Shown: positions 1 through 64,000 of the stretch, piece by piece
Layout of the letters: each line of letters begins with the position of its first letter
How positions within the stretch are numbered: position 1 is the stretch's first letter
Source of the DNA: Methanotrichaceae archaeon
GTDB taxonomy: Archaea > Halobacteriota > Methanosarcinia > Methanotrichales > Methanotrichaceae
NCBI GenBank assembly: GCA_013178225.1
Contig: JABLXE010000006.1
Span: forward strand, 1-64,000
Reading direction: 5' to 3'
Length of the DNA: 64,000 bases
Notes under the pieces: model-generated
Told to the model about the DNA's origin: nothing
Databases searched by the model: none
What the model saw: the letters and a program-made list of their open reading frames with translations, nothing else
Translations under genes and position numbers: made by a program

Positions 1-346
1 TTTGCCCATTCTTCCATGTATGGTTTATTAGGGTATACATGAATTTATGGTTTTCGATTCTAAGGAGATTATGATAGCGATATTCAAAGAAGAAGATGAT
101 ATTATACCCTAAATTGCGGAGTTAAGGTAAGGAAATGAATTTGTTGGACTTCAAATGAGGTCAAGCGGCGCGAACATGTCCTGCTGTTTGCAGCGGGGTG
201 CGTCGCGGCAGTTTGACCATAATTATGCTGCAAAGAAAAACTCTTGATGATGGGTTTATATCTGAGCGAAAGATGAAAGGTATACCAAACAGAATTGTGA
301 AAAGTCTCAACCTTTTTTCTCCGCATTTCCAGGAGATGGTGCTAAT
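1..346. other. AT-rich stretch without a supported gene
   Basis: No reading frame here has a recognisable product; the one open frame on the minus strand has no family resemblance. The base composition is as AT-rich as the acyltransferase that follows, so this is probably the left part of the same foreign segment plus that gene's promoter. An AGGAGATGG ribosome site at about 331-339 belongs to the gene starting at 347. Confidence 0.5.
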
Positions 347-928
347 TTGAATGCTATTGAACGTGTTCCGCTAAAGAGAAAGATATTTCACGCATCTTTG
401 CCGATACTAAGATTATTAGGTGGCATTTTTTTTGATCGGAGGTTTTTGAAGGGAAGATATTTTGAAGATGAAATTACTGGGTGGAAATGGGTTCTAAGAA
501 GCATCTTTTTTCAAAAGATCTTAGGTTTTAATAGACATATTCCATGGCCAGTATCTCCATTCATTTTAATAAATAATTCAAAAAATATAATATTTGATAT
601 CGATGATATAAACAACTTCCAGATGATCGGAAATTATTTCCAAAACTTTAATGGAAAAATATATATCGGCAAAAGTACTTGGATAGGTCCAAATGTGGGA
701 ATTATTACTGCAAATCACCATTCTTCTAATTTACAGAAATGGGAATGTGGAGAGGATGTCATAATCGGAAATCATTGTTGGATTGGAATGAACTCTATGA
801 TACTTCCTGGAGTTATACTGGGAGACCATACAATAGTTGGGGCAGGATCTATAGTAACAAAGTCTTTTCTGGAAGGAAATGCTTTAATAGCAGGAAATCC
901 AGCAAAAATCATTAAATGTCTTAAATAG
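347..928 (+). CDS. Hexapeptide-repeat O-acetyltransferase (WbbJ/LbetaH family)
   Basis: A 193-residue left-handed beta-helix acyltransferase. The second half carries the hexapeptide ladder (IGPNVGIIT, GEDVIIGNHCWIG, GVILGDHTIVGAGSIV) and the ANHHS segment that supplies the catalytic histidine in this family. The family acetylates sugars of surface polysaccharides; the acceptor here is unknown. The N-terminal 80 residues lack the fold and may contact membrane or acceptor. The start is TTG at 347, behind AGGAGATGG. Base composition is far more AT-rich than the rest of the window (several 60-base lines are under 30% G+C), which suggests horizontal transfer. It converges on the next gene and has no operon partner. 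Confidence 0.85.
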   Translation: MNAIERVPLKRKIFHASLPILRLLGGIFFDRRFLKGRYFEDEITGWKWVLRSIFFQKILGFNRHIPWPVSPFILINNSKNIIFDIDDINNFQMIGNYFQNFNGKIYIGKSTWIGPNVGIITANHHSSNLQKWECGEDVIIGNHCWIGMNSMILPGVILGDHTIVGAGSIVTKSFLEGNALIAGNPAKIIKCLK

Positions 929-1031
929 TAATTTTTAAATAATTTAATACCTTTTATGTTATTCTGAAACGAGCATTAAAACGCGGAAGAAGATGGTTTC
1001 CTCATTCGGTAATAGATTGCATCATCTTTTT

Positions 1032-2309
1032 TTATCTCTTCAGCTTCCGGCTCAAACCGTACAAAGATTCTCCCAAATAAGTCCCAGCAAGCCTTATCGG
1101 CCTTATTATATAATATATTGGAAAGAGGGCCTTTGGCAAATTTACCGTTTCCAGATCAACATTTGTAGGAATAGTAGCCAGACGTAGAAAACATAATGCC
1201 TTCTCGGCGGGATTATTGAAAACCCTTGAATAAAAGATGTTTCTGTTGATCTCTTGAAGCTGCGGATGGCTTAAATCATTCTCGCAATATATCAGATGAG
1301 CCATAATCTCGCATCCAAATTCATTTAGGGCTTTATCTCTTCTCAATTGCTGGTCCATGTCTTTTGGAATGGCAATATTCATTAAATTCCTGACCAGTAG
1401 TAAGCTCAAGAGTAAAACTCTTTTGTTACTCCGCCTGCCGTTTAACTCACGTATCAAATTCCAATCTAAACTTGTCCTCGATAGTAGGGCGGCTTCATCA
1501 ATTATCCATGAGAGCCTTTCCCAAGTATGCCTCATTCCATGTTGAGAGAGAAAGATAAGGGTGTATTCTGGTTCTAGACTTGAGATCTCTTTTCCGAGAA
1601 TTAAGACATTTTCACAGTCCTCTAGAATCGATTCTACTTCCATTTGAAGGGAATAAATTCCTGGAGAGCTTTTCCAGTGAAGTTCAAGAGTTGTTCCTGA
1701 TTTTTTATTGAGCAGTTTATGATGATGTATCCCCTTTAATAATAATGAGGGCCCGATCTCTGCAATTTCCTTTTCTTCGCCATAATCTCTTTCTACTAAC
1801 AATACGACGGCTTTTTTCACATCCCTTGGAGCTATTAGGATGTCCAGATCACTGAACTGTCGCAATGAAATATCTCCGTAAATTTGCTGAGCCAACACAG
1901 GTCCTTTTAACGGCACAGCATTTATCCCAGCCTCTTTGAGGGTATCCAAAATCAGCAGCAATTCCCCCGTCATTTTAAGATTTCGTGCGGCATTCTGCAT
2001 ATATTGCATCTTAATCCGCATGAGCCAATCCCTTGGCACTGACTGAGGGCAGTTTTGGCTAATGGATCTGTAGAGAATCGGCAATACTCTGTGACGATTT
2101 GCCAGGTTGAGAAGTTTGTCGTAATCTGGTTCTCTTAAGAGATGCTCCTCTAAACGGTTAGCTTCCTCTGTTCCCAGCAAGACACGGGCAGATGTTAGGA
2201 GTATATTATATTCCAAGAGGGATCCTCTCCAGCAGGAACGTCTCTTTGAGGTTCCTCTTAGTTTAGATCCCCCCAAATTAGCAATTTGTTTTCCCATAAG
2301 AATCTGCAA
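1032..2309 (-). CDS. Nucleotidyltransferase-fold protein (NTP_transf_5-like), copy 1
   Basis: A 425-residue protein with the minimal-nucleotidyltransferase signature RQFSDLDIL near residue 160, preceded by PLKGPVLAQ, which is typical of the NTP_transf_5 family (PF14907). Members often sit in surface-polysaccharide loci, but their substrates are mostly unknown. A full paralogue lies at 15839-17086; the two share the PLKGPVLAQ, LRQFxDLD, ELHW and SQHGM/CQHGT-HTWERLSWI segments. The first 30 residues (MQILMGKQIANLGG...) have no counterpart in the paralogue, so the true start may lie downstream. It stands alone and converges on the acyltransferase gene. Confidence 0.8.
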   Translation of the reverse strand: MQILMGKQIANLGGSKLRGTSKRRSCWRGSLLEYNILLTSARVLLGTEEANRLEEHLLREPDYDKLLNLANRHRVLPILYRSISQNCPQSVPRDWLMRIKMQYMQNAARNLKMTGELLLILDTLKEAGINAVPLKGPVLAQQIYGDISLRQFSDLDILIAPRDVKKAVVLLVERDYGEEKEIAEIGPSLLLKGIHHHKLLNKKSGTTLELHWKSSPGIYSLQMEVESILEDCENVLILGKEISSLEPEYTLIFLSQHGMRHTWERLSWIIDEAALLSRTSLDWNLIRELNGRRSNKRVLLLSLLLVRNLMNIAIPKDMDQQLRRDKALNEFGCEIMAHLIYCENDLSHPQLQEINRNIFYSRVFNNPAEKALCFLRLATIPTNVDLETVNLPKALFPIYYIIRPIRLAGTYLGESLYGLSRKLKR

Positions 2310-2396
2310 TAACTTCTTGAGTTCTCTCCAACCATTATATTTTGGCTCTTCGTGAATTGTGTGGTGAGGTCCGGCAGTAATTTATTGCCTCTGCCC

Positions 2397-2462
2397 ATCT
2401 GCGTCTCTGTGGCTAGGTTAGAGCATGGCGGTTCACCACAGAGGCGCGGAGACATAGAGAAT
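2397..2462. repeat. CACAGAG-family inverted repeat
   Basis: GCGTCTCTGTGG at about 2401-2412 is followed by the inverted form ACCACAGAGGCGCGGAGAC at about 2436-2454, so the transcript could form a hairpin. This is the first of several copies of the CACAGAG word family in the left 12 kb. It codes for nothing recognisable. Confidence 0.7.
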
Positions 2463-2524
2463 GTGATTCAGGTTCACCCATACTAAACTCTCATGGTAGA
2501 TGTTTAGCCTTAAAATTTCTTAGA

Positions 2525-2701
2525 CCTAGGTTTGGGTGGTGTACCTCTATTGAGTTGTTGCATACGAAAACTACATCAGGGGACTGTATCAGCCAAATAT
2601 GCTGCATGGAACTCCGATCAGATGCAATTAGCTCCTTTTGTGGCGGCTTTGAGGTCCACAAAGCATCAGTCAACACAATAGAGGTAGACTACCTAGGTTT
2701 G
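2525..2701. mobile_element. MITE-like element with inverted repeats and an 11-bp flanking direct repeat
   Basis: TACCTCTATTG-A-GTTG on the left (about 2542-2556) is matched in inverted orientation by TACCTCTATTG-T-GTTG on the right (about 2671-2687, read on the minus strand). The direct repeat ACCTAGGTTTG stands outside both arms, at 2525-2535 and 2691-2701. That is the layout of a short transposed element with target-site duplication. The 110-bp interior has no recognisable transposase. It lies just beyond the 3' end of the epimerase gene. Because CCTAGG is itself palindromic, a chance or terminator origin is possible. Confidence 0.5.
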
Positions 2702-2736
2702 TAGCTCTCAAAAAATCTCGAAATTTTAAAATGTTT

Positions 2737-3639
2737 CTAAGTCTTGAATCCTACGCCCATAATTTCCTTCAGTCCATGCTCCAGCGAATACCTAGGCGAG
2801 AAACCGAGGCTCTGCATCCTGGCAGTATCCGCCAGCGTATGCATTACATAATTCTTGATGGGGTTCTCTTTATAAATCGGCTTCAGATCCGTTCCCAGGC
2901 GGGAATTGATCAGCTCCACCACATAGTTGAAGCTGAAGGCCTTGCCTGTGCCAGCATTGAAGATCCCGGTGCCCTTCTTTGAAGTCAGAATAAGGGCGTT
3001 CACAATATCCTTCACATAAGTAAAATCGCGGGTCTGGGTCCCGTCGCCGAATATGACCGGCTGCTCTCCGGCCTTCATTTCCCACAGGAACTGACTGATC
3101 ATATTGGCATAAGATCCCTTGGCCTCTTCGTGCGGGCCGTAGACCGAGAAGAAGCGCAGGCCTGCGTAGTCAATTCCATAGAGCTGATAGTAAAGCTCGG
3201 CCACCCTCTCAATGGCCAGCCGGGCCTCGGTGTAGTAATCCTTGACCGGTATCACCGCATCTTCACGGTGCGGAGTGGGAACCCCGTTATAAACTGAGGA
3301 CGAGGAGGCGAATACTACTTTTTTGGTCCCGCTCCTCCGGGCCAGCTCCATTATGGCCACCATGCCGTTTATGGCCTCTCCCACCAGGAAGGGATTCTTC
3401 TTGTACATGGGCGAAGAGGAGGGAATTCCCAGGTGAAATATGATCTCCGGTTGCAGCTCCAGATTCAGACAGTCATTGCAGGAGCCCTTGATAAATCTAA
3501 CATCCTTCTGGACTGATGCTAGGTTTTTCGTGCTGCCGGTGTGCAGACTGTCCAGCACCGTGACCTCATAATCATCAACCAGCGCCTCCACCAAATTGGA
3601 GCCGATAAATCCCGCTCCTCCCGTGACCAGTGCTTTCAT
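2737..3639 (-). CDS. NAD-dependent epimerase/dehydratase (extended SDR)
   Basis: A 300-residue sugar-nucleotide epimerase or dehydratase with the NAD-binding GGAGFIGSN at residues 7-15, the SSSSVYN strand, RFFSVYGP, and the C-terminal GDGTQTRDFTYVKDIV segment of GalE-like enzymes. The catalytic YxxxK position reads YTEAR, an arginine in place of lysine, which is unusual for this superfamily. It may act on UDP- or dTDP-hexoses; the substrate cannot be named. The ATG start gives the Rossmann strand MKALVTGGAGF at once. It stands alone between the MITE-like element and the repeat array, and a 30-codon relic of a similar gene lies at 10.7 kb. Confidence 0.85.
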   Translation of the reverse strand: MKALVTGGAGFIGSNLVEALVDDYEVTVLDSLHTGSTKNLASVQKDVRFIKGSCNDCLNLELQPEIIFHLGIPSSSPMYKKNPFLVGEAINGMVAIMELARRSGTKKVVFASSSSVYNGVPTPHREDAVIPVKDYYTEARLAIERVAELYYQLYGIDYAGLRFFSVYGPHEEAKGSYANMISQFLWEMKAGEQPVIFGDGTQTRDFTYVKDIVNALILTSKKGTGIFNAGTGKAFSFNYVVELINSRLGTDLKPIYKENPIKNYVMHTLADTARMQSLGFSPRYSLEHGLKEIMGVGFKT

Positions 3640-3727
3640 CTATTAACCTCTCAAATTCTTGAATCTTGAAAGACACATTGTTAATTTTTTTGGATGATTT
3701 GCTTGTATTTGAGCCCTCTGGCATGCG

Positions 3728-3912
3728 GAACCACAGAGGAACAGAGACACAGAGCGGATTGAGCTTGGGCAATCCCTGAGTGATTGTTCCCCGTGTCTCT
3801 GCGTCTCTGTGGTTGTTGTGGTGAATACGGGAACCGCAGAGGAACGGCAGACGAGAGAGCGAATTATGCTTGGGTAATCTCTAAGCTATTGTTCTCCGTG
3901 TCTCTGTGGTTT
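3728..3912. repeat. Cluster of CACAGAG-family repeats
   Basis: At least four copies in alternating orientation: ACCACAGAGG-ACAGAGACACAGAG at about 3731, GTGTCTCTGCGTCTCTGTGG at about 3792, a decayed ACCGCAGAGG copy at about 3833, and CCGTGTCTCTGTGG at about 3897. Together they form imperfect hairpins. The copies differ by several bases, so they are old. No gene is visible in this stretch. Confidence 0.75.
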
Positions 3913-3960
3913 AGATTCGTTAGTCGCAAATTCGATCATCTGGTCTCACGAAGAATAATC

Positions 3961-4332
3961 ACCACAAAGCCCGCACCAAGGATTGTCGGGTTATCAATAA
4001 CTCAAAGCAACCTTTGCGGGTCCTTTGTGATCTTCGTGCTCTTTGTGGCGTTAAATCCGTAATACGGGACTCCGATCAAACTACTACTACGAGAATAATC
4101 ACCACAAAGCTCACAAAGGGCACAAAGCCCGCACCAAGGATTGTCGGATTATCAATAACTCAAAGCAACCTTTGCGGGTCCTTTGTGATCTTTGTGCTCT
4201 TTGTGGTTTAATCCGTTATACGGGACTCTGATCAAACCGATTTACGACGAGAATAATCACCACAAAGCCCGCACTAAAGATTTGTGGCCTCTCGACTATT
4301 TCGCCCTCTGTGCCTCCGCGCCTCTGTGGTTG
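3961..4332. repeat. Three 9-nt-word palindromic repeat units, the last fused to a CACAGAG copy
   Basis: Units begin with ACCACAAAG at 3961, 4101 and 4259. Each starts with CACAAAGNN words and ends with the inverted CTTTGTGNN words, about 100 bp later, around a core resembling GTCGGGTTATCAATAACTC. The third unit breaks off after its left arm and continues into a CACAGAG-type copy (CCTCTGTGCCTCCGCGCCTCTGTGG, about 4304-4328), so the two families are physically joined. Confidence 0.8.
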
Positions 4333-4379
4333 TTTTTTTAGCGTATGCGGGAACTGCAGAGGAGTTTTGCTATTTTGGC

Positions 4380-4680
4380 GGGCCCGACCGGAGTATTATG
4401 GTAATAATATATTTCTCGATTGCAGCTTGGTCAATCAGAGGGCCATCTTCTCCAGCTAACGCTAGAGTTCCATATCCGGTATCCTCTTATCATCGCCAAT
4501 CGGCGTCCGTGCGGACGGCCTCCTCAATTCAGATTCCGGTGGCGGCCTGATCTCTGAAAAAGGCTGATATTCTTGCCCCTGGGCGGTCTTTGAGGCCCCC
4601 AGTCCTCCAGGCACCTCATTCATCTCGAAGTTCTTAAATGTTTTTCTAATCCCTGGCATCCGTCAGCCCATGATGAATTA
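4380..4680. other. Gene-less spacer with a relic also found at 17.2 kb
   Basis: No intact gene. On the minus strand, about 4466-4545 keeps a short coding-like tail (SELRRP...DDKRIPDMEL-stop). Its DNA resembles the relic at 17152-17270: both contain TCTGAATTGA and GATGATAAGAGG followed by a related ending. The gene of origin is not recognised. The spacer interrupts the palindromic array. Confidence 0.35.
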
Positions 4681-4683
4681 ATC

Positions 4684-5990
4684 ACCACAAAGCTCACAAA
4701 GGGCACAAAGCCCGCGCCAAAGGGCTGTCGGGTCTTCACGAACTCGAATCAACCTTTGCGGTCCTTTGTGGTCTTTGTGCCCTTTGTGGTTAAATTCCGT
4801 TATACAGGAGTCCAATCAAACCGATCTACGACGAAATAATAAACCACAAAGCTCACAAAGGGCATAAAGCCCGCACCAAGATCTGTTGGGTCTTCACGAA
4901 CTGGATTAACCTTTGCGGGTCCTTTGTGGTCTTTGTGCTCTTTGTGGTTGAATTCCGTTATACCGGAGTCCAATCAAACCCATCTACGACGAAATAATGA
5001 ACCACAAAGCTCACAAAGGGCATAGAGCCCGCACCAAGATCTGTTGGGTCTTCACGAACTGGATTAACCTTTGCGGGTCCTTTGTGGTCTTTGTGCTCTT
5101 TGTGGTTGAATTCCGTTATACAGGAGTCCAATCAAACCCATCTACGACGAAATAATGAACCACAAAGCTCACAAAGGGCACAAAGCCCGCACCAAGGTCT
5201 GTTGGGTCTTCAAGAACTGGATTAACCTTTGCGGGTCCTTTGTGGTCTTTGTGCTCTTTGTGGTTAAATTCCGTTATACAGGAGTCCAATCAAACCGATC
5301 TACGACGAAATAATAAACCACAAAGCACACAAAGCGCACAAAGGCCTCACTAAGGTTTGTCGGTTCTCAGGAACTCGAATCGACCTTGCGGGTCCTTTGT
5401 GGTCTTGGTGTTCTTTGTGGTTAAAAACCGTCTATTGTAATCCTATCAAACCGAAACCGAATAGCGACGAATAATCACCACAAAGCACACAAAGCGCACA
5501 AAGGCCTCACTAAGGTTTGTCGGGTCTTCACGAACTCGAATCGACCTTTGCGGGTCCTTTGTGGTCTTGGTGTTCTTTGTGGTTAAAAACCGTCTATTTT
5601 AATCCTATCAAACCGAAACCGAATAGCGACGAATAATCACCACAAAGCACACAAAGCGCACAAAGGCCTCACTAAGGTTTGTCGGGTCTTCACGAACTCG
5701 AATCAACCTTTGCGGGTCCTTTGTGGTCTTGGTGTTCTTTGTGGTTAAAAACCGTCTATTGTAATCCCGTCAAACCGAAACCGAATAGCGACGAATAATC
5801 ACCACAAAGCCCACAAAGGCCTCACTAAGGTTTGTCGGGTCTTCACGAACTCGAATCAACCTTTGCGGGTCCTTTGTGATCTTTGTGCCCTTTGTGGTTT
5901 AATTCCGTTTGTCACAAATTCAATCATCCGATTTGCGGCAAAGGAACCACCACAAAGCTCGCACTAAGAAATTGATGCCTCTCAAGTATT
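4684..5990. repeat. Tandem array of nine ~160-bp palindromic units made of the CACAAAGNN word
   Basis: Units start (ACCACAAAG) at 4684, 4843, 5001, 5159, 5317, 5477, 5639, 5801 and 5949, a spacing of 158-162 bp except the last (148). Each has a left arm of two to three CACAAAGNN words, a core (TTGTCGGGTCTTCACGAAC), and a right arm of CTTTGTGNN words that is the inverse of the left arm. Then comes a 45-50-bp linker containing CCGTTATACAGGAG in the earlier units or AACCGTCTATT in the later ones. Arms of about 30 nt could pair. The linker and core fall into two sequence groups (4684-5159 and 5317-5801), suggesting two rounds of amplification. The last unit lacks its right arm and runs into a CACAGAG copy. 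Confidence 0.9.
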
Positions 5991-5991
5991 T

Positions 5992-6100
5992 CGCCCTCTG
6001 TGTCTCTGCGCCTCTGTGGTGAGTAAGCAACGGATAGTATATTATATCTTAAGCTTGCGAGCCTTCACTACAGAGACGCAGATGCACGGAGCGATTTGTT
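5992..6100. repeat. CACAGAG-family inverted pair
   Basis: CCTCTGTGTCTCTGCGCC at about 5995-6012, completed by TCTGTGGTGAG, is followed about 60 bp on by the inverted copy ACTACAGAGACGCAGATGCAC. They bracket an AT-rich ATATTATATC segment, giving a possible long hairpin between the repeat array and the PIN gene's 3' end. Confidence 0.65.
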
Positions 6101-6127
6101 ATTTTTGCCGGAATGGAGAATAATTAG

Positions 6128-6562
6128 TTAAAGCGATGAGCCTACTATCTCAAGGAACTCTACTCTTTTAAAATCCGAATCGAATGTCGCTATGCATCTT
6201 ATCCCGTAGTGATGACATGTGGCGGCAATAATAGCATCATTAGGCATCAGCCTATATTTTGTTATGATATCTGAAATCATCTCTATATTTTTTGGTGGAT
6301 GAATTATATTTATGTTGAATTTATCTATGAGGGTTCTTAGATTGCTCATGTATTTTCTGGCATCATCCTTCATATCCTTCTTTATGTCCTCTCGCAGGCG
6401 AAATCCTCTCGATCCGTAAATGAGCGACAAACCGATGTAGATCGATTCTTCAAGGACGCTTAGGGTTATAACCGGCTCTAAGGCGTCATGCAAGATCTCC
6501 TTTGCCCTATCTGTATCCTCGGCTTGTATTAAGAATGAAACTATTATATTAGCATCTATCAA
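6128..6562 (-). CDS. PIN-domain RNase toxin, VapC type
   Basis: 144 residues that begin directly with the PIN strand MIDANIIVSFL (first catalytic Asp at residue 3). The conserved Glu lies in LEESIYIGL, and the C-terminal acidic pair in PNDAIIAATC and IATFDSDFKRV. PIN proteins of VapC type cleave RNA, usually tRNA or rRNA. The gene starts on an ATGA overlap with the DUF104 antitoxin gene upstream (6559-6562), so the two form one module. All catalytic acids are present and the frame is clean: this is one of two intact PIN modules in an otherwise decayed neighbourhood. Confidence 0.88.
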   Translation of the reverse strand: MIDANIIVSFLIQAEDTDRAKEILHDALEPVITLSVLEESIYIGLSLIYGSRGFRLREDIKKDMKDDARKYMSNLRTLIDKFNINIIHPPKNIEMISDIITKYRLMPNDAIIAATCHHYGIRCIATFDSDFKRVEFLEIVGSSL

Positions 6563-6768
6563 TACTGACAGGCTTCATCCTCCAGCTCCAGGATCTCTTT
6601 TGTTGTTACAACACGATTCAATTTTATGGCCCCCGCATATTTATCTAAGATCTCGTTTCTTTCGTCTTTAAGAATAACTTTTGCCTTAGCTCCTTCTTGC
6701 AAATGTACATTTTCAATAGGTTTGAATACTCCATTTTTGAAAATGCAATCAATTATTTTAGCTGGCAT
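6559..6768 (-). CDS. AF2212-like (DUF104) antitoxin
   Basis: 69 residues of the DUF104/AF2212-like family: the opening IDCIFKNGVFKPIENVHLQE is the typical beta-hairpin (xxGVFKPLxxVxLxEG), followed by a short helical tail that would block a PIN partner. In this family the small protein is the antitoxin and represses its own operon. It overlaps the PIN gene by 4 bp (ATGA). Another intact DUF104 copy is at 8186-8365, a further one at 11973-12158, and fragments lie at about 6861 and 11424. Confidence 0.88.
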   Translation of the reverse strand: MPAKIIDCIFKNGVFKPIENVHLQEGAKAKVILKDERNEILDKYAGAIKLNRVVTTKEILELEDEACQY

Positions 6769-6860
6769 ATCGTTCCTGGTCCTTTAATTGAATTTTATTT
6801 ATCAAGGTATTAATTTAAACCTATAAAAATCTATTCCCTGGCAGCAATAATCAAGAGCCG

Positions 6861-6925
6861 GCTCTTTAGCATCAGGCTCTCCAAACTCATCAATCAAGAA
6901 GATCGCTGAAGCGTTTCATGATAGT
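6861..6925 (-). pseudogene. DUF104 antitoxin 3'-end fragment
   Basis: Read on the minus strand this gives RFSDLLD, then after a frame change DEFGEPDAKE. That matches RFSDLLDELGEPEAKE at the C-terminus of the intact antitoxin at 8186-8365. The 5' part of the gene is missing and the fragment abuts the UPF0175/DUF3368 relic. Confidence 0.6.
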
Positions 6926-6934
6926 AGATGCAGA

Positions 6935-7001
6935 TATTGGAGCGGAGATGTATTAGCAGATAGCTTCAGGTAAGGCTTGCCTCCGCCTTCAGCTCCTCTT
7001 C
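6935..7001 (-). pseudogene. Junction relic: UPF0175 3' end plus DUF3368 toxin 5' end
   Basis: On the minus strand 7001-6966 encodes EEELKAEASLT-stop, the same tail as the intact UPF0175 gene (LTEEELKAEASLA). It then runs into PEAIC and, one base shifted, NTSPLQYLH, the N-terminus of the DUF3368 toxin at 10321. The order and overlap of the two genes are preserved, so this is a piece of a second UPF0175/DUF3368 operon joined to a hicA 5' fragment at about 7000. Confidence 0.7.
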
Positions 7002-7099
7002 ATAACGAGATGGCTGCCATGCTGTCTGATAGTTTGAAAGCCGATGCTCGTAAGAGCCTTCACGACCTTAGCAGCATCAACCGGCCTCAGCCTCGACAA
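6989..7099 (-). pseudogene. hicA: HicA toxin, 5' fragment
   Basis: From the TTG at 7099 the frame reads MSRLRPVDAAKVVKAL, then TSIGFQTIRQHGSHLVMK, the classic HicA N-terminal half with the catalytic GSH histidine. It stops after 36 codons because the sequence passes into the tail of a UPF0175 gene. The C-terminal half (normally a further 30-40 residues) is gone. Its start overlaps the 3' end of the hicB relic, as in intact operons of this type. Confidence 0.75.
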
Positions 7100-7292
7100 C
7101 CTGAACACCTATAAACTCGGTAATCTCTATATCCTCTTCAGCCTCTAGATACGCCTCTATCGCTTCTTTTGCTCTCTCCAGCAGATCATCGAGGCTTTTT
7201 GCCTGAGTGTGACACCCTGGAAGTGCAGGGACGGTTGCCACATATTAGCCATCTTCATCTTTTTCTACTAAAACGCTGAACTTCTTTTTCAT
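7077..7292 (-). pseudogene. hicB: HicB antitoxin with one nonsense codon
   Basis: 72 codons in one frame: MKKKFSVLVEKDEDG, then a TAA at 7247-7245 where the family has tyrosine, then YVATVPALPGCHTQAKS and an acidic helical end. A single base change explains the break (TAC or TAT to TAA). The downstream hicA is also truncated, so the module is dead. HicB proteins bind HicA and repress the operon. Confidence 0.82.
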
Positions 7293-7368
7293 GCATATAC
7301 CTTTAATCCTGGAAATTAAACCTTGCTCGAAAAATGCGAAGTGGCACCCGGCCGTGCGACGAAAAATC

Positions 7369-7760
7369 ACCACAAAGTTCACGAAGGGCACAAAGCCCCA
7401 CCAAAGGAGTGTCGGGTTATCAAGAACTCGAAGCAACCTTTGCGAGTCCTTTGTGATCTTTGTGCCCTTTGTGGTTAAAAACCGTCTATTGTAATCCCAT
7501 CAAACCGAAACCGAATAGCGACGAATTATCACCACAAAGCACACAAAGGCCTCACTAAGGTTTGTCGGGTCTTCAAGAACTCGAATCAACCTTTGCGGGT
7601 CCTTTGTGATCTTCGTGCTCTTTGTGGTTTAATTCCGTTAGTCACAAATTCAATCATCCGATTTGCGGCAAAGGAACCACCCATAAAGCTCGCACTAAGA
7701 AATTGATGGCCTCTCAAGTATTTCGCCCTCTGTGTCTCTGCGCCTCTGTGGTTTCGCCGC
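7369..7760. repeat. Two 9-nt-word palindromic units followed by a CACAGAG copy
   Basis: ACCACAAAG starts at 7369 and 7531, a 162-bp spacing as in the main array. The linkers (AACCGTCTATTGTAATCC) match the later group of the array. The block ends, as at 5.99 kb and 11.08 kb, in CCTCTGTGTCTCTGCGCC at about 7728-7745. This is a dispersed piece of the same array. Confidence 0.85.
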
Positions 7761-7859
7761 AACACACGCCAGGCATAATATGAACTCTCACGGATGGTCC
7801 GACTGGCAGTACTCCACTTCTTCCGGAGATCTCTTAGATGTTTCTTAAGTCTCGACCTC

Positions 7860-7928
7860 TCAGGGAATGGATGAAAAGCCTCTCCTGATAAGTTCCTTTC
7901 GGGAAACTGGAACGAGCCTATTCGACAA
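7860..7928 (-). pseudogene. hicA: HicA toxin, N-terminal relic
   Basis: From TTG at 7928, overlapping the end of hicB, the frame gives MSNRLVPVSRKELIRR and then leaves the family, stopping at 7860. The same 16 residues begin the longer hicA copy at 12430 (MSNRLVPISRKELIRRLSKLG), so about 40 codons were deleted here. The antitoxin gene upstream is intact, making it an orphan. Confidence 0.75.
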
Positions 7929-8175
7929 CAGCTATCGGCTCCACAGACACGTCTATGGTACGACCACTTATCGGCGGTATGGGGTGACCCAGCCGCAATC
8001 CTAGAACGATCCATCCTTCGATAACTGAGATAAGCTCCTTGCGGCATTCTTCGAAGGTCTTGCCTGTGGCCCACACGCCAGGGAGACCTTGAATATGGGC
8101 ATAATACGGCTCTGGATCATCGATTATTTCGTATTCTGCATGCTCTAAAGCTGCCTGGATGTATTCTGCGAACAT
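7918..8175 (-). CDS. hicB: HicB-family antitoxin (orphan), copy b
   Basis: 85 residues: the partial RNase-H-like HicB fold with IQGLPGVWATGKTFEEC, then KELISVIEGWIVLGL and a C-terminal strand. I chose ATG 8175, preceded by AGGATCTTGATC; a TTG two codons upstream is possible. It follows the DUF104 gene by 10 bp and overlaps the deleted hicA. A near-identical but frameshifted copy lies at 12420-12680, so this block was duplicated within the region. With its toxin gone it may survive as a repressor or a passive relic. Confidence 0.82.
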   Translation of the reverse strand: MFAEYIQAALEHAEYEIIDDPEPYYAHIQGLPGVWATGKTFEECRKELISVIEGWIVLGLRLGHPIPPISGRTIDVSVEPIAVVE

Positions 8176-8185
8176 GATCAAGATC

Positions 8186-8365
8186 CTATATACCTCGAAG
8201 TCTCAGAATTAAATCGATATCTTCTTTGGCTTCAGGTTCTCCTAACTCATCAAGCAGATCGCTGAAGCGTCTCCTGATGATAAGTCGGACTTCAGCTTTT
8301 TCTGGCAAGTTCGGATCCTTCAATGGCTTGAATACTCTATCTTCATAGATGGCTTTAATTTGCAT
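8186..8365 (-). CDS. AF2212-like (DUF104) antitoxin, 59 aa
   Basis: A short clean frame from ATG 8365: MQIKAIYEDRVFKPLKD opens with the DUF104 hairpin, followed by the charged strand PEKAEVRLIIRRR and the helix FSDLLDELGEPEAKED, ending in ILRLRGI. No PIN gene follows; hicB starts 10 bp downstream instead. Either its toxin was lost or the operon was rearranged. Fragments of the same gene occur at about 6861 (3' end) and 11424 (5' end). Confidence 0.75.
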   Translation of the reverse strand: MQIKAIYEDRVFKPLKDPNLPEKAEVRLIIRRRFSDLLDELGEPEAKEDIDLILRLRGI

Positions 8366-8519
8366 GCATAATCCCTGGACAATGAACCTTTATCTGACCT
8401 TTTCGCAATAAAGCTTCCCATCCAGGTTTCTCCTTCAGAATACGAGATGATTGAAAAGGTGGCAGGTTAATATGGGCCGAGTTCAACCATCCATTCAAGA
8501 GCTGCCATGCGTCCATGCG

Positions 8520-8650
8520 TCATCTCCCGAGCTCCATGAAGTGCAGAGCGCTTGTTCCCTTCGCCGTGGGCTTGTACCTGCGAACCTTCTCCTCAGTCCC
8601 CTCCGCCAGCCAGTTCCTGGTGACCAGCTTCAGATAAGCCACCGAGGAAC
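8520..8650 (-). pseudogene. Possible winged-helix protein, C-terminal relic
   Basis: On the minus strand an open stretch reads VAYLKLVTRNWLAEGTEEK, VRRYKPTAKGTSAL, HFMELGR-stop, which resembles the recognition-wing end of small winged-helix regulators (RYxxTxKG). No upstream part or start is found. The surrounding 8366-8715 holds nothing else I can support. Confidence 0.3.
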
Positions 8651-8715
8651 AGGGAAGCGAGACAGGTTCTGAGCCCCCGGGTCTACCCATGCATAACAGG
8701 AAAGTACGAAAAATC

Positions 8716-8947
8716 CTATAATCGGTGCCAGGCTTTCGCTTCTTCCTGAACCTTTATTATAATCTCATCCAGAGGATTGGCTTTCATCAAGGCGGAAGCA
8801 TTTATGATCTCGATCCCCATGACCTACCTCTCCTCGTTCTCCATAGTCGATTAAGATATTGGCCTCAACTTCGATTGTATCGGCCACCTTTCCGTCAATG
8901 AACTTCAGATACATAATGTCATACTTGGGGTCGTATGAGATTCTCAT
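8716..8947 (-). pseudogene. DUF2283 protein with a frameshift
   Basis: The N-terminal half, MRISYDPKYDIMYLKF, then GKVADTIEVEANILIDYG, is a standard DUF2283 domain. At about 8825 the frame slips. The rest of the family (MGIEIINASALMKANP, then LDEIIIKVQEEAKAW) continues one base over, to a stop at 8716. The total of 232 nt is one more than a multiple of three. DUF2283 genes commonly accompany toxin-antitoxin genes; their role is not settled. Confidence 0.8.
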
Positions 8948-8982
8948 TATTTTCTCCTATAATCAAATAGCTCTATAACGCA

Positions 8983-9196
8983 TTACGCCGTTGAAAGCCA
9001 CTCTTCGCGAGAAACCCCACCTTCTCGAAGAATCTCGGAAAGCAAATGCACGCCGATATCGCGTTTATGTGGATTTGGTATACGAAACGAAATTATCCGC
9101 TCGAACCATGTAATCATGATCCGATCCTGGAAAAGGGCCTTCAAAATCTATCTTCTTCAATCGTCTAATTAGCTCAGGTCGTGAGATCGGTGTCAA
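8983..9196 (-). pseudogene. hicA: HicA toxin with a frameshift
   Basis: From TTG 9196: LTPISRPELIRRLKKIDFEG, then PFPGSDHDYMVR, the HicA fold with its histidine. After about residue 36 the frame is lost, and the correct continuation (RIISFRIPNPHKRDIG, then VHLLSEILREGGVSREEW) lies one base over, ending at 8983. A length of 214 nt confirms a single indel. The antitoxin gene hicB at 9199 is intact. Confidence 0.82.
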
Positions 9197-9198
9197 GC

Positions 9199-9459
9199 CT
9201 ACTCAACTATACTCACCGGTTCGGTTGATGCTGTTATCGTATGGCCACCAATAGATGGTATCGACCGGCCCATCCTCAACCTGAGAGCTATCCAGCCTTC
9301 TATGACTGAAATAAGCTCTTTACGAGCCTCCTCGACGGTCTCGCCCGTTGCCCATGCACCTGGCAGATCGGGAACCGAGACAAAGATAGGTTCTTCTTCG
9401 TCTTCAAGGGTTTTATAGACTGCCCTTTCTAAAGCAGCCTCAATATACTCGGCAAACAT
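9199..9459 (-). CDS. hicB: HicB-family antitoxin (orphan), copy c
   Basis: 86 residues with the HicB core IFVSVPDLPGAWATGETVEE, then ARKELISVIEGWIALRLRMG, and the C-terminal strand HTITASTEPVSIVE. Diverged from copy b but the same length and layout. It sits directly before the frameshifted hicA. It is expected to bind HicA and autoregulate; here it probably has no working partner. Confidence 0.82.
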   Translation of the reverse strand: MFAEYIEAALERAVYKTLEDEEEPIFVSVPDLPGAWATGETVEEARKELISVIEGWIALRLRMGRSIPSIGGHTITASTEPVSIVE

Positions 9460-9827
9460 ATCATTGATCTTCTACACCTTAATAGGATTTAAAATCTGAT
9501 TATTCTGAATCTAATAAAGAGCATTTGGCTCCCACATGCCGTGTTCTTTTTTTCTCAGCACCATTCCTTCGAGCATCTATGCCAGCACATTCTTTCGCCA
9601 CTGCAGATATGGGTGGATTTTGGCATCGTTGTCCGAATCTTGGGGGGGGCGTAAAGGACGTTCACCACCACAGACACGAGAGGGATTTAACCTCTTTCAG
9701 GGAACCCTACCGCTAATTTTTTTGTCTCTATGGTTTAGCAGTAACACACGCCAGTATATGATGGAACCTCATCGATGGGCCCGACTTCTTATACTAGTAA
9801 TATTATATTTCTCCACAGGCCCTTTAT
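9460..9827. repeat. Spacer with a decayed CACAGAG copy
   Basis: No gene. A degraded pair, ACCACAGACACGAG at about 9669 and TGTCTCTATGGTTTAG at about 9722, is followed by AACACACGCCAGTATATGATGG. The latter also follows the CACAGAG copy at 7.75 kb (AACACACGCCAGGCATAATATG), so the mobile unit of this family extends past the hairpin by at least 50 bp. A run of nine G lies near 9641. Confidence 0.5.
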
Positions 9828-10321
9828 CTAATCCTGGGATGATTCTCCTGCCAGTTTCAGCACAACCGCTCGTGTCGGTTCTGCAAGGCGAAATCCCAGG
9901 TCCTGCAGCTTATTAAGAGAAGGCTTCACTGCCGTTATGTGGCCGGCTCGTTTGGCATCTAGGAGCAATCCCAATGTACCTTTGATAGGTATTCCTCTGG
10001 CAATTGCCACTCTGCTTGCCAGCCCGTCGTCCAGAAGCGCAATGCTCCCTGGCATTTCAAGAGCTAGCATCAGCACCTGGGATTCGCCCTGCCCGAGATC
10101 TGTAATCAACGATACTGCCCTGGCGCTGATGGTGCTCGTATCCTGATCCAGCTTAGATTCTCCAGTTTTGGCAGGTCTCATCCTTTTGCCATGCCGGCGT
10201 CCAGTTCAATCTGAACTGATGGAGGTACGACAATAGACCCAGCAAGAGCGGGAAGAATGCTCAATTGGCCTATCTGATGCAAATACTGCAATGGTGATGT
10301 GTTGCAGATAACTTCAGGCAA
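9828..10321 (-). pseudogene. DUF3368 PIN-like toxin, broken by a stop and a frameshift
   Basis: From TTG 10321, overlapping the UPF0175 stop, the frame reads PEVICNTSPLQYLHQIG, then LSILPALAGSIVVPPSVQ, with the NTSPL strand of DUF3368. An in-frame TGA at about 10180 interrupts it (MAKG-stop-DLPKLENLSWIRI). Near 10130 the frame shifts again into the well-conserved end (GESQVLMLALE, ALLDDGLASRVA, GTLGLLLDAKRAG). The 494-nt span is not a multiple of three. The ATG-initiated frame 9828-10181 alone lacks the N-terminal PIN strand and its catalytic acid. Confidence 0.82.
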
Positions 10322-10565
10322 GGCTTGCCTCCGCCTTCAGCTCTTCTTCCGTTAATCTAAATGTATCAACGCCATAATTCGCAAGGCTTGCTAAAAAGAG
10401 CGTCCGGGGTATTCCTGCTAGTCTTGCAGCCGCGCCAGATGACAGTTTTCCCAGTTCAAAAAGCTTTACGGCTGCAGCAATCCGGAGCTCCTTTCCAAGC
10501 TCGTCTGGAGACATTTTCAGGGCCAGCAGGGCATCATCTGGAACTTGCAGCACAATCTCGCTCAT
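10314..10565 (-). CDS. UPF0175 family antitoxin
   Basis: 83 residues from ATG 10565: MSEIVLQVPDDALLALKM, then ELRIAAAVKLFELGKLSSG, AARLAGIPRTLFLASLANYG and an acidic tail. This is the UPF0175 layout with its helix-turn-helix (GKLSSGAAARLAGIPRTLF). These proteins are antitoxins for DUF3368 PIN-like toxins, and the partner overlaps its stop codon here but is broken. The open frame extends upstream to 10763, but that part belongs to an epimerase relic, so I do not use that start. Confidence 0.82.
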   Translation of the reverse strand: MSEIVLQVPDDALLALKMSPDELGKELRIAAAVKLFELGKLSSGAAARLAGIPRTLFLASLANYGVDTFRLTEEELKAEASLA

Positions 10566-10629
10566 ATGGCAGTAATTCTTTATTGATAGTAATTGTATCT
10601 TTTCATCACTTTGAGAAAGCACAATTAAT

Positions 10630-10729
10630 CCTGATCGATTGTAGATGACCGTGACCTCAGGTTCTTTAATAGCTGACCAGCCAAGTTTGAGCCAATGAAG
10701 CCCGAGCCGTCGGTAACAACGACCTTCAT
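10630..10729 (-). pseudogene. NAD-dependent epimerase, N-terminal relic
   Basis: From ATG 10729 the frame gives MKVVVTDGSGFIGSNLAGQL, the Rossmann start of an extended-SDR epimerase with one glycine changed to Asp. One base over it continues as EPEVTVIYNRSG. Only about 30 codons remain, directly upstream of the UPF0175 gene. It is not a copy of the intact epimerase at 2737-3639, whose start reads MKALVTGGAGFIGSNLVEAL. Confidence 0.65.
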
Positions 10730-10869
10730 TGAAATGGTCCACTCCTGAATTTGAAATTCGCAAAAGTTATTAGAATGGCTCTTTTGCGCGTCCTTCTTGA
10801 TCTTGGTGTTCTTGTGGCTTGAATTCGTTAGCCTCAGATTCGATCATCCGGCCTTACGGCGAAGTAATC

Positions 10870-11125
10870 ACCACAAAGCACACAAAGCACACAAAGCGCA
10901 CAAAGGCCTCACTAAGGTTTGTCGGGTCTTCACGAACTCGAAACAACCTTTGCGGGTCCTTTGTGATCTTTGTGCTCTTTGTGGTTAAAAACCGTCTATT
11001 GTAATCCTATCAAACCGAAACCGATTTGCGACGAATATACCACAAAGCCCGCACTAGAGATTTGTGGCCTCTCAAGTATTTCGCCCTCTGTGTCTCTGCG
11101 CCCCTGTTGTTGTTTTTTAGCGTAT
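10870..11125. repeat. 9-nt-word palindromic unit plus truncated unit and CACAGAG copy
   Basis: A full unit starts at 10870 with four consecutive CACAAAGNN words, one more than elsewhere, which suggests slippage of the 9-nt word. A second starts at 11039 (169 bp on), lacks its right arm and continues into CCTCTGTGTCTCTGCGCC at about 11089. The same hybrid end occurs at 4259, 5949 and 7.7 kb. Confidence 0.82.
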
Positions 11126-11478
11126 GCGGGAACTGCAGAGGAGTTTTGCTATTTTGGCGCCCGGACGGCTTACCACCACCAAGGACGATTATCATCATCG
11201 TGAGTGATTTACGGGTCGTGAAGGTTTGGCCCGAAAATGGGATTTCCATTTTAATCAATCCCGTATATTCGAGGCCCCTCCCCCGGAGAGGGGTTGGGGA
11301 CAGTCCACACGGCGACTACAGTGCGCCCCTTGGGACCTCGCACGCGAGAAACCGGTAACGAGGGGGATCCCGGAATAATGGAGTTATGAGGGAGATGCGA
11401 CTTTTCACCCTTTTAACATTATCTTGTAGGTTCGAATTCTTCAATGGCTTGAATCTAGATAACAGATGGATTATCGAT
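11126..11478. other. Spacer with GC hairpin and a DUF104 5' relic
   Basis: No gene. CCCCTCCCCCGGAGAGGGG at about 11276-11294 forms a strong hairpin. At about 11424-11455 the minus strand reads FKPLKNSNLQ, matching FKPLKDPNLP near the start of the DUF104 gene at 8365, so it is a 5' fragment of that antitoxin. Confidence 0.45.
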
Positions 11479-11982
11479 TCACATTTCTGGCTGCCATAGT
11501 TTCAGCCAGGGAACTCTTTGAAAATCCCTATCATTGCTTGCCATGCTGGCGATGCCAGAGCTTTCCATGGCGGCAAGATGGGCAGCATCTGCGGCCGTTA
11601 GCATATATTCCTTGGAGAGCCTGAAGAATTCTGGATATGCACCCATATTAAGAATAGATATTCCAAAACTGCATATTAGCTCCATCTCAGCCCAAACCCG
11701 GTTCAGCTCCCCTATTATTTTTGGCTGCCTCTTGATCATCCTTGCGGCATTATTTGTTTCAATTCCTTCCAATTCGGCGATTTCGGCGATCATGAGCTTA
11801 TGAAATACTTCATTCAAAGCTAGATCTGAAGTGAATGCCTTTATTTCATCGTTCTCAACGCGCCTTAAGAACTCATTGCAGCTCTTTCCATAAACAGCAT
11901 GTCCGAAAACAGAGTACAAAAATATATTTGCATCTATGAATATTCTTTCGTCTGAGGGGACCTGTGATAAAATCAATCCCAC
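11479..11982 (-). CDS. PIN-domain RNase toxin, VapC type
   Basis: 167 residues. The PIN core starts at FIDANIFLYSVFG (first Asp near residue 17), with the conserved Glu in LALNEVFHKLM and the C-terminal acids in LTAADAAHLAAM and ASNDRDFQRVPWL. All four acidic positions look intact. It overlaps the DUF104 gene by 10 bp at its start, forming a complete module. The tail PWLKLWQPEM is typical of archaeal VapC. It is not closely similar to the PIN protein at 6128. Confidence 0.87.
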   Translation of the reverse strand: MGLILSQVPSDERIFIDANIFLYSVFGHAVYGKSCNEFLRRVENDEIKAFTSDLALNEVFHKLMIAEIAELEGIETNNAARMIKRQPKIIGELNRVWAEMELICSFGISILNMGAYPEFFRLSKEYMLTAADAAHLAAMESSGIASMASNDRDFQRVPWLKLWQPEM

Positions 11983-12158
11983 ATCTCCATTTCTATGATC
12001 TCATCGGCCAGCTTTTTGGGTATTTTCATCATTCCGTGAAATTTGTCGGCAGCACTTTTCTCTACAACGATCTCTACTTCCTCTCCTTCCTTCAGCCCTA
12101 TCTCCTTAATGGGCTTCAATGTGCTGCCCTCGTATCTCGCTTTGACTTTGATGCCCAT
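11973..12158 (-). CDS. AF2212-like (DUF104) antitoxin
   Basis: 61 residues: KVKARYEGSTLKPIKEIGLK, then EGEEVEIVVEKS form the DUF104 hairpin, followed by the amphipathic tail KIPKKLADEIIEMEMWD that would occupy the PIN active site. It is translationally coupled to the PIN gene (10-bp overlap). It looks intact. Confidence 0.87.
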   Translation of the reverse strand: MGIKVKARYEGSTLKPIKEIGLKEGEEVEIVVEKSAADKFHGMMKIPKKLADEIIEMEMWD

Positions 12159-12241
12159 AATGCTCTCACCTTTTATAATCGTCCTTGTCTACTCTACATA
12201 TACATATGGGATCATTTATTTATTATGCCCTGTCACAGACT

Positions 12242-12430
12242 TCAAGAATCGAGGCCAGAATTTGATCCTTGCATCTCTTGCGACCCGCGATGAGCATTTG
12301 GAAATTTTACGCGCACAGTTCTCCAGATAATGTACTCGTGTCCGGAGCCAACATAAGGTCCCTCGAAACCGAGTTTAGAAAGCCTCCTGATTAGTTCCTT
12401 CCGGGAGATTGGAACGAGCCTATTCGACAA
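12242..12430 (-). pseudogene. hicA: HicA toxin, probably frameshifted at the C-terminus
   Basis: 62 codons from TTG 12430: MSNRLVPISRKELIRRLSKL, GFEGPYVGSGHEYIIWRTVR, VKFPNAHRG match HicA well to about residue 49. The remaining QEMQGSNSGLDS does not. A shifted frame reads CKDQILASILEVCDRA, which resembles the usual C-terminal helix. The catalytic GSxH region is present (SGHEY). If the short form is stable it might still act, but its antitoxin gene upstream is broken, so it is probably inactive. Confidence 0.6.
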
Positions 12431-12680
12431 CAGCTATCGGGATCCACAGACACGTCTATGGTATGACCATTTATCGGCGGTATGGGATGACCCAGCCGCA
12501 ATCCTAGAACAATCCACCCTTCGATTACTGAGATAAGCTTATTGCGGCATTCTTCGAAGGTCTTGCCTGTGGCCCACACGCCAGGAAGACCAGGGAACTT
12601 GGGGCATAATACGGCTCTGGATCATCGATTATTTCGTACTCTGCCCGCTCTAAAGCTGCCTGGATGTATTCTACAAACAT
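12420..12680 (-). pseudogene. hicB: HicB antitoxin with two frameshifts, copy d
   Basis: From ATG 12680: MFVEYIQAALERAEYEIIDD, then PEPYYA, almost the same as copy b at 8175. An indel at about 12600 shifts the frame; the middle (FPGLPGVWATGKTFEEC) follows in another frame, and a second indel at about 12440 (GTGGATCC-C) restores the original end. It is a duplicate of the 7.9-8.2 kb hicBA block, and the two copies decayed differently. Confidence 0.82.
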
Positions 12681-12881
12681 TTAAGATCCTATGTGCATCG
12701 AAGGGATTTAACATTGATCGTTCCAAGTCTTTACAGCCCCTTATGATCTAGCGCTCTTTTAGCAAAGTACTTAGCGCCTTCATTTCCTTGAAATGGGTTT
12801 GGGTTGGCTGGATCAGGGGGCTCTTACCATTGCAGACGCGAAGGCAAATCTTGCACCCCCAATGGAGGTCTATTTCACTAT
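12681..12881. other. Gene-less spacer
   Basis: No supported gene. A minus-strand open stretch (about 12750-12870) reads GCKICLRVCNGKSPLIQ but has no start codon or family resemblance. This is the right boundary of the repeat/toxin-antitoxin region. Confidence 0.4.
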
Positions 12882-14126
12882 CTATTGGCTTTTCTTGATC
12901 TCTTTCAGCGCCCTGGCCATCGCCACCCTGGCCTCGCTGTTCGTCTCGCTGCCCATGGCTGTTAAGAGCGGGAAGCTGGCCTTCTCGTCTCCAATCGTTC
13001 CCAGCGCCCAGGCGGCATCGGTTCGAACGCTAGGATCGCCGTCCTTCAGGAACGCAATCATCCACTCCACAGCGTAGCTCTGGTTGATCCCGGCCATGGC
13101 CAGGGCTGCGTTCCGCCTCACCTGGCTGTCCGGGTCTCTCATGGCATCAGAGAGCGGTCCTGCTGCATGTGGATCTTTCCGTGCTCCCAGCGCTGATGCA
13201 GCTTCGGCCCGGATCGCAGAATCGCCGTCTTCAAGCGCCTGCACCAGCGGCCCGACCGCTTCCGGGTCGTTGATCCGGCCCAGGGCCCAGATCGATCCGA
13301 TCCTCAGATCCCTGTCCTCTCTCTCTAAAGCCTGCACCAGGGTGGGAAGGGTCCTGTTGCCCTCGATCTTCTGCAGAGCCCAGGTGGCTCCGGCTCTAAC
13401 CTTTGTCTGGCCGTCCCGGAGGGATTCCACCAGCGGTCCCGTGGCCTGAGTGTCTCCAATCTCGCCCAGCGCCACTGCCGCCCAGTACCTGACGCTTCCC
13501 TTCTCGTCCTTGAGGGCTGCCGTTAGCGGCTCGGTTGCCTGCGGATCCTTCATCCTTCCCAGGACCGCAGCCGCCTGCCACCTGATCAGCTCAGTGTCCC
13601 CTCCCAGAGCATCCAAAAGCTGCTCCTCTGCCGGCTTTCCTGTGCTGATCAGCGCCAGAGCCGCCCACTCCCGGACGTCGGCGTCGTCATCCTTCAGGGC
13701 TCCCACCAGCGGCTGCACGGCCCGGCTGTCGTTTATGTCCCACAGCGCCCTGGCGGCCTCGGCCCGTACTCCCCTGTCCGGGTCCTCTAGCGAGCGGATC
13801 AGGTCGGCGGTTGCATTCTGATCACCCTTCTGCCCCAGGACCCTGGCCGCATCCCGCCTGATCCCGGCATCGCTGTCGTTCAAGGCGTAGCGCAGCAGGT
13901 CGACGGCACCAGTATCACTGCTTCTGGAAAGCTCGTTGACCGCCGCCCTTCTGACCTTGGTGTCCTGATCGTTCAGCTTCTTCATGATGTCTGATAGTGA
14001 CAGGTCCTGGCTCTGTCCCTCTCCCAGGGCCATCAATGCCAGGCCGGAGATGACGAGCAGGAGTAGGACCTTCCTGGCGGCCGGAATCCTTTCCCGGGTT
14101 GTGAGGGTGTAGTTGGTCGGTGTCAT
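12882..14126 (-). CDS. HEAT-repeat (PBS-lyase type) protein, secreted or membrane-anchored
   Basis: 414 residues. A hydrophobic segment KVLLLLVISGLALMALG (about 19-35) acts as signal or anchor. About eleven 31-residue HEAT-like repeats follow, each with a version of PLVxALxDxDxxVRxxAAxALGxI. Such alpha-solenoids bind other proteins and have no enzymatic motif of their own. It is the last gene of a minus-strand run with two TPR genes: the upstream TPR gene ends 5 bp before its start, so the three probably form one operon making exported scaffold proteins. Confidence 0.88.
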   Translation of the reverse strand: MTPTNYTLTTRERIPAARKVLLLLVISGLALMALGEGQSQDLSLSDIMKKLNDQDTKVRRAAVNELSRSSDTGAVDLLRYALNDSDAGIRRDAARVLGQKGDQNATADLIRSLEDPDRGVRAEAARALWDINDSRAVQPLVGALKDDDADVREWAALALISTGKPAEEQLLDALGGDTELIRWQAAAVLGRMKDPQATEPLTAALKDEKGSVRYWAAVALGEIGDTQATGPLVESLRDGQTKVRAGATWALQKIEGNRTLPTLVQALEREDRDLRIGSIWALGRINDPEAVGPLVQALEDGDSAIRAEAASALGARKDPHAAGPLSDAMRDPDSQVRRNAALAMAGINQSYAVEWMIAFLKDGDPSVRTDAAWALGTIGDEKASFPLLTAMGSETNSEARVAMARALKEIKKSQ

Positions 14127-14130
14127 CTTC

Positions 14131-14892
14131 TCACACCTTCAGGAAAAGCTCCATGGCCTCGCTCCCCTTTCCCTGTGCCAGCAGGGCATGCATCCTGTTG
14201 CCCAGAGCCGTCCTCCACTTGGGATCGATCTCCAGGGCCTTGTCGTAGGCTCTGGCCGCCTCGGCGTACCTGCCCTCGGCCTCCAGGGCCATGCCTCTGG
14301 CGTTGTAGACCACCTTATTGCTGTGATCCAGCGCCAGGTACTGGTCTAATAGCGCCAGGGCCTGGGTGGAGTCTCCAGCCGCTATGTACGACAGCGCCTG
14401 GTAGAGCATCGCATCCTTATAGCTTGCATCCAGCGCCAGCGCCTGGCTAAACCTGGAAAGCGACTCCGGGAACCGCCCCGCCATCTGCAGCATCTGCCCC
14501 TCTCTTTGCCAGTAATACTTGTTCTTGGGCGACAGACTGGTGGCGTTGGCCGCGGCCAGGGAGGCGTTGGCGTAGTCCTTCAGAGCAGCGTAGGACTCGG
14601 TCAGTCCGGCCCAGGCCGGGACCAGGGCACCGTCAATTTCCGCTGCCCGCTGGTAGGAATCCACAGATGCATTGTACTGCCGCAGCGCCCTCAGGGCATC
14701 TCCCCGGTGAACCCAGGCCTCGGCATAGCTCGCATCCTGGTCAATTGAGGAGTTGAAATAGTCCAGGGCCTCAGTATAGTTCCGGGCAGAGTAGAGCTTT
14801 AACCCCAGATGATCGTAGTAGGTGGCGGCATCTTCAGATGCGCCGATGGTCGTTGCCATGAGAAGCAAGAGAGGTAGCAAGGCCGCTTTCAG
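14131..14892 (-). CDS. Exported TPR-repeat protein, probable CTG start
   Basis: About 253 residues with tandem tetratricopeptide repeats (EALDYFNSSIDQDASYAEAW, then VHRGDALRALRQY, and AYDKALEIDPKW near the end). The first usable codon by standard rules is TTG 14880, but the ribosome site GGAGGA lies 18 nt upstream of it. A CTG at 14892 sits 6 nt from that site, in frame, and gives LKAALLPLLLLMATTIGASE, a proper signal peptide like that of the next TPR gene. I therefore favour CTG. The protein is homologous to the upstream gene. Confidence 0.82.
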   Translation of the reverse strand: MKAALLPLLLLMATTIGASEDAATYYDHLGLKLYSARNYTEALDYFNSSIDQDASYAEAWVHRGDALRALRQYNASVDSYQRAAEIDGALVPAWAGLTESYAALKDYANASLAAANATSLSPKNKYYWQREGQMLQMAGRFPESLSRFSQALALDASYKDAMLYQALSYIAAGDSTQALALLDQYLALDHSNKVVYNARGMALEAEGRYAEAARAYDKALEIDPKWRTALGNRMHALLAQGKGSEAMELFLKV

Positions 14893-14969
14893 AACAAATC
14901 CTCCTGTGATCCGGTGCTGTAAAATTAAGTGTGCGCATCCTATAAAAAATTATAGAGAGGCCCCGGGGT

Positions 14970-15728
14970 TCAGACGCCCAGGTAGGCCATCATGGCCTGG
15001 TCTCTCTTGCCCGTGGCCATCAGGGGATGAATGGCGTTATCCTTGGCCTGGGTGAACTTGGGGTCTATCTCCAGCGCCTGGTTGTAGGCCTCCAGTGCCT
15101 CTGCATCCTTGCCTGCTGCCTCCAGGGCCAGCCCCTTGGCGTTGTAGGCGTACTTGTAAGCCGGGTCGATCTCCAGCACCTGGTCCATCAGGGCGATGGC
15201 CGAGGTGAGATCTCCGGTGGCGATCAGAGATAACCCCTTGCGGTAAAGCGCGTCCTTGTACAGCGGGTCAATGGCGATTGCGCTGTCGTATTTGGGTATG
15301 GATTCCGCGAACTTCCCCTGCAGCTGCAGGTAGTTCCCGTCGTTTAGCCAGTATCCCTTGTTCTGGGGGTTGAGATCGGTTAGCTTGCTCGCAGCCGCTT
15401 CCGCTCTGGGATAATCGGACTGGGCCGAATAAACGCTCATAAGCCCGCTCCAGGCCGGCTGGCTGCTGTTGTCCAGCTTGATGGCCTGGCCGTAAGCCTG
15501 CAGGGACTCGTTGTACTCCTTCAAAGCCCTCTGGGCATCGCCTTTGTGCACCCAGGCGTCCAGGTAGGTCGGGTCCTGGCTGATGGCCTTCTCGAAGTAA
15601 TCCAGGGCCTCAGTGTAGTTCTTCGTGGAGTAAAGCTTGCTTCCCTTCCAGTCCCAGTATTCGGTCTCCTCTGCCATGCAGACTGCGCAGAGCAAAAAGA
15701 AAACTAGAGCTATTCCAAATATCTTCAT
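14970..15728 (-). CDS. Exported TPR-repeat protein
   Basis: 252 residues: signal peptide MKIFGIALVFFLLCAVCMAE, then TPR units (YTEALDYFEKAISQDPTYLD, then AWVHKGDAQRALKEY, ..., EAYNQALEIDPKF). It shares layout and many positions with the TPR protein immediately downstream, so the pair arose by duplication. TPR proteins act as interaction platforms, here probably outside the membrane. It leads the TPR-TPR-HEAT operon. Confidence 0.87.
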   Translation of the reverse strand: MKIFGIALVFFLLCAVCMAEETEYWDWKGSKLYSTKNYTEALDYFEKAISQDPTYLDAWVHKGDAQRALKEYNESLQAYGQAIKLDNSSQPAWSGLMSVYSAQSDYPRAEAAASKLTDLNPQNKGYWLNDGNYLQLQGKFAESIPKYDSAIAIDPLYKDALYRKGLSLIATGDLTSAIALMDQVLEIDPAYKYAYNAKGLALEAAGKDAEALEAYNQALEIDPKFTQAKDNAIHPLMATGKRDQAMMAYLGV

Positions 15729-15838
15729 AATGATTCCTACCTATCTCCTTTAATGGTTTCAGGTTGCTTTGAGGATGATAGTTAAGCCTTGCGACTGAAG
15801 TTCTCCCCTGATCCTCGTTCCCGGCTGCGGTTTTGGGT

Positions 15839-17086
15839 TTATCTGTGGTCTCTTGACCTTCTCAGCCATTCGTACAGGCTTTCACTGTAGGTATCGGCCA
15901 TCCGCAGCAGCTTTTTCAGCCGGAAGGGGGGAGATGTCCGCCGGTTTCGGCTCAGGTCAACGTCCGCGGGATCGGTGATCATGCTAAAGAAATAGCGTGC
16001 TTTCTTCCAGGGAGACCGGTACAGCTTCATGTACAGGAGGCTTCTGTCTATCTGGCTGTACTTCCGGTCTTCGCTTTCCTCCCGTTCTGAGAACAGCCGT
16101 TTGGCGGCTTCTTTTCCGAAGTCGGAGATCGCCCGGTCCGCCCTGGCCCGCCCGGCCATCGGCTCCGGGACTTCTGTACCCAGCATATCCTGGGCCATCA
16201 CCAGCCCCAGCAGGAGCGCCCTCTCCTCATCAGTTCCCTGCGACCTTCTCCAGGCCTCCTCTTCCATCTCCGGGCCGATCATCCGGGCTGTGGCGGCCAC
16301 ATCGCAGATCCAGGACAGCCTCTCCCAGGTGTGCTTGGTGCCGTGCTGGCAGAGAAGCATCAGCATGTCGTCCGGTCGAACCGACCGAACCCTCCGGCCC
16401 AGGATCAAGACCGCCTCCGACCGCTCGATTATCCGGGAAGCGTCAGCATGCATGCGGTAATAGCTGGGGGCAATCGTCCAGTGAAGCTCGACCGTGATCC
16501 CGGTCCGGGCATTGAAGAGGTGGTGATGATGAGCGGTTTTCATCAGCCGTTGCCTCAGCGACCGGTCCAGCTGGTGGGAGCTTACGTAATCGGCGGCGTT
16601 CAGAACCTGCAGGGCGTCTTCGACCTCTTCGGGCTTTACCAGCAGGTCCAGGTCGGTGAACTGGCGGAGACCTAGGTCCCCATAGACGGTCTGGGCCAAG
16701 ACCGGCCCTTTCAGCGGCACGGCGCAAACGCCTGCTCCCTCCAGTGCCTCCAGGATCCGCAGCAGCTCTGCGGTCATCTTCATGTTCCGTCCGGCGTTCT
16801 GCAGGAACTGCCTCCGCCAAAGCGATAGCCGGTCCTCGGGCACCGCATCCGCGCAATTCCGGCTGACTGAATGGTAGAGAAGCGGCATTACTCCATGCCG
16901 GAGGGCGAGGCTTGATAGATTGTCCCAGTTGGGTCCTCTATTGAGAGCATCCTCCAGATCGGCTGGATCTGCTGTTCCCAGGAAGGTCTTGCAAGCCGAG
17001 AGGAGGATCTGAAAATCCTTCCCGGACCCGGGATCCAGCCTGATTTGGCCCGTCTCTGGCTGAAGTTCGACCTTGCGCGAAAACAT
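15839..17086 (-). CDS. Nucleotidyltransferase-fold protein (NTP_transf_5-like), copy 2
   Basis: 415 residues, a full-length paralogue of the gene at 1032-2309: PLKGPVLAQTVYGDLGLRQF then TDLDLL gives the nucleotidyltransferase Asp-x-Asp pair, followed by VELHWTIAPS and LCQHGTKHTWERLSWICD. It is more GC-rich than copy 1, consistent with older residence. In-frame sequence upstream (ALVQAAGALSSEEEDRICS) suggests the protein may once have started earlier. Substrate unknown. No operon partner is visible; a short relic lies just upstream at 17.2 kb. Confidence 0.82.
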   Translation of the reverse strand: MFSRKVELQPETGQIRLDPGSGKDFQILLSACKTFLGTADPADLEDALNRGPNWDNLSSLALRHGVMPLLYHSVSRNCADAVPEDRLSLWRRQFLQNAGRNMKMTAELLRILEALEGAGVCAVPLKGPVLAQTVYGDLGLRQFTDLDLLVKPEEVEDALQVLNAADYVSSHQLDRSLRQRLMKTAHHHHLFNARTGITVELHWTIAPSYYRMHADASRIIERSEAVLILGRRVRSVRPDDMLMLLCQHGTKHTWERLSWICDVAATARMIGPEMEEEAWRRSQGTDEERALLLGLVMAQDMLGTEVPEPMAGRARADRAISDFGKEAAKRLFSEREESEDRKYSQIDRSLLYMKLYRSPWKKARYFFSMITDPADVDLSRNRRTSPPFRLKKLLRMADTYSESLYEWLRRSRDHR

Positions 17087-17151
17087 GGAGCAGATCCTGT
17101 CCTCTTCTTCGGAGCTTAACGCTCCTGCCGCCTGGACCAGGGCGTTTTACA

Positions 17152-17270
17152 ATTAGAGCCTCCGCTGTATTTCCCGGCACCCTCTTATCATCTCTGGAGA
17201 GCTTATTGCTATCTCCCGCCTTGATAATCCCTCGGGCGTCAATTCAGATGCCGTTTCAGCAGAGGCTAAT
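17152..17270 (-). pseudogene. Unrecognised gene tail, related to a relic at 4.5 kb
   Basis: An open minus-strand stretch ends SAETASELTPEGLSRREIAI, SSPEMIRGCREIQRRL-stop without a start codon. Its DNA shares short blocks with 4466-4545. It looks like the 3' end of a lost gene; the family is not recognised. Confidence 0.35.
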
Positions 17271-17431
17271 AGGTTGTAATGTTTCTAGCTTTTAAGAATA
17301 TCCCTCAACCGGGATTATCCCATGAAATCAATTTTATAAATATTATGTGGTTGGCTTGCACCTGTCAGGGCTTACCATTCAAGTCCTGGTTTATATGGAG
17401 GTCGATGTCCTGGAGGCCCTGTCCCGCCGTT

Positions 17432-17788
17432 CTAGAGCAGCTCACGCAGTGCCCTCTCCGGGACGTTGAGCATTCGCACGGCGATGTCCACGAAGAGTTC
17501 CTCCTGCTGCATTCTGTCCATTCCGTACCCGTCGTCCATGGCCTGCCTCTCCATCTCCAGCACCATCAACCTGGTCTGCACAGCCGCTATCTTGTAATGC
17601 TTGCCCAGCTCCGCCAGCACGTTGAGAAAAAAGCCTATCTCTCGCGGCCGGTCTGACGACAGATTCTTGACCAGCCCGCATTCGGCACAGAACGGGTGAG
17701 GCTTGAGGCCGCGTGCCCGTCCCTGATAGTAGTAGGGCAGCCAGGCTTTTTCCGTGCTGCCGCAGCTCTTATGATCGCAGTCTGACAT
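17432..17788 (-). CDS. Small protein with C4-type metal site and helical C-terminus
   Basis: 118 residues. The N-terminal half has MSDCDHKSC and HPFCAECGLVKN, four cysteines in two pairs that could bind zinc. The C-terminal half is helical (YKIAAVQTRLMVLEMERQAM, then EELFVDIAVRMLNVPERAL). The ATG has a GGTGAGG ribosome site. A paralogue at 61447-61809 keeps the helical half but has lost most of the cysteines. I do not recognise a named function; a nucleic-acid-binding role is possible. Confidence 0.7.
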   Translation of the reverse strand: MSDCDHKSCGSTEKAWLPYYYQGRARGLKPHPFCAECGLVKNLSSDRPREIGFFLNVLAELGKHYKIAAVQTRLMVLEMERQAMDDGYGMDRMQQEELFVDIAVRMLNVPERALRELL

Positions 17789-18263
17789 GCTCGCTTCCTC
17801 ACCACTAAATCTTGAGGATGAAAACCGCTATCCAGGTAAAAAACTTTTTGCCTTTAATCATGGCAAAATTGTTTTATTTGCGCAATCAGAAATCAAATCC
17901 AATTTATAATATTTTCAATAAGGGCGGCTACTGGTTAATTTTATAACGATTGTTTGGACATTTTGCTTGGGCAAACCGGGGAACATATCACCGGAAAAAT
18001 AAGTAATGCTTCTTCTGCAGCACCGCGGGGGGCAGAAACGTTGCCGCTTTCTGCTGCGGCCTGGAGCCGCTCCCGGTGCCTGGCGGTTCTGTCTTTTCCC
18101 TCTCTGCGACCGGCGCGTCTGACCTTGGTTTCCTCCGTATCTTCGGAAGTCATGCGCGATCGCTCCACCGGGGGCCTGGAGGCGTTGGCGCAATTCATAT
18201 TCGGACAGTCTTTCGCACAGTTACCGCCCTGCCCTGCCTTTTCAACAAATTTAAATAGATAGG
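17789..18263. other. Mostly non-coding spacer with one doubtful small frame
   Basis: The AT-rich segment 17820-17950 has several TATA-like sites. A minus-strand frame at 17941-18198 (MNCANASRPPVERS...) is open and basic, with a Cys-rich in-frame upstream part (NCAKDCPNMNC), but there is no ribosome site or family match, so I do not call it a gene. Confidence 0.35.
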
Positions 18264-18299
18264 ATGAAGTATAAAATATTCGTTGGGAGGTTGAGATCC

Positions 18300-18470
18300 T
18301 TGGAAATTCTCATCTGGATAGGGATCATAGTACTGATTATAGCTTTGCTGCTGGGGTTTTCGGTGATGCGCGGCATGATAAGGATGTCGCTGAATTTGGC
18401 CAAATGGGTGATAATCGTGCTGGTGATCATAGGCGTTATATCCCTCATCTCGGGATGGCTGGGCTGGTGA
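18300..18470 (+). CDS. Small membrane protein with two transmembrane segments
   Basis: 56 residues from the TTG at 18300, which has GGGAGG at 18285-18290. The longer frame from ATG 18264 would place that strong site inside the gene, so I prefer TTG. Hydrophobic stretches ILIWIGIIVLIIALLLGF and WVIIVLVIIGVISLISGWLG are joined by a basic loop (RGMIRMSLNLAK). A perfect GC hairpin with a T run follows at 18551. Function unknown. Confidence 0.6.
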   Translation: MEILIWIGIIVLIIALLLGFSVMRGMIRMSLNLAKWVIIVLVIIGVISLISGWLGW

Positions 18471-18550
18471 TTCAAGCCCGGACGGTCATCATTTCCACTA
18501 CCGGTCCTTTGGGCGCGGTCATTCCCGATCCTGGCGGGCAAGATTTAACT

Positions 18551-18570
18551 AAAAAGGGGGCCCCTCTTTT
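18551..18570 (+). terminator. Hairpin terminator after the small membrane protein gene
   Basis: AAAAAGGGGG followed directly by CCCCTCTTTT: an inverted repeat ending in T4. It lies 80 bp after the 18300-18470 gene and just before the ribosome site of the next one, so it may also shape that gene's leader. Confidence 0.55.
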
Positions 18571-18584
18571 CAGGGGTGATCTTG

Positions 18585-18995
18585 ATGAGAAAGGCTTGTG
18601 CTATGCTGTTCCTTTTTAGTATGTTGACCACGACTTCTGCGGACTGGCTGGAGGGAGGCTACGTCGGCTCTCCGAACTATGCCGAGATCCGGCCCTACTT
18701 CACCGATCCCATATTCTACATCCGGGTTCCGGCCTCCACGGGCACTGCAGCCGGAGGCAGCTCTTTTTATCGTGAGCCCATTTACCTCGGAAAATACGCA
18801 GCCTCCAGTGCTGCCACCGGCACCGGAAACATCAGCGTTTATCCTGATAACGCCTGGCAGTCTGAGTTCCGCAATCGATCTTTAGCCATGATGGAGTGGG
18901 ACGCCTTCTCAAAGAACTGGACCAGCACCATGAACTACGCCAGCACCAGGTCCTCCCTCAGGGTGCAGGACGGGGGGACCTGGAGGAGCATCTGA
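18585..18995 (+). CDS. Small secreted protein of unknown function
   Basis: 136 residues: signal peptide MRKACAMLFLFSMLTTTSAD, then a Tyr/Ser/Thr-rich mature part (YRVP-like segments, GGSSFYREPIYLGKYAASS) without cysteines after the signal. It has several possible N-glycosylation sites (NWTS, NISV, NRS). ATG 18585 follows GGGGTGATCTTG, a good ribosome site; the ATG nine bases upstream overlaps it. No family recognised. It stands before the phosphoesterase gene, 77 bp away. Confidence 0.6.
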   Translation: MRKACAMLFLFSMLTTTSADWLEGGYVGSPNYAEIRPYFTDPIFYIRVPASTGTAAGGSSFYREPIYLGKYAASSAATGTGNISVYPDNAWQSEFRNRSLAMMEWDAFSKNWTSTMNYASTRSSLRVQDGGTWRSI

Positions 18996-19072
18996 GCTTT
19001 CCAGTCTTGCGAGCCGGCCCGCAAGGCGGCGGCCGGATTCGAATATTTTTCCCGGTGATCGGGTGATAAAAT

Positions 19073-20518
19073 TTGAGAAAATGCGAGCATCTGACCGTTC
19101 TGCAGACCAACGATACTCACGCCTATTTTGAATCCCATCCCGAGCTCTTCTGGTCTGGAGGGCACCCCGAGTTCAGGGCTGCCGGAGGCTATGCCAGGAT
19201 CGCCTCCCTGATCAACCAGGCCCGGGAAGAGCAACCAGGCCGGGTCCTGGCGCTCGACTGCGGGGATGCAATTCACGGAACCTATGCCGCTGTTAAGACC
19301 CGGGGGGAAGCGGTGGTCCGGATTCTGAACCTCCTGGGGCTCGATGCCATGACCGGCCACTGGGAGTTCGCCTATGGCCCTTCCCATCTCCAGAGCCTGG
19401 TCCGGGAGATGGACCATCCCTTCCTGGCCGCCAACTGCTACCACTTTAAAAGCGGCGAGCCGGCCTTTCCTTCCTTCACCATCCGGGAGGCCGGAGGCAT
19501 GCAGATTGGAATTGTGGGAATCGCTGCCACCATCGTGGACAAGGTCATGCCCGGGTCCTTCAGCCGAAACCTCAGGTTCACCCTGGGACGGGAAGAGCTT
19601 GAAAAGGCGGTTGATACGCTTCGCGGGAAGGAACGGGTGGACCTGGTGGTGGTCATATCCCACCTCGGCTTTCCCCAGGACTACCGGATGGCCTCCGAGG
19701 TGAAGGGGATCGACCTGATCTTGAGCGCTCACACCCACAATCGAATCTATAGCCCTGTTTCCGTTAACGGGACCATCATCGTCCAGTCCGGCTGCCACGG
19801 CTCTTTCCTGGGAAGGCTGGACCTGGAGGTCGAAAACGGGAAGGTGAAGGAATTCCGCCACCGGCTGATAACCGTTGATACGTCAATAGAGGCTGATCCG
19901 GAGGTCGAGGAGGCCGTAGCCAGGACCCTGGACCCCTGCCGGGAAGGGCTGGGGGAGACCCTGGGGAAGACGGCTACCGACCTTCACCGCTACACGGTGC
20001 TGGAGTCGACCATGGACAACTTCCTCTTGCAGGGAATCATCGATGCGACCGGTGACGAAATCGCCTTCTCCAACGGCTGGCGCTATGGAGCACCGGTTCC
20101 ATCCGGCCCGGTGGTCTTGAACGACCTCTACAACATGATACCCATGAACCCTCTGATCTCAACGGTGACTCTCCTGGGAAGAGAGATCTGGGCCATGATG
20201 GAGGAGAACCTGGAGCTCACCTTCTCAGCCGAGGCCTACCGGCAGATGGGAGGATACGTTAAGCGCTGCCTGGGACTGTACGTCTACTTCAAGCTGGAGA
20301 ACCCGCCGGGCCAGCGCATCCAGGAGATGTTCGTGGGAGGAAAGCGCCTGGAGCCCCGGAAAGAGTACCGGGCCGCCTTCGTGACCAGCCAGGGCGTGCC
20401 GGAAAAGTACGGGAGATCCAGGGAGGAGCTGGAGATCAGGGCCGTCGATGCCCTCAGAAGCTATCTGGCCAGGGGCCCGGTTCGCTCCGGCCTCAGGGGC
20501 ACCGTGACCGCCGTTTGA
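19073..20518 (+). CDS. 5'-nucleotidase/SoxB-like metallophosphoesterase
   Basis: 481 residues in two domains. The N-terminal metallophosphoesterase carries the dimetal ligands: QTNDTHAYF (near 10), ALDCGDAIHG (62), AANCYH (125), SHLGF (200) and SAHTHNRIYS (222). The C-terminal 5_nucleotid_C domain has SNGWRYGAPVPSGPV and LNDLYNMIPMNPL. Enzymes of this type hydrolyse nucleotides or related esters and are usually exported, but there is no signal peptide, so it is probably cytosolic. The start is TTG 19073, behind GGTGATAAAATT. The closest overall look is to SoxB/YcdB-type rather than classical UshA. Confidence 0.82.
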   Translation: MRKCEHLTVLQTNDTHAYFESHPELFWSGGHPEFRAAGGYARIASLINQAREEQPGRVLALDCGDAIHGTYAAVKTRGEAVVRILNLLGLDAMTGHWEFAYGPSHLQSLVREMDHPFLAANCYHFKSGEPAFPSFTIREAGGMQIGIVGIAATIVDKVMPGSFSRNLRFTLGREELEKAVDTLRGKERVDLVVVISHLGFPQDYRMASEVKGIDLILSAHTHNRIYSPVSVNGTIIVQSGCHGSFLGRLDLEVENGKVKEFRHRLITVDTSIEADPEVEEAVARTLDPCREGLGETLGKTATDLHRYTVLESTMDNFLLQGIIDATGDEIAFSNGWRYGAPVPSGPVVLNDLYNMIPMNPLISTVTLLGREIWAMMEENLELTFSAEAYRQMGGYVKRCLGLYVYFKLENPPGQRIQEMFVGGKRLEPRKEYRAAFVTSQGVPEKYGRSREELEIRAVDALRSYLARGPVRSGLRGTVTAV

Positions 20519-20611
20519 GCCTCCGGAAGGAAACGTTCCTCAGGCCCGGATTCCCTGTTGCCAGGTAGATTTATCCGCAGTGCCCGCGTATAGGCCCGCT
20601 CTGTACCAGTC

Positions 20612-21406
20612 ATGACCGATCCTTTCGTCAGCTCCGAGGTGGACCGGACCAAATCCCGGTGGGTGGCCAGGGCCTTCCGGGAGTTCGGCCCTCGGAAATC
20701 AACGCTGCGGGCCTTCTTCTACTTCTGTCTGCAGCGATCAGAGCCGGACTACCCCATCTGCGGCGGATTTGTGGGCGAGATCCGGGCGACCAGATCCTAT
20801 CACCAGAGCGATGGCCAGAAGCTGGCCAAATGGGCCGGCAAGGCCCAGGCACTGGGCTTCCTGCCCCAGGACGCCTTTCTCCAGGAAGAGCCGGGAGAGC
20901 ATATCTTCTGCCCGCAGGGATACGGCAGCCGCACTCCGCAGCTGGAGCTGTGGACCCACAAATCGGCCTTCAATTCCCTTCTCCAGCCGGTGTGCGCCAG
21001 ACACCGGGCGGCGCTGGTCTCATCCGGCCAGGTCTCGCCGCGGCTGCAGCAGGAGTTGGTCAGACGCGCCGTCCGGCCGACAACCGTCCTGGCCCTCACG
21101 GACCTCTCCTGCGAGGGGTTTTGCTGGTATCAAGACCTGGTCCGTTCAGCCGGCCAGGCCGGGATCGCACCGGCGGTGGAGGTCGTGTCTGCCGGGATCA
21201 CTCCCCAGCAGGCCCTGGACCTGAACCTGCCTCAGGTCTCGCAGATGAAGGGCCCTCGGGATATTCAGAGAGAGTACAGGAGGCACCTCAAGCCTCAGGG
21301 CCTGGAAGACCGCCGGATGGTCGAGCTGGATGCTCTGGAGGTCTTGTATCCCGGAGGGCTGGCGGCGTTTGCCGACCGCATCTTGAGCAGCCGTAGCTCC
21401 CGCTAG
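20612..21406 (+). CDS. Toprim-like protein related to Spo11/Topo VI-A-type proteins, altered catalytic sites
   Basis: 264 residues. The layout follows stand-alone Topo VI-A/Spo11-like Toprim proteins known mostly from phages: a winged-helix-like start (KSTLRAFFYFCLQRSEPDYP, KWAGKAQALGFLP), a strand with ELWTHKSAF where the family has E-V-W-x-E-K-x-A-L, then LALTDLSCEGFCW where D-F-D-P-S-G is usual, and ITPQQALDLNLPQ...KG...VELDALEVLYPGGLA, matching ALTxEQ...LPP...K...ELDAL. The catalytic Glu position reads His and the DxDPSG motif is degenerate, so cleavage or ligation activity is doubtful. This is inference by eye. It stands alone between the phosphoesterase and the converging ABC operon. 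Confidence 0.6.
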   Translation: MTDPFVSSEVDRTKSRWVARAFREFGPRKSTLRAFFYFCLQRSEPDYPICGGFVGEIRATRSYHQSDGQKLAKWAGKAQALGFLPQDAFLQEEPGEHIFCPQGYGSRTPQLELWTHKSAFNSLLQPVCARHRAALVSSGQVSPRLQQELVRRAVRPTTVLALTDLSCEGFCWYQDLVRSAGQAGIAPAVEVVSAGITPQQALDLNLPQVSQMKGPRDIQREYRRHLKPQGLEDRRMVELDALEVLYPGGLAAFADRILSSRSSR

Positions 21407-21426
21407 GAAGCGGAACCGGCAATTCC

Positions 21427-22491
21427 CTAGTCCACCTCTCTTCTCAGCATCAGCGTGGCCGCCGCGAAGAATACTAGGAAGAATATTCCCAGGGCCAGCA
21501 GGTCGGGAAAGAGGATATCGGGGATCGATGCTCCCTTCAGCATCACTGCCCGCAGGGCATCGCTGGCGTAGGTCAGGGGCAGCAGGTAGGAGATCGGGCG
21601 GATGAACTCGGGGATGGACTGCAGCGGCCACCAGACCCCGCACAGCACGATCTGCGGGGTGATGATCAGGGGGATGAACTGCACCACCTGAAACTCGCTG
21701 CGGGCGAAGTTGGAGAAGAACGATCCCAGCACCAGGGCTCCGGCACCCAGCAGAAGGACCACTGCCAGGGCTGTAAGCGGGCTTCCGCGCATGGGAACTC
21801 CGAATCCGTGTGTCACCACCAGGAGGGTGGTCGCCGACTGCAGCAGGGTGAAAAATGAGAATCCCAGAACGTAGCCCGAGACTATCTCCACCCGGGAAAG
21901 CGGCGAGACCATGAACTTTTCCAGCGTCCCTTGCGATCTCTCCCGCACGAAGGAGATGGCGGCGTTGATGAAGGTGAAGAAGAAGACCACCAGACCAAGG
22001 ATTGCCGGGCCGACGGTGTCCATCATCTCCAGGTCGTAGCCGAAGATGTAGCGGGTGACTATCAAGTTCCCCTGGTCCTTTTCCCGGCTCGCGGCCTCCT
22101 GCTGTGCTCCGGCCTCAGCTCTGGCCAGGATGGCACCTGAGATCTGCAGGCTGGTAGCATCCAGGAGCACCCTCACCTCTCCCGGCTTCATCACCACCGC
22201 TCCGTTCAGCCGGCCATCGGAGATCAGCAGCTCCGCATCGGACTCTGATCCCAGGTAGACGATCTCGAAGTCCTTTATCCCCTCTAGATAGGACCTCAGG
22301 AGGTCGTGCCCTCCACCGTCCACCATTCCCAGGGTGACCCCGCTCATCTCCCCGGAGAGGGCATAGCCGAAGAGGGTCATGAGGACGATGGGAGCGAAGG
22401 TGATGAGGCCAATGGTCCTCCGGTCTCTCTTCAGCTGGCGGATCACCCGCAGGGCCACCACGCCGGTTCTTCGTACGTTCAGTGCAATCAC
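21427..22491 (-). CDS. ABC-2 type exporter permease
   Basis: 354 residues with the ABC-2 permease layout: an N-terminal TM helix (IGLITFAPIVLMTLFGYALS), a long extracytoplasmic loop of about 130 residues, then five TM segments (AILGLVVFFFTFINAAISFV, GFSFFTLLQSATTLLVV, ALAVVLLLGAGALVLGSFF, FLVFFAAATLM) with FVRERSQGTLEKFMVSPLSR, the signature of DrrB/YhhJ-type exporters. It overlaps the ATPase gene by 4 bp. It forms an exporter with that ATPase; the cargo is unknown. Confidence 0.9.
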   Translation of the reverse strand: MIALNVRRTGVVALRVIRQLKRDRRTIGLITFAPIVLMTLFGYALSGEMSGVTLGMVDGGGHDLLRSYLEGIKDFEIVYLGSESDAELLISDGRLNGAVVMKPGEVRVLLDATSLQISGAILARAEAGAQQEAASREKDQGNLIVTRYIFGYDLEMMDTVGPAILGLVVFFFTFINAAISFVRERSQGTLEKFMVSPLSRVEIVSGYVLGFSFFTLLQSATTLLVVTHGFGVPMRGSPLTALAVVLLLGAGALVLGSFFSNFARSEFQVVQFIPLIITPQIVLCGVWWPLQSIPEFIRPISYLLPLTYASDALRAVMLKGASIPDILFPDLLALGIFFLVFFAAATLMLRREVD

Positions 22492-23402
22492 GCCCCCTCC
22501 GAGAGCTTCAGGAAGGCCTCTTCCAGCGTGGGCTCTTTCAGCCTCATGTCCAGGGGCGACACCGCATCCAGAACGTCCTTGATCTGGTCGTGGCTCTCCA
22601 GGCGAATCCGTGCGGCTGCGCCCTTGGCCATATCGACCTCATAGCCCCGGGCCCGCAGGAGAGAAGCGTCCTTTTTCGGGTCCCTCAGCCACAGCTGCAG
22701 ATAGGGCTTGAGACCGGCATGCCGCTTGATCTCCTCCGGGCTTCCCGCCGCAGTCATCCTCCCGGCCCTCATGTAGCCCACGATCCGGCACTTCTCGGCT
22801 TCGTCCATGAGGTGAGTGGTGATGATCACCGTCTTTCCCTCTGAAGTTAAGCGCTCGAAGTAATCCCAGAAGGTCTGGCGTAGTCTGGGATCGACACCCA
22901 CTGTGGGCTCGTCGAGCAGCAGAAGCTCGGGCTCGTGAATCAGCGTGCAGGCCAGGGAGAGACGCTGGTACATTCCGCCGCTGAGAGTCCCGGCCAGCCG
23001 CTGGCGGTGCTCGGCCAGGTTGACCATCTCCAGGAGTTCCGAGATCCTGCGCTCCCGCTCCTGCTTATCTATGCCGTAGAGGCCGGCGAAGAACTCCAGG
23101 TTCTCCTGCAGCGTTAAATCGGGATAAAGGGCTTTATGCTGGGTCATGTAGCCGATCCGGGAGTAGATCTCCTGGACGCGGGAGACCGGCCGGGAGAGGA
23201 CGTTCAGTTCTCCTTTGTCCAGCTTCAGCAGGCCGACAATGGCCCGGATGAAGGTGGTCTTTCCCGAGCCGTTGGGGCCGACCAGGCCGTAGGTTGCCCC
23301 TCGGGGAATGTCCACGGTGAGCTGGTCCAGGGCCCGCAGCCGCCCGAAGTCCTTGACCAGGCCGCGGGCGGACACCACCGGATCCCGTCCTCTGGAGGCC
23401 AT
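22488..23402 (-). CDS. ABC exporter ATP-binding protein
   Basis: 304 residues: Walker A GPNGSGKTT at about residue 40, Q-loop MTQHKALYPDLTL, signature LSGGMYQRLSL, Walker B LLLLDEPTVGVD, switch His in IITTHLMDEAEKC. The C-terminal extension of about 80 residues is typical of DrrA/CcmA-type subunits. It is placed 7 bp after the CARDB-like protein gene and coupled to the permease, so all three are probably one transport unit. Confidence 0.92.
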   Translation of the reverse strand: MASRGRDPVVSARGLVKDFGRLRALDQLTVDIPRGATYGLVGPNGSGKTTFIRAIVGLLKLDKGELNVLSRPVSRVQEIYSRIGYMTQHKALYPDLTLQENLEFFAGLYGIDKQERERRISELLEMVNLAEHRQRLAGTLSGGMYQRLSLACTLIHEPELLLLDEPTVGVDPRLRQTFWDYFERLTSEGKTVIITTHLMDEAEKCRIVGYMRAGRMTAAGSPEEIKRHAGLKPYLQLWLRDPKKDASLLRARGYEVDMAKGAAARIRLESHDQIKDVLDAVSPLDMRLKEPTLEEAFLKLSEGA

Positions 23403-23409
23403 GTAGCTA

Positions 23410-24501
23410 TCAGCTCTTGCTCCTTCGTCTCAGGAAAGCGATCAGCAGGACGGCGGCGGCTCCTGCCGTCAGGAGCGCGGCCAGCCAGAGCAGGCCGGAG
23501 GTTTGCGGCTCGATGAGGAGGTAGGCATACCCCGAGTCGGTCAGGTCGTCGCGGTAGCTGTCTGAGAACTCGAAGATGATCTTGACCTGATACCTCTTGC
23601 CCGGCACGGCATCCTTGGACACGTCCAGCTTATAGACCAGCTCGGATTCGTTACCTGGTGGCAGCGCAGGTATCGGCGACTGGTCCACGCTCACGTAAAG
23701 CCCGCTCTCCGGCCTGAGTCTCGCCACCAGGTCCTTTGCCGTATCGGATCCCGAGTTCTTGATGCTGATCCTGACCACGTTGTCCTTCGACCCGGCCTGC
23801 AGGCTCTGGGGACTGATTCCCAGCACCTCGAACTCGACATCGCTCTTTCTCTCCACCTTCAGGGTTAGGGGAATCTCCTGGCCCAGGCTGTCGTACCAGT
23901 AATACACGTCCGGGGTCTGGGGGTGGTCCTCGTCTCCCTTCACCGCCACGTCCCGCTGGTAGGTGTAGTTCACCAGTGCGTACAGCAGATAGAGTCCGGG
24001 AGGCGTGTTCTCGTAGACCTCGATTGGAAACTCCAGCCGGCCGGAGGTCTGGCCCTCCCGGATGTTTCCCGGGAAGGCCACGGCTCGAGCAATCTCGATT
24101 GCGCTGTCGTCTGCAGCCACCAGCTCCACCGAGACGTCCTGGGCAACCGTCCTCAGCTTCTCCAGTTCCTGCTCCCGGTCAGCAGCCAGGATCTCCCAGG
24201 GCTTGTTCGCTCCGGGCTCCTCGTTCACCTCGAAGGCGGTGATTCTGCCCCGGTTGGAAAGAGTCAGGAAGAGCGAGGTCTCGTCTCCCTGGTACACGCT
24301 GGAGCGTTCGAGGGAAAGGGTCAGGTTGGGGGTGCCGTAGACCTTGTAGTAGTCGTCTCCGAACTCCTCGGGAGGAATGGGGGCCCCGGCCTCGATCGCG
24401 GAGGAAGATCCAAGGGATGCCCATAAAAGCGCGACCAGGAGACAGAGCAGAACCGCAGCGGGTCCGATCTCCGGACTCTTGCCGGGAAATTTGTGGGTCA
24501 T
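23410..24501 (-). CDS. Membrane-anchored COG1361/CARDB-like exporter partner
   Basis: 363 residues: signal or anchor segment AAVLLCLLVALLWASLG (15-31), two beta-sandwich domains (LTLSLERSSVYQGDETSLFL and VEFEVLGISPQSLQAGSKDN, the latter CARDB/COG1361-like), and a C-terminal TM helix LLWLAALLTAGAAAVLLIAF followed by RRRSK. Archaeal exporters often carry such an extracellular domain protein next to the ATPase and permease. It is the first gene of the operon. A role in cargo handling or in surface-layer contact is inferred from context only. Confidence 0.75.
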   Translation of the reverse strand: MTHKFPGKSPEIGPAAVLLCLLVALLWASLGSSSAIEAGAPIPPEEFGDDYYKVYGTPNLTLSLERSSVYQGDETSLFLTLSNRGRITAFEVNEEPGANKPWEILAADREQELEKLRTVAQDVSVELVAADDSAIEIARAVAFPGNIREGQTSGRLEFPIEVYENTPPGLYLLYALVNYTYQRDVAVKGDEDHPQTPDVYYWYDSLGQEIPLTLKVERKSDVEFEVLGISPQSLQAGSKDNVVRISIKNSGSDTAKDLVARLRPESGLYVSVDQSPIPALPPGNESELVYKLDVSKDAVPGKRYQVKIIFEFSDSYRDDLTDSGYAYLLIEPQTSGLLWLAALLTAGAAAVLLIAFLRRRSKS

Positions 24502-24684
24502 GAAGTCCGTCCTCGTGGGTGATTCGAGACGAACTCTGGCCCTGCAATCTAATTCAACTTTGCTGCGACTCGTACGGTTACTCCGCGAAAGATGAGATAG
24601 TTGAGAGGCCGGCCGGTCCTTTGGGGTGACGGGGGCTGTTCAGGCCCGGGCCGGAAGGATCCAAATTCAAGAGGCCCTGACCGG

Positions 24685-25284
24685 CTAACCTGGCCGGCAT
24701 TTCAGCCGCGGCAGGAACATGGGCACAGAGCGCCGGTACTCCTCGTACTCCGGCCCGAACTCCTCTCGAAGCGATCGCTCCTCGTGCCGCGCCCCCAGGT
24801 AGAAGTAAGCCGTGGCCAGGATGTTGAAGGCCAGCAAGCTCGCGGTCATGGCCGGAGAGAGCCATAAGAAGAGCGCGCCGAACAGGAACAGCGGATTTCT
24901 CAGGTGGCAGTAAAATCCGTCCGTTACCAGCCTTCTCTTCTCGCTTGTGCCTCTGAGCTGGGAAAGCCCCAGGAAGGTGAAAGCTCCGGTCTGGCGCAGC
25001 GCTTCCAGCAGGGCCAGGGCGGCCAGGATCTGGAACCCGGCCATCGCAAGGCTCCAGGGGTAGGAGACGAGGTAAAGCCTTCTGGTCGGCATGAAGATCA
25101 GGATGTAGATGAACGGCAGCACCATGATCAGGGCCAGGATTACGAAGGCCAGCCTTGCAAAGCGGTCAAAGCTTTTGCCCAGGGATCTCCTGGCCCAGTT
25201 CTTGAACCGCAGGTCAGCGAGCAGGCTGTGCACGGCAGCAAAGAAGACGAAATATCCCGTCAGCGCCAGGACGCTCGATGCCAT
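24685..25284 (-). CDS. Isoprenylcysteine carboxyl methyltransferase-like membrane protein
   Basis: 199 residues, five or six TM segments (LALTGYFVFFAAVHSLLA, VILALIMVLPFIYILIFM, LAMAGFQILAALALLEAL). The C-terminal signature of the ICMT/PEMT family follows: LVTDGFYCHLRNPLFLFGAL, then EERSLREEFGPEYEEYRRSV, which binds S-adenosylmethionine. In bacteria and archaea these enzymes methylate lipids or unknown small molecules; the substrate here is not known. It has no close operon partner. Confidence 0.85.
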   Translation of the reverse strand: MASSVLALTGYFVFFAAVHSLLADLRFKNWARRSLGKSFDRFARLAFVILALIMVLPFIYILIFMPTRRLYLVSYPWSLAMAGFQILAALALLEALRQTGAFTFLGLSQLRGTSEKRRLVTDGFYCHLRNPLFLFGALFLWLSPAMTASLLAFNILATAYFYLGARHEERSLREEFGPEYEEYRRSVPMFLPRLKCRPG

Positions 25285-25314
25285 GAGTGCTCCCCCATTT
25301 TCTATTCAGCCGGG

Positions 25315-25812
25315 CTAATCCCGCAGAGGCAGATAGAAGATCACGTCCTCATCGGGAACGCAGGCCACCTCCAGGCCGCGAGCCTCCAGGCGGCAGTAGA
25401 CCGCTACTATCAGCTCATCCAGGCAGCGGTTGTGCAGCTTCACCGATACTCCTTTAAAATTTCCAAAGCCTCCCGTGACCATATCCTCTCCGAACTCAGG
25501 CTCGGGCAGGGCCACGTCCAGCTCTGATTCGGCTTCGAGGCACAGGCCCATTTCTGCCGCAGCCTCTTCGAGGAGGTCCAGATACTCTTCCTGCTCCATG
25601 GTGCATATTATGGCCTCTGCGCGGCTGTGGCCTTCTTCGTGTTCGGTCTTGGCCAGGTAAAGATGGTACCTGCCCACCGGCACTTCCTGCAGGGACCGGC
25701 CGCCTGAGATCTGATGCGCCGCCTCCTGCATGACCGCTATCAGCTCCTCCAGGTTCTCTGCCACCCTGGCCGCGACCCTATCGATATCTTCTCCCGGTCT
25801 CTTAGATGACAT
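25315..25812 (-). CDS. Conserved hypothetical protein, 165 aa
   Basis: An acidic protein without TM segments: N-terminal helix (RVAARVAENLEELIAVMQEA), then YHLYLAKTEHEEG, LLEEAAAEMGLCLEAESELD, and a C-terminal CRLEARGLEVACVPDEDVIF. I chose ATG 25812, which has GGTGGAGCGATC ahead of it; the longer frame adds 59 residues without a ribosome site. I do not recognise the family. Confidence 0.65.
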   Translation of the reverse strand: MSSKRPGEDIDRVAARVAENLEELIAVMQEAAHQISGGRSLQEVPVGRYHLYLAKTEHEEGHSRAEAIICTMEQEEYLDLLEEAAAEMGLCLEAESELDVALPEPEFGEDMVTGGFGNFKGVSVKLHNRCLDELIVAVYCRLEARGLEVACVPDEDVIFYLPLRD

Positions 25813-25945
25813 CTGATCGCTCCACCCTTCCGGGATTTCGCGTTGATTCGACCCGTTATGGCCATTTATTTTGGTCGGCAAAGTATTAATAATTCTCACT
25901 TTACCTGGGGGTGGTCTCGATTTGATTTGAGGTGAAGGCCGTCTC

Positions 25946-26803
25946 ATGAAAAATGCAGGTGCGAAGTCCGGTAGGGGGTTCGACCACAAGGCCGGAGGTC
26001 AGTCACTGGAGGAGCTGGCATTCTGGGAGTGCCAGAAGAGGAGCGGAGACGATGCCGATCTCAAGATGGCCCGGGATCTGCCCGACGACACTCCCGGCTT
26101 CATCCTCAGCCTGCTCTCCGATTTCGAGAGGGAGGTGGCTGAATTTTGTTTTTCAGGTGCCGGGGGCCGGGTCCTGGATGCGGGCTGCGGCAACGGGAAC
26201 CTGCTCCTGCGAGCATTGAGCGGCCAGGCCGCTGGCCTGACCTCCTCGAGATTTGTGGGCCTGGACTTCTCCCGCAATATGCTGGGCCGCGCTGCCTGGA
26301 GGGCCAGAGACGAAGCCAGAGCGGCTTTTTTGCGGAGCAGCGTGACCTGTCTTCCTTTCCGGGATGAATCGTTTGACCGGGTGGTGTCAAGCGGCGTCCT
26401 GACCTGCCTTCCAACCGTCCGGGAAGCCGAGCTGGCCCTCTCGGAGTTCAACAGGGTGCTCAAGCCCGGCGGCGTAATGGTCGTGGATTTCTTCAACAGC
26501 CGTTCTCACTTCACCCTGGTCCGAAGGCACCTGTTAAGAGAATCCATTGCAGCTCCGGAGTACGTGACGCCATCTGAGTTCGGGATGTCACTCAAGAGGG
26601 CCGGGTTCGAGGCCATCGACCTTCGCGGCTTCGATTTCAAGCTGATTCAGGGCTATCTATTCCTATCCCCTCTCCGGCCGCTGGTTGATCCCTGTTTCTT
26701 CCAGGAGAGAGTATCGCGTTTTTTAGAGGCCAGGGTGGTCCCCAGGATGCCCGGGCTGAGCATATTGAGCTACCGGACCTACGTGAAATGCAGAAAAGTT
26801 TGA
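25946..26803 (+). CDS. Class I SAM-dependent methyltransferase
   Basis: 285 residues. Motif I VLDAGCGNGNLLLRA near residue 80, motif II VGLDFSRNMLGRA, then VTCLPFRDESFDRVVSSGVL and EFNRVLKPGGVMVVDFFNS. This is a standard Methyltransf_11/UbiE-like core with N- and C-terminal additions. A second, different methyltransferase of the same class is at 59849. The substrate cannot be told. It is transcribed divergently from the 25315 gene. Confidence 0.88.
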   Translation: MKNAGAKSGRGFDHKAGGQSLEELAFWECQKRSGDDADLKMARDLPDDTPGFILSLLSDFEREVAEFCFSGAGGRVLDAGCGNGNLLLRALSGQAAGLTSSRFVGLDFSRNMLGRAAWRARDEARAAFLRSSVTCLPFRDESFDRVVSSGVLTCLPTVREAELALSEFNRVLKPGGVMVVDFFNSRSHFTLVRRHLLRESIAAPEYVTPSEFGMSLKRAGFEAIDLRGFDFKLIQGYLFLSPLRPLVDPCFFQERVSRFLEARVVPRMPGLSILSYRTYVKCRKV

Positions 26804-26876
26804 AAGGCCCCTTCCGGCCATCTTCAGCTTCCAGTGCACTGCAATCGAGACTTAAATTAAGATATTCTTGAAAAGC

Positions 26877-27260
26877 TCACATCTTGAGTTCGCCGCGTTC
26901 CAGCATGTTCTTGATGAGGTACTTGGTTGAGGAGGCCGGATAATCGATCACCTTGGCGATCTCTCTCTGCGAGGGTCTGGGATTCTGGGCCCACAGCACC
27001 TTTATCTGCTGAATTGCCCCGTAGTTTTCCGACAGTCTCGGCCGCTTGTCCCGGTCGATGTCCTTATCGTCCCTCAACTGCTGGGCATGAAGCATCTTCA
27101 CATCCTCTTGAACGAACTTCAAGGCCTTTTGAGAGATCCCTTTCATAATGAGCTCGGAGGCCAGTCTCTTCAGGGTCTTGCCCTGGAGGATAGCTTCCGC
27201 TTCCAGGCCCATGTATGCTTCAGGGGTTATCTCAATTCTGGTGTATCTGCCGCTCGGCAT
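26877..27260 (-). CDS. DNA-binding regulator (ribbon/winged-helix type)
   Basis: About 127 residues from ATG 27260 (a TTG three codons up is possible). The N-terminus YTRIEITPEAYMGLEAEAIL resembles a ribbon-helix-helix start. The C-terminus has a helix-turn-helix, RPSQREIAKVIDYPASSTKY then LIKNMLERGEL. It probably acts as a local regulator; its target is unknown. It lies 107 bp before the next minus-strand gene's end, with the same orientation. Confidence 0.7.
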   Translation of the reverse strand: MPSGRYTRIEITPEAYMGLEAEAILQGKTLKRLASELIMKGISQKALKFVQEDVKMLHAQQLRDDKDIDRDKRPRLSENYGAIQQIKVLWAQNPRPSQREIAKVIDYPASSTKYLIKNMLERGELKM

Positions 27261-27367
27261 AGATCTCAAAGCCCCGATTCAATATTTTTTCCAATTGCTT
27301 AATACCGGCTTCATACATATTAATCCGATCCCTTTTCCCCAAAAATGGCTCAATCAAAAGGCAGGCA

Positions 27368-28204
27368 TCAGTCCCAGGTTATCCTGGGCTGTGGTCGGGA
27401 GAACTCGTCTATGTCCTCGACCCTGAAGAATTCGCGCGCCTGGTCGCTGGCTCTGGACGCGGCTTTGGATCTAATCCGCTCGATCTCCTCTGCATTAATT
27501 AAGCCCTTTTCCTGGAGTACGGCCATCATTCCTTCGATCATCTCGGCCTGGATTGCGACCATCTCCTGCATCCTCGACATTTGGGGCTGAAATAGCCTGG
27601 ACAGCGGCCGGTCCCTCTCGTCATAGCTTTTGTCGACCAGGATGAGTTCGTATTTTATGCCTTCTTTATGTCTGGACCACAGGATAGTTCTGCTAAATCT
27701 CATCTCCCTGGGAAGATCGCATAGCCCGCCCCGGACCACAGAGATGTAGTCTGAGGCCTCGATCATCTCTCTCAGCTTCCGGTCCTGGGACTGAGTGACA
27801 ATGACCCTGGCCTTGATGCTCAGGTCGTCGCAGTCGAACTCTTCTTCGTAGAAATAGGGGCTTAGCGCGAGGTCATTGAGCGTCAATTCATCAACTTTTA
27901 GCTCTTCAACCTCTTCGATCTCAATCACGTGATAGTATTCGGGACTGCTCTCGTTTCCCAGCAGGAAGAACGAGCTGTCTGCGATCTTCCAGCTGCCGGT
28001 GACTTTTCCCGATCCGTCTGTGGAGTCTATCCCCTCCCGTTCGGCATGCTTGATGCTGACCAGCAGTTTTCCGTGAGCGCGGGGAGTATGGGCGATAAGC
28101 CCCAGCCTGACCCTTTTCAATTCTTTCCCGGTGTGCTTGGACGTGAAAGTCGACTCCTCTTCCAGGTCGACGGCCAGTTCTTTTCCCGAAAAATCAATGT
28201 ACAT
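27368..28204 (-). CDS. Conserved hypothetical protein, 278 aa
   Basis: I chose ATG 28204 (MYIDFSGKELAVDLEEE), preceded by GCGAGG; the frame is open 28 codons further up. The sequence is mostly beta in the first 200 residues (VRLGLIAHTPRAHGKLLVSI, VIVTQSQDRKLREMIEASDY). It then has a helical tail (MQEMVAIQAEMIEGMMAVLQ) with an acidic end. No catalytic motif is seen and I do not recognise the family. Confidence 0.65.
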   Translation of the reverse strand: MYIDFSGKELAVDLEEESTFTSKHTGKELKRVRLGLIAHTPRAHGKLLVSIKHAEREGIDSTDGSGKVTGSWKIADSSFFLLGNESSPEYYHVIEIEEVEELKVDELTLNDLALSPYFYEEEFDCDDLSIKARVIVTQSQDRKLREMIEASDYISVVRGGLCDLPREMRFSRTILWSRHKEGIKYELILVDKSYDERDRPLSRLFQPQMSRMQEMVAIQAEMIEGMMAVLQEKGLINAEEIERIRSKAASRASDQAREFFRVEDIDEFSRPQPRITWD

Positions 28205-28313
28205 AGGCCTCGCGTTCTTTAGTTGTTGCGTGGTTGGACTGCAATTCCTAAACATCAGGTGGCAGGCTTCATTTAATAAGCTTCGCATTTGAGCCGCATT
28301 TTAAAAAAAGGTG

Positions 28314-28335
28314 GCGATTGAGAGGCCTCAATCGC
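28314..28335 (-). terminator. Hairpin terminator of the DUF1646 transporter gene
   Basis: A perfect 9-bp stem (GCGATTGAG / CTCAATCGC) around AGGC, 3 bp after the stop codon. Read on the minus strand it is followed by CACC and a run of seven T, so it looks like an intrinsic terminator. Confidence 0.75.
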
Positions 28336-28337
28336 TC

Positions 28338-29471
28338 TTATAGATTAAACTCGATGTGGAAGGGTATGTAGAACACCCAAACGAAGTAGACCAGCATCAG
28401 CACGAGTCCCAGAGGAACTCCCAGTTTAGCCCACTCCTTGCTGGAGATGCCCAGCTTGCCTGCGGAGATGATGTTGGGGATGTTTCCGGGAATCAGCATT
28501 CCGCCGGAGATCAGCAGTCCCATCAGGACCGCCTGGATCTGTACTATGTCCATGGCCGGGCTGAGTTCTGCTGCTGTCAGGGTGGCATTGTCCAGAATGG
28601 CCGAGATCATGTTGACCCAGTAGATGATCTGTGGCGATATGCCTAACAGATACTTGTCTATGACCACCTTCATGCCGCCGCCTAAGAGCAGCAGCGCCAT
28701 GACGAATATGTAAACTTTCAGGGCCCTTACGACCACATCCCTGAGGCCGCCATCTTCCTCTTCAGTTATCTCGCATTCCAGAGCCTTGGCCTTGCCGGTG
28801 AAGACCATGGCCAATAGGCCCATGGCAATACAGCCCGGTATGATGTATATGGCCAGTTGATTGAACAGGAAGAAGAATCCGGCGTTGTAGGGCTCTCCCT
28901 GCAATTTAGTGATGGCGATGGTGGAAAGCGGTTCACCCACCGGGGTCAGAACTGCTCCCAGACCGATTGAGAAACAGGCGATGATGACCAGGTTAATCTT
29001 GGTTTGGCGGTCGAAGGGCAGGCAGTTCATGAGTTCTACCAGCAGCAGTGAAGCGATAATGGCAGTTATTATGCTGGAGGACAGTCCCAGGACAACCACA
29101 ATCAAGAATACTATTATCTTGAGGGGGACGACTTTGGTGATGGACATCATAGCCTTCTGGGCATAGGACCGCCCATAGTGGAATATAAGGCCGGCCACCA
29201 GCACAGCGGGGACTATTCCTTTTACAATCGGCTCCTCAATGGCTTCCATTATCAGCTCCATGTTCCAGCCGATGAGTTCCATCTGGTGTTCGGTATAGCC
29301 CAAGGCTTGCAGGGCCTCGTCGCTATAGAAGCTGGATATTGTAACTGCTAATACGCCCATAACAAACAGGAACGCCTCGAGATTGTGCTCGATTTTCCTT
29401 ACCATAAACGGTCCTAGGAGCACAATCAAGACGACGGCGAACAGACCGAGGTCTAGTGGGTCAAATTGCAT
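28338..29471 (-). CDS. DUF1646 predicted cation transporter
   Basis: 377 residues, ten or more TM segments. Family hallmarks are the early GPFMVRKIEHNLEAFLFVMG, GLGAVLTPVGEPLSTIA in the middle and LISGGMLIPGNIPNIISAGK near the end, which resemble the re-entrant halves of NhaD/ArsB-type antiporters. DUF1646 proteins are predicted Na+ or other cation transporters of the membrane. A 150-nt leader precedes it, and it is transcribed alone with its own terminator. Confidence 0.85.
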   Translation of the reverse strand: MQFDPLDLGLFAVVLIVLLGPFMVRKIEHNLEAFLFVMGVLAVTISSFYSDEALQALGYTEHQMELIGWNMELIMEAIEEPIVKGIVPAVLVAGLIFHYGRSYAQKAMMSITKVVPLKIIVFLIVVVLGLSSSIITAIIASLLLVELMNCLPFDRQTKINLVIIACFSIGLGAVLTPVGEPLSTIAITKLQGEPYNAGFFFLFNQLAIYIIPGCIAMGLLAMVFTGKAKALECEITEEEDGGLRDVVVRALKVYIFVMALLLLGGGMKVVIDKYLLGISPQIIYWVNMISAILDNATLTAAELSPAMDIVQIQAVLMGLLISGGMLIPGNIPNIISAGKLGISSKEWAKLGVPLGLVLMLVYFVWVFYIPFHIEFNL

Positions 29472-29650
29472 AGTAAATCCCTCAAATACCTATAATTTAT
29501 CACATCAGTGATGCATGAACGCTTTGCCGACCAGGGGCTTTCTACATGCGGTCCTTTGGCCGTACCGCCAGAGGCTGCCGAATCCCTCGTTTTGTCCAGC
29601 AGGCAACTGGTAAGCGCCTCCATCTCTCCTCCTTTTCTCCCTCACCATAA
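29472..29650 (-). promoter_or_regulatory. Long leader of the DUF1646 gene with a small upstream frame
   Basis: About 150 nt separate the ATG from an AAGGAGGAGAG site at about 29624-29634 and an upstream TATA-like GATATTTATC at about 29658. A 56-codon frame from ATG 29623 (MEALTSCLLDKTRDSAASGG...) has that ribosome site and runs into the transporter gene in another frame. The leader also contains GCCGTACC-type GC blocks that could fold. Whether it is a translated leader or a structured RNA cannot be decided by eye. Confidence 0.35.
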
Positions 29651-29659
29651 CTGATGATA

Positions 29660-30178
29660 AATATCTCTAATGTGCTAATAAATTCTCAGGCATGTGGGCA
29701 GACGGGCAAAACCATAATATCCTTACTGGATGCGATTTCAGGCCGCAGAAATCCAACTGCTCACACGAATTTCTCCCTTGTGAGACTGCTAGTTGTAGTT
29801 CCCGCTGTGATGCGATATCCATGGCTAGTCTACCGGATTTTCCCATTTGGCTATTTGCTTCTTAACCTTTTCGGTTAAATGAATACATTGGCCAAAAATA
29901 CAAATATAGGTTCGTACAAATAATTTATATTTTTAAAAGAATAGATGATTTCCAATGAAATGGCCTGCGACGGCACCGCAATTTCAAGGCCGGAAATGGG
30001 GCCTGATAACCCTGCGATTGCCGTATATTACCATATTGTTGCCTTCGTTCTTCGATTTGCTTCTCGATTTGGTTCTTTGATCCTATTGAAGATGAAAGAT
30101 CGATCAGTGCTGAAAAATTCCTCATAGAAAACAATTAAATATTTAAATAAGCAGCGACAAACAATAAATATTAAATTC
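29660..30178. other. AT-rich intergenic region
   Basis: No gene supported. The 29880-30170 part is very AT-rich, with several TATA-like boxes. It contains an isolated GGAAATGGGGCC block and short open frames without family resemblance. Confidence 0.5.
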
Positions 30179-30328
30179 TTGGGGGAATGGGAGCTGGCAG
30201 ATTTCATAGATCTAGGAGGAGCAAAGTCTCTCCTCTACCGTTTGAGACGGCACAGGCACATGGACCTGATTCTTCTGGTCATGATCGGTGCAGCCTTTGC
30301 CGCAATGCTGATCGTCTCGGCATCTTGA
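30179..30328 (+). CDS. Possible small single-span membrane protein
   Basis: 49 residues from TTG 30179: LADFIDLGGAKSLLYRLRRH, then MDLILLVMIGAAFAAMLIVS. A basic, amphipathic N-terminus leads into one clear TM helix, the usual layout of small inner-membrane proteins. There is no strong ribosome site at the TTG; an internal ATG (30259) has GGAGGAGCAAAG far ahead of it. An overlapping frame from ATG 30187 is less likely. Confidence 0.35.
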   Translation: MGEWELADFIDLGGAKSLLYRLRRHRHMDLILLVMIGAAFAAMLIVSAS

Positions 30329-30446
30329 TTATGGGGGTCTCATCAGTTCCGACCGCAAAATAGGCTTACAGAGTCGGATTTTGGGGAAAGACCTCCCGGG
30401 AAGAATGAATATTTCATAAATAGTCTTAACCCTTTAAAGGAACGGA

Positions 30447-30463
30447 CCGAAAAGATATAAAGC
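30447..30463 (+). promoter_or_regulatory. BRE/TATA promoter of the sugar-nucleotidyltransferase/glmS operon
   Basis: ACCGAAAAGATATAAAG: the purine-rich BRE (CCGAAAA) followed by a near-consensus TATA box (GATATAAAG). Transcription should start near 30485, about 28 nt before the TTG start at 30513. Confidence 0.7.
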
Positions 30464-30512
30464 AAGTTGTACATTCTTACTAGTGTTTCGAGTATCTCTG
30501 GCAGTGATTTGT

Positions 30513-31709
30513 TTGCAGGCGGTGATATTAGCAGCAGGTGAGGGCCGCAGGTGCAGGCCACTTACTCAGACCAAGTCCAAGGTCATGCTCCCGGTGGGAA
30601 ATAGCCCCTTTATGGAGCATGTAATCCGGGCTCTGGCGGAAAACGGCGTTTCCGAGCTGAACGTGGTAGTAGGCTATCAGAAGGAACGAGTCATGGACCA
30701 CTTTGAGGACGGGATCGACTTCGATGTGCATATCACCTATATCGATCAGGGAAAGCCTCTGGGCACGGCTCATGCGCTGCGCAAGGCTGAGCCTTATATC
30801 GATCGCGAGTTCCTGGTCTTGAACGGGGACAACCTGATCGACAGCTGTGCCGTAGGAGAGCTGGTAGGCGCTAGCGGTGACTTTGTCATCCTGGCGGCGC
30901 TTCGCAGACATACCGGCGATTACGGCGTTCTGACCATTGAGGAGAACCGGGTCCAGAGCATAGTGGAAAAGCCGGGGAGGGCCTGTTCGGGCCTCCTGAA
31001 CACCGGTGCCTACAAGTTCAGCCCGGCCATCTTCGAGGAGCTGCCTTTAACCCCCATATCCGAGAGGGGATCTTACGAGCTTACCCAAACCCTATCCCAG
31101 ATGATCGAAAACGGGAGGGAGATCCAGGCGGTAATCACAGAGGGGGTGTGGGCTGACGCCATCTTTTCCTGGGACCTCCTGAACGCCAACAGCCTGGCCC
31201 TGAGCCTTAACGGAACCAAGGTGCTGGGTGAGGTGGAGCCCGGAGCCTGGCTGAAGGGACAGGTGGAGGTCGGAGAGGGCAGCGTGATCCGCTCCGGCTG
31301 CTACCTGGTGGGGCCGGTCTCCATCGGCAGAAACTGCGATATAGGCCCCAATGTGACCATTTTGCCGTCAACCTCTGTGGGCGACTCGGCCAGGATCGGT
31401 TCCAACACGGAGATTCGAAACAGCATAATCATGAACGGAGCAAGGATCGGGTCGGGGGCGATAGTCTCGGATTCCATAATCGGGGCCAGCTCGACCATCG
31501 GCGACCAGTCGATGATCGAGTCCGGACCATCGGTAGTTGAGGTGGAGGAGAAGTTCCATCGAGCGGAGTTCGGGGCCGTTCTGGCCGACAACGTGACCGC
31601 GGGCGGAAGGGTGCTGTTGCAGCCGGGAACGATTGTGGGAACCGACAGCTGCATCGGCTCGGGAGCCTCCGTTCGCGGCTGGATCGAGAGAAATAGCAGG
31701 GTGATCTGA
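30513..31709 (+). CDS. Sugar-1-phosphate nucleotidyltransferase with left-handed beta-helix C-terminus
   Basis: 398 residues from TTG 30513 (MQAVILAAGEGRRCRPLTQ), chosen because the paralogue at 40864 starts at the same point; a GTG ten codons up is also open. The N-terminal Rossmann-like domain has the NTP-binding AAGEGRRCRPLTQTKSK and LVLNGDNLIDS. The C-terminal third is a hexapeptide helix (GPVSIGRNCDIGPNVTILP). It lacks the NFGAGTI...KLGAVIGDD...GINT acetyltransferase motif present in the paralogue, so it is probably a nucleotidyltransferase only (UTP or dTTP with GlcNAc-1-P or Glc-1-P). It is followed by glmS after 2 bp, indicating an amino-sugar role. Confidence 0.82.
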   Translation: MQAVILAAGEGRRCRPLTQTKSKVMLPVGNSPFMEHVIRALAENGVSELNVVVGYQKERVMDHFEDGIDFDVHITYIDQGKPLGTAHALRKAEPYIDREFLVLNGDNLIDSCAVGELVGASGDFVILAALRRHTGDYGVLTIEENRVQSIVEKPGRACSGLLNTGAYKFSPAIFEELPLTPISERGSYELTQTLSQMIENGREIQAVITEGVWADAIFSWDLLNANSLALSLNGTKVLGEVEPGAWLKGQVEVGEGSVIRSGCYLVGPVSIGRNCDIGPNVTILPSTSVGDSARIGSNTEIRNSIIMNGARIGSGAIVSDSIIGASSTIGDQSMIESGPSVVEVEEKFHRAEFGAVLADNVTAGGRVLLQPGTIVGTDSCIGSGASVRGWIERNSRVI

Positions 31710-31711
31710 AG

Positions 31712-33517
31712 GTGTGCGGAATAGTCGCTTACATCGGCTGCGAGAAAGCCGGGCCGGTGCTCTTTGATACTCTCAAGAGGCTGGAGTACCGGGGTTATGA
31801 TTCTGCGGGCGTGGCCATAAAGTCAAATGAAGAGATCGAGGTCATCAAGTCGGCGGGAAAGATTGCCGATTTAGAGAAGATTTACGTCTCCCTGGGATCT
31901 CCAGGTGAGACTATCGGCATCGGCCACACCCGGTGGGCTACCCACGGAAGGCCCAGCGATTCCAATGCTCATCCTTTCATCTCCGGCCAGATCGCCATCG
32001 TCCATAACGGCATCATCGAGAACTACCTGGATCTAAGAGAGCTCTTAACCGAGATGGGCTTCGTCTTTTCGTCTGAGACGGACAGCGAAGTTCTGGCTCA
32101 TCTCATCAACCTGTACTACAAGGAGGATCTGTCCGAGGCGGTGGCCAGAGCCCTAGCCCAGGTGGAAGGGTCTTACGCCGTGGCCGTTCTGGCCGCCGGC
32201 TCTCCCTACCTGGTATGTGCCAGAAAGGATAGCCCCCTGGTGCTGGGAGTGGGAGATGGTGCGACTTACGTGGCTTCAGACGTGCCTGCGCTTCTTCCCT
32301 ACACCCGCAACGTGGTGAGGATGAAGGACGGCGAGATTGCCCGCCTCTACCGTGACCGGATTGATATCTTCGACCTCGAGGGCAGGCCTCAGTCTCACCA
32401 GGTCGAGACCATCGAGTGGGATATGGATGCGGCTGAGAAGGGCGGCTACACCCACTTCATGCTAAAAGAGATTCACGAGCAGCCCCGGGCCATCAGGGAG
32501 ACCTTCTCCGGCAGGATATCGGAGATCGAAGGAGACGTGAGGCTCAGCCTGGGATTGAGCGAGTCCGAGATCCGCTCGCTGGAGAGGGTGACCATCATCG
32601 CCTGCGGGACATCGTACCACGCCGGACTCCTGGCCAAGTACCTCTTCGTGAGAGCCGCCGGCCTGCCGGTGGAGGTGGAGATGGCCTCCGAGTTCCAGCA
32701 TCTGCAGGTGAGGCCCAGGACTCTGATCCTGGGAATTACCCAGTCAGGGGAGACCGCTGATACCCTTCTGGCCCTCAAGAAGGCCAGGACCTGCGGTGTC
32801 AGAAGCCTGGCCATCACCAACGTCGTCGGAAGCACGGTCACCGAGCTGGTGGACGGGACCATCTACACCAGATGCGGCCCGGAGATCGGAGTTGCGGCCA
32901 CCAAGACCTTTACCGGCCAGCTGATCGCCCTGATCCTCCTGGCCATTCGCCTGGGACGGGCCAGAGGCCATCTGACTCCCGATCAGGCTAGAAAGATGAT
33001 CGTGGAGCTGACCAGGCTTCCCGGCCTGGTGCAGAGGGTTCTGGAGAAAAGGGAGGAGATCCGGAAGATCGCTGAGGATTATTCCGGTGCGGAGTGCTAC
33101 TTCTTCATCGGTCGCGACTTCCTGTATCCGATCGCCCTGGAGGGGGCTCTCAAGATGAAGGAGATCGCCTACATCCCCTCGGAGGGCTATGCCGGCGGAG
33201 AGCTCAAGCACGGTCCTTTGGCTCTCATCACCGAGGAGACGCCGGTGGTGGCTTTGGCCACCTGCGGCAAGAAGATTCAGTCCAACATCAAGGAGGTCAA
33301 GGCCCGCGGTGCGGATGTGGTGGCCCTGGCTACAGAGGGCGATCCCGATATCGGGAAGGTGGCCAACGTGGTAATCGAGCTGCCTGAGACCCGGCCGGTC
33401 TTCTCCGCCGTGCTCTGCTCGGTGGTGGTCCAGCTGCTGTCCTATTACACCGCCGACAAATTGGGGCTGCCCATAGACAAGCCCAGGAACCTGGCCAAGT
33501 GTGTGACCGTAGAGTGA
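31712..33517 (+). CDS. glmS: Glutamine--fructose-6-phosphate aminotransferase (isomerizing)
   Basis: 601 residues, full length. GTG start followed at once by the catalytic cysteine (MCGIVAYIGC). The glutaminase domain has GHTRWATHGRPS and HNGIIENY. Two SIS domains follow (ACGTSYHAG, ITQSGETADTLLAL, PSEGYAGGELKHGPLALI), and the C-terminus KPRNLAKCVTVE is the family's KPRNLAKSVTVE. It makes glucosamine-6-phosphate from fructose-6-phosphate and glutamine, the entry step to UDP-GlcNAc. It overlaps the ribosome site of the preceding gene's end, so the two are one operon. Confidence 0.97.
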   Translation: MCGIVAYIGCEKAGPVLFDTLKRLEYRGYDSAGVAIKSNEEIEVIKSAGKIADLEKIYVSLGSPGETIGIGHTRWATHGRPSDSNAHPFISGQIAIVHNGIIENYLDLRELLTEMGFVFSSETDSEVLAHLINLYYKEDLSEAVARALAQVEGSYAVAVLAAGSPYLVCARKDSPLVLGVGDGATYVASDVPALLPYTRNVVRMKDGEIARLYRDRIDIFDLEGRPQSHQVETIEWDMDAAEKGGYTHFMLKEIHEQPRAIRETFSGRISEIEGDVRLSLGLSESEIRSLERVTIIACGTSYHAGLLAKYLFVRAAGLPVEVEMASEFQHLQVRPRTLILGITQSGETADTLLALKKARTCGVRSLAITNVVGSTVTELVDGTIYTRCGPEIGVAATKTFTGQLIALILLAIRLGRARGHLTPDQARKMIVELTRLPGLVQRVLEKREEIRKIAEDYSGAECYFFIGRDFLYPIALEGALKMKEIAYIPSEGYAGGELKHGPLALITEETPVVALATCGKKIQSNIKEVKARGADVVALATEGDPDIGKVANVVIELPETRPVFSAVLCSVVVQLLSYYTADKLGLPIDKPRNLAKCVTVE

Positions 33518-33553
33518 AGAGGTTTAGCCGAAAATTCAAGTGATGTTCTTGCC

Positions 33554-33575
33554 GGGCGGCGATCCGGTGCCGCCC
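33554..33575. terminator. GC hairpin between convergent glmS and glycosyltransferase genes
   Basis: GGGCGGC - GATCCGGT - GCCGCCC, a perfect 7-bp stem midway between the two stop codons. It is flanked by AAAAAAA on one side, which gives a T run on the minus strand before the stem rather than after it. It may stop readthrough from either side. Confidence 0.5.
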
Positions 33576-33599
33576 TGAAAAAAAGCTGAACGATATCTA

Positions 33600-34580
33600 T
33601 CAGATGCTCTGGTAGACCTTCTTGATGGTCTCGGTGTTGCGGTCCCAGTAACGGAAGTCCTCTTCTGCCAGCTTTTCCGGCCGGTCGTGCAGGCTTCTCT
33701 GTACCGCCTCCAGCAGATCCTCGCTCCGGACGACTATCAGGTTCTTGCGATCCTCTTCCTGGGTCACGCCTGAGGCCACCACCAGCTTTCCCATGTTCAG
33801 GTATTCGTTTAGCTTCCACACCGACCGGTCGGTGGAGTAGGGAGAGATCACGTTCTCCTCCCGGGGGATCAGACAAAGCCTGCCCTTCTGCAGGAGGTCC
33901 GCCACCTTCTCATGGGGCTGCCAGCCCAGGTTTTCCACGTTTTGGGGAAGGTTTCGCAGCAGCCACCAGGCGAAGGGGCCGCTTCCTACAATCCAGAACT
34001 CCTGCTCCGGGAGGGCGCGGGCGATCTGCAGCAGCTTGGGGATCCCCTCCTGGTTGCAGACCCGGCCGATGAAGATCACCGGCGCCCGGTCGCCAGGCAC
34101 CGCGTTCTCCCCTTTGCGGCTCGAAAAGGAGCGCGAGGGATAGTTGGGGATGATGTGGGTCTCTTTGCCGGGCGCAAAGGACAGGGCCTTGTCGCCCAGC
34201 GGCCGGTTCGGGGTGGTGATCAGGTCGGCCTTTTCGGCCAGCTCTCTTTCAAAGCGCTCGCCAAACCGCCGCCCCAGGGGTCCGAAGGTCTGCTGCAGCT
34301 CCAGGCCCCAGGGAGAGCGGTAGTCGTAGATCAGCGTTTTGAAGCCTTCTCCCCTGAGATCTGCAATGTTATGGTAGATTATATCCGGCACGTTGAAGAT
34401 ATGCAGCACGTCCGGACGTTCCCGTCTCACGGCCTTCCTGGCCTGGCCGGAGATGCCGATCCAGTTCTTGGTGCGAAAAGAGGGGACGACCACCCGGTAT
34501 CCCAGGTCCCTGAGGGTGCCGGCAAACATCTGCAGCCGGACGGTGTGCTCGGGCTGGTTGGCCAGCAGCAGGACCTTCAA
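33600..34580 (-). CDS. Glycosyltransferase, GT4-like
   Basis: 326 residues with a GT-B fold: N-terminal MKVLLLANQPEHTVRLQMFA, DVLHIFNVP, LIYDYRSPW, and the C-terminal nucleotide-binding half with VIFIGRVCNQEGIPKLLQIA, WIVGSGPF and YSTDRSVWKLNEYLNMGKLV. It is expected to add a sugar, plausibly the uronic acid made by this operon, to a lipid- or protein-linked glycan at the cytoplasmic face. It is the last gene of the operon and overlaps the 2-epimerase gene by 4 bp. Confidence 0.82.
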   Translation of the reverse strand: MKVLLLANQPEHTVRLQMFAGTLRDLGYRVVVPSFRTKNWIGISGQARKAVRRERPDVLHIFNVPDIIYHNIADLRGEGFKTLIYDYRSPWGLELQQTFGPLGRRFGERFERELAEKADLITTPNRPLGDKALSFAPGKETHIIPNYPSRSFSSRKGENAVPGDRAPVIFIGRVCNQEGIPKLLQIARALPEQEFWIVGSGPFAWWLLRNLPQNVENLGWQPHEKVADLLQKGRLCLIPREENVISPYSTDRSVWKLNEYLNMGKLVVASGVTQEEDRKNLIVVRSEDLLEAVQRSLHDRPEKLAEEDFRYWDRNTETIKKVYQSI

Positions 34581-35659
34581 GGTCGCCTCCCTGGCGCTTC
34601 CAGCAGCTCGGCGATCCGCTGTGCCGTCTTTAAGCTTGCATCGCCCCGTCCGAAGACATCGCGTTTTGCGCCCGTGGGCCGGAAGGTGCGGGAAAGCTCG
34701 ACTATCCGGCCCTCATCTGCTCCGGCCAGCACGTTCCAGCCGTCCTCGACGGTCTCCACCCACTCGGTCTCATCCCGCAGAGTGATGCAGGGCACTCCCA
34801 GCAGGTAGGCTTCCTTCTGCACCCCTCCGGAGTCGGTGAGGATTAGGCGGGCGTGTCTTTCCAGCATCAGCATGTCCAGGTAGCCCACGGGCTCGATTAT
34901 CTTGACCCGGCGGCTTAGCCGGTCCCAGATCCCCAGCTGCCGGAGATATTTCTCGGTGCGCGGGTGGCAGGGAAAGACCACGTCCCCTATCTCCTCCAGG
35001 GCACCGGCGATGCCCTTCAGCCTGGCCGGATCGTCGGTGTTGGCCGCCCGGTGTACAGTGGCCAGGGCATAGCCTCCGGGCTCCAGGCCCCGGTCGGAAA
35101 GGGCGCTCGACCTTTGCTCGGCAATTCTCAGGCAGTCCCTCTGGGCGTCGACCATCACGTCTCCGGTCAGGAACACTCCCTCGGCCAGCCCCTCGCGCCT
35201 GAGGTTCTCGACTGCGGTCTTCGTCGGGCAGAGCAGCAAGTCTGAGCAGTGGTCGGTCAGGATGCGGTTGATCTCCTCGGGCATCCTCCGGTCAAAAGAT
35301 CTGAGGCCTGCCTCCACGTGGGCCAGGGGGATGTGCAGCTTGGAGGCGGCCAGCGCTCCGGCCAGGGTGGAGTTGGTGTCTCCGAAGACCAGCACCAGGT
35401 CCGGCCGTTCCTTCAGCAGGATCTCCTCTATCCGGGAGAGCATCTCCCCGGTCTGGCGGCCGTGGGGCCCGGAGCCCGCGCCCAGGTGATAGTCGGGCGC
35501 CGGAATTCCCAGGTCGTCGAAGAAGACCTTGTCCATCAGATAATCGTAGTGCTGGCCGGTGTGAACGATGATCTCGTCAAACCCGCGGCGCAGCTGGCGG
35601 GAGACCGGTGCCAGCTTCACGAAATTGGGCCGGGCGCCTACTACTGTGGCAATCTTCAT
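34577..35659 (-). CDS. wecB: UDP-N-acetylglucosamine 2-epimerase type (WecB/WbpI)
   Basis: 360 residues: MKIATVVGARPNFVKLAPVS, VHTGQHYDYLMDKVFFDDLG, VFGDTNSTLAGALAA, HVEAGLRSFDRRMPEEINR, LTDSGGVQKEAYLLG, all standard for non-hydrolysing UDP-GlcNAc 2-epimerases. In this operon it more likely acts as WbpI, inverting C2 of UDP-diacetamido-glucuronic acid to the manno form. Sequence alone does not separate WecB from WbpI. ATGA overlaps with the genes on both sides show tight coupling. Confidence 0.92.
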   Translation of the reverse strand: MKIATVVGARPNFVKLAPVSRQLRRGFDEIIVHTGQHYDYLMDKVFFDDLGIPAPDYHLGAGSGPHGRQTGEMLSRIEEILLKERPDLVLVFGDTNSTLAGALAASKLHIPLAHVEAGLRSFDRRMPEEINRILTDHCSDLLLCPTKTAVENLRREGLAEGVFLTGDVMVDAQRDCLRIAEQRSSALSDRGLEPGGYALATVHRAANTDDPARLKGIAGALEEIGDVVFPCHPRTEKYLRQLGIWDRLSRRVKIIEPVGYLDMLMLERHARLILTDSGGVQKEAYLLGVPCITLRDETEWVETVEDGWNVLAGADEGRIVELSRTFRPTGAKRDVFGRGDASLKTAQRIAELLEAPGRRP

Positions 35660-36840
35660 CCTGCATCCCCGGGCTTCTCGAAGCTGATGGCAAAGGGATC
35701 GAAGACCACGTCCGCCTCCTCAGGGGAGAGGTAGCGGAATCCCTTCTGTTCGGTCTCCTCAGGGGAAAGCAGCGGATCGCAGACGTAGACATCCAGGCCC
35801 TTGTCCCTGAGAATCTTCGCCAGGACCAGGTTCCGGCTGTGATAGAACTCCTTTACCCCCTCCCGGAAGGTGATGCCCTTGATGCAGATCCGGACTAAAG
35901 AGAGCGGCCGGTCCACGTGAAGGCAGGCCAGCAGTATCTTCTCCGCCCAGTAGCGGGCCATGTCGTCGTTCAGCTCCCTTGCGGTCCGCAGCAGCCGGCA
36001 GTTATCGAACCCTTCCCTCTTCTCCATCTCCTTTATCAGGAACCAGGGGTAGACCGGAATGCAGTGGCCTCCCACTCCGGTGGAGGGCAGATGGATGTGG
36101 CAGTACTGGTGGTTGGCGTTCTGTCTGGCCTCCAGGAAGTTGACGTCCAGGTCCTGGGCGATCTTGAACAGCTCGTTGGCCAGGGCGATGTTCACGTCCC
36201 TGTAGCAGCCCTCCATCACCTTGATCAGCTCGGCCACCCGTGTTGAGGAGACCAGGTGCAGGTTGGAGATGAAACTGCTGTAGACCTGGTGGGCCAAAAA
36301 TCCGCTCTCCTCGTCCCGGCCGCCGATCACCTTGGGAAACTCCCGCAGCCGGGAGATGCTGTAGCCGGTCATGATCCTCTCCGGAGAGTAGGCCAGGTGA
36401 AAGTCCGAGGAATCAAGCCCGCTCGACTCGGCCAGCCAGGACTGCACCAAAGCCTCTGTGGTCCCGGGAGGAACAGTGGTCTCCAGCACCACCAGATCTC
36501 CTTTCTTGAGGACCCTTCCAACCGACCGGACGGCGCTCTCCATGATCCCGAAGTCGGGGTTGAAGCTCTGGTCCACGAAGAGCGGCACGATTATTATGAA
36601 GGTCCGGCAGTCGGAGGCATCCTCGAAACGAGGCGTGGCCAGGAGCTTTCTTCCTCCGTGCCTCTTGATCAGATCCCCGAGTCCCTCTTCCTGGGGAATG
36701 GGGTTCCGGCCCTCATTTATGAGCTGGCATCTCTTTTCGTTCACGTCCACGCCCACCACCTGAATTCCCCGGTCGGCGATGACCGCGGCCAGTGGCAGTC
36801 CGGCGTTTCCCAGGCCCACTACGGCAATGGCTTGATTCAT
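35656..36840 (-). CDS. UDP-N-acetyl-D-glucosamine 6-dehydrogenase type (WbpA/WecC)
   Basis: 394 residues from ATG 36840 (MNQAIAVVGLGNAGLPLAAV). The NAD site reads GLGNAGLPLA (family usually GLGYVGLPLA), followed by VGVDVNEKRC, VVLETTVPPGTTE, YSPERIMTGYSISRLRE and the catalytic cysteine in GVGGHCIPVYPWFL. It oxidises C6 of a UDP-HexNAc to the uronic acid. The upstream in-frame extension (MRRLWKRSGDH...) overlaps the acetyltransferase gene and is not used. Confidence 0.9.
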   Translation of the reverse strand: MNQAIAVVGLGNAGLPLAAVIADRGIQVVGVDVNEKRCQLINEGRNPIPQEEGLGDLIKRHGGRKLLATPRFEDASDCRTFIIIVPLFVDQSFNPDFGIMESAVRSVGRVLKKGDLVVLETTVPPGTTEALVQSWLAESSGLDSSDFHLAYSPERIMTGYSISRLREFPKVIGGRDEESGFLAHQVYSSFISNLHLVSSTRVAELIKVMEGCYRDVNIALANELFKIAQDLDVNFLEARQNANHQYCHIHLPSTGVGGHCIPVYPWFLIKEMEKREGFDNCRLLRTARELNDDMARYWAEKILLACLHVDRPLSLVRICIKGITFREGVKEFYHSRNLVLAKILRDKGLDVYVCDPLLSPEETEQKGFRYLSPEEADVVFDPFAISFEKPGDAG

Positions 36841-37415
36841 CAATGGTCTCCCGCTGTGATCTCCACTTCGCTTCCACAGCCGGCGCACTTATAAATCGCT
36901 CGGCCTCCCTCGACCGAGTCGGGACCCTTCAGCTTCTGGCCGCAGCGGCAGACCCAGCCCCTGACGGTGGCCGGGCTCCCGAAGGCCAGGGCGTGAGCGG
37001 GAATGTCTTCGGCCACAACGCTTCCCGCCCCGATCATGGCGTACTCGCCTATGGTCACTCCACAGACGATGGTGGCGTTGGCACCGATGCTGGCCCCCCG
37101 GCAGACCCGCGTGGGAACGACGTGCTCCTGGTCCCAGATGAAGGCGCGGGGGTAGAGGTCGTTGGTGAAGGTGGCCGAGGGGCCTACGAAGACGTCGTCC
37201 TCGATGGTCACGCCCTTGTAGACCGAGACGAAGTTCTGGATCTTCACGTTGTCTCCGATTACGGCATCGATATCGATGTAGGCGCTCTTGCCCACGTTGC
37301 AGTTCCGGCCTAAGATGGCGCCGCTACGCACGTGGGAAAAGTGCCAGATGTGAGTGCCGTCGCCGATTGTGGCTCCCTCCTCCACGACCGCTGTTGGGTG
37401 GCTGTAGTAGCTCAT
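36840..37415 (-). CDS. UDP-2-acetamido-3-amino-glucuronate N-acetyltransferase type (WbpD)
   Basis: 191 residues. A hexapeptide helix with the WbpD/WlbB sequence THIWHFSHVRSGAILGRNCN, GKSAYIDIDAVIGDNVKIQN, FVSVYKGVTIEDDVFVGPSA then TFTNDLYPRAF. It transfers acetyl from acetyl-CoA to the 3-amino group. The C-terminal 35 residues carry an added zinc-ribbon-like pair, CRCGQK and CAGCGSE, which the minimal enzyme lacks. It overlaps its neighbours by 1 and 4 bp. Confidence 0.9.
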   Translation of the reverse strand: MSYYSHPTAVVEEGATIGDGTHIWHFSHVRSGAILGRNCNVGKSAYIDIDAVIGDNVKIQNFVSVYKGVTIEDDVFVGPSATFTNDLYPRAFIWDQEHVVPTRVCRGASIGANATIVCGVTIGEYAMIGAGSVVAEDIPAHALAFGSPATVRGWVCRCGQKLKGPDSVEGGRAIYKCAGCGSEVEITAGDH

Positions 37416-38323
37416 GTGAGCCCCTTCTCGATCTGCTCGCAGATCATCAGGTTCTTGACCGCCTGCTCCGGCGTGACCGGAAAAGGCAGCTCCTGGCGCA
37501 CGCAGTCCAGGAAGGTCTTGAGTTCGACCTTCAGAGGCTCGACCTTGTTCACCAGCACCTTCTCGATGATGTTCTCCTGCATGTAGCGCTCGTTCTCGAT
37601 TCCGTACCTCTCCGGCTTGCGGTAGACGTAGACCTCCTGGGCCATGAAGTCACCTTCGGTGGTGAAGTCCTCGGCCTCCACGTAGAAGGTCCTGAACTTC
37701 TTGGAGGCCAGCCTGCTGGCGGAGATGCTGACCACAGATCCCGGAAAGACGATCATGGCCTCGCAGACGTTTCTGTTGCCGGCGCTGTAGATGCGGTAGT
37801 CATCGCGGCCCTCAAACAGCACATTGAAGACGATATCTATATCGTGGATCATCAGGTCCTCGACCACTGTGGCGTCGGTGATGCGATTGGAGGTGGGGTT
37901 GTGCCTCTTGATGGAGACATAGTCCGGGCAGTCGGCGATCCTCTTGATCTCGTTTACAATGGGGTTGAACCTCTCGATATGCCCGACCCCGGCCACGATC
38001 TGGCTCTCCCTCAAGATCTCCAGCAGCGCGGCTCCCTCTTCGGTCCTCAGGGTGATGGGCTTCTCGATCAGGCAGTGAGTGCCCGATGAGATGACCTCCT
38101 TTGCCACCTGGAAATGGTATCTGGTGGGAACGCAGATGGAGACCGCCTCGGCCCGCCTCAGCAGCTCCTCCTGGCTCTCGCAGACGGTCGCCAGCTCCGA
38201 GACCCGGGCGGCGTTTTCCGCCAGCGGATCGTAGGCCAGGACCTCTCCCACGCCTTTCTGCTCTGAGTAGACTCGAACGTGGTTTCTTCCCATCGAGCCC
38301 ACGCCTATCACGCCTACGTCCAT
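37412..38323 (-). CDS. Gfo/Idh/MocA oxidoreductase (WbpB-type 3-dehydrogenase)
   Basis: 303 residues: NAD-binding MDVGVIGVGSMGRNHVRVYS, the Lys of the EKP motif in CLIEKPITLRTEEG, and VEDLMIHDIDIVFNVLFEG. In the Wbp route this enzyme oxidises C3 of UDP-GlcNAcA to the 3-keto sugar for the aminotransferase. It sits between the aminotransferase (2-bp gap) and the acetyltransferase (ATGA overlap), the order expected for linked steps. Confidence 0.88.
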   Translation of the reverse strand: MDVGVIGVGSMGRNHVRVYSEQKGVGEVLAYDPLAENAARVSELATVCESQEELLRRAEAVSICVPTRYHFQVAKEVISSGTHCLIEKPITLRTEEGAALLEILRESQIVAGVGHIERFNPIVNEIKRIADCPDYVSIKRHNPTSNRITDATVVEDLMIHDIDIVFNVLFEGRDDYRIYSAGNRNVCEAMIVFPGSVVSISASRLASKKFRTFYVEAEDFTTEGDFMAQEVYVYRKPERYGIENERYMQENIIEKVLVNKVEPLKVELKTFLDCVRQELPFPVTPEQAVKNLMICEQIEKGLT

Positions 38324-38325
38324 TT

Positions 38326-39423
38326 TTATCCCTCGAACCGGTTCAGGGTCTCTGCGATGTACTCCAGCTCGCTTTGCGAGAGAGAGGGGTGAACCGGCAG
38401 GCTCAGGACCCTGGAGGAGACATCTTCAGATGCCGGGCAGTGGCCCTCCAGCCCCAGCTCCTGGTAAAGGGGCTGCTGGTAGATGGGCTTGGGGTAATGG
38501 ATGGCCGATCCGATGCCTTTGGACTGCAGGTAGTTCATCAGCTGCTCGCGGCTTGCGGGGAAGTTCTCCTCCACCCGCAGCACGTACTGATTATAGACGT
38601 GTTTCACCTTCGGCTGGCGGAAGGGGGTGCTCAGGCCTTCGATCTTGATGTTGCGGTTCAGGTACTCGGCGTTTTCAATCCTCCGCCGGTTGAACTCATC
38701 CAGCCTCTTCAGCTGCGGAAGGCCGATGGCTGCCTGCAGGTTGGTCATGCGGTAGTTGTATCCGAGCACCACGTGGTTGTACTTGCCGGTGTCTCCGTGG
38801 TTTCTCATCAGCCGCAGGCGGGAGACCAGGCCCTCGTCTTCCAGGGTGATCATTCCGCCTTCCCCGGTGGTCATGTTCTTGGTGGGGTAAAATGAGAAGC
38901 AACCTATGCCGAAGCTTCCCACCTTTTGCCCGTCATACTCCGCCCCGTGGGCCTGGGCGCAGTCCTCGATCAGGGCCAGATTGTGGTCCTCGCAGATCTG
39001 CCGGACCGCCTTGACATCGAAGGGCTGGCCGTAGAGGTGCACGCCCACCACTGCTCGGGTATTGGGGGTGATGGCCTCGGCCAGGCTCTCCGGGTCCAGG
39101 TTGAAGGTTGACGGGTCGACATCGGCGAACTTCGGCCTGAGGTCCTGGTACAAAATGGAATTAGCGGTGGCGATGAAGGTGAAGGCGGGACAGATCACCT
39201 CGTCTCCGCGCGGCAGATCCAGCGCCCTCAGAGCCATATCGAGGGAGACGGTGCCGTTGCTGACCGCAACTGACTCTTTCACGCCTATGTAGCGCGAGAA
39301 CTCCTCCTCGAACTTTCTTACCACCTCTCCCTGTACCAGCATGCCGGAAGCTAATACGTCTCCCACGGCAGCCATCTCTTCCGCGCCTATTACCGGCCGG
39401 GCTATGGGAATGAAGTCTCTCAT
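38326..39423 (-). CDS. DegT/DnrJ/EryC1 sugar aminotransferase (WbpE-type)
   Basis: 365 residues from ATG 39423 (MRDFIPIARPVIGAEEMAAV), with AGGAGATTCTTG ahead of it. The PLP lysine is in FSFYPTKNMTTGEGGMI; VCPAFTFIATANSIL and IEDCAQAHGAEY are also standard. It converts the 3-keto sugar to the 3-amino sugar with glutamate as donor. It is the first gene of the six-gene operon; a TATA-like ACGATAAAGC lies at about 39442 on the minus strand. Confidence 0.92.
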   Translation of the reverse strand: MRDFIPIARPVIGAEEMAAVGDVLASGMLVQGEVVRKFEEEFSRYIGVKESVAVSNGTVSLDMALRALDLPRGDEVICPAFTFIATANSILYQDLRPKFADVDPSTFNLDPESLAEAITPNTRAVVGVHLYGQPFDVKAVRQICEDHNLALIEDCAQAHGAEYDGQKVGSFGIGCFSFYPTKNMTTGEGGMITLEDEGLVSRLRLMRNHGDTGKYNHVVLGYNYRMTNLQAAIGLPQLKRLDEFNRRRIENAEYLNRNIKIEGLSTPFRQPKVKHVYNQYVLRVEENFPASREQLMNYLQSKGIGSAIHYPKPIYQQPLYQELGLEGHCPASEDVSSRVLSLPVHPSLSQSELEYIAETLNRFEG

Positions 39424-39655
39424 CAAGAATCTCCTGTCCTGTGCAAATTGCTTTATCGTTTTTCCTTTCCCCAAAGGTCACTCTTCCGCGCCACTACCTG
39501 GAGAGCCATTGCCTGGTATGGCTTCAGGGCGTTTCCCGTCAGCTCCTTCCGGCAGCGGCTGCAAGAGATCTGTAAGGCAATATTCTGAAATTGCGATTTA
39601 GGGCTTTTTTCGAGATCACACGAGTTAGCGCTATCTTATCATAAAAATTTTAGGA

Positions 39656-40864
39656 TCATCCCGCCCTATGGGTTGACAGCAGTCCCTTCAGTACTGCGGC
39701 CGGAAGGCCCCTGAACCCCGATTCTATAACCGTTCCCGGATAGATGGTGGTATTGATTCCGGTCTTGGCGTCGTCGCCGATTACGGCCCCCAGTTTTCGC
39801 CGGCCGCTGTCCACCGGCAGTCCTTTGATGTAAGATCTGACGGTTCTGCCGTCGTGCCGCAGGTTGGAGATGATGGTTCCGGCTCCGAAGTTGCAGTTCT
39901 CTCCGATCACGCTGTCGCCCACATAGGACAGGTGCCCTATCTTGGTGCCGCTCATGATGGTGCTGTTCTTCACTTCGACCGCGTTTCCCACCCGAACCCG
40001 GTCTCCGAGACAGGTCCCGGCCCTGATATAGCAGTTGGGGCCGATGTCGCAGTCTTCTCCGATGAATACCGGCCCTGTGAGGTAGGCCCCGGCCCTGATG
40101 ATGGTTCCCCTTCCAACTGAGATCTTTCCGGTGAGAGTGGCTCCGGGCTCCACCCGGCCCAGGACCTGGGGCTCGACTCCGGGAAGCAGGGCTTCATTGG
40201 CGGCCAGGATGTCCCAGGGCCGTCCGATCTCCATCCATTCCGAGAGCTCGACCAGGGAGATCGTCTCCCTGTCAGCCGTCAGGTTCAGGGCGTCGGTCAG
40301 CTCGTATTCTCCCCGGGGGGAGAGGGCGGTTGCACGAAGGGCCTCGAAGATCTCCTGCCCGAAAAGGTAGATTCCGGCGTTGGCCAGGTCGGACGGAGGC
40401 TTTTCGCTCTTCTCTATCACTTTATTTATGCGGCCGAATTCCGTCAGGAAGACGCCGTACCTGGCGGGGTCGGAAACGCGCCTGGCCGCTGCTGCCCACC
40501 CGCCTTCATCGATCATCTGTTTGAGGGCTGAGACCTCGGGGAGGATATCACCGTTGAGAACCAGGAACCTCTCTTCAGCCAGGGCTTCAGCGCTCAACAG
40601 GGCATGGCCTGTGCCCAGCTGCTGATCCTGGCGGGCGTAAGCGATCGCCGCCCCAAGATCCGATCCGTCCCCGAAATGGCTTCGGACCGCGCTCTCTTTG
40701 TAGCCCACCACCAGCACGAAGCTGTCCACCCCCGCTGCCTGTGCCCTCCTCAGGATGTGCTCCAGAAGGGGTTTTCCCGCCACCGGCAGCATCACTTTGG
40801 GCCGCCCGGAGGTCAGAGGCCGCATCCTGCTGCCTTCTCCGGCGGCTAAGACTATCGCCTGCAT
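39656..40864 (-). CDS. Bifunctional GlmU-like nucleotidyltransferase/acetyltransferase
   Basis: 402 residues from ATG 40864 (MQAIVLAAGEGSRMRPLTSG). The N-terminal nucleotidyltransferase has PKVMLPVAGKPLLEHIL and LVLNGDILPEVS. The C-terminal beta-helix holds the GlmU-type acetyltransferase motif GENCNFGAGTIISNLRHDG, KLGAVIGDDAKTGINTTIYP. It should convert GlcN-1-P to GlcNAc-1-P and then to UDP-GlcNAc, the substrate of the adjacent operon. The paralogue at 30513 lacks the acetyltransferase motif. A TATA-like TTTTATGC about 26 nt upstream suggests a leaderless transcript. Confidence 0.88.
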   Translation of the reverse strand: MQAIVLAAGEGSRMRPLTSGRPKVMLPVAGKPLLEHILRRAQAAGVDSFVLVVGYKESAVRSHFGDGSDLGAAIAYARQDQQLGTGHALLSAEALAEERFLVLNGDILPEVSALKQMIDEGGWAAAARRVSDPARYGVFLTEFGRINKVIEKSEKPPSDLANAGIYLFGQEIFEALRATALSPRGEYELTDALNLTADRETISLVELSEWMEIGRPWDILAANEALLPGVEPQVLGRVEPGATLTGKISVGRGTIIRAGAYLTGPVFIGEDCDIGPNCYIRAGTCLGDRVRVGNAVEVKNSTIMSGTKIGHLSYVGDSVIGENCNFGAGTIISNLRHDGRTVRSYIKGLPVDSGRRKLGAVIGDDAKTGINTTIYPGTVIESGFRGLPAAVLKGLLSTHRAG

Positions 40865-40947
40865 CGCTGGTTGAATGAGATGGACAGCATAAAAGGCTTT
40901 GGAGTTAAGGGGAAAAGTCTTTAGAGTTATTTGCACCACCTGCGTAT
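40865..40947. promoter_or_regulatory. Divergent promoters, both probably leaderless
   Basis: The 83-bp gap has AAAGCCTTTTATGC on the minus strand, centred about 26 nt before ATG 40864, and GGAAAAGTCTTTAGAG on the plus strand, about 25-30 nt before ATG 40948. Neither start codon has a ribosome site. This spacing is that of archaeal leaderless genes. Confidence 0.5.
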
Positions 40948-41541
40948 ATGCTGGAAGAGTTCAGAAGGTACACTTCACTGCAGCGCGATCAGGCCCCGCT
41001 GGTGCATCTATTGATCTATCTCCGCCGGAAAGGGGGGTTTGTGCAGCTCAACCAGATCTGGCGGGAGCTGGGGCCGTCAGGCGGGGGACCGTTCTGGAAC
41101 CAGACCACCATGATCAACAAGCTGGACAAGCTGGAGAGGCTGGAGGTGGTGACGAAAGAGCAGAGGATACTTCCCTCCCCGCGCGCTGAGGCCAAGAAGA
41201 AGACCAACACCTTTTACCGGCTGAGCCCCGCCTCGCCACTATATCCGCACATCTACTCCATGCTCAAGATTTACAAGGGTGAGGATGAAAGCTACTCCTC
41301 AGAGCTGGTGGACCGGCCCCTGGATCATCTCTGCGATCTCTCGGCCCAGTCTTCAGGAGGCGACCCTCTGGTGGAAAGGGAGCTGGCCGCGGCAGTGGAG
41401 CTGATCGGCGAGGTCTTCAACCTGGGGCCGGATGAGGTCCGGAAGATGATAAAGGACCGGATGGTCCGCCGGGGAACGGCCAGACCGCCTCCCAAAGAGG
41501 CCCGGAAGGAGGCCAAGCGGGAAAAGCCCAGGAGCGATTAG
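40948..41541 (+). CDS. Winged-helix DNA-binding protein, 197 aa
   Basis: N-terminal winged helix (VHLLIYLRRKGGFVQLNQIW, RELG, TTMINKLDKLERLEVVTKEQ, with wing TNTFYRLSP), then a helical middle part and a very basic tail (RMVRRGTARPPPKEARKEAK). It is divergent from the GlmU-like gene and convergent with AOR, overlapping AOR by 4 bp at the 3' ends. It may regulate the sugar genes; this is only positional. Confidence 0.72.
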   Translation: MLEEFRRYTSLQRDQAPLVHLLIYLRRKGGFVQLNQIWRELGPSGGGPFWNQTTMINKLDKLERLEVVTKEQRILPSPRAEAKKKTNTFYRLSPASPLYPHIYSMLKIYKGEDESYSSELVDRPLDHLCDLSAQSSGGDPLVERELAAAVELIGEVFNLGPDEVRKMIKDRMVRRGTARPPPKEARKEAKREKPRSD

Positions 41542-43274
41542 CTCCAGCCTCTCTTCTTCCGGTAAAGCCTCAGCATCTCCTGCACGGTCTCAGGAGAGAT
41601 CATGCCGAGAGTGCTCTCCGTCTGGTAGAACCGTTCCGGAATTTTGAACTTCGTCAGGTCGAACCCTTCGCGGGCCTTGTAGCGGTACTTCTCGTCGAAT
41701 ATCTTCCTTCCTAAAGCCTCCAGGTCCTCGTGGCTTCGTGAGATTCCCACGGCATCCAGGGCGTCGATGATATTTTCCTCCGTGTACACGCCTCTGGCAA
41801 AGAGGCAGCCCACCAGGCAGTTGAACACCCCGCGGCTGTCGTCCTCCTTGATGATCGCCTCCACCATGGTCTCGGGGTCCATGGGCTTCTTGGCCGCCTT
41901 CTGGTCGATGCTGTAGCCGGCATTGTCCAGATGAGAATGTCTGACTCCTACCAGCTGGCCGATGATCGAAGAGGGACCGGTGTGGTAGCCCGACACCTCA
42001 TTTTTGGCAAGCGCCATGGCGAAGTCCCGGCCTCCGTACCTGTGAGAGGCGTAATCTGCGCCGCGGGCCAGGACGGAGTAGAACTCGTTGGGGGCCCTCA
42101 CAATGTTCTCCAGGGCGGCGGCGTATGAGGCCACATCGTCCCACTTGAGGTCGAGTCCTAGGGTCTCCTCCGGCGTGATCAGCTTCTTTTCCAGGGCTTC
42201 GGTAGCCCAGCTCAGCACCACTCCGGAGGACATGACGTCCAGCCCCAGCCTCTCGCAGGAGTCGATCAGCTGCAGCACCCCTTCGGCGGAGGTGATGCCC
42301 AGGTTGGAGCCCAGGGAGTAGATGGGCTCGAAGTCGTAGGATACCTTCCTCACCTCGAACTCGTGGTGCGGGGAGAAGGCTGTTTTGAGGGAGGCGATGT
42401 GCACGCAGCCGATGGGGCAGCCGGCGCACGACATCCTGCGGATGAGATACTGATCGGCAAACATCTCCCCGCTGATCTTCTCGGCCTCTGGAAAGCTGGA
42501 GAGCTGGAAGTTCTTGGTGGGAAGGCCCTTCAACCAGTTGAGGACGTTGATATTCACAGACGTGCCGAGGTCGTGGTATTTCGCCATCACGTCCGTCTTT
42601 ACGGTGGTGTCGTACAGGCGGTTATAGACCTCCCGGTACTTCTTGATGTCCGGCACTTCCACGTGCTCGGTCCCGGAGATCACCAGTGCCTTGAGGTTCT
42701 TGGAGCCGAAGACGGCACCAAGGCCGAGGCGTCCGAAGTGCCGGTAAGTGTCGACCACCACTCCCGCGTACCTCACCATCCTCTCGCCGCCGGGACCGAT
42801 GCGAATTATGCTGCGGCGGCCCACCCCCGGCTCGTGCTCGCGCAGTATCATCCCGGTGGTCTGGGCATCTATTCCCCAGATGGAGGTGGCGTCCTTGATG
42901 CGCACGTCGCCATCGTTTATGGAGATGTAGCAGGGACGTTCAGCCCTTCCACGGATCAGGATGGCCTCGTGGCCCGCGAACCTCATGGCCAGGTGCAGCC
43001 TTCCACCGGCATAGGATTCGCCCAGCTCCCCGGTAAGCGGCGATTTGAAGGTGGCCACGGTCTTGGTGGCCACGGGGAAGAGGGCGTTCAAGGGGCCGAT
43101 TGAGAATATAATAGGCGCCTCTGGGGAGAGGGGTTCCATCCCGGCAGAGCTCTCCTCGGAAAGAAGCCTGATGCCCACGCCGGTTCCGCCCATCCACTCC
43201 TCGAAGAGATCATGGCTGTCCTGAACATAACTCTCCTGTTTCGAGAGGTCTACGTACAGCACTTTTCGCAGCAT
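41538..43274 (-). CDS. Tungsten-containing aldehyde:ferredoxin oxidoreductase
   Basis: 578 residues, normal length for the AOR family: start MLRKVLYVDLSKQESYVQDS, AGGRLHLAMRFAGHEAILIR, the 4Fe-4S ligands in MSCAGCPIGC and NCLVGC, and GLGAVFGSKNLKALVISG for tungstopterin binding. It oxidises an aldehyde to the acid and reduces ferredoxin. It starts on the last base of the polyferredoxin gene, so the two are cotranscribed. In a methanogen it could detoxify aldehydes or serve amino-acid-derived aldehydes; the substrate is not known. Confidence 0.93.
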   Translation of the reverse strand: MLRKVLYVDLSKQESYVQDSHDLFEEWMGGTGVGIRLLSEESSAGMEPLSPEAPIIFSIGPLNALFPVATKTVATFKSPLTGELGESYAGGRLHLAMRFAGHEAILIRGRAERPCYISINDGDVRIKDATSIWGIDAQTTGMILREHEPGVGRRSIIRIGPGGERMVRYAGVVVDTYRHFGRLGLGAVFGSKNLKALVISGTEHVEVPDIKKYREVYNRLYDTTVKTDVMAKYHDLGTSVNINVLNWLKGLPTKNFQLSSFPEAEKISGEMFADQYLIRRMSCAGCPIGCVHIASLKTAFSPHHEFEVRKVSYDFEPIYSLGSNLGITSAEGVLQLIDSCERLGLDVMSSGVVLSWATEALEKKLITPEETLGLDLKWDDVASYAAALENIVRAPNEFYSVLARGADYASHRYGGRDFAMALAKNEVSGYHTGPSSIIGQLVGVRHSHLDNAGYSIDQKAAKKPMDPETMVEAIIKEDDSRGVFNCLVGCLFARGVYTEENIIDALDAVGISRSHEDLEALGRKIFDEKYRYKAREGFDLTKFKIPERFYQTESTLGMISPETVQEMLRLYRKKRGWS

Positions 43275-43756
43275 CAGCTCTCCACCTCCTCAAGCTCCAG
43301 CACTCCATGCGGGCAGAAGGCCGCGCATGCTCCGCAGTGTATGCATTTAATGGGCTTCTTCTCCTTTCCGAGGGTCACGGCTCCGATCAGACAGGCCTCT
43401 TCGCATTTTCCGCAGCTTGTGCACAGGTCCTCGTGGAATACCACCCTCCCGTTGGGCTTGATCTCCAGCGCACCGGTGGGGCAGGCCCTGGCGCAGGGGG
43501 CGTCCTCGCAGCCGCGGCAAACCACCACCACGAAGTCGCCTTCGATCCCGCCCCGGGTTTGAACTTTGATGGCACTGTCCTGCAGGGAGACGGTCCCCCT
43601 GCGGATGCGGCTGCAGGCGAACATGCAGCCCAGACATCCAATGCAGCGCTCGGGGTGAGCAACCTTGAGCCTGCGTCTTTTCTTGGGTCCGTGCGGATCC
43701 GTCTCCTTGGGCTTCGCCCCGGAAACGGGCTGATCTAAAATTGCGGTCTCAGGCAT
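43274..43756 (-). CDS. Polyferredoxin (four 4Fe-4S clusters), partner of AOR
   Basis: 160 residues of HycB/DmsB type: CIGCLGCMFACS, CRGCEDAPCARACPTGA, CTSCGKCEEACLIGA and CIHCGACAAFCPHGV supply sixteen cysteines for four clusters. I chose ATG 43756, 8 nt after AGGAGATCT; a GTG two codons up is also open. It probably passes electrons between AOR and soluble ferredoxin. Confidence 0.9.
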   Translation of the reverse strand: MPETAILDQPVSGAKPKETDPHGPKKRRRLKVAHPERCIGCLGCMFACSRIRRGTVSLQDSAIKVQTRGGIEGDFVVVVCRGCEDAPCARACPTGALEIKPNGRVVFHEDLCTSCGKCEEACLIGAVTLGKEKKPIKCIHCGACAAFCPHGVLELEEVES

Positions 43757-43817
43757 CCCCACTCAGATCTCCTGTCTCTTGCCAAGAATATGGGATGAAA
43801 AACTATAAAAAAGCTAC

Positions 43818-43836
43818 AGGCCTCGCGGGGAGGCCT
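43818..43836 (-). terminator. Hairpin terminator of the FBP aldolase/phosphatase gene
   Basis: AGGCCT at each side of a short GC loop (about 43818-43836), read on the minus strand as GGCCTCCCCGCGAGGCC, followed after TGTAGC by TTTTTT. It lies 10 bp after the fbp stop and before the polyferredoxin promoter TTTTTTATAG. Confidence 0.65.
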
Positions 43837-43845
43837 TAAATTAAC

Positions 43846-44961
43846 TCATTCAGCATCCACAAACCTGTCGCCCAGGCACTTCATGACATGGGGAAGGGTG
43901 GTGTACTCCATGTCCTCCATGGGCAGGCGGTGCGGCTCGAAGGGCCCGTGGCCTCTCATGTACTCGGTGATCTCCAGAGCCCTTCTGCGGGCCAGGTCGA
44001 AAGCCGGGTCCCGGAACAGGTCGGCAGGTCCCACAAATTGGCCGTAGGCCAGCTGAAATCCGGCTGCGGTCACGCGAGGCGGACCGTCGAACCTGGTGGG
44101 ATGGGCGTCCTCAAAAGAGCAGGGCATGAGCGGACCGTTGTGGCTGCCCCTCATCCATCCGCTCACCAGGTGGCTCATGCCGAAGGGCTCCAGAACCTCT
44201 CCTAGCGCCGGCAGGCCGGACTGAGACCTGACCAGGGCCACAGGGTCGTCTTTTCCCACGTAAGTTCCGGCGGTCTGGAAGAGCTTCTCGGTGCTGACCA
44301 CGGCTACTGCCTCCTCTTCGGGAAGCTTGGAGCCGGTCTTGGGATAGACCCTCTTTATTACATAGCGGGACTTGGCGCCGATTAAAGCCAGGATGTCGTA
44401 CAGCTCCTCCGGGGCCTTCATGAACACCTTCTTGTGCTCCATTATGTCCCAGATCTCGAAGACGAATCCGCTATGACAGGCCGGGTCGATCACCAGGCCG
44501 GCGCTATTGAACGGATCGGCGAAGATCTTGAAGATGGGCAGGTTGAAGGCCCCAGGCTCGGTCTTGTCCATCATAAAGGCCACGAAGGGCTCTGAAGTCC
44601 TCTCCGTGAACTCCATCTCGGCTACCCCCGGCCCCAGTCCCCTGATGTTTCCGGAGAAGGCATCGGCGAGGAGGTCCTGGCCTGCTCCGTACAGCTTGAG
44701 CTTCTTGGCGACTTCGGTCGCCTCTTCGAAGCACTCCCAGGCGATGGCATGTATCTCGCCGCTGTCGCAGCCCTTTTTATGGCTCATCAGCAGTTCCAGA
44801 TCGTCGCCGCAGGACATCACCCTAAAGTCTATCAGAGCGCCGGCCTTCTTGACCAAATCCAGGTGCGATTCTGCCGTCTCTATCAGAGCGGGGTGGACTG
44901 AAGAGTGTCCTGGAAACCCGCCTACATCGGCCTTAATTAAGCTGACAGTTATCTTGGTCAT
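43846..44961 (-). CDS. fbp: Fructose-1,6-bisphosphate aldolase/phosphatase
   Basis: 371 residues, the expected length for the archaeal bifunctional FBPA/ase. It has KADVGGFPGHSSVHP near the start, which supplies metal ligands, plus YGAGQDLLADAFSGNIRG, MDKTEPGAFNLPIFKIFADP and GYFQ-like LAYGQFVGPADLF near the end. It joins dihydroxyacetone-P and glyceraldehyde-3-P and dephosphorylates the product to fructose-6-phosphate. This is the gluconeogenic source of the fructose-6-phosphate used by GlmS. GGGATC precedes the ATG. Confidence 0.96.
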   Translation of the reverse strand: MTKITVSLIKADVGGFPGHSSVHPALIETAESHLDLVKKAGALIDFRVMSCGDDLELLMSHKKGCDSGEIHAIAWECFEEATEVAKKLKLYGAGQDLLADAFSGNIRGLGPGVAEMEFTERTSEPFVAFMMDKTEPGAFNLPIFKIFADPFNSAGLVIDPACHSGFVFEIWDIMEHKKVFMKAPEELYDILALIGAKSRYVIKRVYPKTGSKLPEEEAVAVVSTEKLFQTAGTYVGKDDPVALVRSQSGLPALGEVLEPFGMSHLVSGWMRGSHNGPLMPCSFEDAHPTRFDGPPRVTAAGFQLAYGQFVGPADLFRDPAFDLARRRALEITEYMRGHGPFEPHRLPMEDMEYTTLPHVMKCLGDRFVDAE

Positions 44962-45880
44962 CTAGATCCCGTTACCTAATGCCACTCGTGAGTATGATTC
45001 TTGGCACCTATCCTCAATTCATTTTCGTATTTACCGTTTTTGCAGTTCTCCAAAGACCTGCGCCTGAGGTAGAGCGCCTCCGGTGACAACCGCTTGCGGG
45101 ACAATTCAATCAACAGAGGTAAGGTGTCTTAATTGTCCGTTATCATGCCCCCTCAGGATCTCCATTTCCTGCAGAGCGCCAACCTCGCTTGGGCGGGATC
45201 GAAGCGTTAGCGCGGAGTTCCCACTGCTCCAGGCTGGCGGTACGCGGGGTCTTGAGCCTCTTCTGCTGCCTGGCCGATGGAAAATTGGGGGGCTGGAAAA
45301 TAGGGGTTCTATCTTTTGCAGCCGGGAATCCTTCCTCAGACCTCTTAAATCTGTGAGAAACTGATATCGGTGATAAACTGATCAACCACCTTTCGCCTGC
45401 ACGTCGTCAATTCTTTTCTCGCTCCTGGCCGTGCTTGACCTTGGGGGCAAGAGGGGTCATGCATCCTGAGCCGGGATCTCCGCCAGGGTCATTTCAGGCG
45501 TCAACTGATGTCCGGGATCAGGCTCAAAAATTAATATCATAAAAAAGATTTTTTAGATATTATATCATTGAAATGAGAGGGGGTCGCCCTTTGGATGTGA
45601 TGAATGCATCCTGTTTGGAATCCGGAATTATAGACACAAGAGGGCCTAAATGAAGGTATTTAATCTAAAATAATTGTAATAGATCACGGATGTCGGCTAA
45701 CAGTCTTAAAATTATTTGATTATTGGATTGCAGGTCGAAAATGGTCTCTATTGATGAGACAAAACCGAAGAGTTTATATTGGTAGATGAGGATGGAAGTG
45801 AACGTTTATCACGAGCCAAAGTGATGTAGCGCTGTTTGAAAACAGAAGAGGTGTAGAGAGGGAATATGTAGAGGGATCAG
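44962..45880. promoter_or_regulatory. Intergenic region with the ATP synthase operon promoter
   Basis: No gene in 44962-45760; a GAGCC...GGCTC inverted pair stands at about 45470 and 45527. The promoter ACAAAACCGAAGAGTTTATATT at about 45760-45780 has BRE (ACCGAAG) and TATA (TTTATATT). Transcription should begin near 45805, leaving a leader of about 75 nt before ahaH, with GAGGGATC as ribosome site. Confidence 0.6.
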
Positions 45881-46207
45881 ATGGCTAGAGACGATATCTT
45901 ATCGAGAATCAAATCGGCGGAGGCTGATGCCAAGGTTGCAGTCCAGCGAGCCTTGGAGGAGAAGGATAAAAAGATAGCCGATGCCACAAGCGAAGCAGCG
46001 AACATCGTCAAGACTGCAGAAGCCGAAGCTCAGGAGTACTATGAGAAGAGCGTAGCCAAGGCTGAAGCCGACGTTAAAGCCAAGAAGCAGACGATAATTT
46101 CGAGCGGTTCGAAGAATGTCAATTCCATGGCCAGCAGTGCTGGCGCTAAGCTGGACAAGGCCGTTGAATATCTATTAAAGGAGTTTATGGGGTTATTACA
46201 TGCTTAG
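45881..46207 (+). CDS. ahaH: A-type ATP synthase subunit H
   Basis: 108 residues, almost wholly one coiled coil (DILSRIKSAEADAKVAVQRA, then EEKDKKIADATSEAANIVKT). It is a peripheral-stalk subunit that pairs with E in the archaeal A1A0 enzyme. It is the first gene of the ten-gene operon. The C-terminal LKEFMGLLHA is typical. It overlaps ahaI by 8 bp. Confidence 0.93.
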   Translation: MARDDILSRIKSAEADAKVAVQRALEEKDKKIADATSEAANIVKTAEAEAQEYYEKSVAKAEADVKAKKQTIISSGSKNVNSMASSAGAKLDKAVEYLLKEFMGLLHA

Positions 46208-48233
46208 ACCCGAAAAGATGAGTCGCGTTGTCGTCGCCGGGTCAAAGGACGTAATTGCACCTGTTATAGAAAAGCTGCACGAGTTGCGCCTGTTACATAT
46301 AGTCAACTATAACGGCAGCCAGCCAGATTTCGCGCTGGGAAAGCCTATCGGCAAAGCAAAGGAGTATTCAGAGGATCTGATTAAGCTCAGGTCCATGGCC
46401 AGGTACCTCGACGTCAAGTCGAAGGCACCGGAAGTCACCTATTCTGAGTCCCAGATCTTGTCTCAAACGGACAACCTCTTAAACAACGTCAATAACGATG
46501 TAACCTCTGCTTTTGAGAGGATCACGGTCATTGAAGCTGAGGTCAAGTCCAAGCAGGATCAAATCAATGCCTTAAAGCCATTGGCAGCCTTGCCGTTGCC
46601 CCTGGAAGCATATTACGGCTATGAGTCCCTGGCAGTCTTCGTAGGAACTGCGGCTTCAGCTGTGGATGCGGATGTAGCAAAAGCCTCCCCGGTGAATGAG
46701 ATCTACACTGGGACCGCCAAGAATGCGAATCTTGTGGCGGTGTTTGTGCCGGCCGATAAGGCTGAGCAGGTTTCGGCTGCTCTTTCGGAGCACGGATTTT
46801 CCGAGACATCCGTTCCCAGGCTGGAAGGATCAGTAGACTCTGCGGTATCTTCCTTGGAGGCGGGCATCAAGAACTTGGAGGGCGAGAAGGCTCCTCTCCA
46901 GAAGAAGCTCGCCGATATGAGAAAACAGTATGAGGATTTGATACTGGCTACCGATGAGTACCTATCGGTGCAGACCTCAAAGACCGAGGCTCCTCTCAGA
47001 TTTGCCGAGACGGACAACGCCTTTGTCATTGACGGCTGGGTTCCAACGGATCAGTTCAACAGGCTCAAGAGCGAACTTGAGAGCGCAGCAGGTGGCAAGA
47101 TAGAGGTCCAGAAGCTCGACGACAAAGAGGCAGACGCTCTGGTAGGGCACGGAGAGGATGTACCGAGCAAGATCAACAATCCGAGCATCGTTAAGCCTTA
47201 TGAGCTCATCACCCGACTTTTCGCCATTCCCGAGTACAAGGAATTCGATCCATCGTTGCTGATATTCGTGTTCTTCCCCATAATGTTCGGCTTAATTCTG
47301 GGAGACATCGGATACGGCGTGATGATCTTCATCGCACTGATGCTTCTCAAGAAGAAGTTCAGAACTCCGGGATGGCAGCAGCTGATCAACATCGTGTTGA
47401 TAGCCAGCATATGGGCGATCATCTTCGGATTCCTGTTCGGCGAGATCTTCGGTCCGCTGGGACTTTGGGGCTATATGTTCGGCAATCTGCCGCACCATGA
47501 GATTCTAATGCTGGAAGAAGAGGGAATGTTCTTCGGCGAAGGTGTCTTCGGATCTCTGGGCAGGCTTGGGCCCCTGGGCGTCTTCCCGCTGTACAGGCTG
47601 GCAACTAATGCTGTTCTGCTGTTGATCGGTATCAGTATCTTCATAGGTGTTGTCCACTGTGGTCTGGGCTCAATTCTGGGCATCAAGACCGAGCTAGCCT
47701 ATGGAGAGAAGAAGCACGCCTATTTCGAGCGGCTTCCGGTATTGATCTTCCAGGTGTTCTTCGCACTGACTCTCCTGGGACTGGTCATGGGTCAGATGAT
47801 GATGGTTTATCTGGGCGGATTGCTGATCCTGGTATCCATTGTCATGCTGGTGATGGGACCGGAAGGTGCCATGGGTGCCACTCACATACCGTTCTATGTG
47901 AGCAACCTGATATCCTATCTGAGGCTGCTGGCCATTGGCCTGGCTTCGGTCGGACTGGCCTTTGCGGCCAATCAGCTGGCGTTCTATGTCATCATGCCCA
48001 TGCTGAGCGGTGGTGCGCATAACAGCGCAGACTTTTCGATCATTGCGATCGTGGTCGGCATAATTGTGCTGACTGTAGTGCATTTCATCAACATGCTGCT
48101 GGGAATTTTGTCTCCGTTCATGCATCCTCTCAGGTTGCATTATGTGGAGATGTTCACCAAGTTCTACAGCGCGCATGGCGGTGGAGTTGAGTATGCTCCC
48201 TTCGGACATGTCCGGAGGTTCTTGAAGGTATAA
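46200..48233 (+). CDS. ahaI: A-type ATP synthase subunit I (stator membrane subunit a)
   Basis: 677 residues. The cytoplasmic N-terminal half (to about 330) is alpha/beta with coiled coils. The C-terminal half has eight TM segments (LLIFVFFPIMFGLILGDIGY, AIIFGFLFGEIFGPLGLWGY, LIFQVFFALTLLGLVMG), including PFYVSNLISYLRLLAIGLAS with the essential arginine of the ion channel (ISYLRLLAIGLA). It forms the half channels next to the K ring. Confidence 0.97.
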   Translation: MLRPEKMSRVVVAGSKDVIAPVIEKLHELRLLHIVNYNGSQPDFALGKPIGKAKEYSEDLIKLRSMARYLDVKSKAPEVTYSESQILSQTDNLLNNVNNDVTSAFERITVIEAEVKSKQDQINALKPLAALPLPLEAYYGYESLAVFVGTAASAVDADVAKASPVNEIYTGTAKNANLVAVFVPADKAEQVSAALSEHGFSETSVPRLEGSVDSAVSSLEAGIKNLEGEKAPLQKKLADMRKQYEDLILATDEYLSVQTSKTEAPLRFAETDNAFVIDGWVPTDQFNRLKSELESAAGGKIEVQKLDDKEADALVGHGEDVPSKINNPSIVKPYELITRLFAIPEYKEFDPSLLIFVFFPIMFGLILGDIGYGVMIFIALMLLKKKFRTPGWQQLINIVLIASIWAIIFGFLFGEIFGPLGLWGYMFGNLPHHEILMLEEEGMFFGEGVFGSLGRLGPLGVFPLYRLATNAVLLLIGISIFIGVVHCGLGSILGIKTELAYGEKKHAYFERLPVLIFQVFFALTLLGLVMGQMMMVYLGGLLILVSIVMLVMGPEGAMGATHIPFYVSNLISYLRLLAIGLASVGLAFAANQLAFYVIMPMLSGGAHNSADFSIIAIVVGIIVLTVVHFINMLLGILSPFMHPLRLHYVEMFTKFYSAHGGGVEYAPFGHVRRFLKV

Positions 48234-48262
48234 AGCTAATTAGAAAAGGAGGATTGAGGAAA

Positions 48263-48520
48263 ATGGTAGTAGCTGAAATCATTGACGGTGGAATACTGTA
48301 CGGACTTATAGCTGTGGGCGCTGGCCTGGCTACCGGCTTAGCCGGTATCGGTGCAGGCGTTGGTGAGCAGGGCATCGGCGCGGCTGTCGTGGGTGTCGTG
48401 GCTGAGGAACCCGGATTCCTGGGTAAGGGTCTGTTCCTCATGCTGCTGCCTGAGACACTCATCATCTTCGGACTTGCCGTATCTCTGATCCTCATGTTCG
48501 CCTGGACACCTTTCGCTTAA
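48263..48520 (+). CDS. ahaK: A-type ATP synthase subunit K (c-ring proteolipid)
   Basis: 85 residues, two TM helices: ILYGLIAVGAGLATGLAGIG and FLMLLPETLIIFGLAVSLIL, with the ion-binding glutamate in LPETLIIFG. ATG 48263 follows GGAGGATTGAGGAAA; the TTG three codons up is too close to the site. One hairpin per monomer, so the ring is of the simple type. The sequence alone does not decide H+ against Na+. Confidence 0.95.
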   Translation: MVVAEIIDGGILYGLIAVGAGLATGLAGIGAGVGEQGIGAAVVGVVAEEPGFLGKGLFLMLLPETLIIFGLAVSLILMFAWTPFA

Positions 48521-48543
48521 GCACGCGTTGCGGGTGAGAGGCA

Positions 48544-49092
48544 ATGGCACTAGATGCAGTGGTTGAGTCAATACTTGCAACCAGCAAGGACAAGGTCTCT
48601 CAGGTCAACTCTGAGACCGACCAAGAGGTTGCAAGGATACTCAATGAAGCTAGGGAACGTGCCGCAGAGATAAAGTCCAGGAAACAGACTGAGGTTGGAC
48701 ACGCTACAGAGGCTATTGAGCGAAGGGAGATCTCCAGCGCAAACCTCGAGGTCAAGAGGGAAGAGCTGAATGTGCACAAGGATCTCCTGGAGAAGGCCCG
48801 GGTCAAGCTTATCGAAAAGGTAGGCAACCTTCCCAAGAAGGATAACGAGGCCATGCTCAAGAAGCTTCTCGAGCCCTACGATCTCAAGGATATGAAGGTC
48901 TACTCCAATAAGAAGGATCAGGCCTTCGTATCCTCTCTCGCCCCCAATTTTGGCGGGAACCTGGACGTCTTGGGCGGTGTGGTAGTCGAGAGCAAAGACG
49001 GCGCTTTGCGCTACGATTTAACCTATGAAACTCTTGCACGTGAGGTCTTCAACAGCAAGATGAAAGAGGTCTCGAAACTCTTGTTCGGGTGA
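48544..49092 (+). CDS. ahaE: A-type ATP synthase subunit E
   Basis: 182 residues: N-terminal coiled coil ([20 protein letters not shown]) and globular C-terminal domain ending [16 protein letters not shown] then LLFG, normal for the peripheral-stalk E subunit that pairs with H. Ribosome site GGTGAGAGG. Confidence 0.95.
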
Positions 49093-49097
49093 GGACG

Positions 49098-50147
49098 ATG
49101 CCGGTATTACGTTTGCCGAAGTTCGGAAAACCGGTGAAGTACGCTTACATCACGGGCAGGGTCCGGGCGATGAAGACCAAGCTCATTCCTGCGGAGATGT
49201 ATCCGCGGATGATGAGCATGGATATATCGGAGATCGCCAGGTATCTGGAAGAGACCCAGTATAAGGACGAGATCGATGCGCTCTCCAAGGACTACTCGGG
49301 CACTGAGCTGATCGAGCATGCCACCTTTTCCAATTTGGCGAAGACCTATAGAAAGCTGGGAGAGGTTGCCATCGATGAGCCTCGGTTCTTGATACTGGAA
49401 TATCTGCGGCGCTGGGACATATGGAACATCAAAACTGTCCTCCGCGGAAAGTTCTACGGGGCCAGCGATGCTGAGATCATGAAGTACCTGGTACCTGCGG
49501 GCGAGCTGGATGTGGAGTTCCTTGATGGTCTCACCAAGAAGGACTCCATACAGGATGTCATCTCAGCATTCGATGGCACAGACTACGCCAGCGCGCTCTC
49601 TCAGTACGATGGCAAGAGTCTGGCCACAGAGGAGAATGCCCTCGACAAGCTCTATTACTTCAGAATGGAGCGTGCGGTGGGCGGAACCCTCTCCGTTGGC
49701 GGCGGCCTGCTCCTGAAATACGTAAGAAGGGAGATCGATATCAGAAATCTGATAACTCTCTTCCGTATGAACCGGGCGGGTGTCGAGGCCAATATCATCC
49801 AGGATAACCTGATACCTGGAGGAAAGCTCCACGATGAGCTGAGCCGCATGGCCGGCCAGCCGTTCGGCGAGTTCCTCCGCAGCCTTGAAGGCTATCCGTT
49901 CTGGTCCTCGATATCGGATATCGCCACGGCCGATGTCCAAGAGATAAGCAGGATCGAAGCCAGGCTGAAAGCGTATCTCATCAGGTATGCATGGGCTCTT
50001 TCCAACTATCATCCGTTATCTATCCTGCCTGTGCTCGGCTACATGGTGAGCAAGGAGACTGAGGTTTCCAATATCAGGAAGATCGTTCGAGGAAAAGAAG
50101 CCGGACTTCCTGCAGAGCTCATTGAGGAGCAAGTGGTGGTGGCTTAA
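49098..50147 (+). CDS. ahaC: A-type ATP synthase subunit C (central-stalk d-like)
   Basis: 349 residues from ATG 49098 (GGGTGAGG ahead, overlapping the ahaE stop); a GTG three codons up is open too. An all-helical funnel protein: [80 protein letters not shown]. It couples the rotor ring to the D/F shaft. Confidence 0.95.
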
Positions 50148-50446
50148 TGGAGATTGCCTTTGTAGGAGGCGGGGAAACCGTCCTCGGATTCAATCTGGCA
50201 GGCATCAAGAAATCGTATGCCGCTAACACTGAAGAGGAACTGGTCTCTAAGATCAACGATGTCATGGCGGACTCCAATGTCGGCATATTGGTGCTCAAGC
50301 AATCTGACTGGAACAGGTTGCCCAAGAGGCTGCAGGAACAGCTTTCTGAATCTGTAAAGCCGACTGTTATATCCATCGGAACCGAGCAAAGCACTGAGAT
50401 GAGAGAGAAGATTAAAAGGGCAATAGGTGTCGATTTATGGAAGTAG
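50147..50446 (+). CDS. ahaF: A-type ATP synthase subunit F
   Basis: 99 residues of CheY-like fold: [20 protein letters not shown], then [20 protein letters not shown] and the helical tail AIGVDLWK. It is a rotor subunit that binds D. It shares one base with the ahaC stop and overlaps ahaA by 10 bp. Confidence 0.94.
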
Positions 50447-52167
50447 GCAAAGTTAAGCGCGTCGCAGGACCTGTGGTTATGGCAACGGGCCTTAAATCCT
50501 CGATGTATGATTTGGTCCTGGTCGGCGAGGAAGGGCTGATGAGCGAGGTCATCGGCATTTCCGGAAATAAACACGTTATTCAGGTGTACGAGGATACGGG
50601 AGGTGTCAGGCCGGGCGAGCCCGTTAAGGAAACAGGCGCTCCCCTGGTAGCCCAGCTGGGACCCGGCGTTCTGACCTCCATTTACGACGGAATTCAGAGG
50701 CCTCTTACCAAACTGGCTGAGATGTCGGGAGACTTCATCAGCAGAGGCCTGTTCGTAGACGGAATTGACCACAAGAAGAAATGGGAGTTCAAGCCCATCG
50801 TCAAGAAGGGCGACGTGGTCAAGCCTGGCCAGACGATTGGTGAGGTCCAGGAGCAGCTGCTGGTCAAGCACAAGATAATGGTACCACCCAAGAGCAAGGG
50901 CGGAACCGTAAAAGAGGTCTATTCCGGAAACTTTACCGTGGATGAGACGGTCTTGGTCCTGGACGACGGAACCAAGCTCACCATGATGCAGAAGTGGCCC
51001 GTTCGTCAGGCCCGCCCCGTGGTGCAGAAGCTGGCTCCAACCATTCCCCTGAGGACCGGACAGAGGGTCGTAGACGGATTCTTCTCGCTGGCCAAGGGCG
51101 GAACCGCAGCTATCCCCGGCGGATTCGGAACCGGCAAGACGGTTATGCAGCAGACCCTGTCCAAGTGGGCAGATGTGGATATCGTCATTTACGTGGGTTG
51201 CGGCGAGCGCGGCAACGAGATGGCCGACCTGCTGCATGAGTTCCCTGAGCTGGTTGACCCCAGGACCGGCAGACCCCTGATGGAGCGGTCCATCGTTTAC
51301 GCCAATACATCCAACATGCCCGTGGCTGCTCGTGAAGCTTCCATTTACACCGGCATGACCACCGCAGAGTACTACCGTGACATGGGCTACGACTGCATGA
51401 TGACCGCTGACTCTACCTCGAGATGGGCAGAGGCCATGAGAGAGCTGGGCTCGCGTCTAGAAGAGATGCCTGGTGAAGAAGGCTACCCTGCATATCTGGG
51501 TGCCCGTCTGGCCGACTTCTACGAGCGTGCCGGCCGTGCAGAGGTCATGGCTGGCGGCCAGGGATCCGTCAGCATCGTCGGTGCCGTGTCCCCGCCCGGC
51601 GGAGACTTCACTGAGCCTGTGACTCAGAACACCCTGAGAATGGTCAAGGTATTCTGGGCGCTGGACTCCAAGCTCACACAGCGCAGGCACTTCCCGTCCA
51701 TCAACTGGCTGGATTCCTACTCGCTGTATGACCAGACGCTTGAGCCCTGGTTCGTGGAGAACGTGAGCCCCGACTGGAACAAGAACAAGAGGCGCGCCAT
51801 GGCCATCCTGCAGGAGAACGCCGAGCTGGAAGAGATCGTGATGCTCGTCGGATCCGATGCCCTGCCTGAGGACCAGCAGATCACTCTGGAAGTCGCCAGG
51901 ATGATCATCAACTTCTGGCTGGCACAGAGCGCCTTCCACCCGGTGGACACATTCTGCCCCTACAAGAAGCAGTTCGACCTGCTGGCAGCTATCCTGAAGT
52001 ACAGGGACTATGCCTTCGAGGGTCTGCAGAAGGGAATGTCCGTAGACCAGGTCAAATCCGTTCCGTCCAAGGACGCCCTGGCCAAGGTGAGGTTGGAGGC
52101 CGAGTACGAGCCCATACTGGCCAAGGTCATGGCTCAGATGGATGCCGAGTTCAAGGCATTGAAGTGA
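50437..52167 (+). CDS. ahaA: A-type ATP synthase catalytic subunit A
   Basis: 576 residues, normal length. P-loop GGFGTGKT near residue 231, [25 protein letters not shown] and the non-homologous insert region before it. It hydrolyses or makes ATP in the A3B3 head. AGGTGTCGATTT precedes the ATG inside ahaF. Confidence 0.98.
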
Positions 52168-52179
52168 GGAGGGTTCAAA

Positions 52180-53565
52180 ATGACCAAGGAATATAAGACC
52201 ATTACTGAGATCTCGGGGCCTCTGATCTTCGTTGAGAAGACCGAGCCGGTGGGCTACAACGAGCTCGTCGAGATCAGGACCCACGGAGAGCTGAAGAGAG
52301 GACAGGTGCTGGATACCTCTGATGAGATCGTGGTTATTCAGGTGTTCGAGGGAACTGGCGGCCTTTCCAAGGAGACTTCCGTCAGCTTCACCGGTGACGT
52401 TATCAAGATGCCTCTCTCTCCGGCAATCGTAGGACGCGTTCTGTCCGGATCCGGGCGGCCCAGAGACGGCGGTCCGGAGATCGTGCCCGAGGTTTTGAGA
52501 GATATCGCTGGGGCGGCCATCAATCCGTCTTCCCGTGAGAAGCCCCGTGCATTCATCCAGACCGGCATCTCCACAATTGATGGAACAAACACCCTGGTGC
52601 GCGGCCAGAAGCTGCCCATCTTCTCCGGTGCAGGACTTCCGCACAACGACGTTGCCCTGCAGATCGCCAGACAAGCCAAGGCCCTTGGTGAAGCCGAGTC
52701 GTTCGCAGTTATCTTCTGCGCCATGGGCATCACCAACGAAGAGGCTCAGCACTTCCTGGCTGACTTCGAGAGGACCGGTGCTCTGGAGAGAGCAGTGGTG
52801 TTCCTCAACCTGGCAGACGACCCTGCTGTGGAGAGGATTCTGACCCCCAGGCTGGGACTGACCACCGCCGAGTATCTGGCCTTCGATCTGGACATGCACG
52901 TGCTGATCATCTACACGGACATGACCAACTACTGCGAATCGCTCCGTCAGATGGGAGCGGCTCGTGAGGAAGTGCCCGGACGACGCGGCTACCCCGGTTA
53001 CATGTACACCGACCTGGCTATCCAGTACGAGCGCGCCGGAATCATCCGCGGAAAGAAGGGCTCGATCACCCAGTTCCCCATCCTGACCATGCCCGGAGAC
53101 GACATCACTCACCCCATACCGGACCTCTCCGGCTACATCACCGAGGGGCAGATCATCGTTTCCCGAGAGCTGCACAGGAAGGGCATCTATCCGCCCATCG
53201 ACATCCGACCCAGCCTGTCTCGACTGATGAACTCCGGAATTGGCAAGGGCCATACCCGTGAGGATCACAGAGCGGTCTCGGATCAGCTCTATGCTTATTA
53301 CGCAGAGGGCAACGATCTGAGAGGCCTTGCTGCCATCGTCGGCAAAGAGGCTCTGTCCGAGCGCGATAAGCTGGTGCTGGAGTTCGCCGATAAGTTCGAG
53401 CGGAGGTTCGTCAACCAGGGCAGAGATGAGGATCGGTCCATCTTCGAGACCCTGCAGATTGGATGGGATCTCCTGGCGGACCTTCCGGAAGCGATGCTCA
53501 CCAGGGTCGACGATAAATTCATCAAGCAGTACCATCCCAAGTACGCGGGCACCGCCAAGAAGTGA
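52180..53565 (+). CDS. ahaB: A-type ATP synthase regulatory subunit B
   Basis: 461 residues. [15 protein letters not shown] stands where the A subunit has its P-loop, as usual in non-catalytic B; also [33 protein letters not shown] and [20 protein letters not shown]. It alternates with A in the head and contributes nucleotide-binding arginines. GGAGGG site, 12 bp after ahaA. Confidence 0.98.
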
Positions 53566-53569
53566 GATC

Positions 53570-54283
53570 ATGGCCGTAATCAGAGGAACAAAGCCGACCA
53601 GGGCAGTGTTGATCGGCCTCAAGAGAAGGATGAAGGTCGCACAGACCGGTCACTCGCTCCTCAAGATGAAGCGCGACGGCCTCATGATCGAATTTTTTGA
53701 GGTGCTTAACAAGGCCAAGTCGGTCCGGGCTGAGCTGGTTGAGGCTCTGATCAAGTCTGAGCAGAGGCTCAACATGGCCAAGGCTATTGAGGGCACAGTG
53801 GCCATCAACAGCGTGGCCTATGCTCTTCAAAAGGAGCCTACCATTGAGCTCGAGTCCCGAAACATCATGGGTGTGGTGGTTCCCAAGATCACTGCTGACT
53901 CCGTGCAGAAGAAGATGTACGAGAGAGGCTACGGAATCATTGGGACCAGCGCCGCCATCGATGAGGCTGCCGAGTCCTTCGAGACGCTGGTGGACAAGAT
54001 TGTGCTGGCTGCAGAAGTTGAGACCGCTATGATTAGGCTGGTCGAGGATATCGACAGCACTAAGAGGCGTGTCAACGCTCTGGAGTTCAAGGTGATTCCT
54101 GATATCAAGGACACCATCAAGTTCATCGGCATGTCCTTAGAGGAGATGGAAAGGGACAACGTGGTCAAGCTCAAGATGCTGAAAGGGAAGGCCGAGCGGC
54201 TAGCGGCGGAAGAAGAGGCTAAGAAGCTCAAGGAAGCAGCAGAAGCAGCTTCCGCTGAAGTTGCGCCTCCAGTAACTGCTTGA
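53570..54283 (+). CDS. ahaD: A-type ATP synthase subunit D (central shaft)
   Basis: 237 residues from ATG 53570, within the ahaB stop region (AGTGAGATC ahead); the longer open frame upstream lies inside ahaB and is spurious. A long antiparallel coiled coil: TKPTRAVLIGLKRRMKVAQT, LLKMKRDGLMIEFFEVLNKA, then DIDSTKRRVNALEFKVIPDI, with an acidic-alanine tail. It turns inside the A3B3 head. Confidence 0.96.
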   Translation: MAVIRGTKPTRAVLIGLKRRMKVAQTGHSLLKMKRDGLMIEFFEVLNKAKSVRAELVEALIKSEQRLNMAKAIEGTVAINSVAYALQKEPTIELESRNIMGVVVPKITADSVQKKMYERGYGIIGTSAAIDEAAESFETLVDKIVLAAEVETAMIRLVEDIDSTKRRVNALEFKVIPDIKDTIKFIGMSLEEMERDNVVKLKMLKGKAERLAAEEEAKKLKEAAEAASAEVAPPVTA

Positions 54284-54290
54284 AACATAA

Positions 54291-54470
54291 ATGTCCGAGT
54301 GGCTTGATCGGAAAGCCGAAGAATGGTTCGGCACACCAGAGAAGAAGATGAGGTTGCTGCAGTGGGGAGTCTACGTCAGCAACCTTTACATCCTCTTTGG
54401 AATAGGCGTATTGATCTGGATACTCTACGGAGAGCACATCCAGGCCGCCTGGGCCGAAATCATGCGCTAG
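54291..54470 (+). CDS. ahaG: A-type ATP synthase subunit G
   Basis: 59 residues starting 7 bp after ahaD: MSEWLDRKAEEWFGTPEKKM, RLLQWGVYVSNLYILFGIGV, then LIWILYGEHIQAAW. One amphipathic N-terminal helix and one TM helix. It matches the small last gene of Methanosarcinales aha operons in place and layout; its role is not clear. Confidence 0.8.
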   Translation: MSEWLDRKAEEWFGTPEKKMRLLQWGVYVSNLYILFGIGVLIWILYGEHIQAAWAEIMR

Positions 54471-54475
54471 GCGCT

Positions 54476-54494
54476 TCATTTTTTTTGAGCGATT
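54476..54494 (+). terminator. T-run terminator of the aha operon
   Basis: GCGCTTCA and an eight-T run right after the ahaG stop, with GAGCG behind the T run able to pair with CGCT. U-rich termination is usual in archaea. Confidence 0.55.
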
Positions 54495-54679
54495 ATATTA
54501 ACGCAGATTCAGATGCTGCAGTCGTAGCTGCCGCTATTTGGCCGGGTCTTGCATCAGCCGTGGGGAACCAATCCTGCCGACTTTAAGTCATCCCATCTCA
54601 CGGTTGCAGTGTGCTGTTTCAGATATGAATCCCGGACGTCAATTGTCAGCGATAATAATTTGCCAGCGATGATAATTTT

Positions 54680-55018
54680 TTAGCGATAATAATAATCCAT
54701 GAAATTTTCCTTCAGATCCTGGATCCGGTTCTGTATCATATCGTTGATGCTTACCGAATTGTAGCTTCCGCCCAGATCGAAATAGACATAGCCTCCCTTC
54801 ACAAAGACATCTTTTCCAACCAGCCAGTCGTCCAGCATTCTCATCAGGATTCGGTATTGAGTGTAGTTGAGGCCTGATGGGTCAACTCCGTCCAGATTCA
54901 CAGTTGTGTTGTCAATCTTCAAGGAGTTGGGCGAGTACACGTCTGAGATCGTGCCTTGCATATCGAAAAAGGATAGCTGAACCAGTATCAGCAACGGTAT
55001 TAAGGCCAGCATTTTCAT
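54680..55018 (-). CDS. Small secreted protein with an SNase-like OB core
   Basis: 112 residues. Signal peptide MKMLALIPLLILVQLSFFDM, then GTISDVYSPNSLKIDNTTVN and LDGVDPSGLNYTQYRILMRM, followed by WLVGKDVFVKGGYVYFDLGG. The pattern (V-x-D-x-N-S-L-K-I, L-x-G-V-D-P) resembles the first strands of staphylococcal-nuclease/thermonuclease domains, but it is half the usual length and the catalytic Arg and Glu are not evident. Probably a non-enzymatic relative; no operon partner. Confidence 0.55.
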   Translation of the reverse strand: MKMLALIPLLILVQLSFFDMQGTISDVYSPNSLKIDNTTVNLDGVDPSGLNYTQYRILMRMLDDWLVGKDVFVKGGYVYFDLGGSYNSVSINDMIQNRIQDLKENFMDYYYR

Positions 55019-55083
55019 GATATTATGATGGACAGTTTAATAAATAAATGTATGCCAAAATTTTAGGGGGCTTTTTTAGGGGC

Positions 55084-56217
55084 CTATGAGCATCCCCAAT
55101 CAGAAGCCGCTTTAATTTCTTTTCTTTGAGCAATTCTGTATCCCGTTACCACCTGTCGTCTTCCGGTCAGCGCTTGATCAAGCTGCGGGTCTCCTGAATA
55201 CACCAGCAGAAAAGACAGCTCAGACAGCTTATGTGGCGTAGATATTATTATCAGGTTCTCAACCCCAACCCGGCGCAGCACCTCGGCGCTGATCTGCTGG
55301 CTGCCTCTTCCCAGGATGAAGCCCTGGGCCCCGATGGGACAGACTATTATCTTCACGCTCTTCTCGTGGTCCAGTAGGTCAAGCAGGTCTTTTTCCGAGG
55401 CGTCTTTGATTATCAGCTTTCTGTCTTTGATCACGTCCACGCCGAGAAGCGTCTTGTCCAGGCCCAGAAGCTCGGCGATCCTGCCGGTGGTGGTACCGGC
55501 ACCCAGTATATATGCTGAGCCGTCTTGCATGAACTCGCTGGCGAAAAGCGCAATCTGATCCTTGAACTCCTCCTCATCAGAGCTTTCGTAGATCCTCTTC
55601 CTCTCCTGGACCAGAACAGGCCGGTAAGGCGTCCTGGCGGTGGCGTAAAGCCTGGTCTGAAGCTCTCCGGAGCGGTAAAGCTCCTCGTCCACGTCGACGA
55701 TCTCGGTCTCCCTGGTCTTCAGACCGCTTCTGAGAAAGCCTAGGGCAAGCTCGGCTGCTGCCTCAGGGCTGATGGCGAAGACTCCGGAATGCATCTTCAC
55801 GCCTGCCGGAATTCCCAGAATGGGGACCAGGGTTGCCTGGGAGGCCACGTCCCTGGCCGTTCCGTCGCCACCGCAGAAAAGGATGAGATCCACTCCTTCC
55901 GCGAGAAATGACCGGCATACTGCTCTGGTATCCCTGGCGCTCGACCTTTCCGGCGTCTGGTAGATGACAGAACAGTCGATGCCAAGCTCTCTTAAAACCG
56001 TCTCGCCCATGTCTCCGCTGGCAGTCAAAAAGGTAATATCGCTTTCAGGAGCCATCAGCTTCAGGCAGGATCTGGCTTTATCCGGAGCAGAGGGCCTGGC
56101 ACCTCGCACCTTGGCTTCCTCTGCCAGGCCGTCGGTTCCCTTCAGCCCTACTGCCCCGCCCATTCCGGCAATGGGGTTTACCAGAAATCCTACTCTAGCA
56201 TTTCGGAAGCTTGGCAA
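55084..56217 (-). CDS. ATP-NAD kinase family protein (COG3199)
   Basis: 377 residues. [20 protein letters not shown] at the start, [20 protein letters not shown] (the GGDG motif) near 120, [20 protein letters not shown] in the middle and [20 protein letters not shown] at the end: a COG3199 protein, related to polyphosphate/ATP NAD kinases and diacylglycerol kinases. The exact substrate of the group is not settled. Its start overlaps the 3' end of trpB2 by 23 bp, so the two are cotranscribed. Confidence 0.85.
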
Positions 56218-57547
56218 GGGACTGCTTCACCAGATCTGCAGGATACTCGTAGTCGATCAAACGGCCGTCATTGAAGGCATCGTAAGCCGCGAGGTCGAAG
56301 TGGCCGTGCCCGGACAGCGATATGAAGATGGTCTTCTCCTCTCCCTTCTCACGGCAGCGCAAAGCCTCATCGATGGCTGGCTTGATGGCGTGGGCTGATT
56401 CTGGAGCAGGTATTATTCCCTCGCTCCGGGCAAAGATGGTTGCCGCCTGGAAGACCTCGGTCTGCTGCAGAGCAGTGGCCTCAATCAGGCCGTCGTGCAC
56501 CAGGTTGCAGAGCAATGGGGCATCTCCGTGATAGCGTAAGCCCCCAGCGTGAATTCCCGGCGGCACGAAGTCGTGGCCCAGGGTGTACATCTTGATGATC
56601 GGCGCCATTCCCGCCGTATCGCCGAAGTCGTAAGCATAGAGCCCTTTGGTGAGCGTCGGGCAGGCGGAGGGCTCGCAGGCCACCATACGCAGATCCTTTT
56701 TGTCCTTCAGCTTGTCGGGAATGAAGGGGAATACCATGCCCGGGAAATTGCTTCCGCCACCGCAGCAGCCGAACATCACATCCGGATAGTCGTCTACCAA
56801 ATCGAATTGCTTCTTGAGCTCCAGGCCTTCCACCGATTGATGGATGAGCACATGGTTCAGAACCGAGCCTAGGGCGTAGTTGGTGTTGGCGTGACCGGCC
56901 GCATCCTCCACCGCCTCAGAGATGGCGATTCCCAGCGATCCGGGTGTGTCGGGCATCTCCTCCAGCACCTTTCTTCCAAAGGCCGTCCTGTTCGAGGGGC
57001 TGGACAGGCATTCTGCACCCCATACCCTCATGGCGCTCTTGCGGTAGGGTTTGCTGTCGAAGCTGGAGCGTACCATGTAGACTGTGCATTTCAGGCCGAA
57101 GAGACAGGTGGCAAGGGACAGGGCACTTCCCCACTGGCCGGCACCGGTTTCAGTGGCCAGCCGCTCAATTCCTTCCTTCATGTTGTAGTACGCCTGGGGA
57201 ACTGCAGTGTTGGGCTTGTGGCTTCCTGCCGGGGAGACGCCTTCGTACTTGTAGTAGATCCTGGCGGGAGTCTTGAGCGCCTTCTCCAATGCTGCTGCCC
57301 GGTACATGGGGGTGGGCCTCCACAGCCGGTAGATATCGCGCACCTCCTCTGGGATGTCGATCCAGCGATCGGTGCTCATCTCCTGCCGGATCAGCGCTTT
57401 GGGAAATATCATTTCCATGTCCTGGGCAGAGAGGGGCTTCTTCGTTCCCGGGTGCAGGGGCGGGTCCAGTGGAGTGGGCATGTCCGCGGCCACGTTGTAC
57501 CATTTCTTGGGAATCTCCTCTTCATCGAGGATTATCTTGATCTTCAT
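56195..57547 (-). CDS. trpB2: Tryptophan synthase beta-like protein, TrpB2 type
   Basis: 450 residues from ATG 57547, 6 nt after [25 protein letters not shown], the PLP lysine in [30 protein letters not shown] for phosphate binding, and [20 protein letters not shown], which marks the TrpB2 subtype and not TrpB1. TrpB2 makes tryptophan from indole and serine (or phosphoserine) without a close TrpA contact. No trpA is nearby. It overlaps the COG3199 gene. Confidence 0.93.
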
Positions 57548-57651
57548 GGTCATTCTCCAATTATCGGCTATAATGTAACCTTATGAGCATTGTTGATGGT
57601 TCCTTCTTTATTTAAATGCTTTGAGAATAGCGCGTCCCTACCGTGACAGGG

Positions 57652-57692
57652 ATGTGAAGATTTATTTATGTTCAATGAGATGGCTTTCGTTC
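57652..57692 (+). promoter_or_regulatory. Promoter of the LeuC-type gene, probably leaderless
   Basis: GTGAAGATTTATTTATGTT at about 57653-57671 has a TATA box (TTTATTTAT) centred about 28 nt before ATG 57693, and no ribosome site precedes the ATG. On the other strand AAGCATTTAAATAAAG at about 57612-57627 would drive trpB2. Confidence 0.5.
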
Positions 57693-58961
57693 ATGACCGG
57701 TCAAACCCTGTCCGAGAAGATCTTTTCCAGAGCAGCGAAGAAAGAGGCGCACGCCGGCGAGTTCGTGATGGCCGATATAGATTGCGCTATGATTCACGAC
57801 ATCACCGGCCCCCTGGCGATAAAGGGATTCTATGAGATTGCAGGCAGGGATGCAAAAGTCTGGGACCCTTCCAAGGTCGTGATCCTCTTCGACCACCAGG
57901 TTCCTGCTGACAGCCTGAAGGCCGCGGAAAACCACATAATGCTGCGCCGGTTCGCAAAGTCCCAGGGAATTCTCAATTACGATATTTTCTGCGGGGTTTG
58001 CCATCAGGTGATGCCCGAGAAGGGCCATGCTCTGCCGGGAAGAATAGTCGTAGGAACCGATTCCCACACCTGCACCTACGGGGCCCTGGGAGCTTTTGCC
58101 ACCGGGATCGGATCGACCGATATGTCCTCGGTCTTTGCCACCGGAAAGCTGTGGTTCATGGTTCCAAAGACGCTTCAGCTGATGGTCGAGGGCAGGCTCC
58201 CCTCAAGGGTCACCTCCAAGGACGTGGTCTTGAGGATCATCGGCGACATTGGAGCTGATGGAGCCAACTACATGGCCTGCGAGTTCCGGGGAGAGGCCGC
58301 CTGCCGGATGAGCATGCCGGAGAGGATGACCATGTCCAATATGGCTATTGAGATGGGGGCCAAGGCCGGGATGTTCGAGGCCGATCAGATCACCTTCGAT
58401 TACCTCAAGGGCCGGGTTGCAGATCCAGCGGCGGTAAAGGAGGGAATGGTGCAGGGCGATCCGGATGCGGAGTTCGACCAGAAGCACTGGAACGTGGACA
58501 GCCTCGAGCCTCAGATCGCCATGCCGCATAACGTGGACAACGTGCTGCCGGTCAGCCAGGTTCCTGAAACCAGGATCGATCAGGTTTTCTTAGGCTCCTG
58601 CACCAACGGCCGCTTCGAGGATCTGGCTTTGGCTTCCGAGATGATGAAGGGGGAGCCGGTGGCTAGAGGGGTGCGCATGATCGTCGTTCCCGCCAGCCGG
58701 GAGGAATACATGAAATGCCTGCGTGCCGGCCTGGTGGAGAAGTTCATGGAGGCCGGAGCGATGGTGGAGTCGGCCTGCTGCGGTCCCTGTATGGGCGGAA
58801 GCTTCGGGCTGCTGGGAGCAGGAGAGCGCTGCCTGTCCACTTCAAACCGCAACTTCGTAGGAAGGCAGGGAAGCCCGCAGGCCTTCGTGTACCTGTGCTC
58901 GCCTGCCGTGGCCGGAGCATCGGCCATTACCGGGACCATCACCGATCCGAGGGAGATATAA
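57693..58961 (+). CDS. leuC: 3-isopropylmalate/homoaconitate dehydratase large subunit
   Basis: 422 residues from ATG 57693 ([17 protein letters not shown]), the usual family start; further in-frame ATG and TTG codons upstream lie at or before the TATA box. The 4Fe-4S ligands are in [25 protein letters not shown] and [14 protein letters not shown], with [14 protein letters not shown] near the end. It isomerises 2-isopropylmalate, or homologues such as homocitrate, in leucine or coenzyme B biosynthesis. The small subunit gene is not adjacent, and archaeal paralogues cannot be told apart by eye. Confidence 0.92.
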
Positions 58962-58989
58962 GGGTCATCGATAAGGGTTATCTCCTGAG

Positions 58990-59784
58990 ATGAAGATCGC
59001 ACTCAAGCTCGCCTACCTGGGCGACAGCTACTACGGCTTTCAGCGTCAGCCGGACCGGGTCACGGTCGACTCGCAGGTGCGCAAGGCTCTGGTTCAAATC
59101 GGCGTCATCAACGGCGATTTCTGCTATGCCGGCCGGACCGACCGGGGCGTCTCGGCTCTGGGGCAGGTGATCGATTTCTGGATAGACGAGGACCAGGCTT
59201 ATCTGGCCCGGCCCAGGTGTGTGAACGGCCGGCTGCCGAGGGACATATGGGCCTGGGCCTGGGCGGTGGCCCCCATCGGCTTTTCGGCCCGCTGGAATGC
59301 GCTGTGGCGCGAGTACCGTTATCTGTTGTGGCATCCCGGCCTGGACCTGGAGGTGATGAGGGAGGGCGCGAATCATCTGTTGGGCCGGCACGACTTTCGC
59401 AACTTCTCCTCGTCCAAGGTGGATACGGTCAAGACCCTGCAGAAGCTGGAGATCTCTGAGCGAGGCGGCCTATTCGTCTTCGATGTCCAGGCTGACGGCT
59501 TTCTCTGGAATATGGTTCGAAAGCTGGTAGGGGCGCTCGAGAAGCTGGGTGCAGGCCAGAAGGACATGAAGTGGTTCTGCGACCTTCTCCGGCCGGAGCT
59601 GAACCACGGAGCGCCCACGGCTCCGGCTGCCGGCCTGATGCTGATGGATGTGGGCTATCAGGGGCTGGAGTGGCAGGAGGACGAGTATTCAAGGAGAAGG
59701 GCGGCGGAGGCGCTTTCAACTACAGTGCAGCAACGGATGGCCGGGGCAATGGTGGCGAGGGAGATGCAAGAGGCCATGAAGTAG
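58990..59784 (+). CDS. truA: tRNA pseudouridine synthase A
   Basis: 264 residues: MKIALKLAYLGDSYYGFQRQ, the catalytic aspartate in CYAGRTDRGVSALGQVIDF, HDFRNFSSSK, and FLWNMVRKLVGALEKLGAGQ. It makes pseudouridine at positions 38-40 of the tRNA anticodon arm. It starts 28 bp after the LeuC-type gene and may be cotranscribed. Confidence 0.94.
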   Translation: MKIALKLAYLGDSYYGFQRQPDRVTVDSQVRKALVQIGVINGDFCYAGRTDRGVSALGQVIDFWIDEDQAYLARPRCVNGRLPRDIWAWAWAVAPIGFSARWNALWREYRYLLWHPGLDLEVMREGANHLLGRHDFRNFSSSKVDTVKTLQKLEISERGGLFVFDVQADGFLWNMVRKLVGALEKLGAGQKDMKWFCDLLRPELNHGAPTAPAAGLMLMDVGYQGLEWQEDEYSRRRAAEALSTTVQQRMAGAMVAREMQEAMK

Positions 59785-59848
59785 CCCGTCGAGATGGGAA
59801 TAATATCGTTCGTGGCATCAAGGGAAAAAGGCGGATGGGGCATTCAAA

Positions 59849-60547
59849 ATGACTGTACCGGTGTGGCAGTATCAGGAGAGCGATCATCCCGGCGCGGACT
59901 TCGACTCTCTGGCCGAAATCTACGACCGCAACATGCAGAAGTTCAGGGATATCGAGGGCGAGGTCCGTGAGATCCTGGATTTTCTGGACCTTTCTCCGGA
60001 TCAGTCTGTTCTTGAGATCGGGACCGGTACCGGTGAGTTCGCGATTGCCGCCTCCGGGTACTGTGCCAGGGTGTATGCGGTGGACCTCTCTGCTGGCATG
60101 CTCAGGTACGCGGCCAAAAAGGCCCGAGTCCGGGGCGTCTCCAACGTGGAGTTCCTTCCGGGAGGTTTTCTGACCTACAATCATCAGGGCGCTCCGGTGG
60201 ATGCTGTGGTCACTCAGGTTGCGCTTCACCATCTTCCGGACTTCTGGAAGCAGATTGCGCTTCTGCGCATGGCAGAAATGCTTCCCGCGGGAGGAAAGCT
60301 CTTCCTGAGGGACGTAGTTTACTCCTTCGACCTCAAGTGTTACGAAAGCTCTCTCAATGGCTACCTAGCCCGGGCCAGGGAGAAGATGGGTCCCAAGTTC
60401 TCCCAGAGCATCGAGGCTCACGTAAAGCGGGAGTATTCCACTTTAGACTGGATCATGAGGGGCATGATTGAGAGGGCAGGCTTTGACGTGGTTCGAGAGG
60501 AGCAGAAAGAGGGCTTCCTGGGCAGCTATTTCTGCATCAAGCGCTGA
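59849..60547 (+). CDS. Class I SAM-dependent methyltransferase
   Basis: 232 residues. VLEIGTGTGEFAIAASGYCA (motif I), VYAVDLSAGMLRYAAKKAR (motif II), VTQVALHHLPDFWKQ and LPAGGKLFLRDVVYSFD. A Methyltransf_11/UbiE-like enzyme; the substrate is not known. It lies 64 bp after truA in the same direction. Confidence 0.87.
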   Translation: MTVPVWQYQESDHPGADFDSLAEIYDRNMQKFRDIEGEVREILDFLDLSPDQSVLEIGTGTGEFAIAASGYCARVYAVDLSAGMLRYAAKKARVRGVSNVEFLPGGFLTYNHQGAPVDAVVTQVALHHLPDFWKQIALLRMAEMLPAGGKLFLRDVVYSFDLKCYESSLNGYLARAREKMGPKFSQSIEAHVKREYSTLDWIMRGMIERAGFDVVREEQKEGFLGSYFCIKR

Positions 60548-61446
60548 ACTCGCCTCCTTTTAATAGGGGCGGAATCCTTGCATTAAAGCACGTTCGGACC
60601 CAAATTCATGCATACCGGTAGAGCTTTTTCAAAGGGAAGACGCTTGTGTTGTCTCGCTTTATCTTTCCCGATCTGAAATCCCAATCTCCTCGCTGTCGGA
60701 CTCGATGTCCATGCATCTCTGGAAAAGTTTGCCGGCCGGGATGTCGCGCAGTGACCTTCCGCGTGGTTGTTGGAAAAATGGCTGAAATTGAGCCGTGTCG
60801 CTGCAAGAATTTTGCGATTGTCGAAGGCAGGAACAAGTTTAATTTCAATAGCCTATTGCCTGCGGGTCAATGGTGCTGCCTGCATTGACTGTATTATAAT
60901 TGAAGGATAGATGTCAAAGGTCGTCCCTCCCATCCGGTTCTTGCCGCCGGTTCTGCTGCTGAAGAGGGCCAGATCCAACCAGCCTATTGATGTGACAGTC
61001 TCGATAAGAGGGAAAAGCGAAAACTATATATTCTCGGCGATCGACGTATAGTATGGCAAGAGTCAAAGATCAATTTTCGTTCCCCCTCCTACACCCATGA
61101 CTTTTGCCTCCCTCCTTATTACTCCTCAGTACCTCCTTAGCATCTCCTTGGGCATCCACCCATAATTGGATAGCTCCTTTTTAGGTTTCGGCTCTCCGGT
61201 CTATCAGAAAAGTCCGAGGGATTTCGTCGCTCTGGCTGCAGACGGCAAAGTGGAGCAATTGGAAACGGCTGAAAAGTCTATTCGCTGAAGCGTTTAGCTA
61301 ATGAAGGGAAGTTGCAGGATTATGAAGTTTGACCGGAATTGAGGATTATAGCGAAATAATACCAGGAACTGAACTATCATGGCGAAGATTGCGTCTTGAT
61401 CAGTTCAAGATGTACCGATCGTGACTCACACGGTCTATTTATCAGC
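60548..61446. other. Intergenic region without a supported gene
   Basis: Moderate GC, no recognisable protein. A coding-like fragment without a good start (about 61170-61288, DSSFLGFGSPVYQKSPRD...ETAEKSIR-stop, plus strand) may be a relic. A TATA-like AACTATATATTC lies at about 61020. No RNA gene is apparent. Confidence 0.4.
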
Positions 61447-61809
61447 TCAAGGTTCGAGGTCCAGGAAAGCGCGCACGGTTCCTTCGCTTACATTGACATA
61501 GCGCCGAACAGCATCGATAAAGATCCTCTCCTGGTCACGTCTTTCTCTGCTGAATGTATCATCGATATTTTCCCTCTGCAGATCCAGCACTATTAGCCGC
61601 ATTTGGGATTTGGTGATGCGGATCTCCCTGCCCATGGCAGATATTATATTTATGTAGTGGCCCAGTCGCTTAGGCCCATCTGATGAAGAAACCCTGATCC
61701 GACCGCCAATTGAACCGCACGGATGGGTCAAGGGATCACTCTGCAGGATTGCGTGTCTATGGGTTTGATCGACCCTTTCTTGAGAATCGCAAGATTTATG
61801 ATTGAACAT
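61447..61809 (-). CDS. Paralogue of the C4-type small protein, cysteines lost
   Basis: 120 residues. The C-terminal half REIRITKSQMRLIVLDLQRE, then ERIFIDAVRRYVNVSEGTVR aligns with YKIAAVQTRLMVLEMERQ... of the gene at 17432-17788. The N-terminal part keeps the spacing (HPCGSIGGRIRVSSSDGPKR against HPFCAECGLVKNLSSDRPRE) but only isolated cysteines. It may be a functional variant without zinc or a decaying copy. AAGGATGTT precedes the ATG. Confidence 0.6.
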   Translation of the reverse strand: MFNHKSCDSQERVDQTHRHAILQSDPLTHPCGSIGGRIRVSSSDGPKRLGHYINIISAMGREIRITKSQMRLIVLDLQRENIDDTFSRERRDQERIFIDAVRRYVNVSEGTVRAFLDLEP

Positions 61810-61859
61810 AGCTCAACATCCTTAATATTATATACTATTATTAATTAACATTCAATAAT

Positions 61860-62141
61860 CTATTCGGCTGCTATTATTTTGCAGAGTCCAGGATCCCTGC
61901 CGTTGGGTATCAGTATGTAGCGCTCGCCCTTCAGGTCAAGTTCAACCCGTCCCTCTTTGGGGGTGGCATCGTAGCTATGAGTAGCCAGGTAGAATGCCAG
62001 GTCCTGGGCGTCCATCAGAGGGTCATCGAAGCTCGATACCAGCAGAGTCAAGTCCGACATATCATCTCTTCCTGAGGCGTTGGAGAATAACATCATGACC
62101 ATCCCCGACAACAACAGGTAAACAGCAATTTTGCTCATCAT
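61860..62141 (-). CDS. Small secreted protein of unknown function
   Basis: About 93 residues: signal peptide MSKIAVYLLLSGMVMMLFSN, cleavage after ASG, then an acidic mature part (DDMSDLTLLVSSFDDPLMDA, GRVELDLKGERYILIPNGRD). The double ATG at 62138-62141 leaves the exact start open. No family recognised. Confidence 0.55.
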   Translation of the reverse strand: MMSKIAVYLLLSGMVMMLFSNASGRDDMSDLTLLVSSFDDPLMDAQDLAFYLATHSYDATPKEGRVELDLKGERYILIPNGRDPGLCKIIAAE

Positions 62142-62147
62142 TAACAA

Positions 62148-62641
62148 CCGCGCCTTTAAGGGGTATATAGACGATTACGAACAGAATTGCCCGAAAATCA
62201 TCCGGATTTGGCCGAAATTCGACTAAGAAGATTTGATTAGTATTAGTAATTTAGCCAAATCTTGGCATAGTGATTAACAGATCCATTTTTTTAATCCATT
62301 CTCTCGATGTTCGGTTTATTGTGGAAGGCAGTAGCCGGTGCCAAGAGGATTGACTCTTTCAGTGTCACACGATCGATGACAAAATTGAATTGGGGGTGCT
62401 CTGGCATCAGGATCGGGATTGTGCCAGAGCGGGATTTCACCTGATGGCCAGGTGAATGCTGGCCTGAACTGCGGCCATGACCCTGCCGCACTTCAAACAG
62501 CGTTGTTAGGAGATATGTTATTAGGTAATAAATCTTACGATTATTGTTCTAATAATTATCTTTTCTATGCATCAAAAGTTATAATTAATAGGATCACATC
62601 GAGTATAGTTCGGTCAAAAAAGATCACAATCAAGGGGGGAA
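62148..62641. other. Intergenic region with a doubtful small frame
   Basis: Upstream promoter region for the binding protein at 62642. A minus-strand frame 62291-62491 ends PEHPQFNFVIDRVTLKESIL, LAPATAFHNKPNIERMD and looks coding-like, but it has no upstream half and no recognised family; it could be a relic. AAGGGGGG at about 62633 is the ribosome site of the next gene. Confidence 0.4.
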
Positions 62642-64000
62642 ATGACATTCATGCTCAAGATTTCGAATCCGGTCGCCGTTCTGGCAGTGCTCTTGATATT
62701 CTTGGCTCTGCCAGTCTCCGGCGATGACTACGTGCTCAATATATTCGGCAACGCCAATCTCGACGGCACCATCGACCAGGATGATGCCGCATACATAAAA
62801 AGTATTATCGATGGAGTCGGAGCATCTACGGATCTGGCAGATGCCAATTTCGACGGCCAGATCGACGAAGCTGATGTGTCTAAAGTGCAGGACATAATAA
62901 ACGGCACCGAGTCCAGCCTCACCGTTCTGGACGGAAATGGCAAGCCGATCACCATCGGCATGCCGGTGGAGAGGGTTGTGGTGGAATATCTGGACAACGC
63001 CGACATGATGCAGATCCTAAAGCAGAGCGATCTGGTAGTGGGCGTGGACCTGGCGGTGGCTAACTCCGGCTCGGAGTTCCCGGAGCTATCGGAGCGGGCC
63101 AACGTGGGAGCAATGCACAAGGAGCCGGACTACGAAAAGGTGCTGAGCCTGGATCCGGATGTGCTTCTTACCTTTTCCAATGTGACTTCGGAGAAGGAGA
63201 AGAACCTGCCCGGCGTCTCAGTACTCTTCGCGGGCCTATACTACCCGGATCTGCTCAATCCGCATACATCCGCCTTCACAGATGCGGTGAGAAAGATGGG
63301 CTATATCCTGGAAGCCCGCGGTGAGGCTGAAGATTATCTGAAGTGGCATATTGGCTCTCTGGACCAGATCCGGAGATCAACCGATCGGGTACCTGAGTCG
63401 GACCGTCCCACTGTGCTGGTGGCTGCATATCCTGAGTCGGACGAAAAGACCATCTTCACCTTCGCCAGCATCGATACCCTTACCAACATGGTGCTCCTGG
63501 CCGGCGGGAATCCGGTGGCAGCCGATCTGCCCGACTTCCTCAAGTCCACCTACCGGATCGAAGTGGACTCGGAGTGGGTGATAGAACAGAACCCCGACTA
63601 CATCGTCCTGCTGGTCGTGGCCACCACCTACAGCGGCCTGGAGCTGGACCCGCCGAGCGGCTATGATGCCGACGATCCTACAGGCATTGCTGCTGCCAGG
63701 GAGGCATTTATGAGCCGGCCTGAATACTCGAACCTGACGGCAGTTCGAAATGGAGATGTGTACATTATGAGCGGCAACATGAGAAACGACGCCACCAAAG
63801 GGCTGATAGGTGCCGCCTATCTGGCGGAGATATTCCACCCCCAGGAGATGGACCTTGACCCGGAGGAGCTGCACCGGGAGTACGTGCAGAAATTCCTGGG
63901 CCTGGACTACGATCTCGATCAGCACGGAGTGTTCATCTATCCGCCGCTGGTTGTGGATGGCCGTGTGGAGGGAGTGCCCGACCAGAGCTACGAGCTTTCC
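62642..64000 (+). CDS. Dockerin-fused periplasmic substrate-binding protein (partial at window end)
   Basis: The frame is open to the last base (453 codons seen), so the C-terminus lies outside the window. Signal peptide (NPVAVLAVLLIFLALPVSGD), then a dockerin-like pair of calcium loops, GNANLDGTIDQDDAAYI and DANFDGQIDEADVSKV (about residues 39-80). From about 95 follows a TroA/BtuF-type binding protein: GMPVERVVVEYLDNADMMQI, SLDPDVLLTFSN, VSVLFAGLYYPDLLN, AVRNGDVYIMSGNMRNDATK. Such proteins bind iron-siderophore, cobalamin or metal complexes for an ABC importer. Start ATG 62642 or 62651; the second has better spacing from AAGGGGGG. Confidence 0.82.
   Translation, partial: MTFMLKISNPVAVLAVLLIFLALPVSGDDYVLNIFGNANLDGTIDQDDAAYIKSIIDGVGASTDLADANFDGQIDEADVSKVQDIINGTESSLTVLDGNGKPITIGMPVERVVVEYLDNADMMQILKQSDLVVGVDLAVANSGSEFPELSERANVGAMHKEPDYEKVLSLDPDVLLTFSNVTSEKEKNLPGVSVLFAGLYYPDLLNPHTSAFTDAVRKMGYILEARGEAEDYLKWHIGSLDQIRRSTDRVPESDRPTVLVAAYPESDEKTIFTFASIDTLTNMVLLAGGNPVAADLPDFLKSTYRIEVDSEWVIEQNPDYIVLLVVATTYSGLELDPPSGYDADDPTGIAAAREAFMSRPEYSNLTAVRNGDVYIMSGNMRNDATKGLIGAAYLAEIFHPQEMDLDPEELHREYVQKFLGLDYDLDQHGVFIYPPLVVDGRVEGVPDQSYELS

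Follow-up and report, generated by a model that had tools for sequence, protein, structure and literature searches.

The window array and its hairpins

The window, a stretch of 64,000 nucleotides from a contig (C25) of a Methanotrichaceae archaeon (genome G000), contains direct repeats of 148–162 nt at a spacing of 158–162 nt in positions 3935–5931 (repeat search of the window). The arms of the repeated units are trains of the word CACAAAGNN and of its inverse, with one to four words per arm. With a train counted as at least two words C[AG]CN[AG]AG, the window contained 34 trains, whereas 20 mononucleotide shuffles gave 0.8 on average and never more than 4. The repeat array described by the first-pass annotation was therefore confirmed, about one train being expected. 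The features are as follows:

3727..3815, + strand: separate hairpin of the 8-nt CACAGAG type, immediately left of the array (MFE -44.2, z -5.4)
3961..4056, + strand: unit 1, hairpin, left arm reduced to one full word (sequence, alignment A3)
4093..4214, + strand: unit 2, hairpin, three words per arm (sequence, alignment)
4255..4335, + strand: hybrid unit, left half 9-nt, right half 8-nt CTCTGTG (repeat family D5; folding z -0.4)
4676..4797, + strand: unit 3, opens the head-to-tail run (MFE -53.4, z -7.1; repeats, alignment)
4835..4955, + strand: unit 4, linker group 1 (repeats, alignment)
4993..5113, + strand: unit 5, linker group 1 (repeats, alignment)
5151..5271, + strand: unit 6, linker group 1 (MFE -56.3, z -7.8; repeats, alignment)
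5309..5428, + strand: unit 7, linker group 2 (repeats, alignment)
5469..5590, + strand: unit 8, linker group 2 (repeats, alignment)
5631..5752, + strand: unit 9, linker group 2 (MFE -50.0, z -6.8; repeats, alignment)
5793..5905, + strand: unit 10, left arm of two words (repeats, alignment)
5945..6025, + strand: hybrid unit ending the run, left half 9-nt, right half 8-nt (repeat family D5; z -1.9)
7361..7482, + strand: unit 11, beyond the span first described (repeats, alignment)
7523..7635, + strand: unit 12, beyond the span first described (repeats, alignment)
10862..10992, + strand: unit 13, longest left arm, four words CACAAAG and CACTAAG (z -6.3)

Nine head-to-tail repeats start at 4686, 4845, 5003, 5161, 5319, 5479, 5641, 5803 and 5951, the final step being shorter, in agreement with the nine units at 158–162 bp spacing and the short last step reported at first. 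The twelve units described in 2 kb are present; two of them are hybrids, and further units lie outside that span, as the array extends to 7361–7640, to 10862–10997 and to C24:1–2800, on another contig of the same genome. The array linkers formed two groups (units at 4676–5271 and units at 5309–5752), which matches the two sub-lineages that had been proposed, and the variation in word number between arms was borne out. The linker upstream of unit 2, CTACTACTACGAGAATAATCACC, is similar to an element flank in Methanothrix (locus L117).

Each unit had been described as an imperfect hairpin. This holds for the 9-nt type: the four units folded (4676, 5151, 5631 and 10862) formed long hairpins, with MFE values of -49 to -56 kcal/mol and z values of -6.3 to -7.8. 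It does not hold for the hybrids at 4255–4335 and 5945–6025, which folded no better than shuffles (z -0.4 and -1.9). A multi-stem or structural RNA, one of the roles first suggested for the array, would call for compensatory changes between arms; in the alignment of 18 units a single double change was observed, below the shuffles, and this role was not supported. Because compensatory changes are lacking within the array, its copies probably represent decaying products, as opposed to a functional RNA. For two other suggested roles, a protein-binding array and a termination block, nothing was found that speaks in favour or against. The search of Rfam gave no credible match to the array.

A GxxExxY gene on a second contig, and dispersed MITEs

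In searches with a 318-bp query and with a two-word pattern, the 9-nt type was confined in this genome to the first 2.8 kb of C24 and to C25, the contig of the window, and the 8-nt CACAGAG type was scattered over several contigs. Contig C24 starts within a unit, which indicates that the assembly broke there. A 148-aa ORF between array units on C24 (C24:234–680, minus strand) is GxxExxY (TIGR04256, 154 bits). The window's own array is devoid of a GxxExxY gene, and the link between array and gene passes via C24.

The dispersed 8-nt copies in G000 sit within a different element, a MITE some 190 bp long (ends GGCTCTTCGCT.../...AGCGAGGAGCC), which bears an inverted 8-nt word hairpin mid-element and is flanked by 8-bp duplications (ACAATTCT, ATCAAATA, GATCTTAT and TGAAATAT); some of their spread is thus hitch-hiking. 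Copies are found at C2:142.9k (L045), C18:12.4k (L047), C27:2.7k (L061) and on C22 (L050, L052), and a truncated copy lies in the window, from 2344. The ends of this MITE presumably resemble ISL3 ends; an ISL3 transposase was rejected as its parent, none being present in G000. If the units were simply MITEs derived from an insertion sequence of the DDE type (ends GGCTCTTCGC, 8-bp duplication), with the words as part of the MITE, one would expect what is seen for the dispersed copies of G000 and of its relative G015, which lie within such MITEs with 8-bp duplications, and for the solitary units of G015 beside or between such MITEs. However, those ends are found neither on the units of the array nor on the copies of C24 nor on the GxxExxY units of bacteria, GxxExxY units are without the duplication, and the absence of the ISL3 transposase from G000 also argues against this origin, which we regard as very unlikely. 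A DDE-type MITE explains secondary dispersal only.

At two loci (L260, G015 C1:996k, and L261), a 9-nt unit is sandwiched by two such MITEs; at L260 the MITE–unit–MITE composite is flanked by AAAAGAAA, as if it had moved as one.

The GxxExxY protein

The single ORF of the GxxExxY unit matches TIGR04256 and PF13366 (PDDEXK_3), and no known transposase (DDE, HUH, Ser or Tyr) was found in the unit. In an alignment of 55 sequences, the motif G-x-G-x-x-E-x-x-Y, D64, E74-x-K76, Q88 and Y92 were kept; D64, K76 and Q88 were invariant, and E74 and Y92 were at least 90% conserved. The AlphaFold2 model (pLDDT 95) had its best fold matches in Cas4, lambda exonuclease and LHK-Exo; the top matches were 4r5q, 6m9k, 4ic1 and 3syy, with weak E-values, the best being that of 4r5q (Cas4, E 1.8e-3, TM 0.50). 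The PDB sequence search retrieved no relative of GxxExxY. Both the modelled fold and the D-ExK-QxxxY residues agree with a Cas4/lambda-exonuclease-like PD-(D/E)xK enzyme, and GxxExxY is predicted to be a minimal nuclease of this type. In one paper, a gene with the label GxxExxY from one pipeline was given the name cas4 by another (PMC8934634). One Cas4 is a structure-dependent endonuclease that cuts cruciform and branched DNA (PMC12538437), and GxxExxY may cut such DNA in the same manner.

Inverted word arms flank GxxExxY in many phyla

A scan with the GxxExxY alignment over contigs of one genome per species yielded 80 loci with flanks, from Methanothrix, Planctomycetota, Acidobacteria, Chloroflexi, Verrucomicrobia, Bacteroidetes, Ignavibacteria, several proteobacterial classes and others; the suspicion that the element is very widely spread was thus well founded. 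In an unbiased count of 7-mers within 400 bp of GxxExxY (near) and more than 1.5 kb away (far), CACAGAG/CTCTGTG ranked first with a 14.7-fold enrichment in the 80-locus set (190 near versus 179 far, 47 loci), and the other top 7-mers near the gene were shifted or altered forms of the CACAGAG train. Train density was 3.75/kb in the 250 bp upstream and 5.63/kb in the 250 bp downstream of the gene, compared with 0.085 and 0.147/kb (upstream and downstream) at more than 3 kb from it. Forward words upstream together with inverse words downstream of GxxExxY were observed in 50 of the 80 loci.

The full unit measures about 480 bp (424–755) and consists of a word train, a GxxExxY ORF of about 125 aa and an inverted word train, so that the ORF lies in the loop of a hairpin. 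The left arm is made of two to four tandem copies of a 7–9 nt word, often beginning TTCACCACAGAG or a variant, and the right arm has these words in inverted form and ends GGTGAA. The unit ends TTCACC.../...GGTGAA are common, and the match between left and right is down to background level some 5 nt beyond the first word. This arrangement of left arm, GxxExxY ORF and right arm is the complete form of the unit observed in many bacterial phyla and in Methanothrix, C24 carrying a more rearranged version.

Association of arms with the gene was also observed independently of the word: complementary arms (score of at least 13) were present in 71 of 103 loci, whereas all 84 windows displaced 1 kb outward scored lower. 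Clear arms were missing from about 30% of GxxExxY loci in this test. At loci without CRCNRAG the arms were mostly made of a different tandem word, such as CACGGATTA, CACAGACNN, GACAGGATN or GGAGACG. Two other gene families served as controls. For S23, likewise a family of small genes scattered over the same genomes, a train stood beside the gene in 1 of 30 loci, and S23 genes were rejected as the repeat partner. For Y1_Tnp genes, any train was found in 1 of 20 loci, far from the gene.

This last control bears on the proposal that the repeats are REP/REPIN-type palindromes moved by a REP-associated tyrosine (Y1) transposase, with GxxExxY as a bystander. The general look is the same, with short palindromic units, doublets and clusters (REPINs, PMC3116915), and Y1_Tnp genes were present in seven of the eight genomes tested. 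However, these genes lack the trains that border GxxExxY at the majority of its loci, and the Y1 genes of G000 lie on C1, C5 and C23, away from the arrays. A Y1 (RAYT) partner is therefore largely refuted, and we judge this proposal extremely unlikely.

A second sample comprised 198 genomes from the phylum to which Pelotalea belongs. Of these, 53 contained a strict three-word pattern (reversed control, 0) and 70 contained TIGR04256. When the seed genome was left out (n = 197), GxxExxY was present in 37 of 52 pattern-positive and in 32 of 145 pattern-negative genomes (odds ratio 8.7, p = 5e-10, a p value that ignores relatedness); the remaining 15 pattern-positive genomes were devoid of GxxExxY. 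Among the 30 best GxxExxY genes of this sample, 18 had CRCNRAG trains within 300 bp and 15 had the full layout.

Two further interpretations of the unit were discarded. First, cargo of phages or plasmids: relatives were found in one viral contig and in 8 of 72,556 plasmids, and the strict four-word pattern had no match in viral contigs. Second, a conserved peptide encoded by the left arm: the arm was open in frame in 34 of 50 loci, yet the frames were split 13, 11 and 10.

The arms covary

In 34 GxxExxY loci with arms in register, 11 of 20 pairs changed on both sides. The covariation score was 0.284, compared with 0.142 after shuffling (0 of 500 shuffles), and the signal was lost when the partner was slid by one to three columns. 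The match of arms within loci was 614/680, compared with at most 567 in 10,000 reshuffles between loci. The loci are partly related by descent, so that the shuffles overstate significance; the slide control preserves relatedness. As these loci were selected for trains on both sides, only the variable letters of the word are informative, and not the invariant ones. The word is not conserved and the pairing of the arms is. Template switching in quasi-palindromes is documented (PMC7202029, PMC3820800) and could also keep the arms alike; covariation is therefore no proof of selection for pairing.

Units lie mostly between co-directional genes

GxxExxY was co-directional with its upstream neighbour in 60 of 72 cases and with its downstream neighbour in 57 of 70 (60:12 and 57:13), neighbour direction being that of the longest flanking frame; in the second sample the counts were 22 of 28 upstream and 24 of 28 downstream. 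The element was separated from the upstream stop codon by a median of 10 bp. Units occupied the trpE/trpG junction at six loci, which may share descent in part, and carA/carB at three. Further junctions separate methylmalonyl-CoA mutase subunits, nuoL/nuoM, nuoF/nuoG, carboxylase beta/alpha, MoxR/DUF58, 2-oxoglutarate dehydrogenase E1/E2, aconitase-like large/small and xanthine-dehydrogenase-like small/large subunits, and, outside complexes, EF-G/HIT and LytB/squalene cyclase (trp and car names from reading translated ends, other names from Pfam). Our impression is that junctions between subunit genes are preferred.

This setting is relevant to two other explanations. In the first, the arms act as RNA: within the operon mRNA they would form a stem with GxxExxY as its loop, and a double-strand RNase would cleave this stem. 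Important operons could thereby tolerate the cassette, which would spread by another route; similar cutting at the RNA level has been proposed for the NEMIS repeats of Neisseria, a precedent in its favour (PMC2229807). The strong co-directionality, the operon sites between subunit genes and the covarying arms of about 20–30 bp are in agreement with it, as is the mismatch count on the gene strand, where G-U slightly outnumbers A-C (35 to 20, p = 0.058). However, this excess is not significant, no compensatory change was observed within the window array, and co-directionality is equally expected if the gene needs read-through transcription. A role of the arms in RNA is thus somewhat doubtful; it is compatible with the mobile-element explanation given below and not exclusive of it.

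In the second, GxxExxY is a free-standing homing endonuclease gene placed in conserved operon junctions, and the repeats are by-products of cut-site repair. The reuse of the same junctions (trpE/trpG, carA/carB and MoxR/DUF58), the PD-(D/E)xK fold and the lack of target duplication would fit such a gene. Homing genes, however, are not characterised by inverted, covarying arms on their two borders or by gene-less copies with both arms, and the junctions are very diverse; we consider homing improbable.

Gene-less copies and their distribution

In genomes of the second sample, pattern hits far outnumbered GxxExxY genes (for example, 72 versus 3 in genome G289 and 58 versus 1 in G280). In G239, of the Desulfobacterota, gene-less copies of 180–217 bp have outer arms and an inner hairpin (loop TGAGAGG) in common with the gene-bearing copy. 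At the site preceding a GDP-mannose dehydratase gene, G369 carries a full unit (L376) and its sister G239 a gene-less copy that retains the last GxxExxY codons (L330). At this one site, in a Desulfobacterota pair and not in Methanothrix, internal deletion gave a gene-less derivative with the ends of the full unit. At another site, a gene-less copy is present in G239 and absent from G369 and G365.

Presence and absence at orthologous sites was observed at S328 and S330 in relatives of G239 and at trpE/trpG of Methylophilaceae, where G097 alone has the unit and the two genes are joined in more than 20 of 60 genomes searched. As one genome per species was used, the evidence between species consists of presence/absence and deletion, and not of observed movement. 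The gene-less copies with a gene remnant, the dispersed copies in relatives and the presence/absence at orthologous sites speak for the non-autonomous mobile unit that had been listed among the possible roles. In 49 GxxExxY loci, no clear direct repeat exceeded that of reshuffled pairs, and no consistent target sequence was found.

Inner hairpins next to the outer arms, with similar loops (TGAGAGG, GAGAGG and GGGAGAC) and varying stems, were seen at several Desulfobacterota loci (L331, L327–L330 in G239, L339 in G359, and L170), and possibly constitute a second recognition structure. At L146 (9700–10500), about 60 bp of the start of carB is repeated beyond the GxxExxY element, as would result from a copying of target DNA.

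Methanothrix relatives and the origin of the array

The hairpin pattern was found in 6 of 61 genomes (that of the window and 60 relatives) and the reversed control in none; PF13366 was present in 11 of the 61. GxxExxY lies within a cluster of units in G015 and G018 and adjoins word trains in G003 and G024. In Methanothrix locus L117 and in G018, a unit is located between a glycosyltransferase (GT2) gene and wecB, and the L117 flank TACTACTACGAA...TTCACC is similar to the window linker at 4081–4103. Fragments of the 5' end of wecB lie beside units in G000 (C24:2476–2607) and in G015 (at least five pieces), the latter also with repeated segments. The history of the array is likely one of breakage and tandem duplication at the GT2/wecB site. 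In Methanothrix, the glycosyltransferase/wecB junction would probably be the starting site, which broke up in the window's genome to give the arrays.

Several truncated 5' copies of wecB adjoin hairpin units at L259 (G015 C1:743800–762500) and L075 (2476–2607 and 4867–5102), and blocks of small genes are duplicated between these copies.

A mobile-element-like unit and known systems

We favour, as rather probable, the explanation that the window array arose when gene-less, non-autonomous copies of a small GxxExxY unit, which resembles a mobile element, were amplified locally. The nuclease would act on the hairpin or cruciform made by the arms, and since the word varies while pairing is kept, recognition may be by structure more than by sequence. 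Breaks and template switches resulting from this action could spread, delete and tandemly amplify the arms. The first interpretation of the array was supported as to a mobile unit and its wide spread and not supported as to a structural RNA, and it had missed the GxxExxY partner on C24.

A bolder version, which we advance only tentatively and hold to be somewhat short of evenly likely, is that of an undescribed selfish element of about 480 bp with ends recognised by shape: drifting inverted arms of tandem words would form a hairpin or cruciform, a miniature Cas4-like nuclease would move, delete and multiply this structure inside bacterial and archaeal operons, and the CACAGAG-type repeats of environmental genomes would be its gene-less offspring.

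The GxxExxY unit resembles several known systems in part. Like REPIN/RAYT, it combines short palindromes, gene-less copies more numerous than a single-gene partner, clusters and a spread across bacteria, but its enzyme is Cas4/lambda-exonuclease-like and not Y1, its arms are tandem words of varying sequence, its gene occupies the loop that the arms enclose, and units are found inside operons. With NEMIS/Correia repeats and other bacterial MITEs it shares paired terminal inverted repeats, gene-less copies of 100–200 bp near genes and likely co-transcription; unlike them, it has a candidate full-length form with its own gene, no target duplication was found, and it occurs in many phyla. The intervening sequences of 23S rRNA with an S23 four-helix-bundle ORF also carry an ORF looped out from a long stem, whereas the GxxExxY unit is in protein-gene operons and encodes a different protein, and S23 genes of the same genomes are without word arms. 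Solo-Cas4/MGE-Cas4 and the lambda exonuclease family resemble GxxExxY in predicted fold and D-ExK-QxxxY residues, but GxxExxY is about half their size (~120 aa), forms its own sequence family and is tied to inverted word arms. As to the classical marks of insertion sequences and MITEs, terminal inverted repeats were found, and a target-site duplication and a known transposase were not. In its manner of working the unit is comparable to REPINs with their RAYT, or to a MITE and the parent element, yet it fails the defining tests of both.

In the open-access literature (preprints and most subscription journals being outside the search), no description of the word trains was found; TIGR04256, PDDEXK_3, PF13366 and GxxExxY have passing mentions there, with nothing on the family itself. 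GxxExxY is present in about a third of the sampled genomes of one phylum, and its link to paired word arms gives it a concrete, testable role; a class of scattered palindromic repeats gains a likely source in the GxxExxY unit. If it is true that the enzyme reads structure in place of sequence, a tiny element would here have a novel means of keeping drifting ends recognisable. The frequent sites between subunit genes of important enzymes raise the question of host tolerance.

Small genes and probable translated arms

Between units at 6128–10763 of the window, small genes look by eye like parts of toxin–antitoxin systems (PIN-like, HicB-like); seven such small ORFs of the window and C24 had no match in NCBIfam. 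Word trains are also in frame in spurious ORFs of the window (for example 7586–8074), which yield peptides such as NHRGAETQR and HKEHKDHKG, and annotated proteins ending in such peptides are probably translated arms.

Follow-up and report, generated by a model that had tools for sequence, protein, structure and literature searches.

Spo11 has its origin in a subunit of a topoisomerase, and modules resembling the A subunit of topoisomerase VI (Topo VI-A) are also represented by phage Mini-A and by the MksG and JetD nucleases. Mini-A is a stand-alone, truncated homologue of both Topo VI-A and Spo11, and is found in phages and mobile elements.

Several of the residues upon which proteins of this type depend have been described. 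Specifically, the available portion of PMC13040014 assigns to M. mazei Topo VI-A a tetrad composed of E202, D254, D256 and E342 together with a tyrosine, Y106, and describes a clasp between R102 and E342 that holds this tyrosine off DNA, an E342Q variant cutting more. In mouse SPO11, E224A is reported to abolish cleavage (PMC11922746, available portion). In yeast Spo11, E233 and D288 are reported as essential, D290N as having little effect and D290A as partly reducing breaks, while the E233A substitution weakens DNA binding by roughly a factor of ten (PMC11746154, available portion). Given these mutants, loss of the Toprim glutamate is a telling change, while loss of the second aspartate alone would not be.

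The window, that is, the whole 64,000-nucleotide stretch of Methanotrichaceae DNA analysed here, carries a 264-aa open reading frame with an ATG start at 20612–21406, on the forward strand, where all window features given below also lie. On the basis of the reading frame, its homologues and a structure model, the product appears to be a decommissioned Mini-A/Topo VI-A-like protein. Its translation contains TLR (residues 31–33), E112-L-W-T-H116-K117, D164-L-S166-C-E-G, TPQQ...LP and ELDAL (238–242), in agreement with the motifs (TLR, ExWxxK, DLSxEG, TxxQ..LP..ELDAL) read in the initial annotation. That the frame is an artefact or a chance occurrence was rejected, because 37 of 50 genomes from Methanotrichaceae contain homologues. 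Resemblance to Mini-A includes length, the order of winged-helix and Toprim domains, the stand-alone state without a B subunit, and the motifs TLR..YY, ExWxEK, GDxDPSG, Q..LP and ELDAL.

Searches with the window protein alone against Pfam, PHROGs and PDB sequences yielded no meaningful match, and NCBIfam likewise gave none. PHROG 6247, 'DNA topoisomerase', was matched by 23 of 24 family members scanned singly (best E 4.4e-14) but not by the window protein, which is an unusually divergent member. When a profile of 33 members was aligned with hhalign to one of 11 Mini-A-type proteins, the match (Prob 99.3, E 3.3e-20) extended over 234 columns and took in the winged helix. The phage set comprised 76 records when reached from locus L061 and, with E no higher than 1e-20, 68 records when reached from L109; Pseudomonas phage NP1, which is shown as an example of Mini-A in the available portion of PMC7614492, falls in the same phage set as the Mini-A relatives of the family. 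Alignment of the family to Topo VI-A by the same method was weak (Prob 2.8, E 0.016), and a paralogous relationship of the gene to the Topo VI-A of the cell was rejected on this weak similarity and on the finding that its nearest relatives are Mini-A-type. The true Topo VI-A of the window genome lies on a different contig and contains the M. mazei residues, all shifted by the same 9 positions, as counted by eye.

An AlphaFold2 model of the window protein (pLDDT 89.6, pTM 0.86) contains a Toprim domain at residues ~108–262 (20933–21397), delimited by the model together with Foldseek and VIA-align. The eight Foldseek matches to PDB at E below 0.001 consist of seven Topo VI-A chains and the C. 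glutamicum MksG-type nuclease 8b7f, and the top eight VIA-align matches, with Z from 13.0 to 11.2, are Topo VI-A, 8b7f and JetD. Individual scores were Z 13.0 for 9o0g, 12.8 for 1d3y, 11.3 for MksG, 11.2 for JetD (7til) and 9.9 for Spo11 (8urq), with unrelated oxidoreductases ranking near Z 10, after JetD and ahead of Spo11; alignments to the Topo VI-A group span residues 94–263 only. A BFVD fold search returned only weak matches to primase Toprim domains. Together, the profile match to Mini-A-type Topo VI-A homologues and the PDB fold matches, with Topo VI-A the best on superposition, bear out the initial annotation, which had proposed a Toprim protein of Topo VI-A/Spo11 type akin to proteins known mainly from phages; neither outcome named there as a refutation was observed, as the model has a Toprim fold and no unrelated family gave a better hit. 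The N-terminal domain (residues ~1–95, 20612–20896), which bears the tyrosine helix, is winged-helix-like by hhalign to the Mini-A set. Modelled alone with AlphaFold2 (pLDDT 86), this domain had no significant match among PDB structures, its best VIA score being Z 5.2 to the histone H1 globular domain, and its winged-helix nature is therefore drawn from the profile alignment.

The gene is flanked in the window by a 5'-nucleotidase-like gene and an ABC-2 exporter, and among its eight neighbours there are no mobile-element genes. With simple ORF calling, the commonest neighbouring protein cluster is present at only 7 of the 31 loci of the family, and no gene for a Topo VI B subunit (the ATPase) adjoins the window frame. 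Searches for mobile relatives gave a similar picture: tblastn against phages, run with the window protein and with family member L024, produced no match, scans of viral contigs with the family profile A1, L065 and L066 detected no relative, and a plasmid search returned two matches, both insignificant. Descriptions of the gene as chromosomal and as standing alone are thus both upheld. JetD and MksG, nucleases of Wadjet, share the Toprim match noted above; unlike them, the family is accompanied by no SMC-like JetABC genes among the neighbours tested, has no conserved neighbours and is assigned by PADLOC to none of the Wadjet models. A role as a component of a defence system was rejected: the sole PADLOC match was to Csm6, at E 0.021, in 1 of 24 members, and conserved neighbours are lacking. 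A promoter and terminator scan, which relies on a bacterial consensus, yielded nothing useful.

Methanothrix species, to whose family the gene belongs, are acetate-eating methane archaea. In a first search of 60 genomes, homologues (E 2e-34 to 4e-78) were detected in 26 genomes besides that of the window, or 27 of 60 in all, and none in the 23 genomes representing other families within the class. All 30 loci recovered by a search of genome contigs are titled Methanothrix, Methanosaeta, Methanotrichaceae, Methanosarcinales or unplaced euryarchaeote. Profile A1, built from 24 members, is positive in 37 of 50 Methanotrichaceae genomes, in 25 of the 33 good ones and in 10 of 11 genera, with an unbroken frame in 33 of the 37. 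A profile search across 392 genomes of the phylum gave four weak matches outside the family, and these are Mini-A-type proteins with the Toprim glutamate intact. True Topo VI-A is present in 48 of the 50 genomes, including all 33 good ones.

Phylogenetic analysis placed the 33 members in a single clade (support 100/99), joined with equal support (100/99) by a sister pair, L065 and L066, in which the glutamate and DxD motif are intact. L065 is a second locus in a Methanotrichaceae genome; L066 comes from another family of the class and adjoins a tyrosine integrase (L150), which points to a mobile source. When active-site columns were removed from the tree, one change again sufficed, indicating one origin. 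Within the family, L024 branches first (95/92). Distances among family proteins track those among Topo VI-A proteins (rho 0.78, 0 of 5000 permutations) over 27 genomes, namely those of the 33 with a Topo VI-A locus in hand, and inheritance has thus been mainly vertical. It has not been wholly so, because the window copy clusters with L031–L033 of another genus and the window Topo VI-A does not. The family is accordingly set apart from Mini-A, which is encoded by viruses and mobile elements, by being chromosomal and mostly vertically inherited.

Residues were counted across the 33 intact-frame members and 17 intact relatives (seven phage, all fetched, and ten archaeal), L064 and L113 being excluded from the relatives as partial or too distant. 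At the site that corresponds to the Toprim glutamate (M. mazei E202), occupied in the window protein by H116 (20957–20959), the members carry Asn (18), Asp (7), Ser (4), Ala (3) or His (1) and never Glu, which is present in 17 of 17 relatives. The initial annotation's reading of His in place of Glu is thus correct for the window sequence but does not describe the family, in which His occurs once and the loss of Glu is universal. At the motif that it read as DxDPSG altered to DLSCEG, the family has lost the second aspartate: D164 (21101–21103), the first aspartate (M. mazei D254), is retained in 33/33 members and 17/17 relatives, whereas the position of the second (M. mazei D256), S166 in the window protein (21107–21109), is Ser in 30 members, Thr in one, Ala in one and Asp only in L024, that is, non-acidic in 32/33, as against Asp in 15 and Asn in two of the relatives. 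Since L024 has lost the glutamate and kept D166, the glutamate was lost first and the second aspartate next. The tree requires at least 11 changes at position 116, four at 166, one at 37 and two at 33.

Other residues have been largely retained. By hhalign, R33 and Y37 align to TLRqlyY of the Mini-A set, forming R-x-x-x-Y on the second helix. Y37 (20720–20722), equivalent to the catalytic tyrosine M. mazei Y106, is conserved in 31/33 members (Cys in L010 and L014) and 17/17 relatives; R33 (20708–20710), equivalent to the M. mazei clasp arginine R102 (role from the available portion of PMC13040014), is likewise conserved in 31/33 (Gly in L010, Ala in L022) and 17/17. E238 of ELDAL (21323–21325) is invariant in the family and Glu in 16 relatives (Gln in one). 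It is the probable equivalent of the clasp glutamate E342, an equivalence we infer because the profile match to Topo VI-A is of low probability, that to Mini-A being strong. A clasp would not be universal, two members having lost the tyrosine and two the arginine. E112 is present in 33/33 members and 15/17 relatives and D240 in 32/33 members, and a basic residue that precedes the glycine of the Toprim loop (R/K in 15/17 relatives) has been lost in the family. Overall, the family shares with Topo VI-A and Spo11 the fold (Z 13.0 to 9.9) and the positions of the tyrosine, arginine, first aspartate and C-terminal glutamate, but is shorter, has lost metal ligands, lacks a nearby B gene and matches its own Topo VI-A weakly in sequence. 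Plant SPO11-2, the DxN variant, has also lost the second DxD aspartate; in the available portion of PMC11302465, however, the replacement is Asn and other key residues are kept, whereas the present family has lost the essential glutamate too. In L101 and L102, Mini-A-type proteins of another family of the phylum, a GDYNPSG motif likewise carries Asn in place of the second aspartate with the glutamate intact, as in plant SPO11-2.

A further difference from Mini-A is provided by residues 46–62 (YPICG..VGEIR..R, 20747–20797), the most conserved segment of the protein, with a mean entropy of 0.30 bits relative to 1.49 for the whole; the lowest-entropy 16-residue window begins at residue 46, and Y47, P48, I49, C50, G51, G55, E56, R58 and R61 are each present in 33/33 members. 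In the model this segment forms a beta-hairpin, with strands at 47–50 and 57–61, between the tyrosine helix (32–41) and a helix at 65–80, and is thus predicted to sit in the turn of the helix-turn-helix next to the tyrosine. Typical Mini-A proteins have a short turn at this site, and L065 and L066 a longer turn of different sequence; the hairpin is specific to the family.

On balance, we consider it probable that a Mini-A protein was captured once, decommissioned stepwise and kept as a non-cleaving DNA-binding protein, this function being a prediction. The domesticated, non-cleaving reading, one of two raised by the initial annotation, is favoured by the phylogeny, purifying selection and published mutant data. 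A Mini-A-type protein would have entered the Methanotrichaceae chromosome in a single event and lost first the Toprim glutamate and then the second DxD aspartate, keeping the fold, the first aspartate, the C-terminal glutamate and the helix that bears the tyrosine and the arginine, with the hairpin in the helix-turn-helix turn. The protein, for which the models are of monomers, is predicted to dimerize as its relatives do and to hold duplex DNA in a channel that its winged-helix and Toprim domains enclose between them. Lacking the metal-A glutamate, the protein would not cut, and the Arg/Glu clasp and the new hairpin beside the tyrosine could favour a closed, DNA-holding state, suited to an architectural or regulatory role. 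By analogy with yeast E233A, and given the lost basic residue of the Toprim loop, DNA binding may be weakened too.

Of the alternatives, one, which takes up the different metal arrangement raised by the initial annotation, holds that the protein is still an enzyme, a single metal being bound by D164 together with E112, D116 or N116, E238 or D240 and allowing weak nicking or some other phosphodiester chemistry. The conservation of D164, E112, E238 and D240, the retention of the tyrosine in 31/33 members and the non-essential nature of yeast D290 (PMC11746154, available portion) are consistent with such a site, and the case is strongest in the 7/33 members with Asp at position 116, in which, by analogy with the dispensable yeast residue, weak activity may persist. 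As a description of the family, however, a rearranged site appears unlikely: position 116 accepts five residues through its many changes, unlike a catalytic position, the tyrosine is gone in L010 and L014, and the mouse E224A mutant has lost cleavage. Moreover, E112, D164 and E238 are not new substitutes, as they are conserved in 15, 17 and 16, respectively, of the 17 intact relatives.

In this superfamily, active sites span two subunits, and in mouse a tyrosine mutant combined with E224A restores nicking (PMC11922746, available portion), which opens the possibility that the family protein pairs with the cell's Topo VI-A or with an incoming Mini-A, either donating its tyrosine to a one-sided hybrid site or poisoning the partner. 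Retention of tyrosine and arginine with loss of the Toprim glutamate is what would be expected of a tyrosine donor, and candidate partners exist in the Topo VI-A of the same genomes and in Mini-A-like genes with intact motifs within Methanotrichaceae (L064, L065). We nonetheless regard a mixed dimer as distinctly unlikely, given that the distance from Topo VI-A makes a shared dimer interface doubtful, that two members lack the tyrosine, and that the 31 loci reveal no genomic linkage to any partner.

That the gene is a decaying remnant of a mobile element, without present function, would accord with the loss of catalytic residues and with evolution ~3.9 times faster than that of Topo VI-A. The gene is, moreover, missing from 13/50 genomes (seven in genus g10, two in g5 and four in g2), and the four non-intact copies comprise two that are frame-broken (G026, G029), one at a contig end (G077) and one 3' remnant (G079), with an extra remnant in G019. 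The family gene is dispensable, as its absences, the two broken frames and the remnant attest. Against decay stand the 33 intact frames and the dN/dS values of 0.147–0.464 in the 20 pairs whose dS is below 0.7 (15 of these pairs come from six genomes of a single genus), which show purifying selection in close pairs and already strain this explanation. With the hairpin near-invariant across genera and the gene present in 10 of 11, decay seems very unlikely. Most improbable is that the protein no longer binds DNA and serves, through the conserved hairpin, as a protein-interaction scaffold. Constraint has shifted away from the Toprim site towards this hairpin, where YPICG and VGEIR are invariant, and the basic loop residue is lost, as such a role might suggest, but R58 and R61 are invariant in that hairpin beside the tyrosine helix, where Spo11 touches DNA, and R33 is kept, its Spo11 equivalent R131 contacting a phosphate (PMC11746154, available portion).

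Mini-A and Topo VI-A are known; as far as the literature was searched, a chromosomal clade with a dismantled Toprim site and a new hairpin is undescribed, and the archaeal list of the 2020 Mini-A paper may include some of these genes. Literature searches found no report of topoisomerase VI in Methanosaetaceae or of Spo11 in Methanothrix, and no catalytically inactive Spo11-like archaeal Toprim family named in titles or abstract openings among the matches listed. Returning to the captured, non-cleaving protein favoured here, a DNA cutter of viral type would, if this is correct, have been converted into a DNA-binding protein. The intact sisters, the intermediate L024 and 32 further decommissioned members reveal the order in which catalytic residues were lost, and the clade separates the parts needed for cutting (the glutamate and second aspartate) from parts retained otherwise (the tyrosine helix, the Arg/Glu clasp and the first aspartate), offering a predicted natural non-cutting version with which to study how the Topo VI-A fold holds DNA. 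Tentatively, and as a possibility less likely than not, the family may have made a viral Spo11-type cutter into a standing component of its chromosome biology. The protein would then either form a dimer, metal-free and always clasped, that uses the new hairpin as a reading head to bend or mark DNA, or act as a tyrosine donor completing a hybrid site with another Topo VI-A-type subunit. We know of no Topo VI-A homologue working without Toprim catalysis of its own, and either form would, if true, be the first such homologue known to us.

Several additional loci were observed. The proteins of L065 (919–2379, 486 aa) and L066 (450–2072, 540 aa) are long and Mini-A-like, with a long, probably helical C-terminal extension. 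At L151 (6523–10510, G003:C65), in a Methanotrichaceae genome, the partial Mini-A-type gene L064 lies beside a D5-type primase/helicase gene in what is likely a mobile element, and the Topo VI-A-like protein of L112 (G003:C128), in which E-A-K and GDNDKHG motifs occur, is very divergent and sits on a long branch. The remnant in G019 (L153, 6121–6314, contig C71) is a 3' portion that shares 85% identity with the complete copy in that genome and represents a decayed duplicate. Finally, the family gene's opening 22 codons are found at the very ends of two further G036 contigs (L156 and L157; C51 and C110) that share blocks 91–95% identical, perhaps representing extra gene copies lost in assembly.
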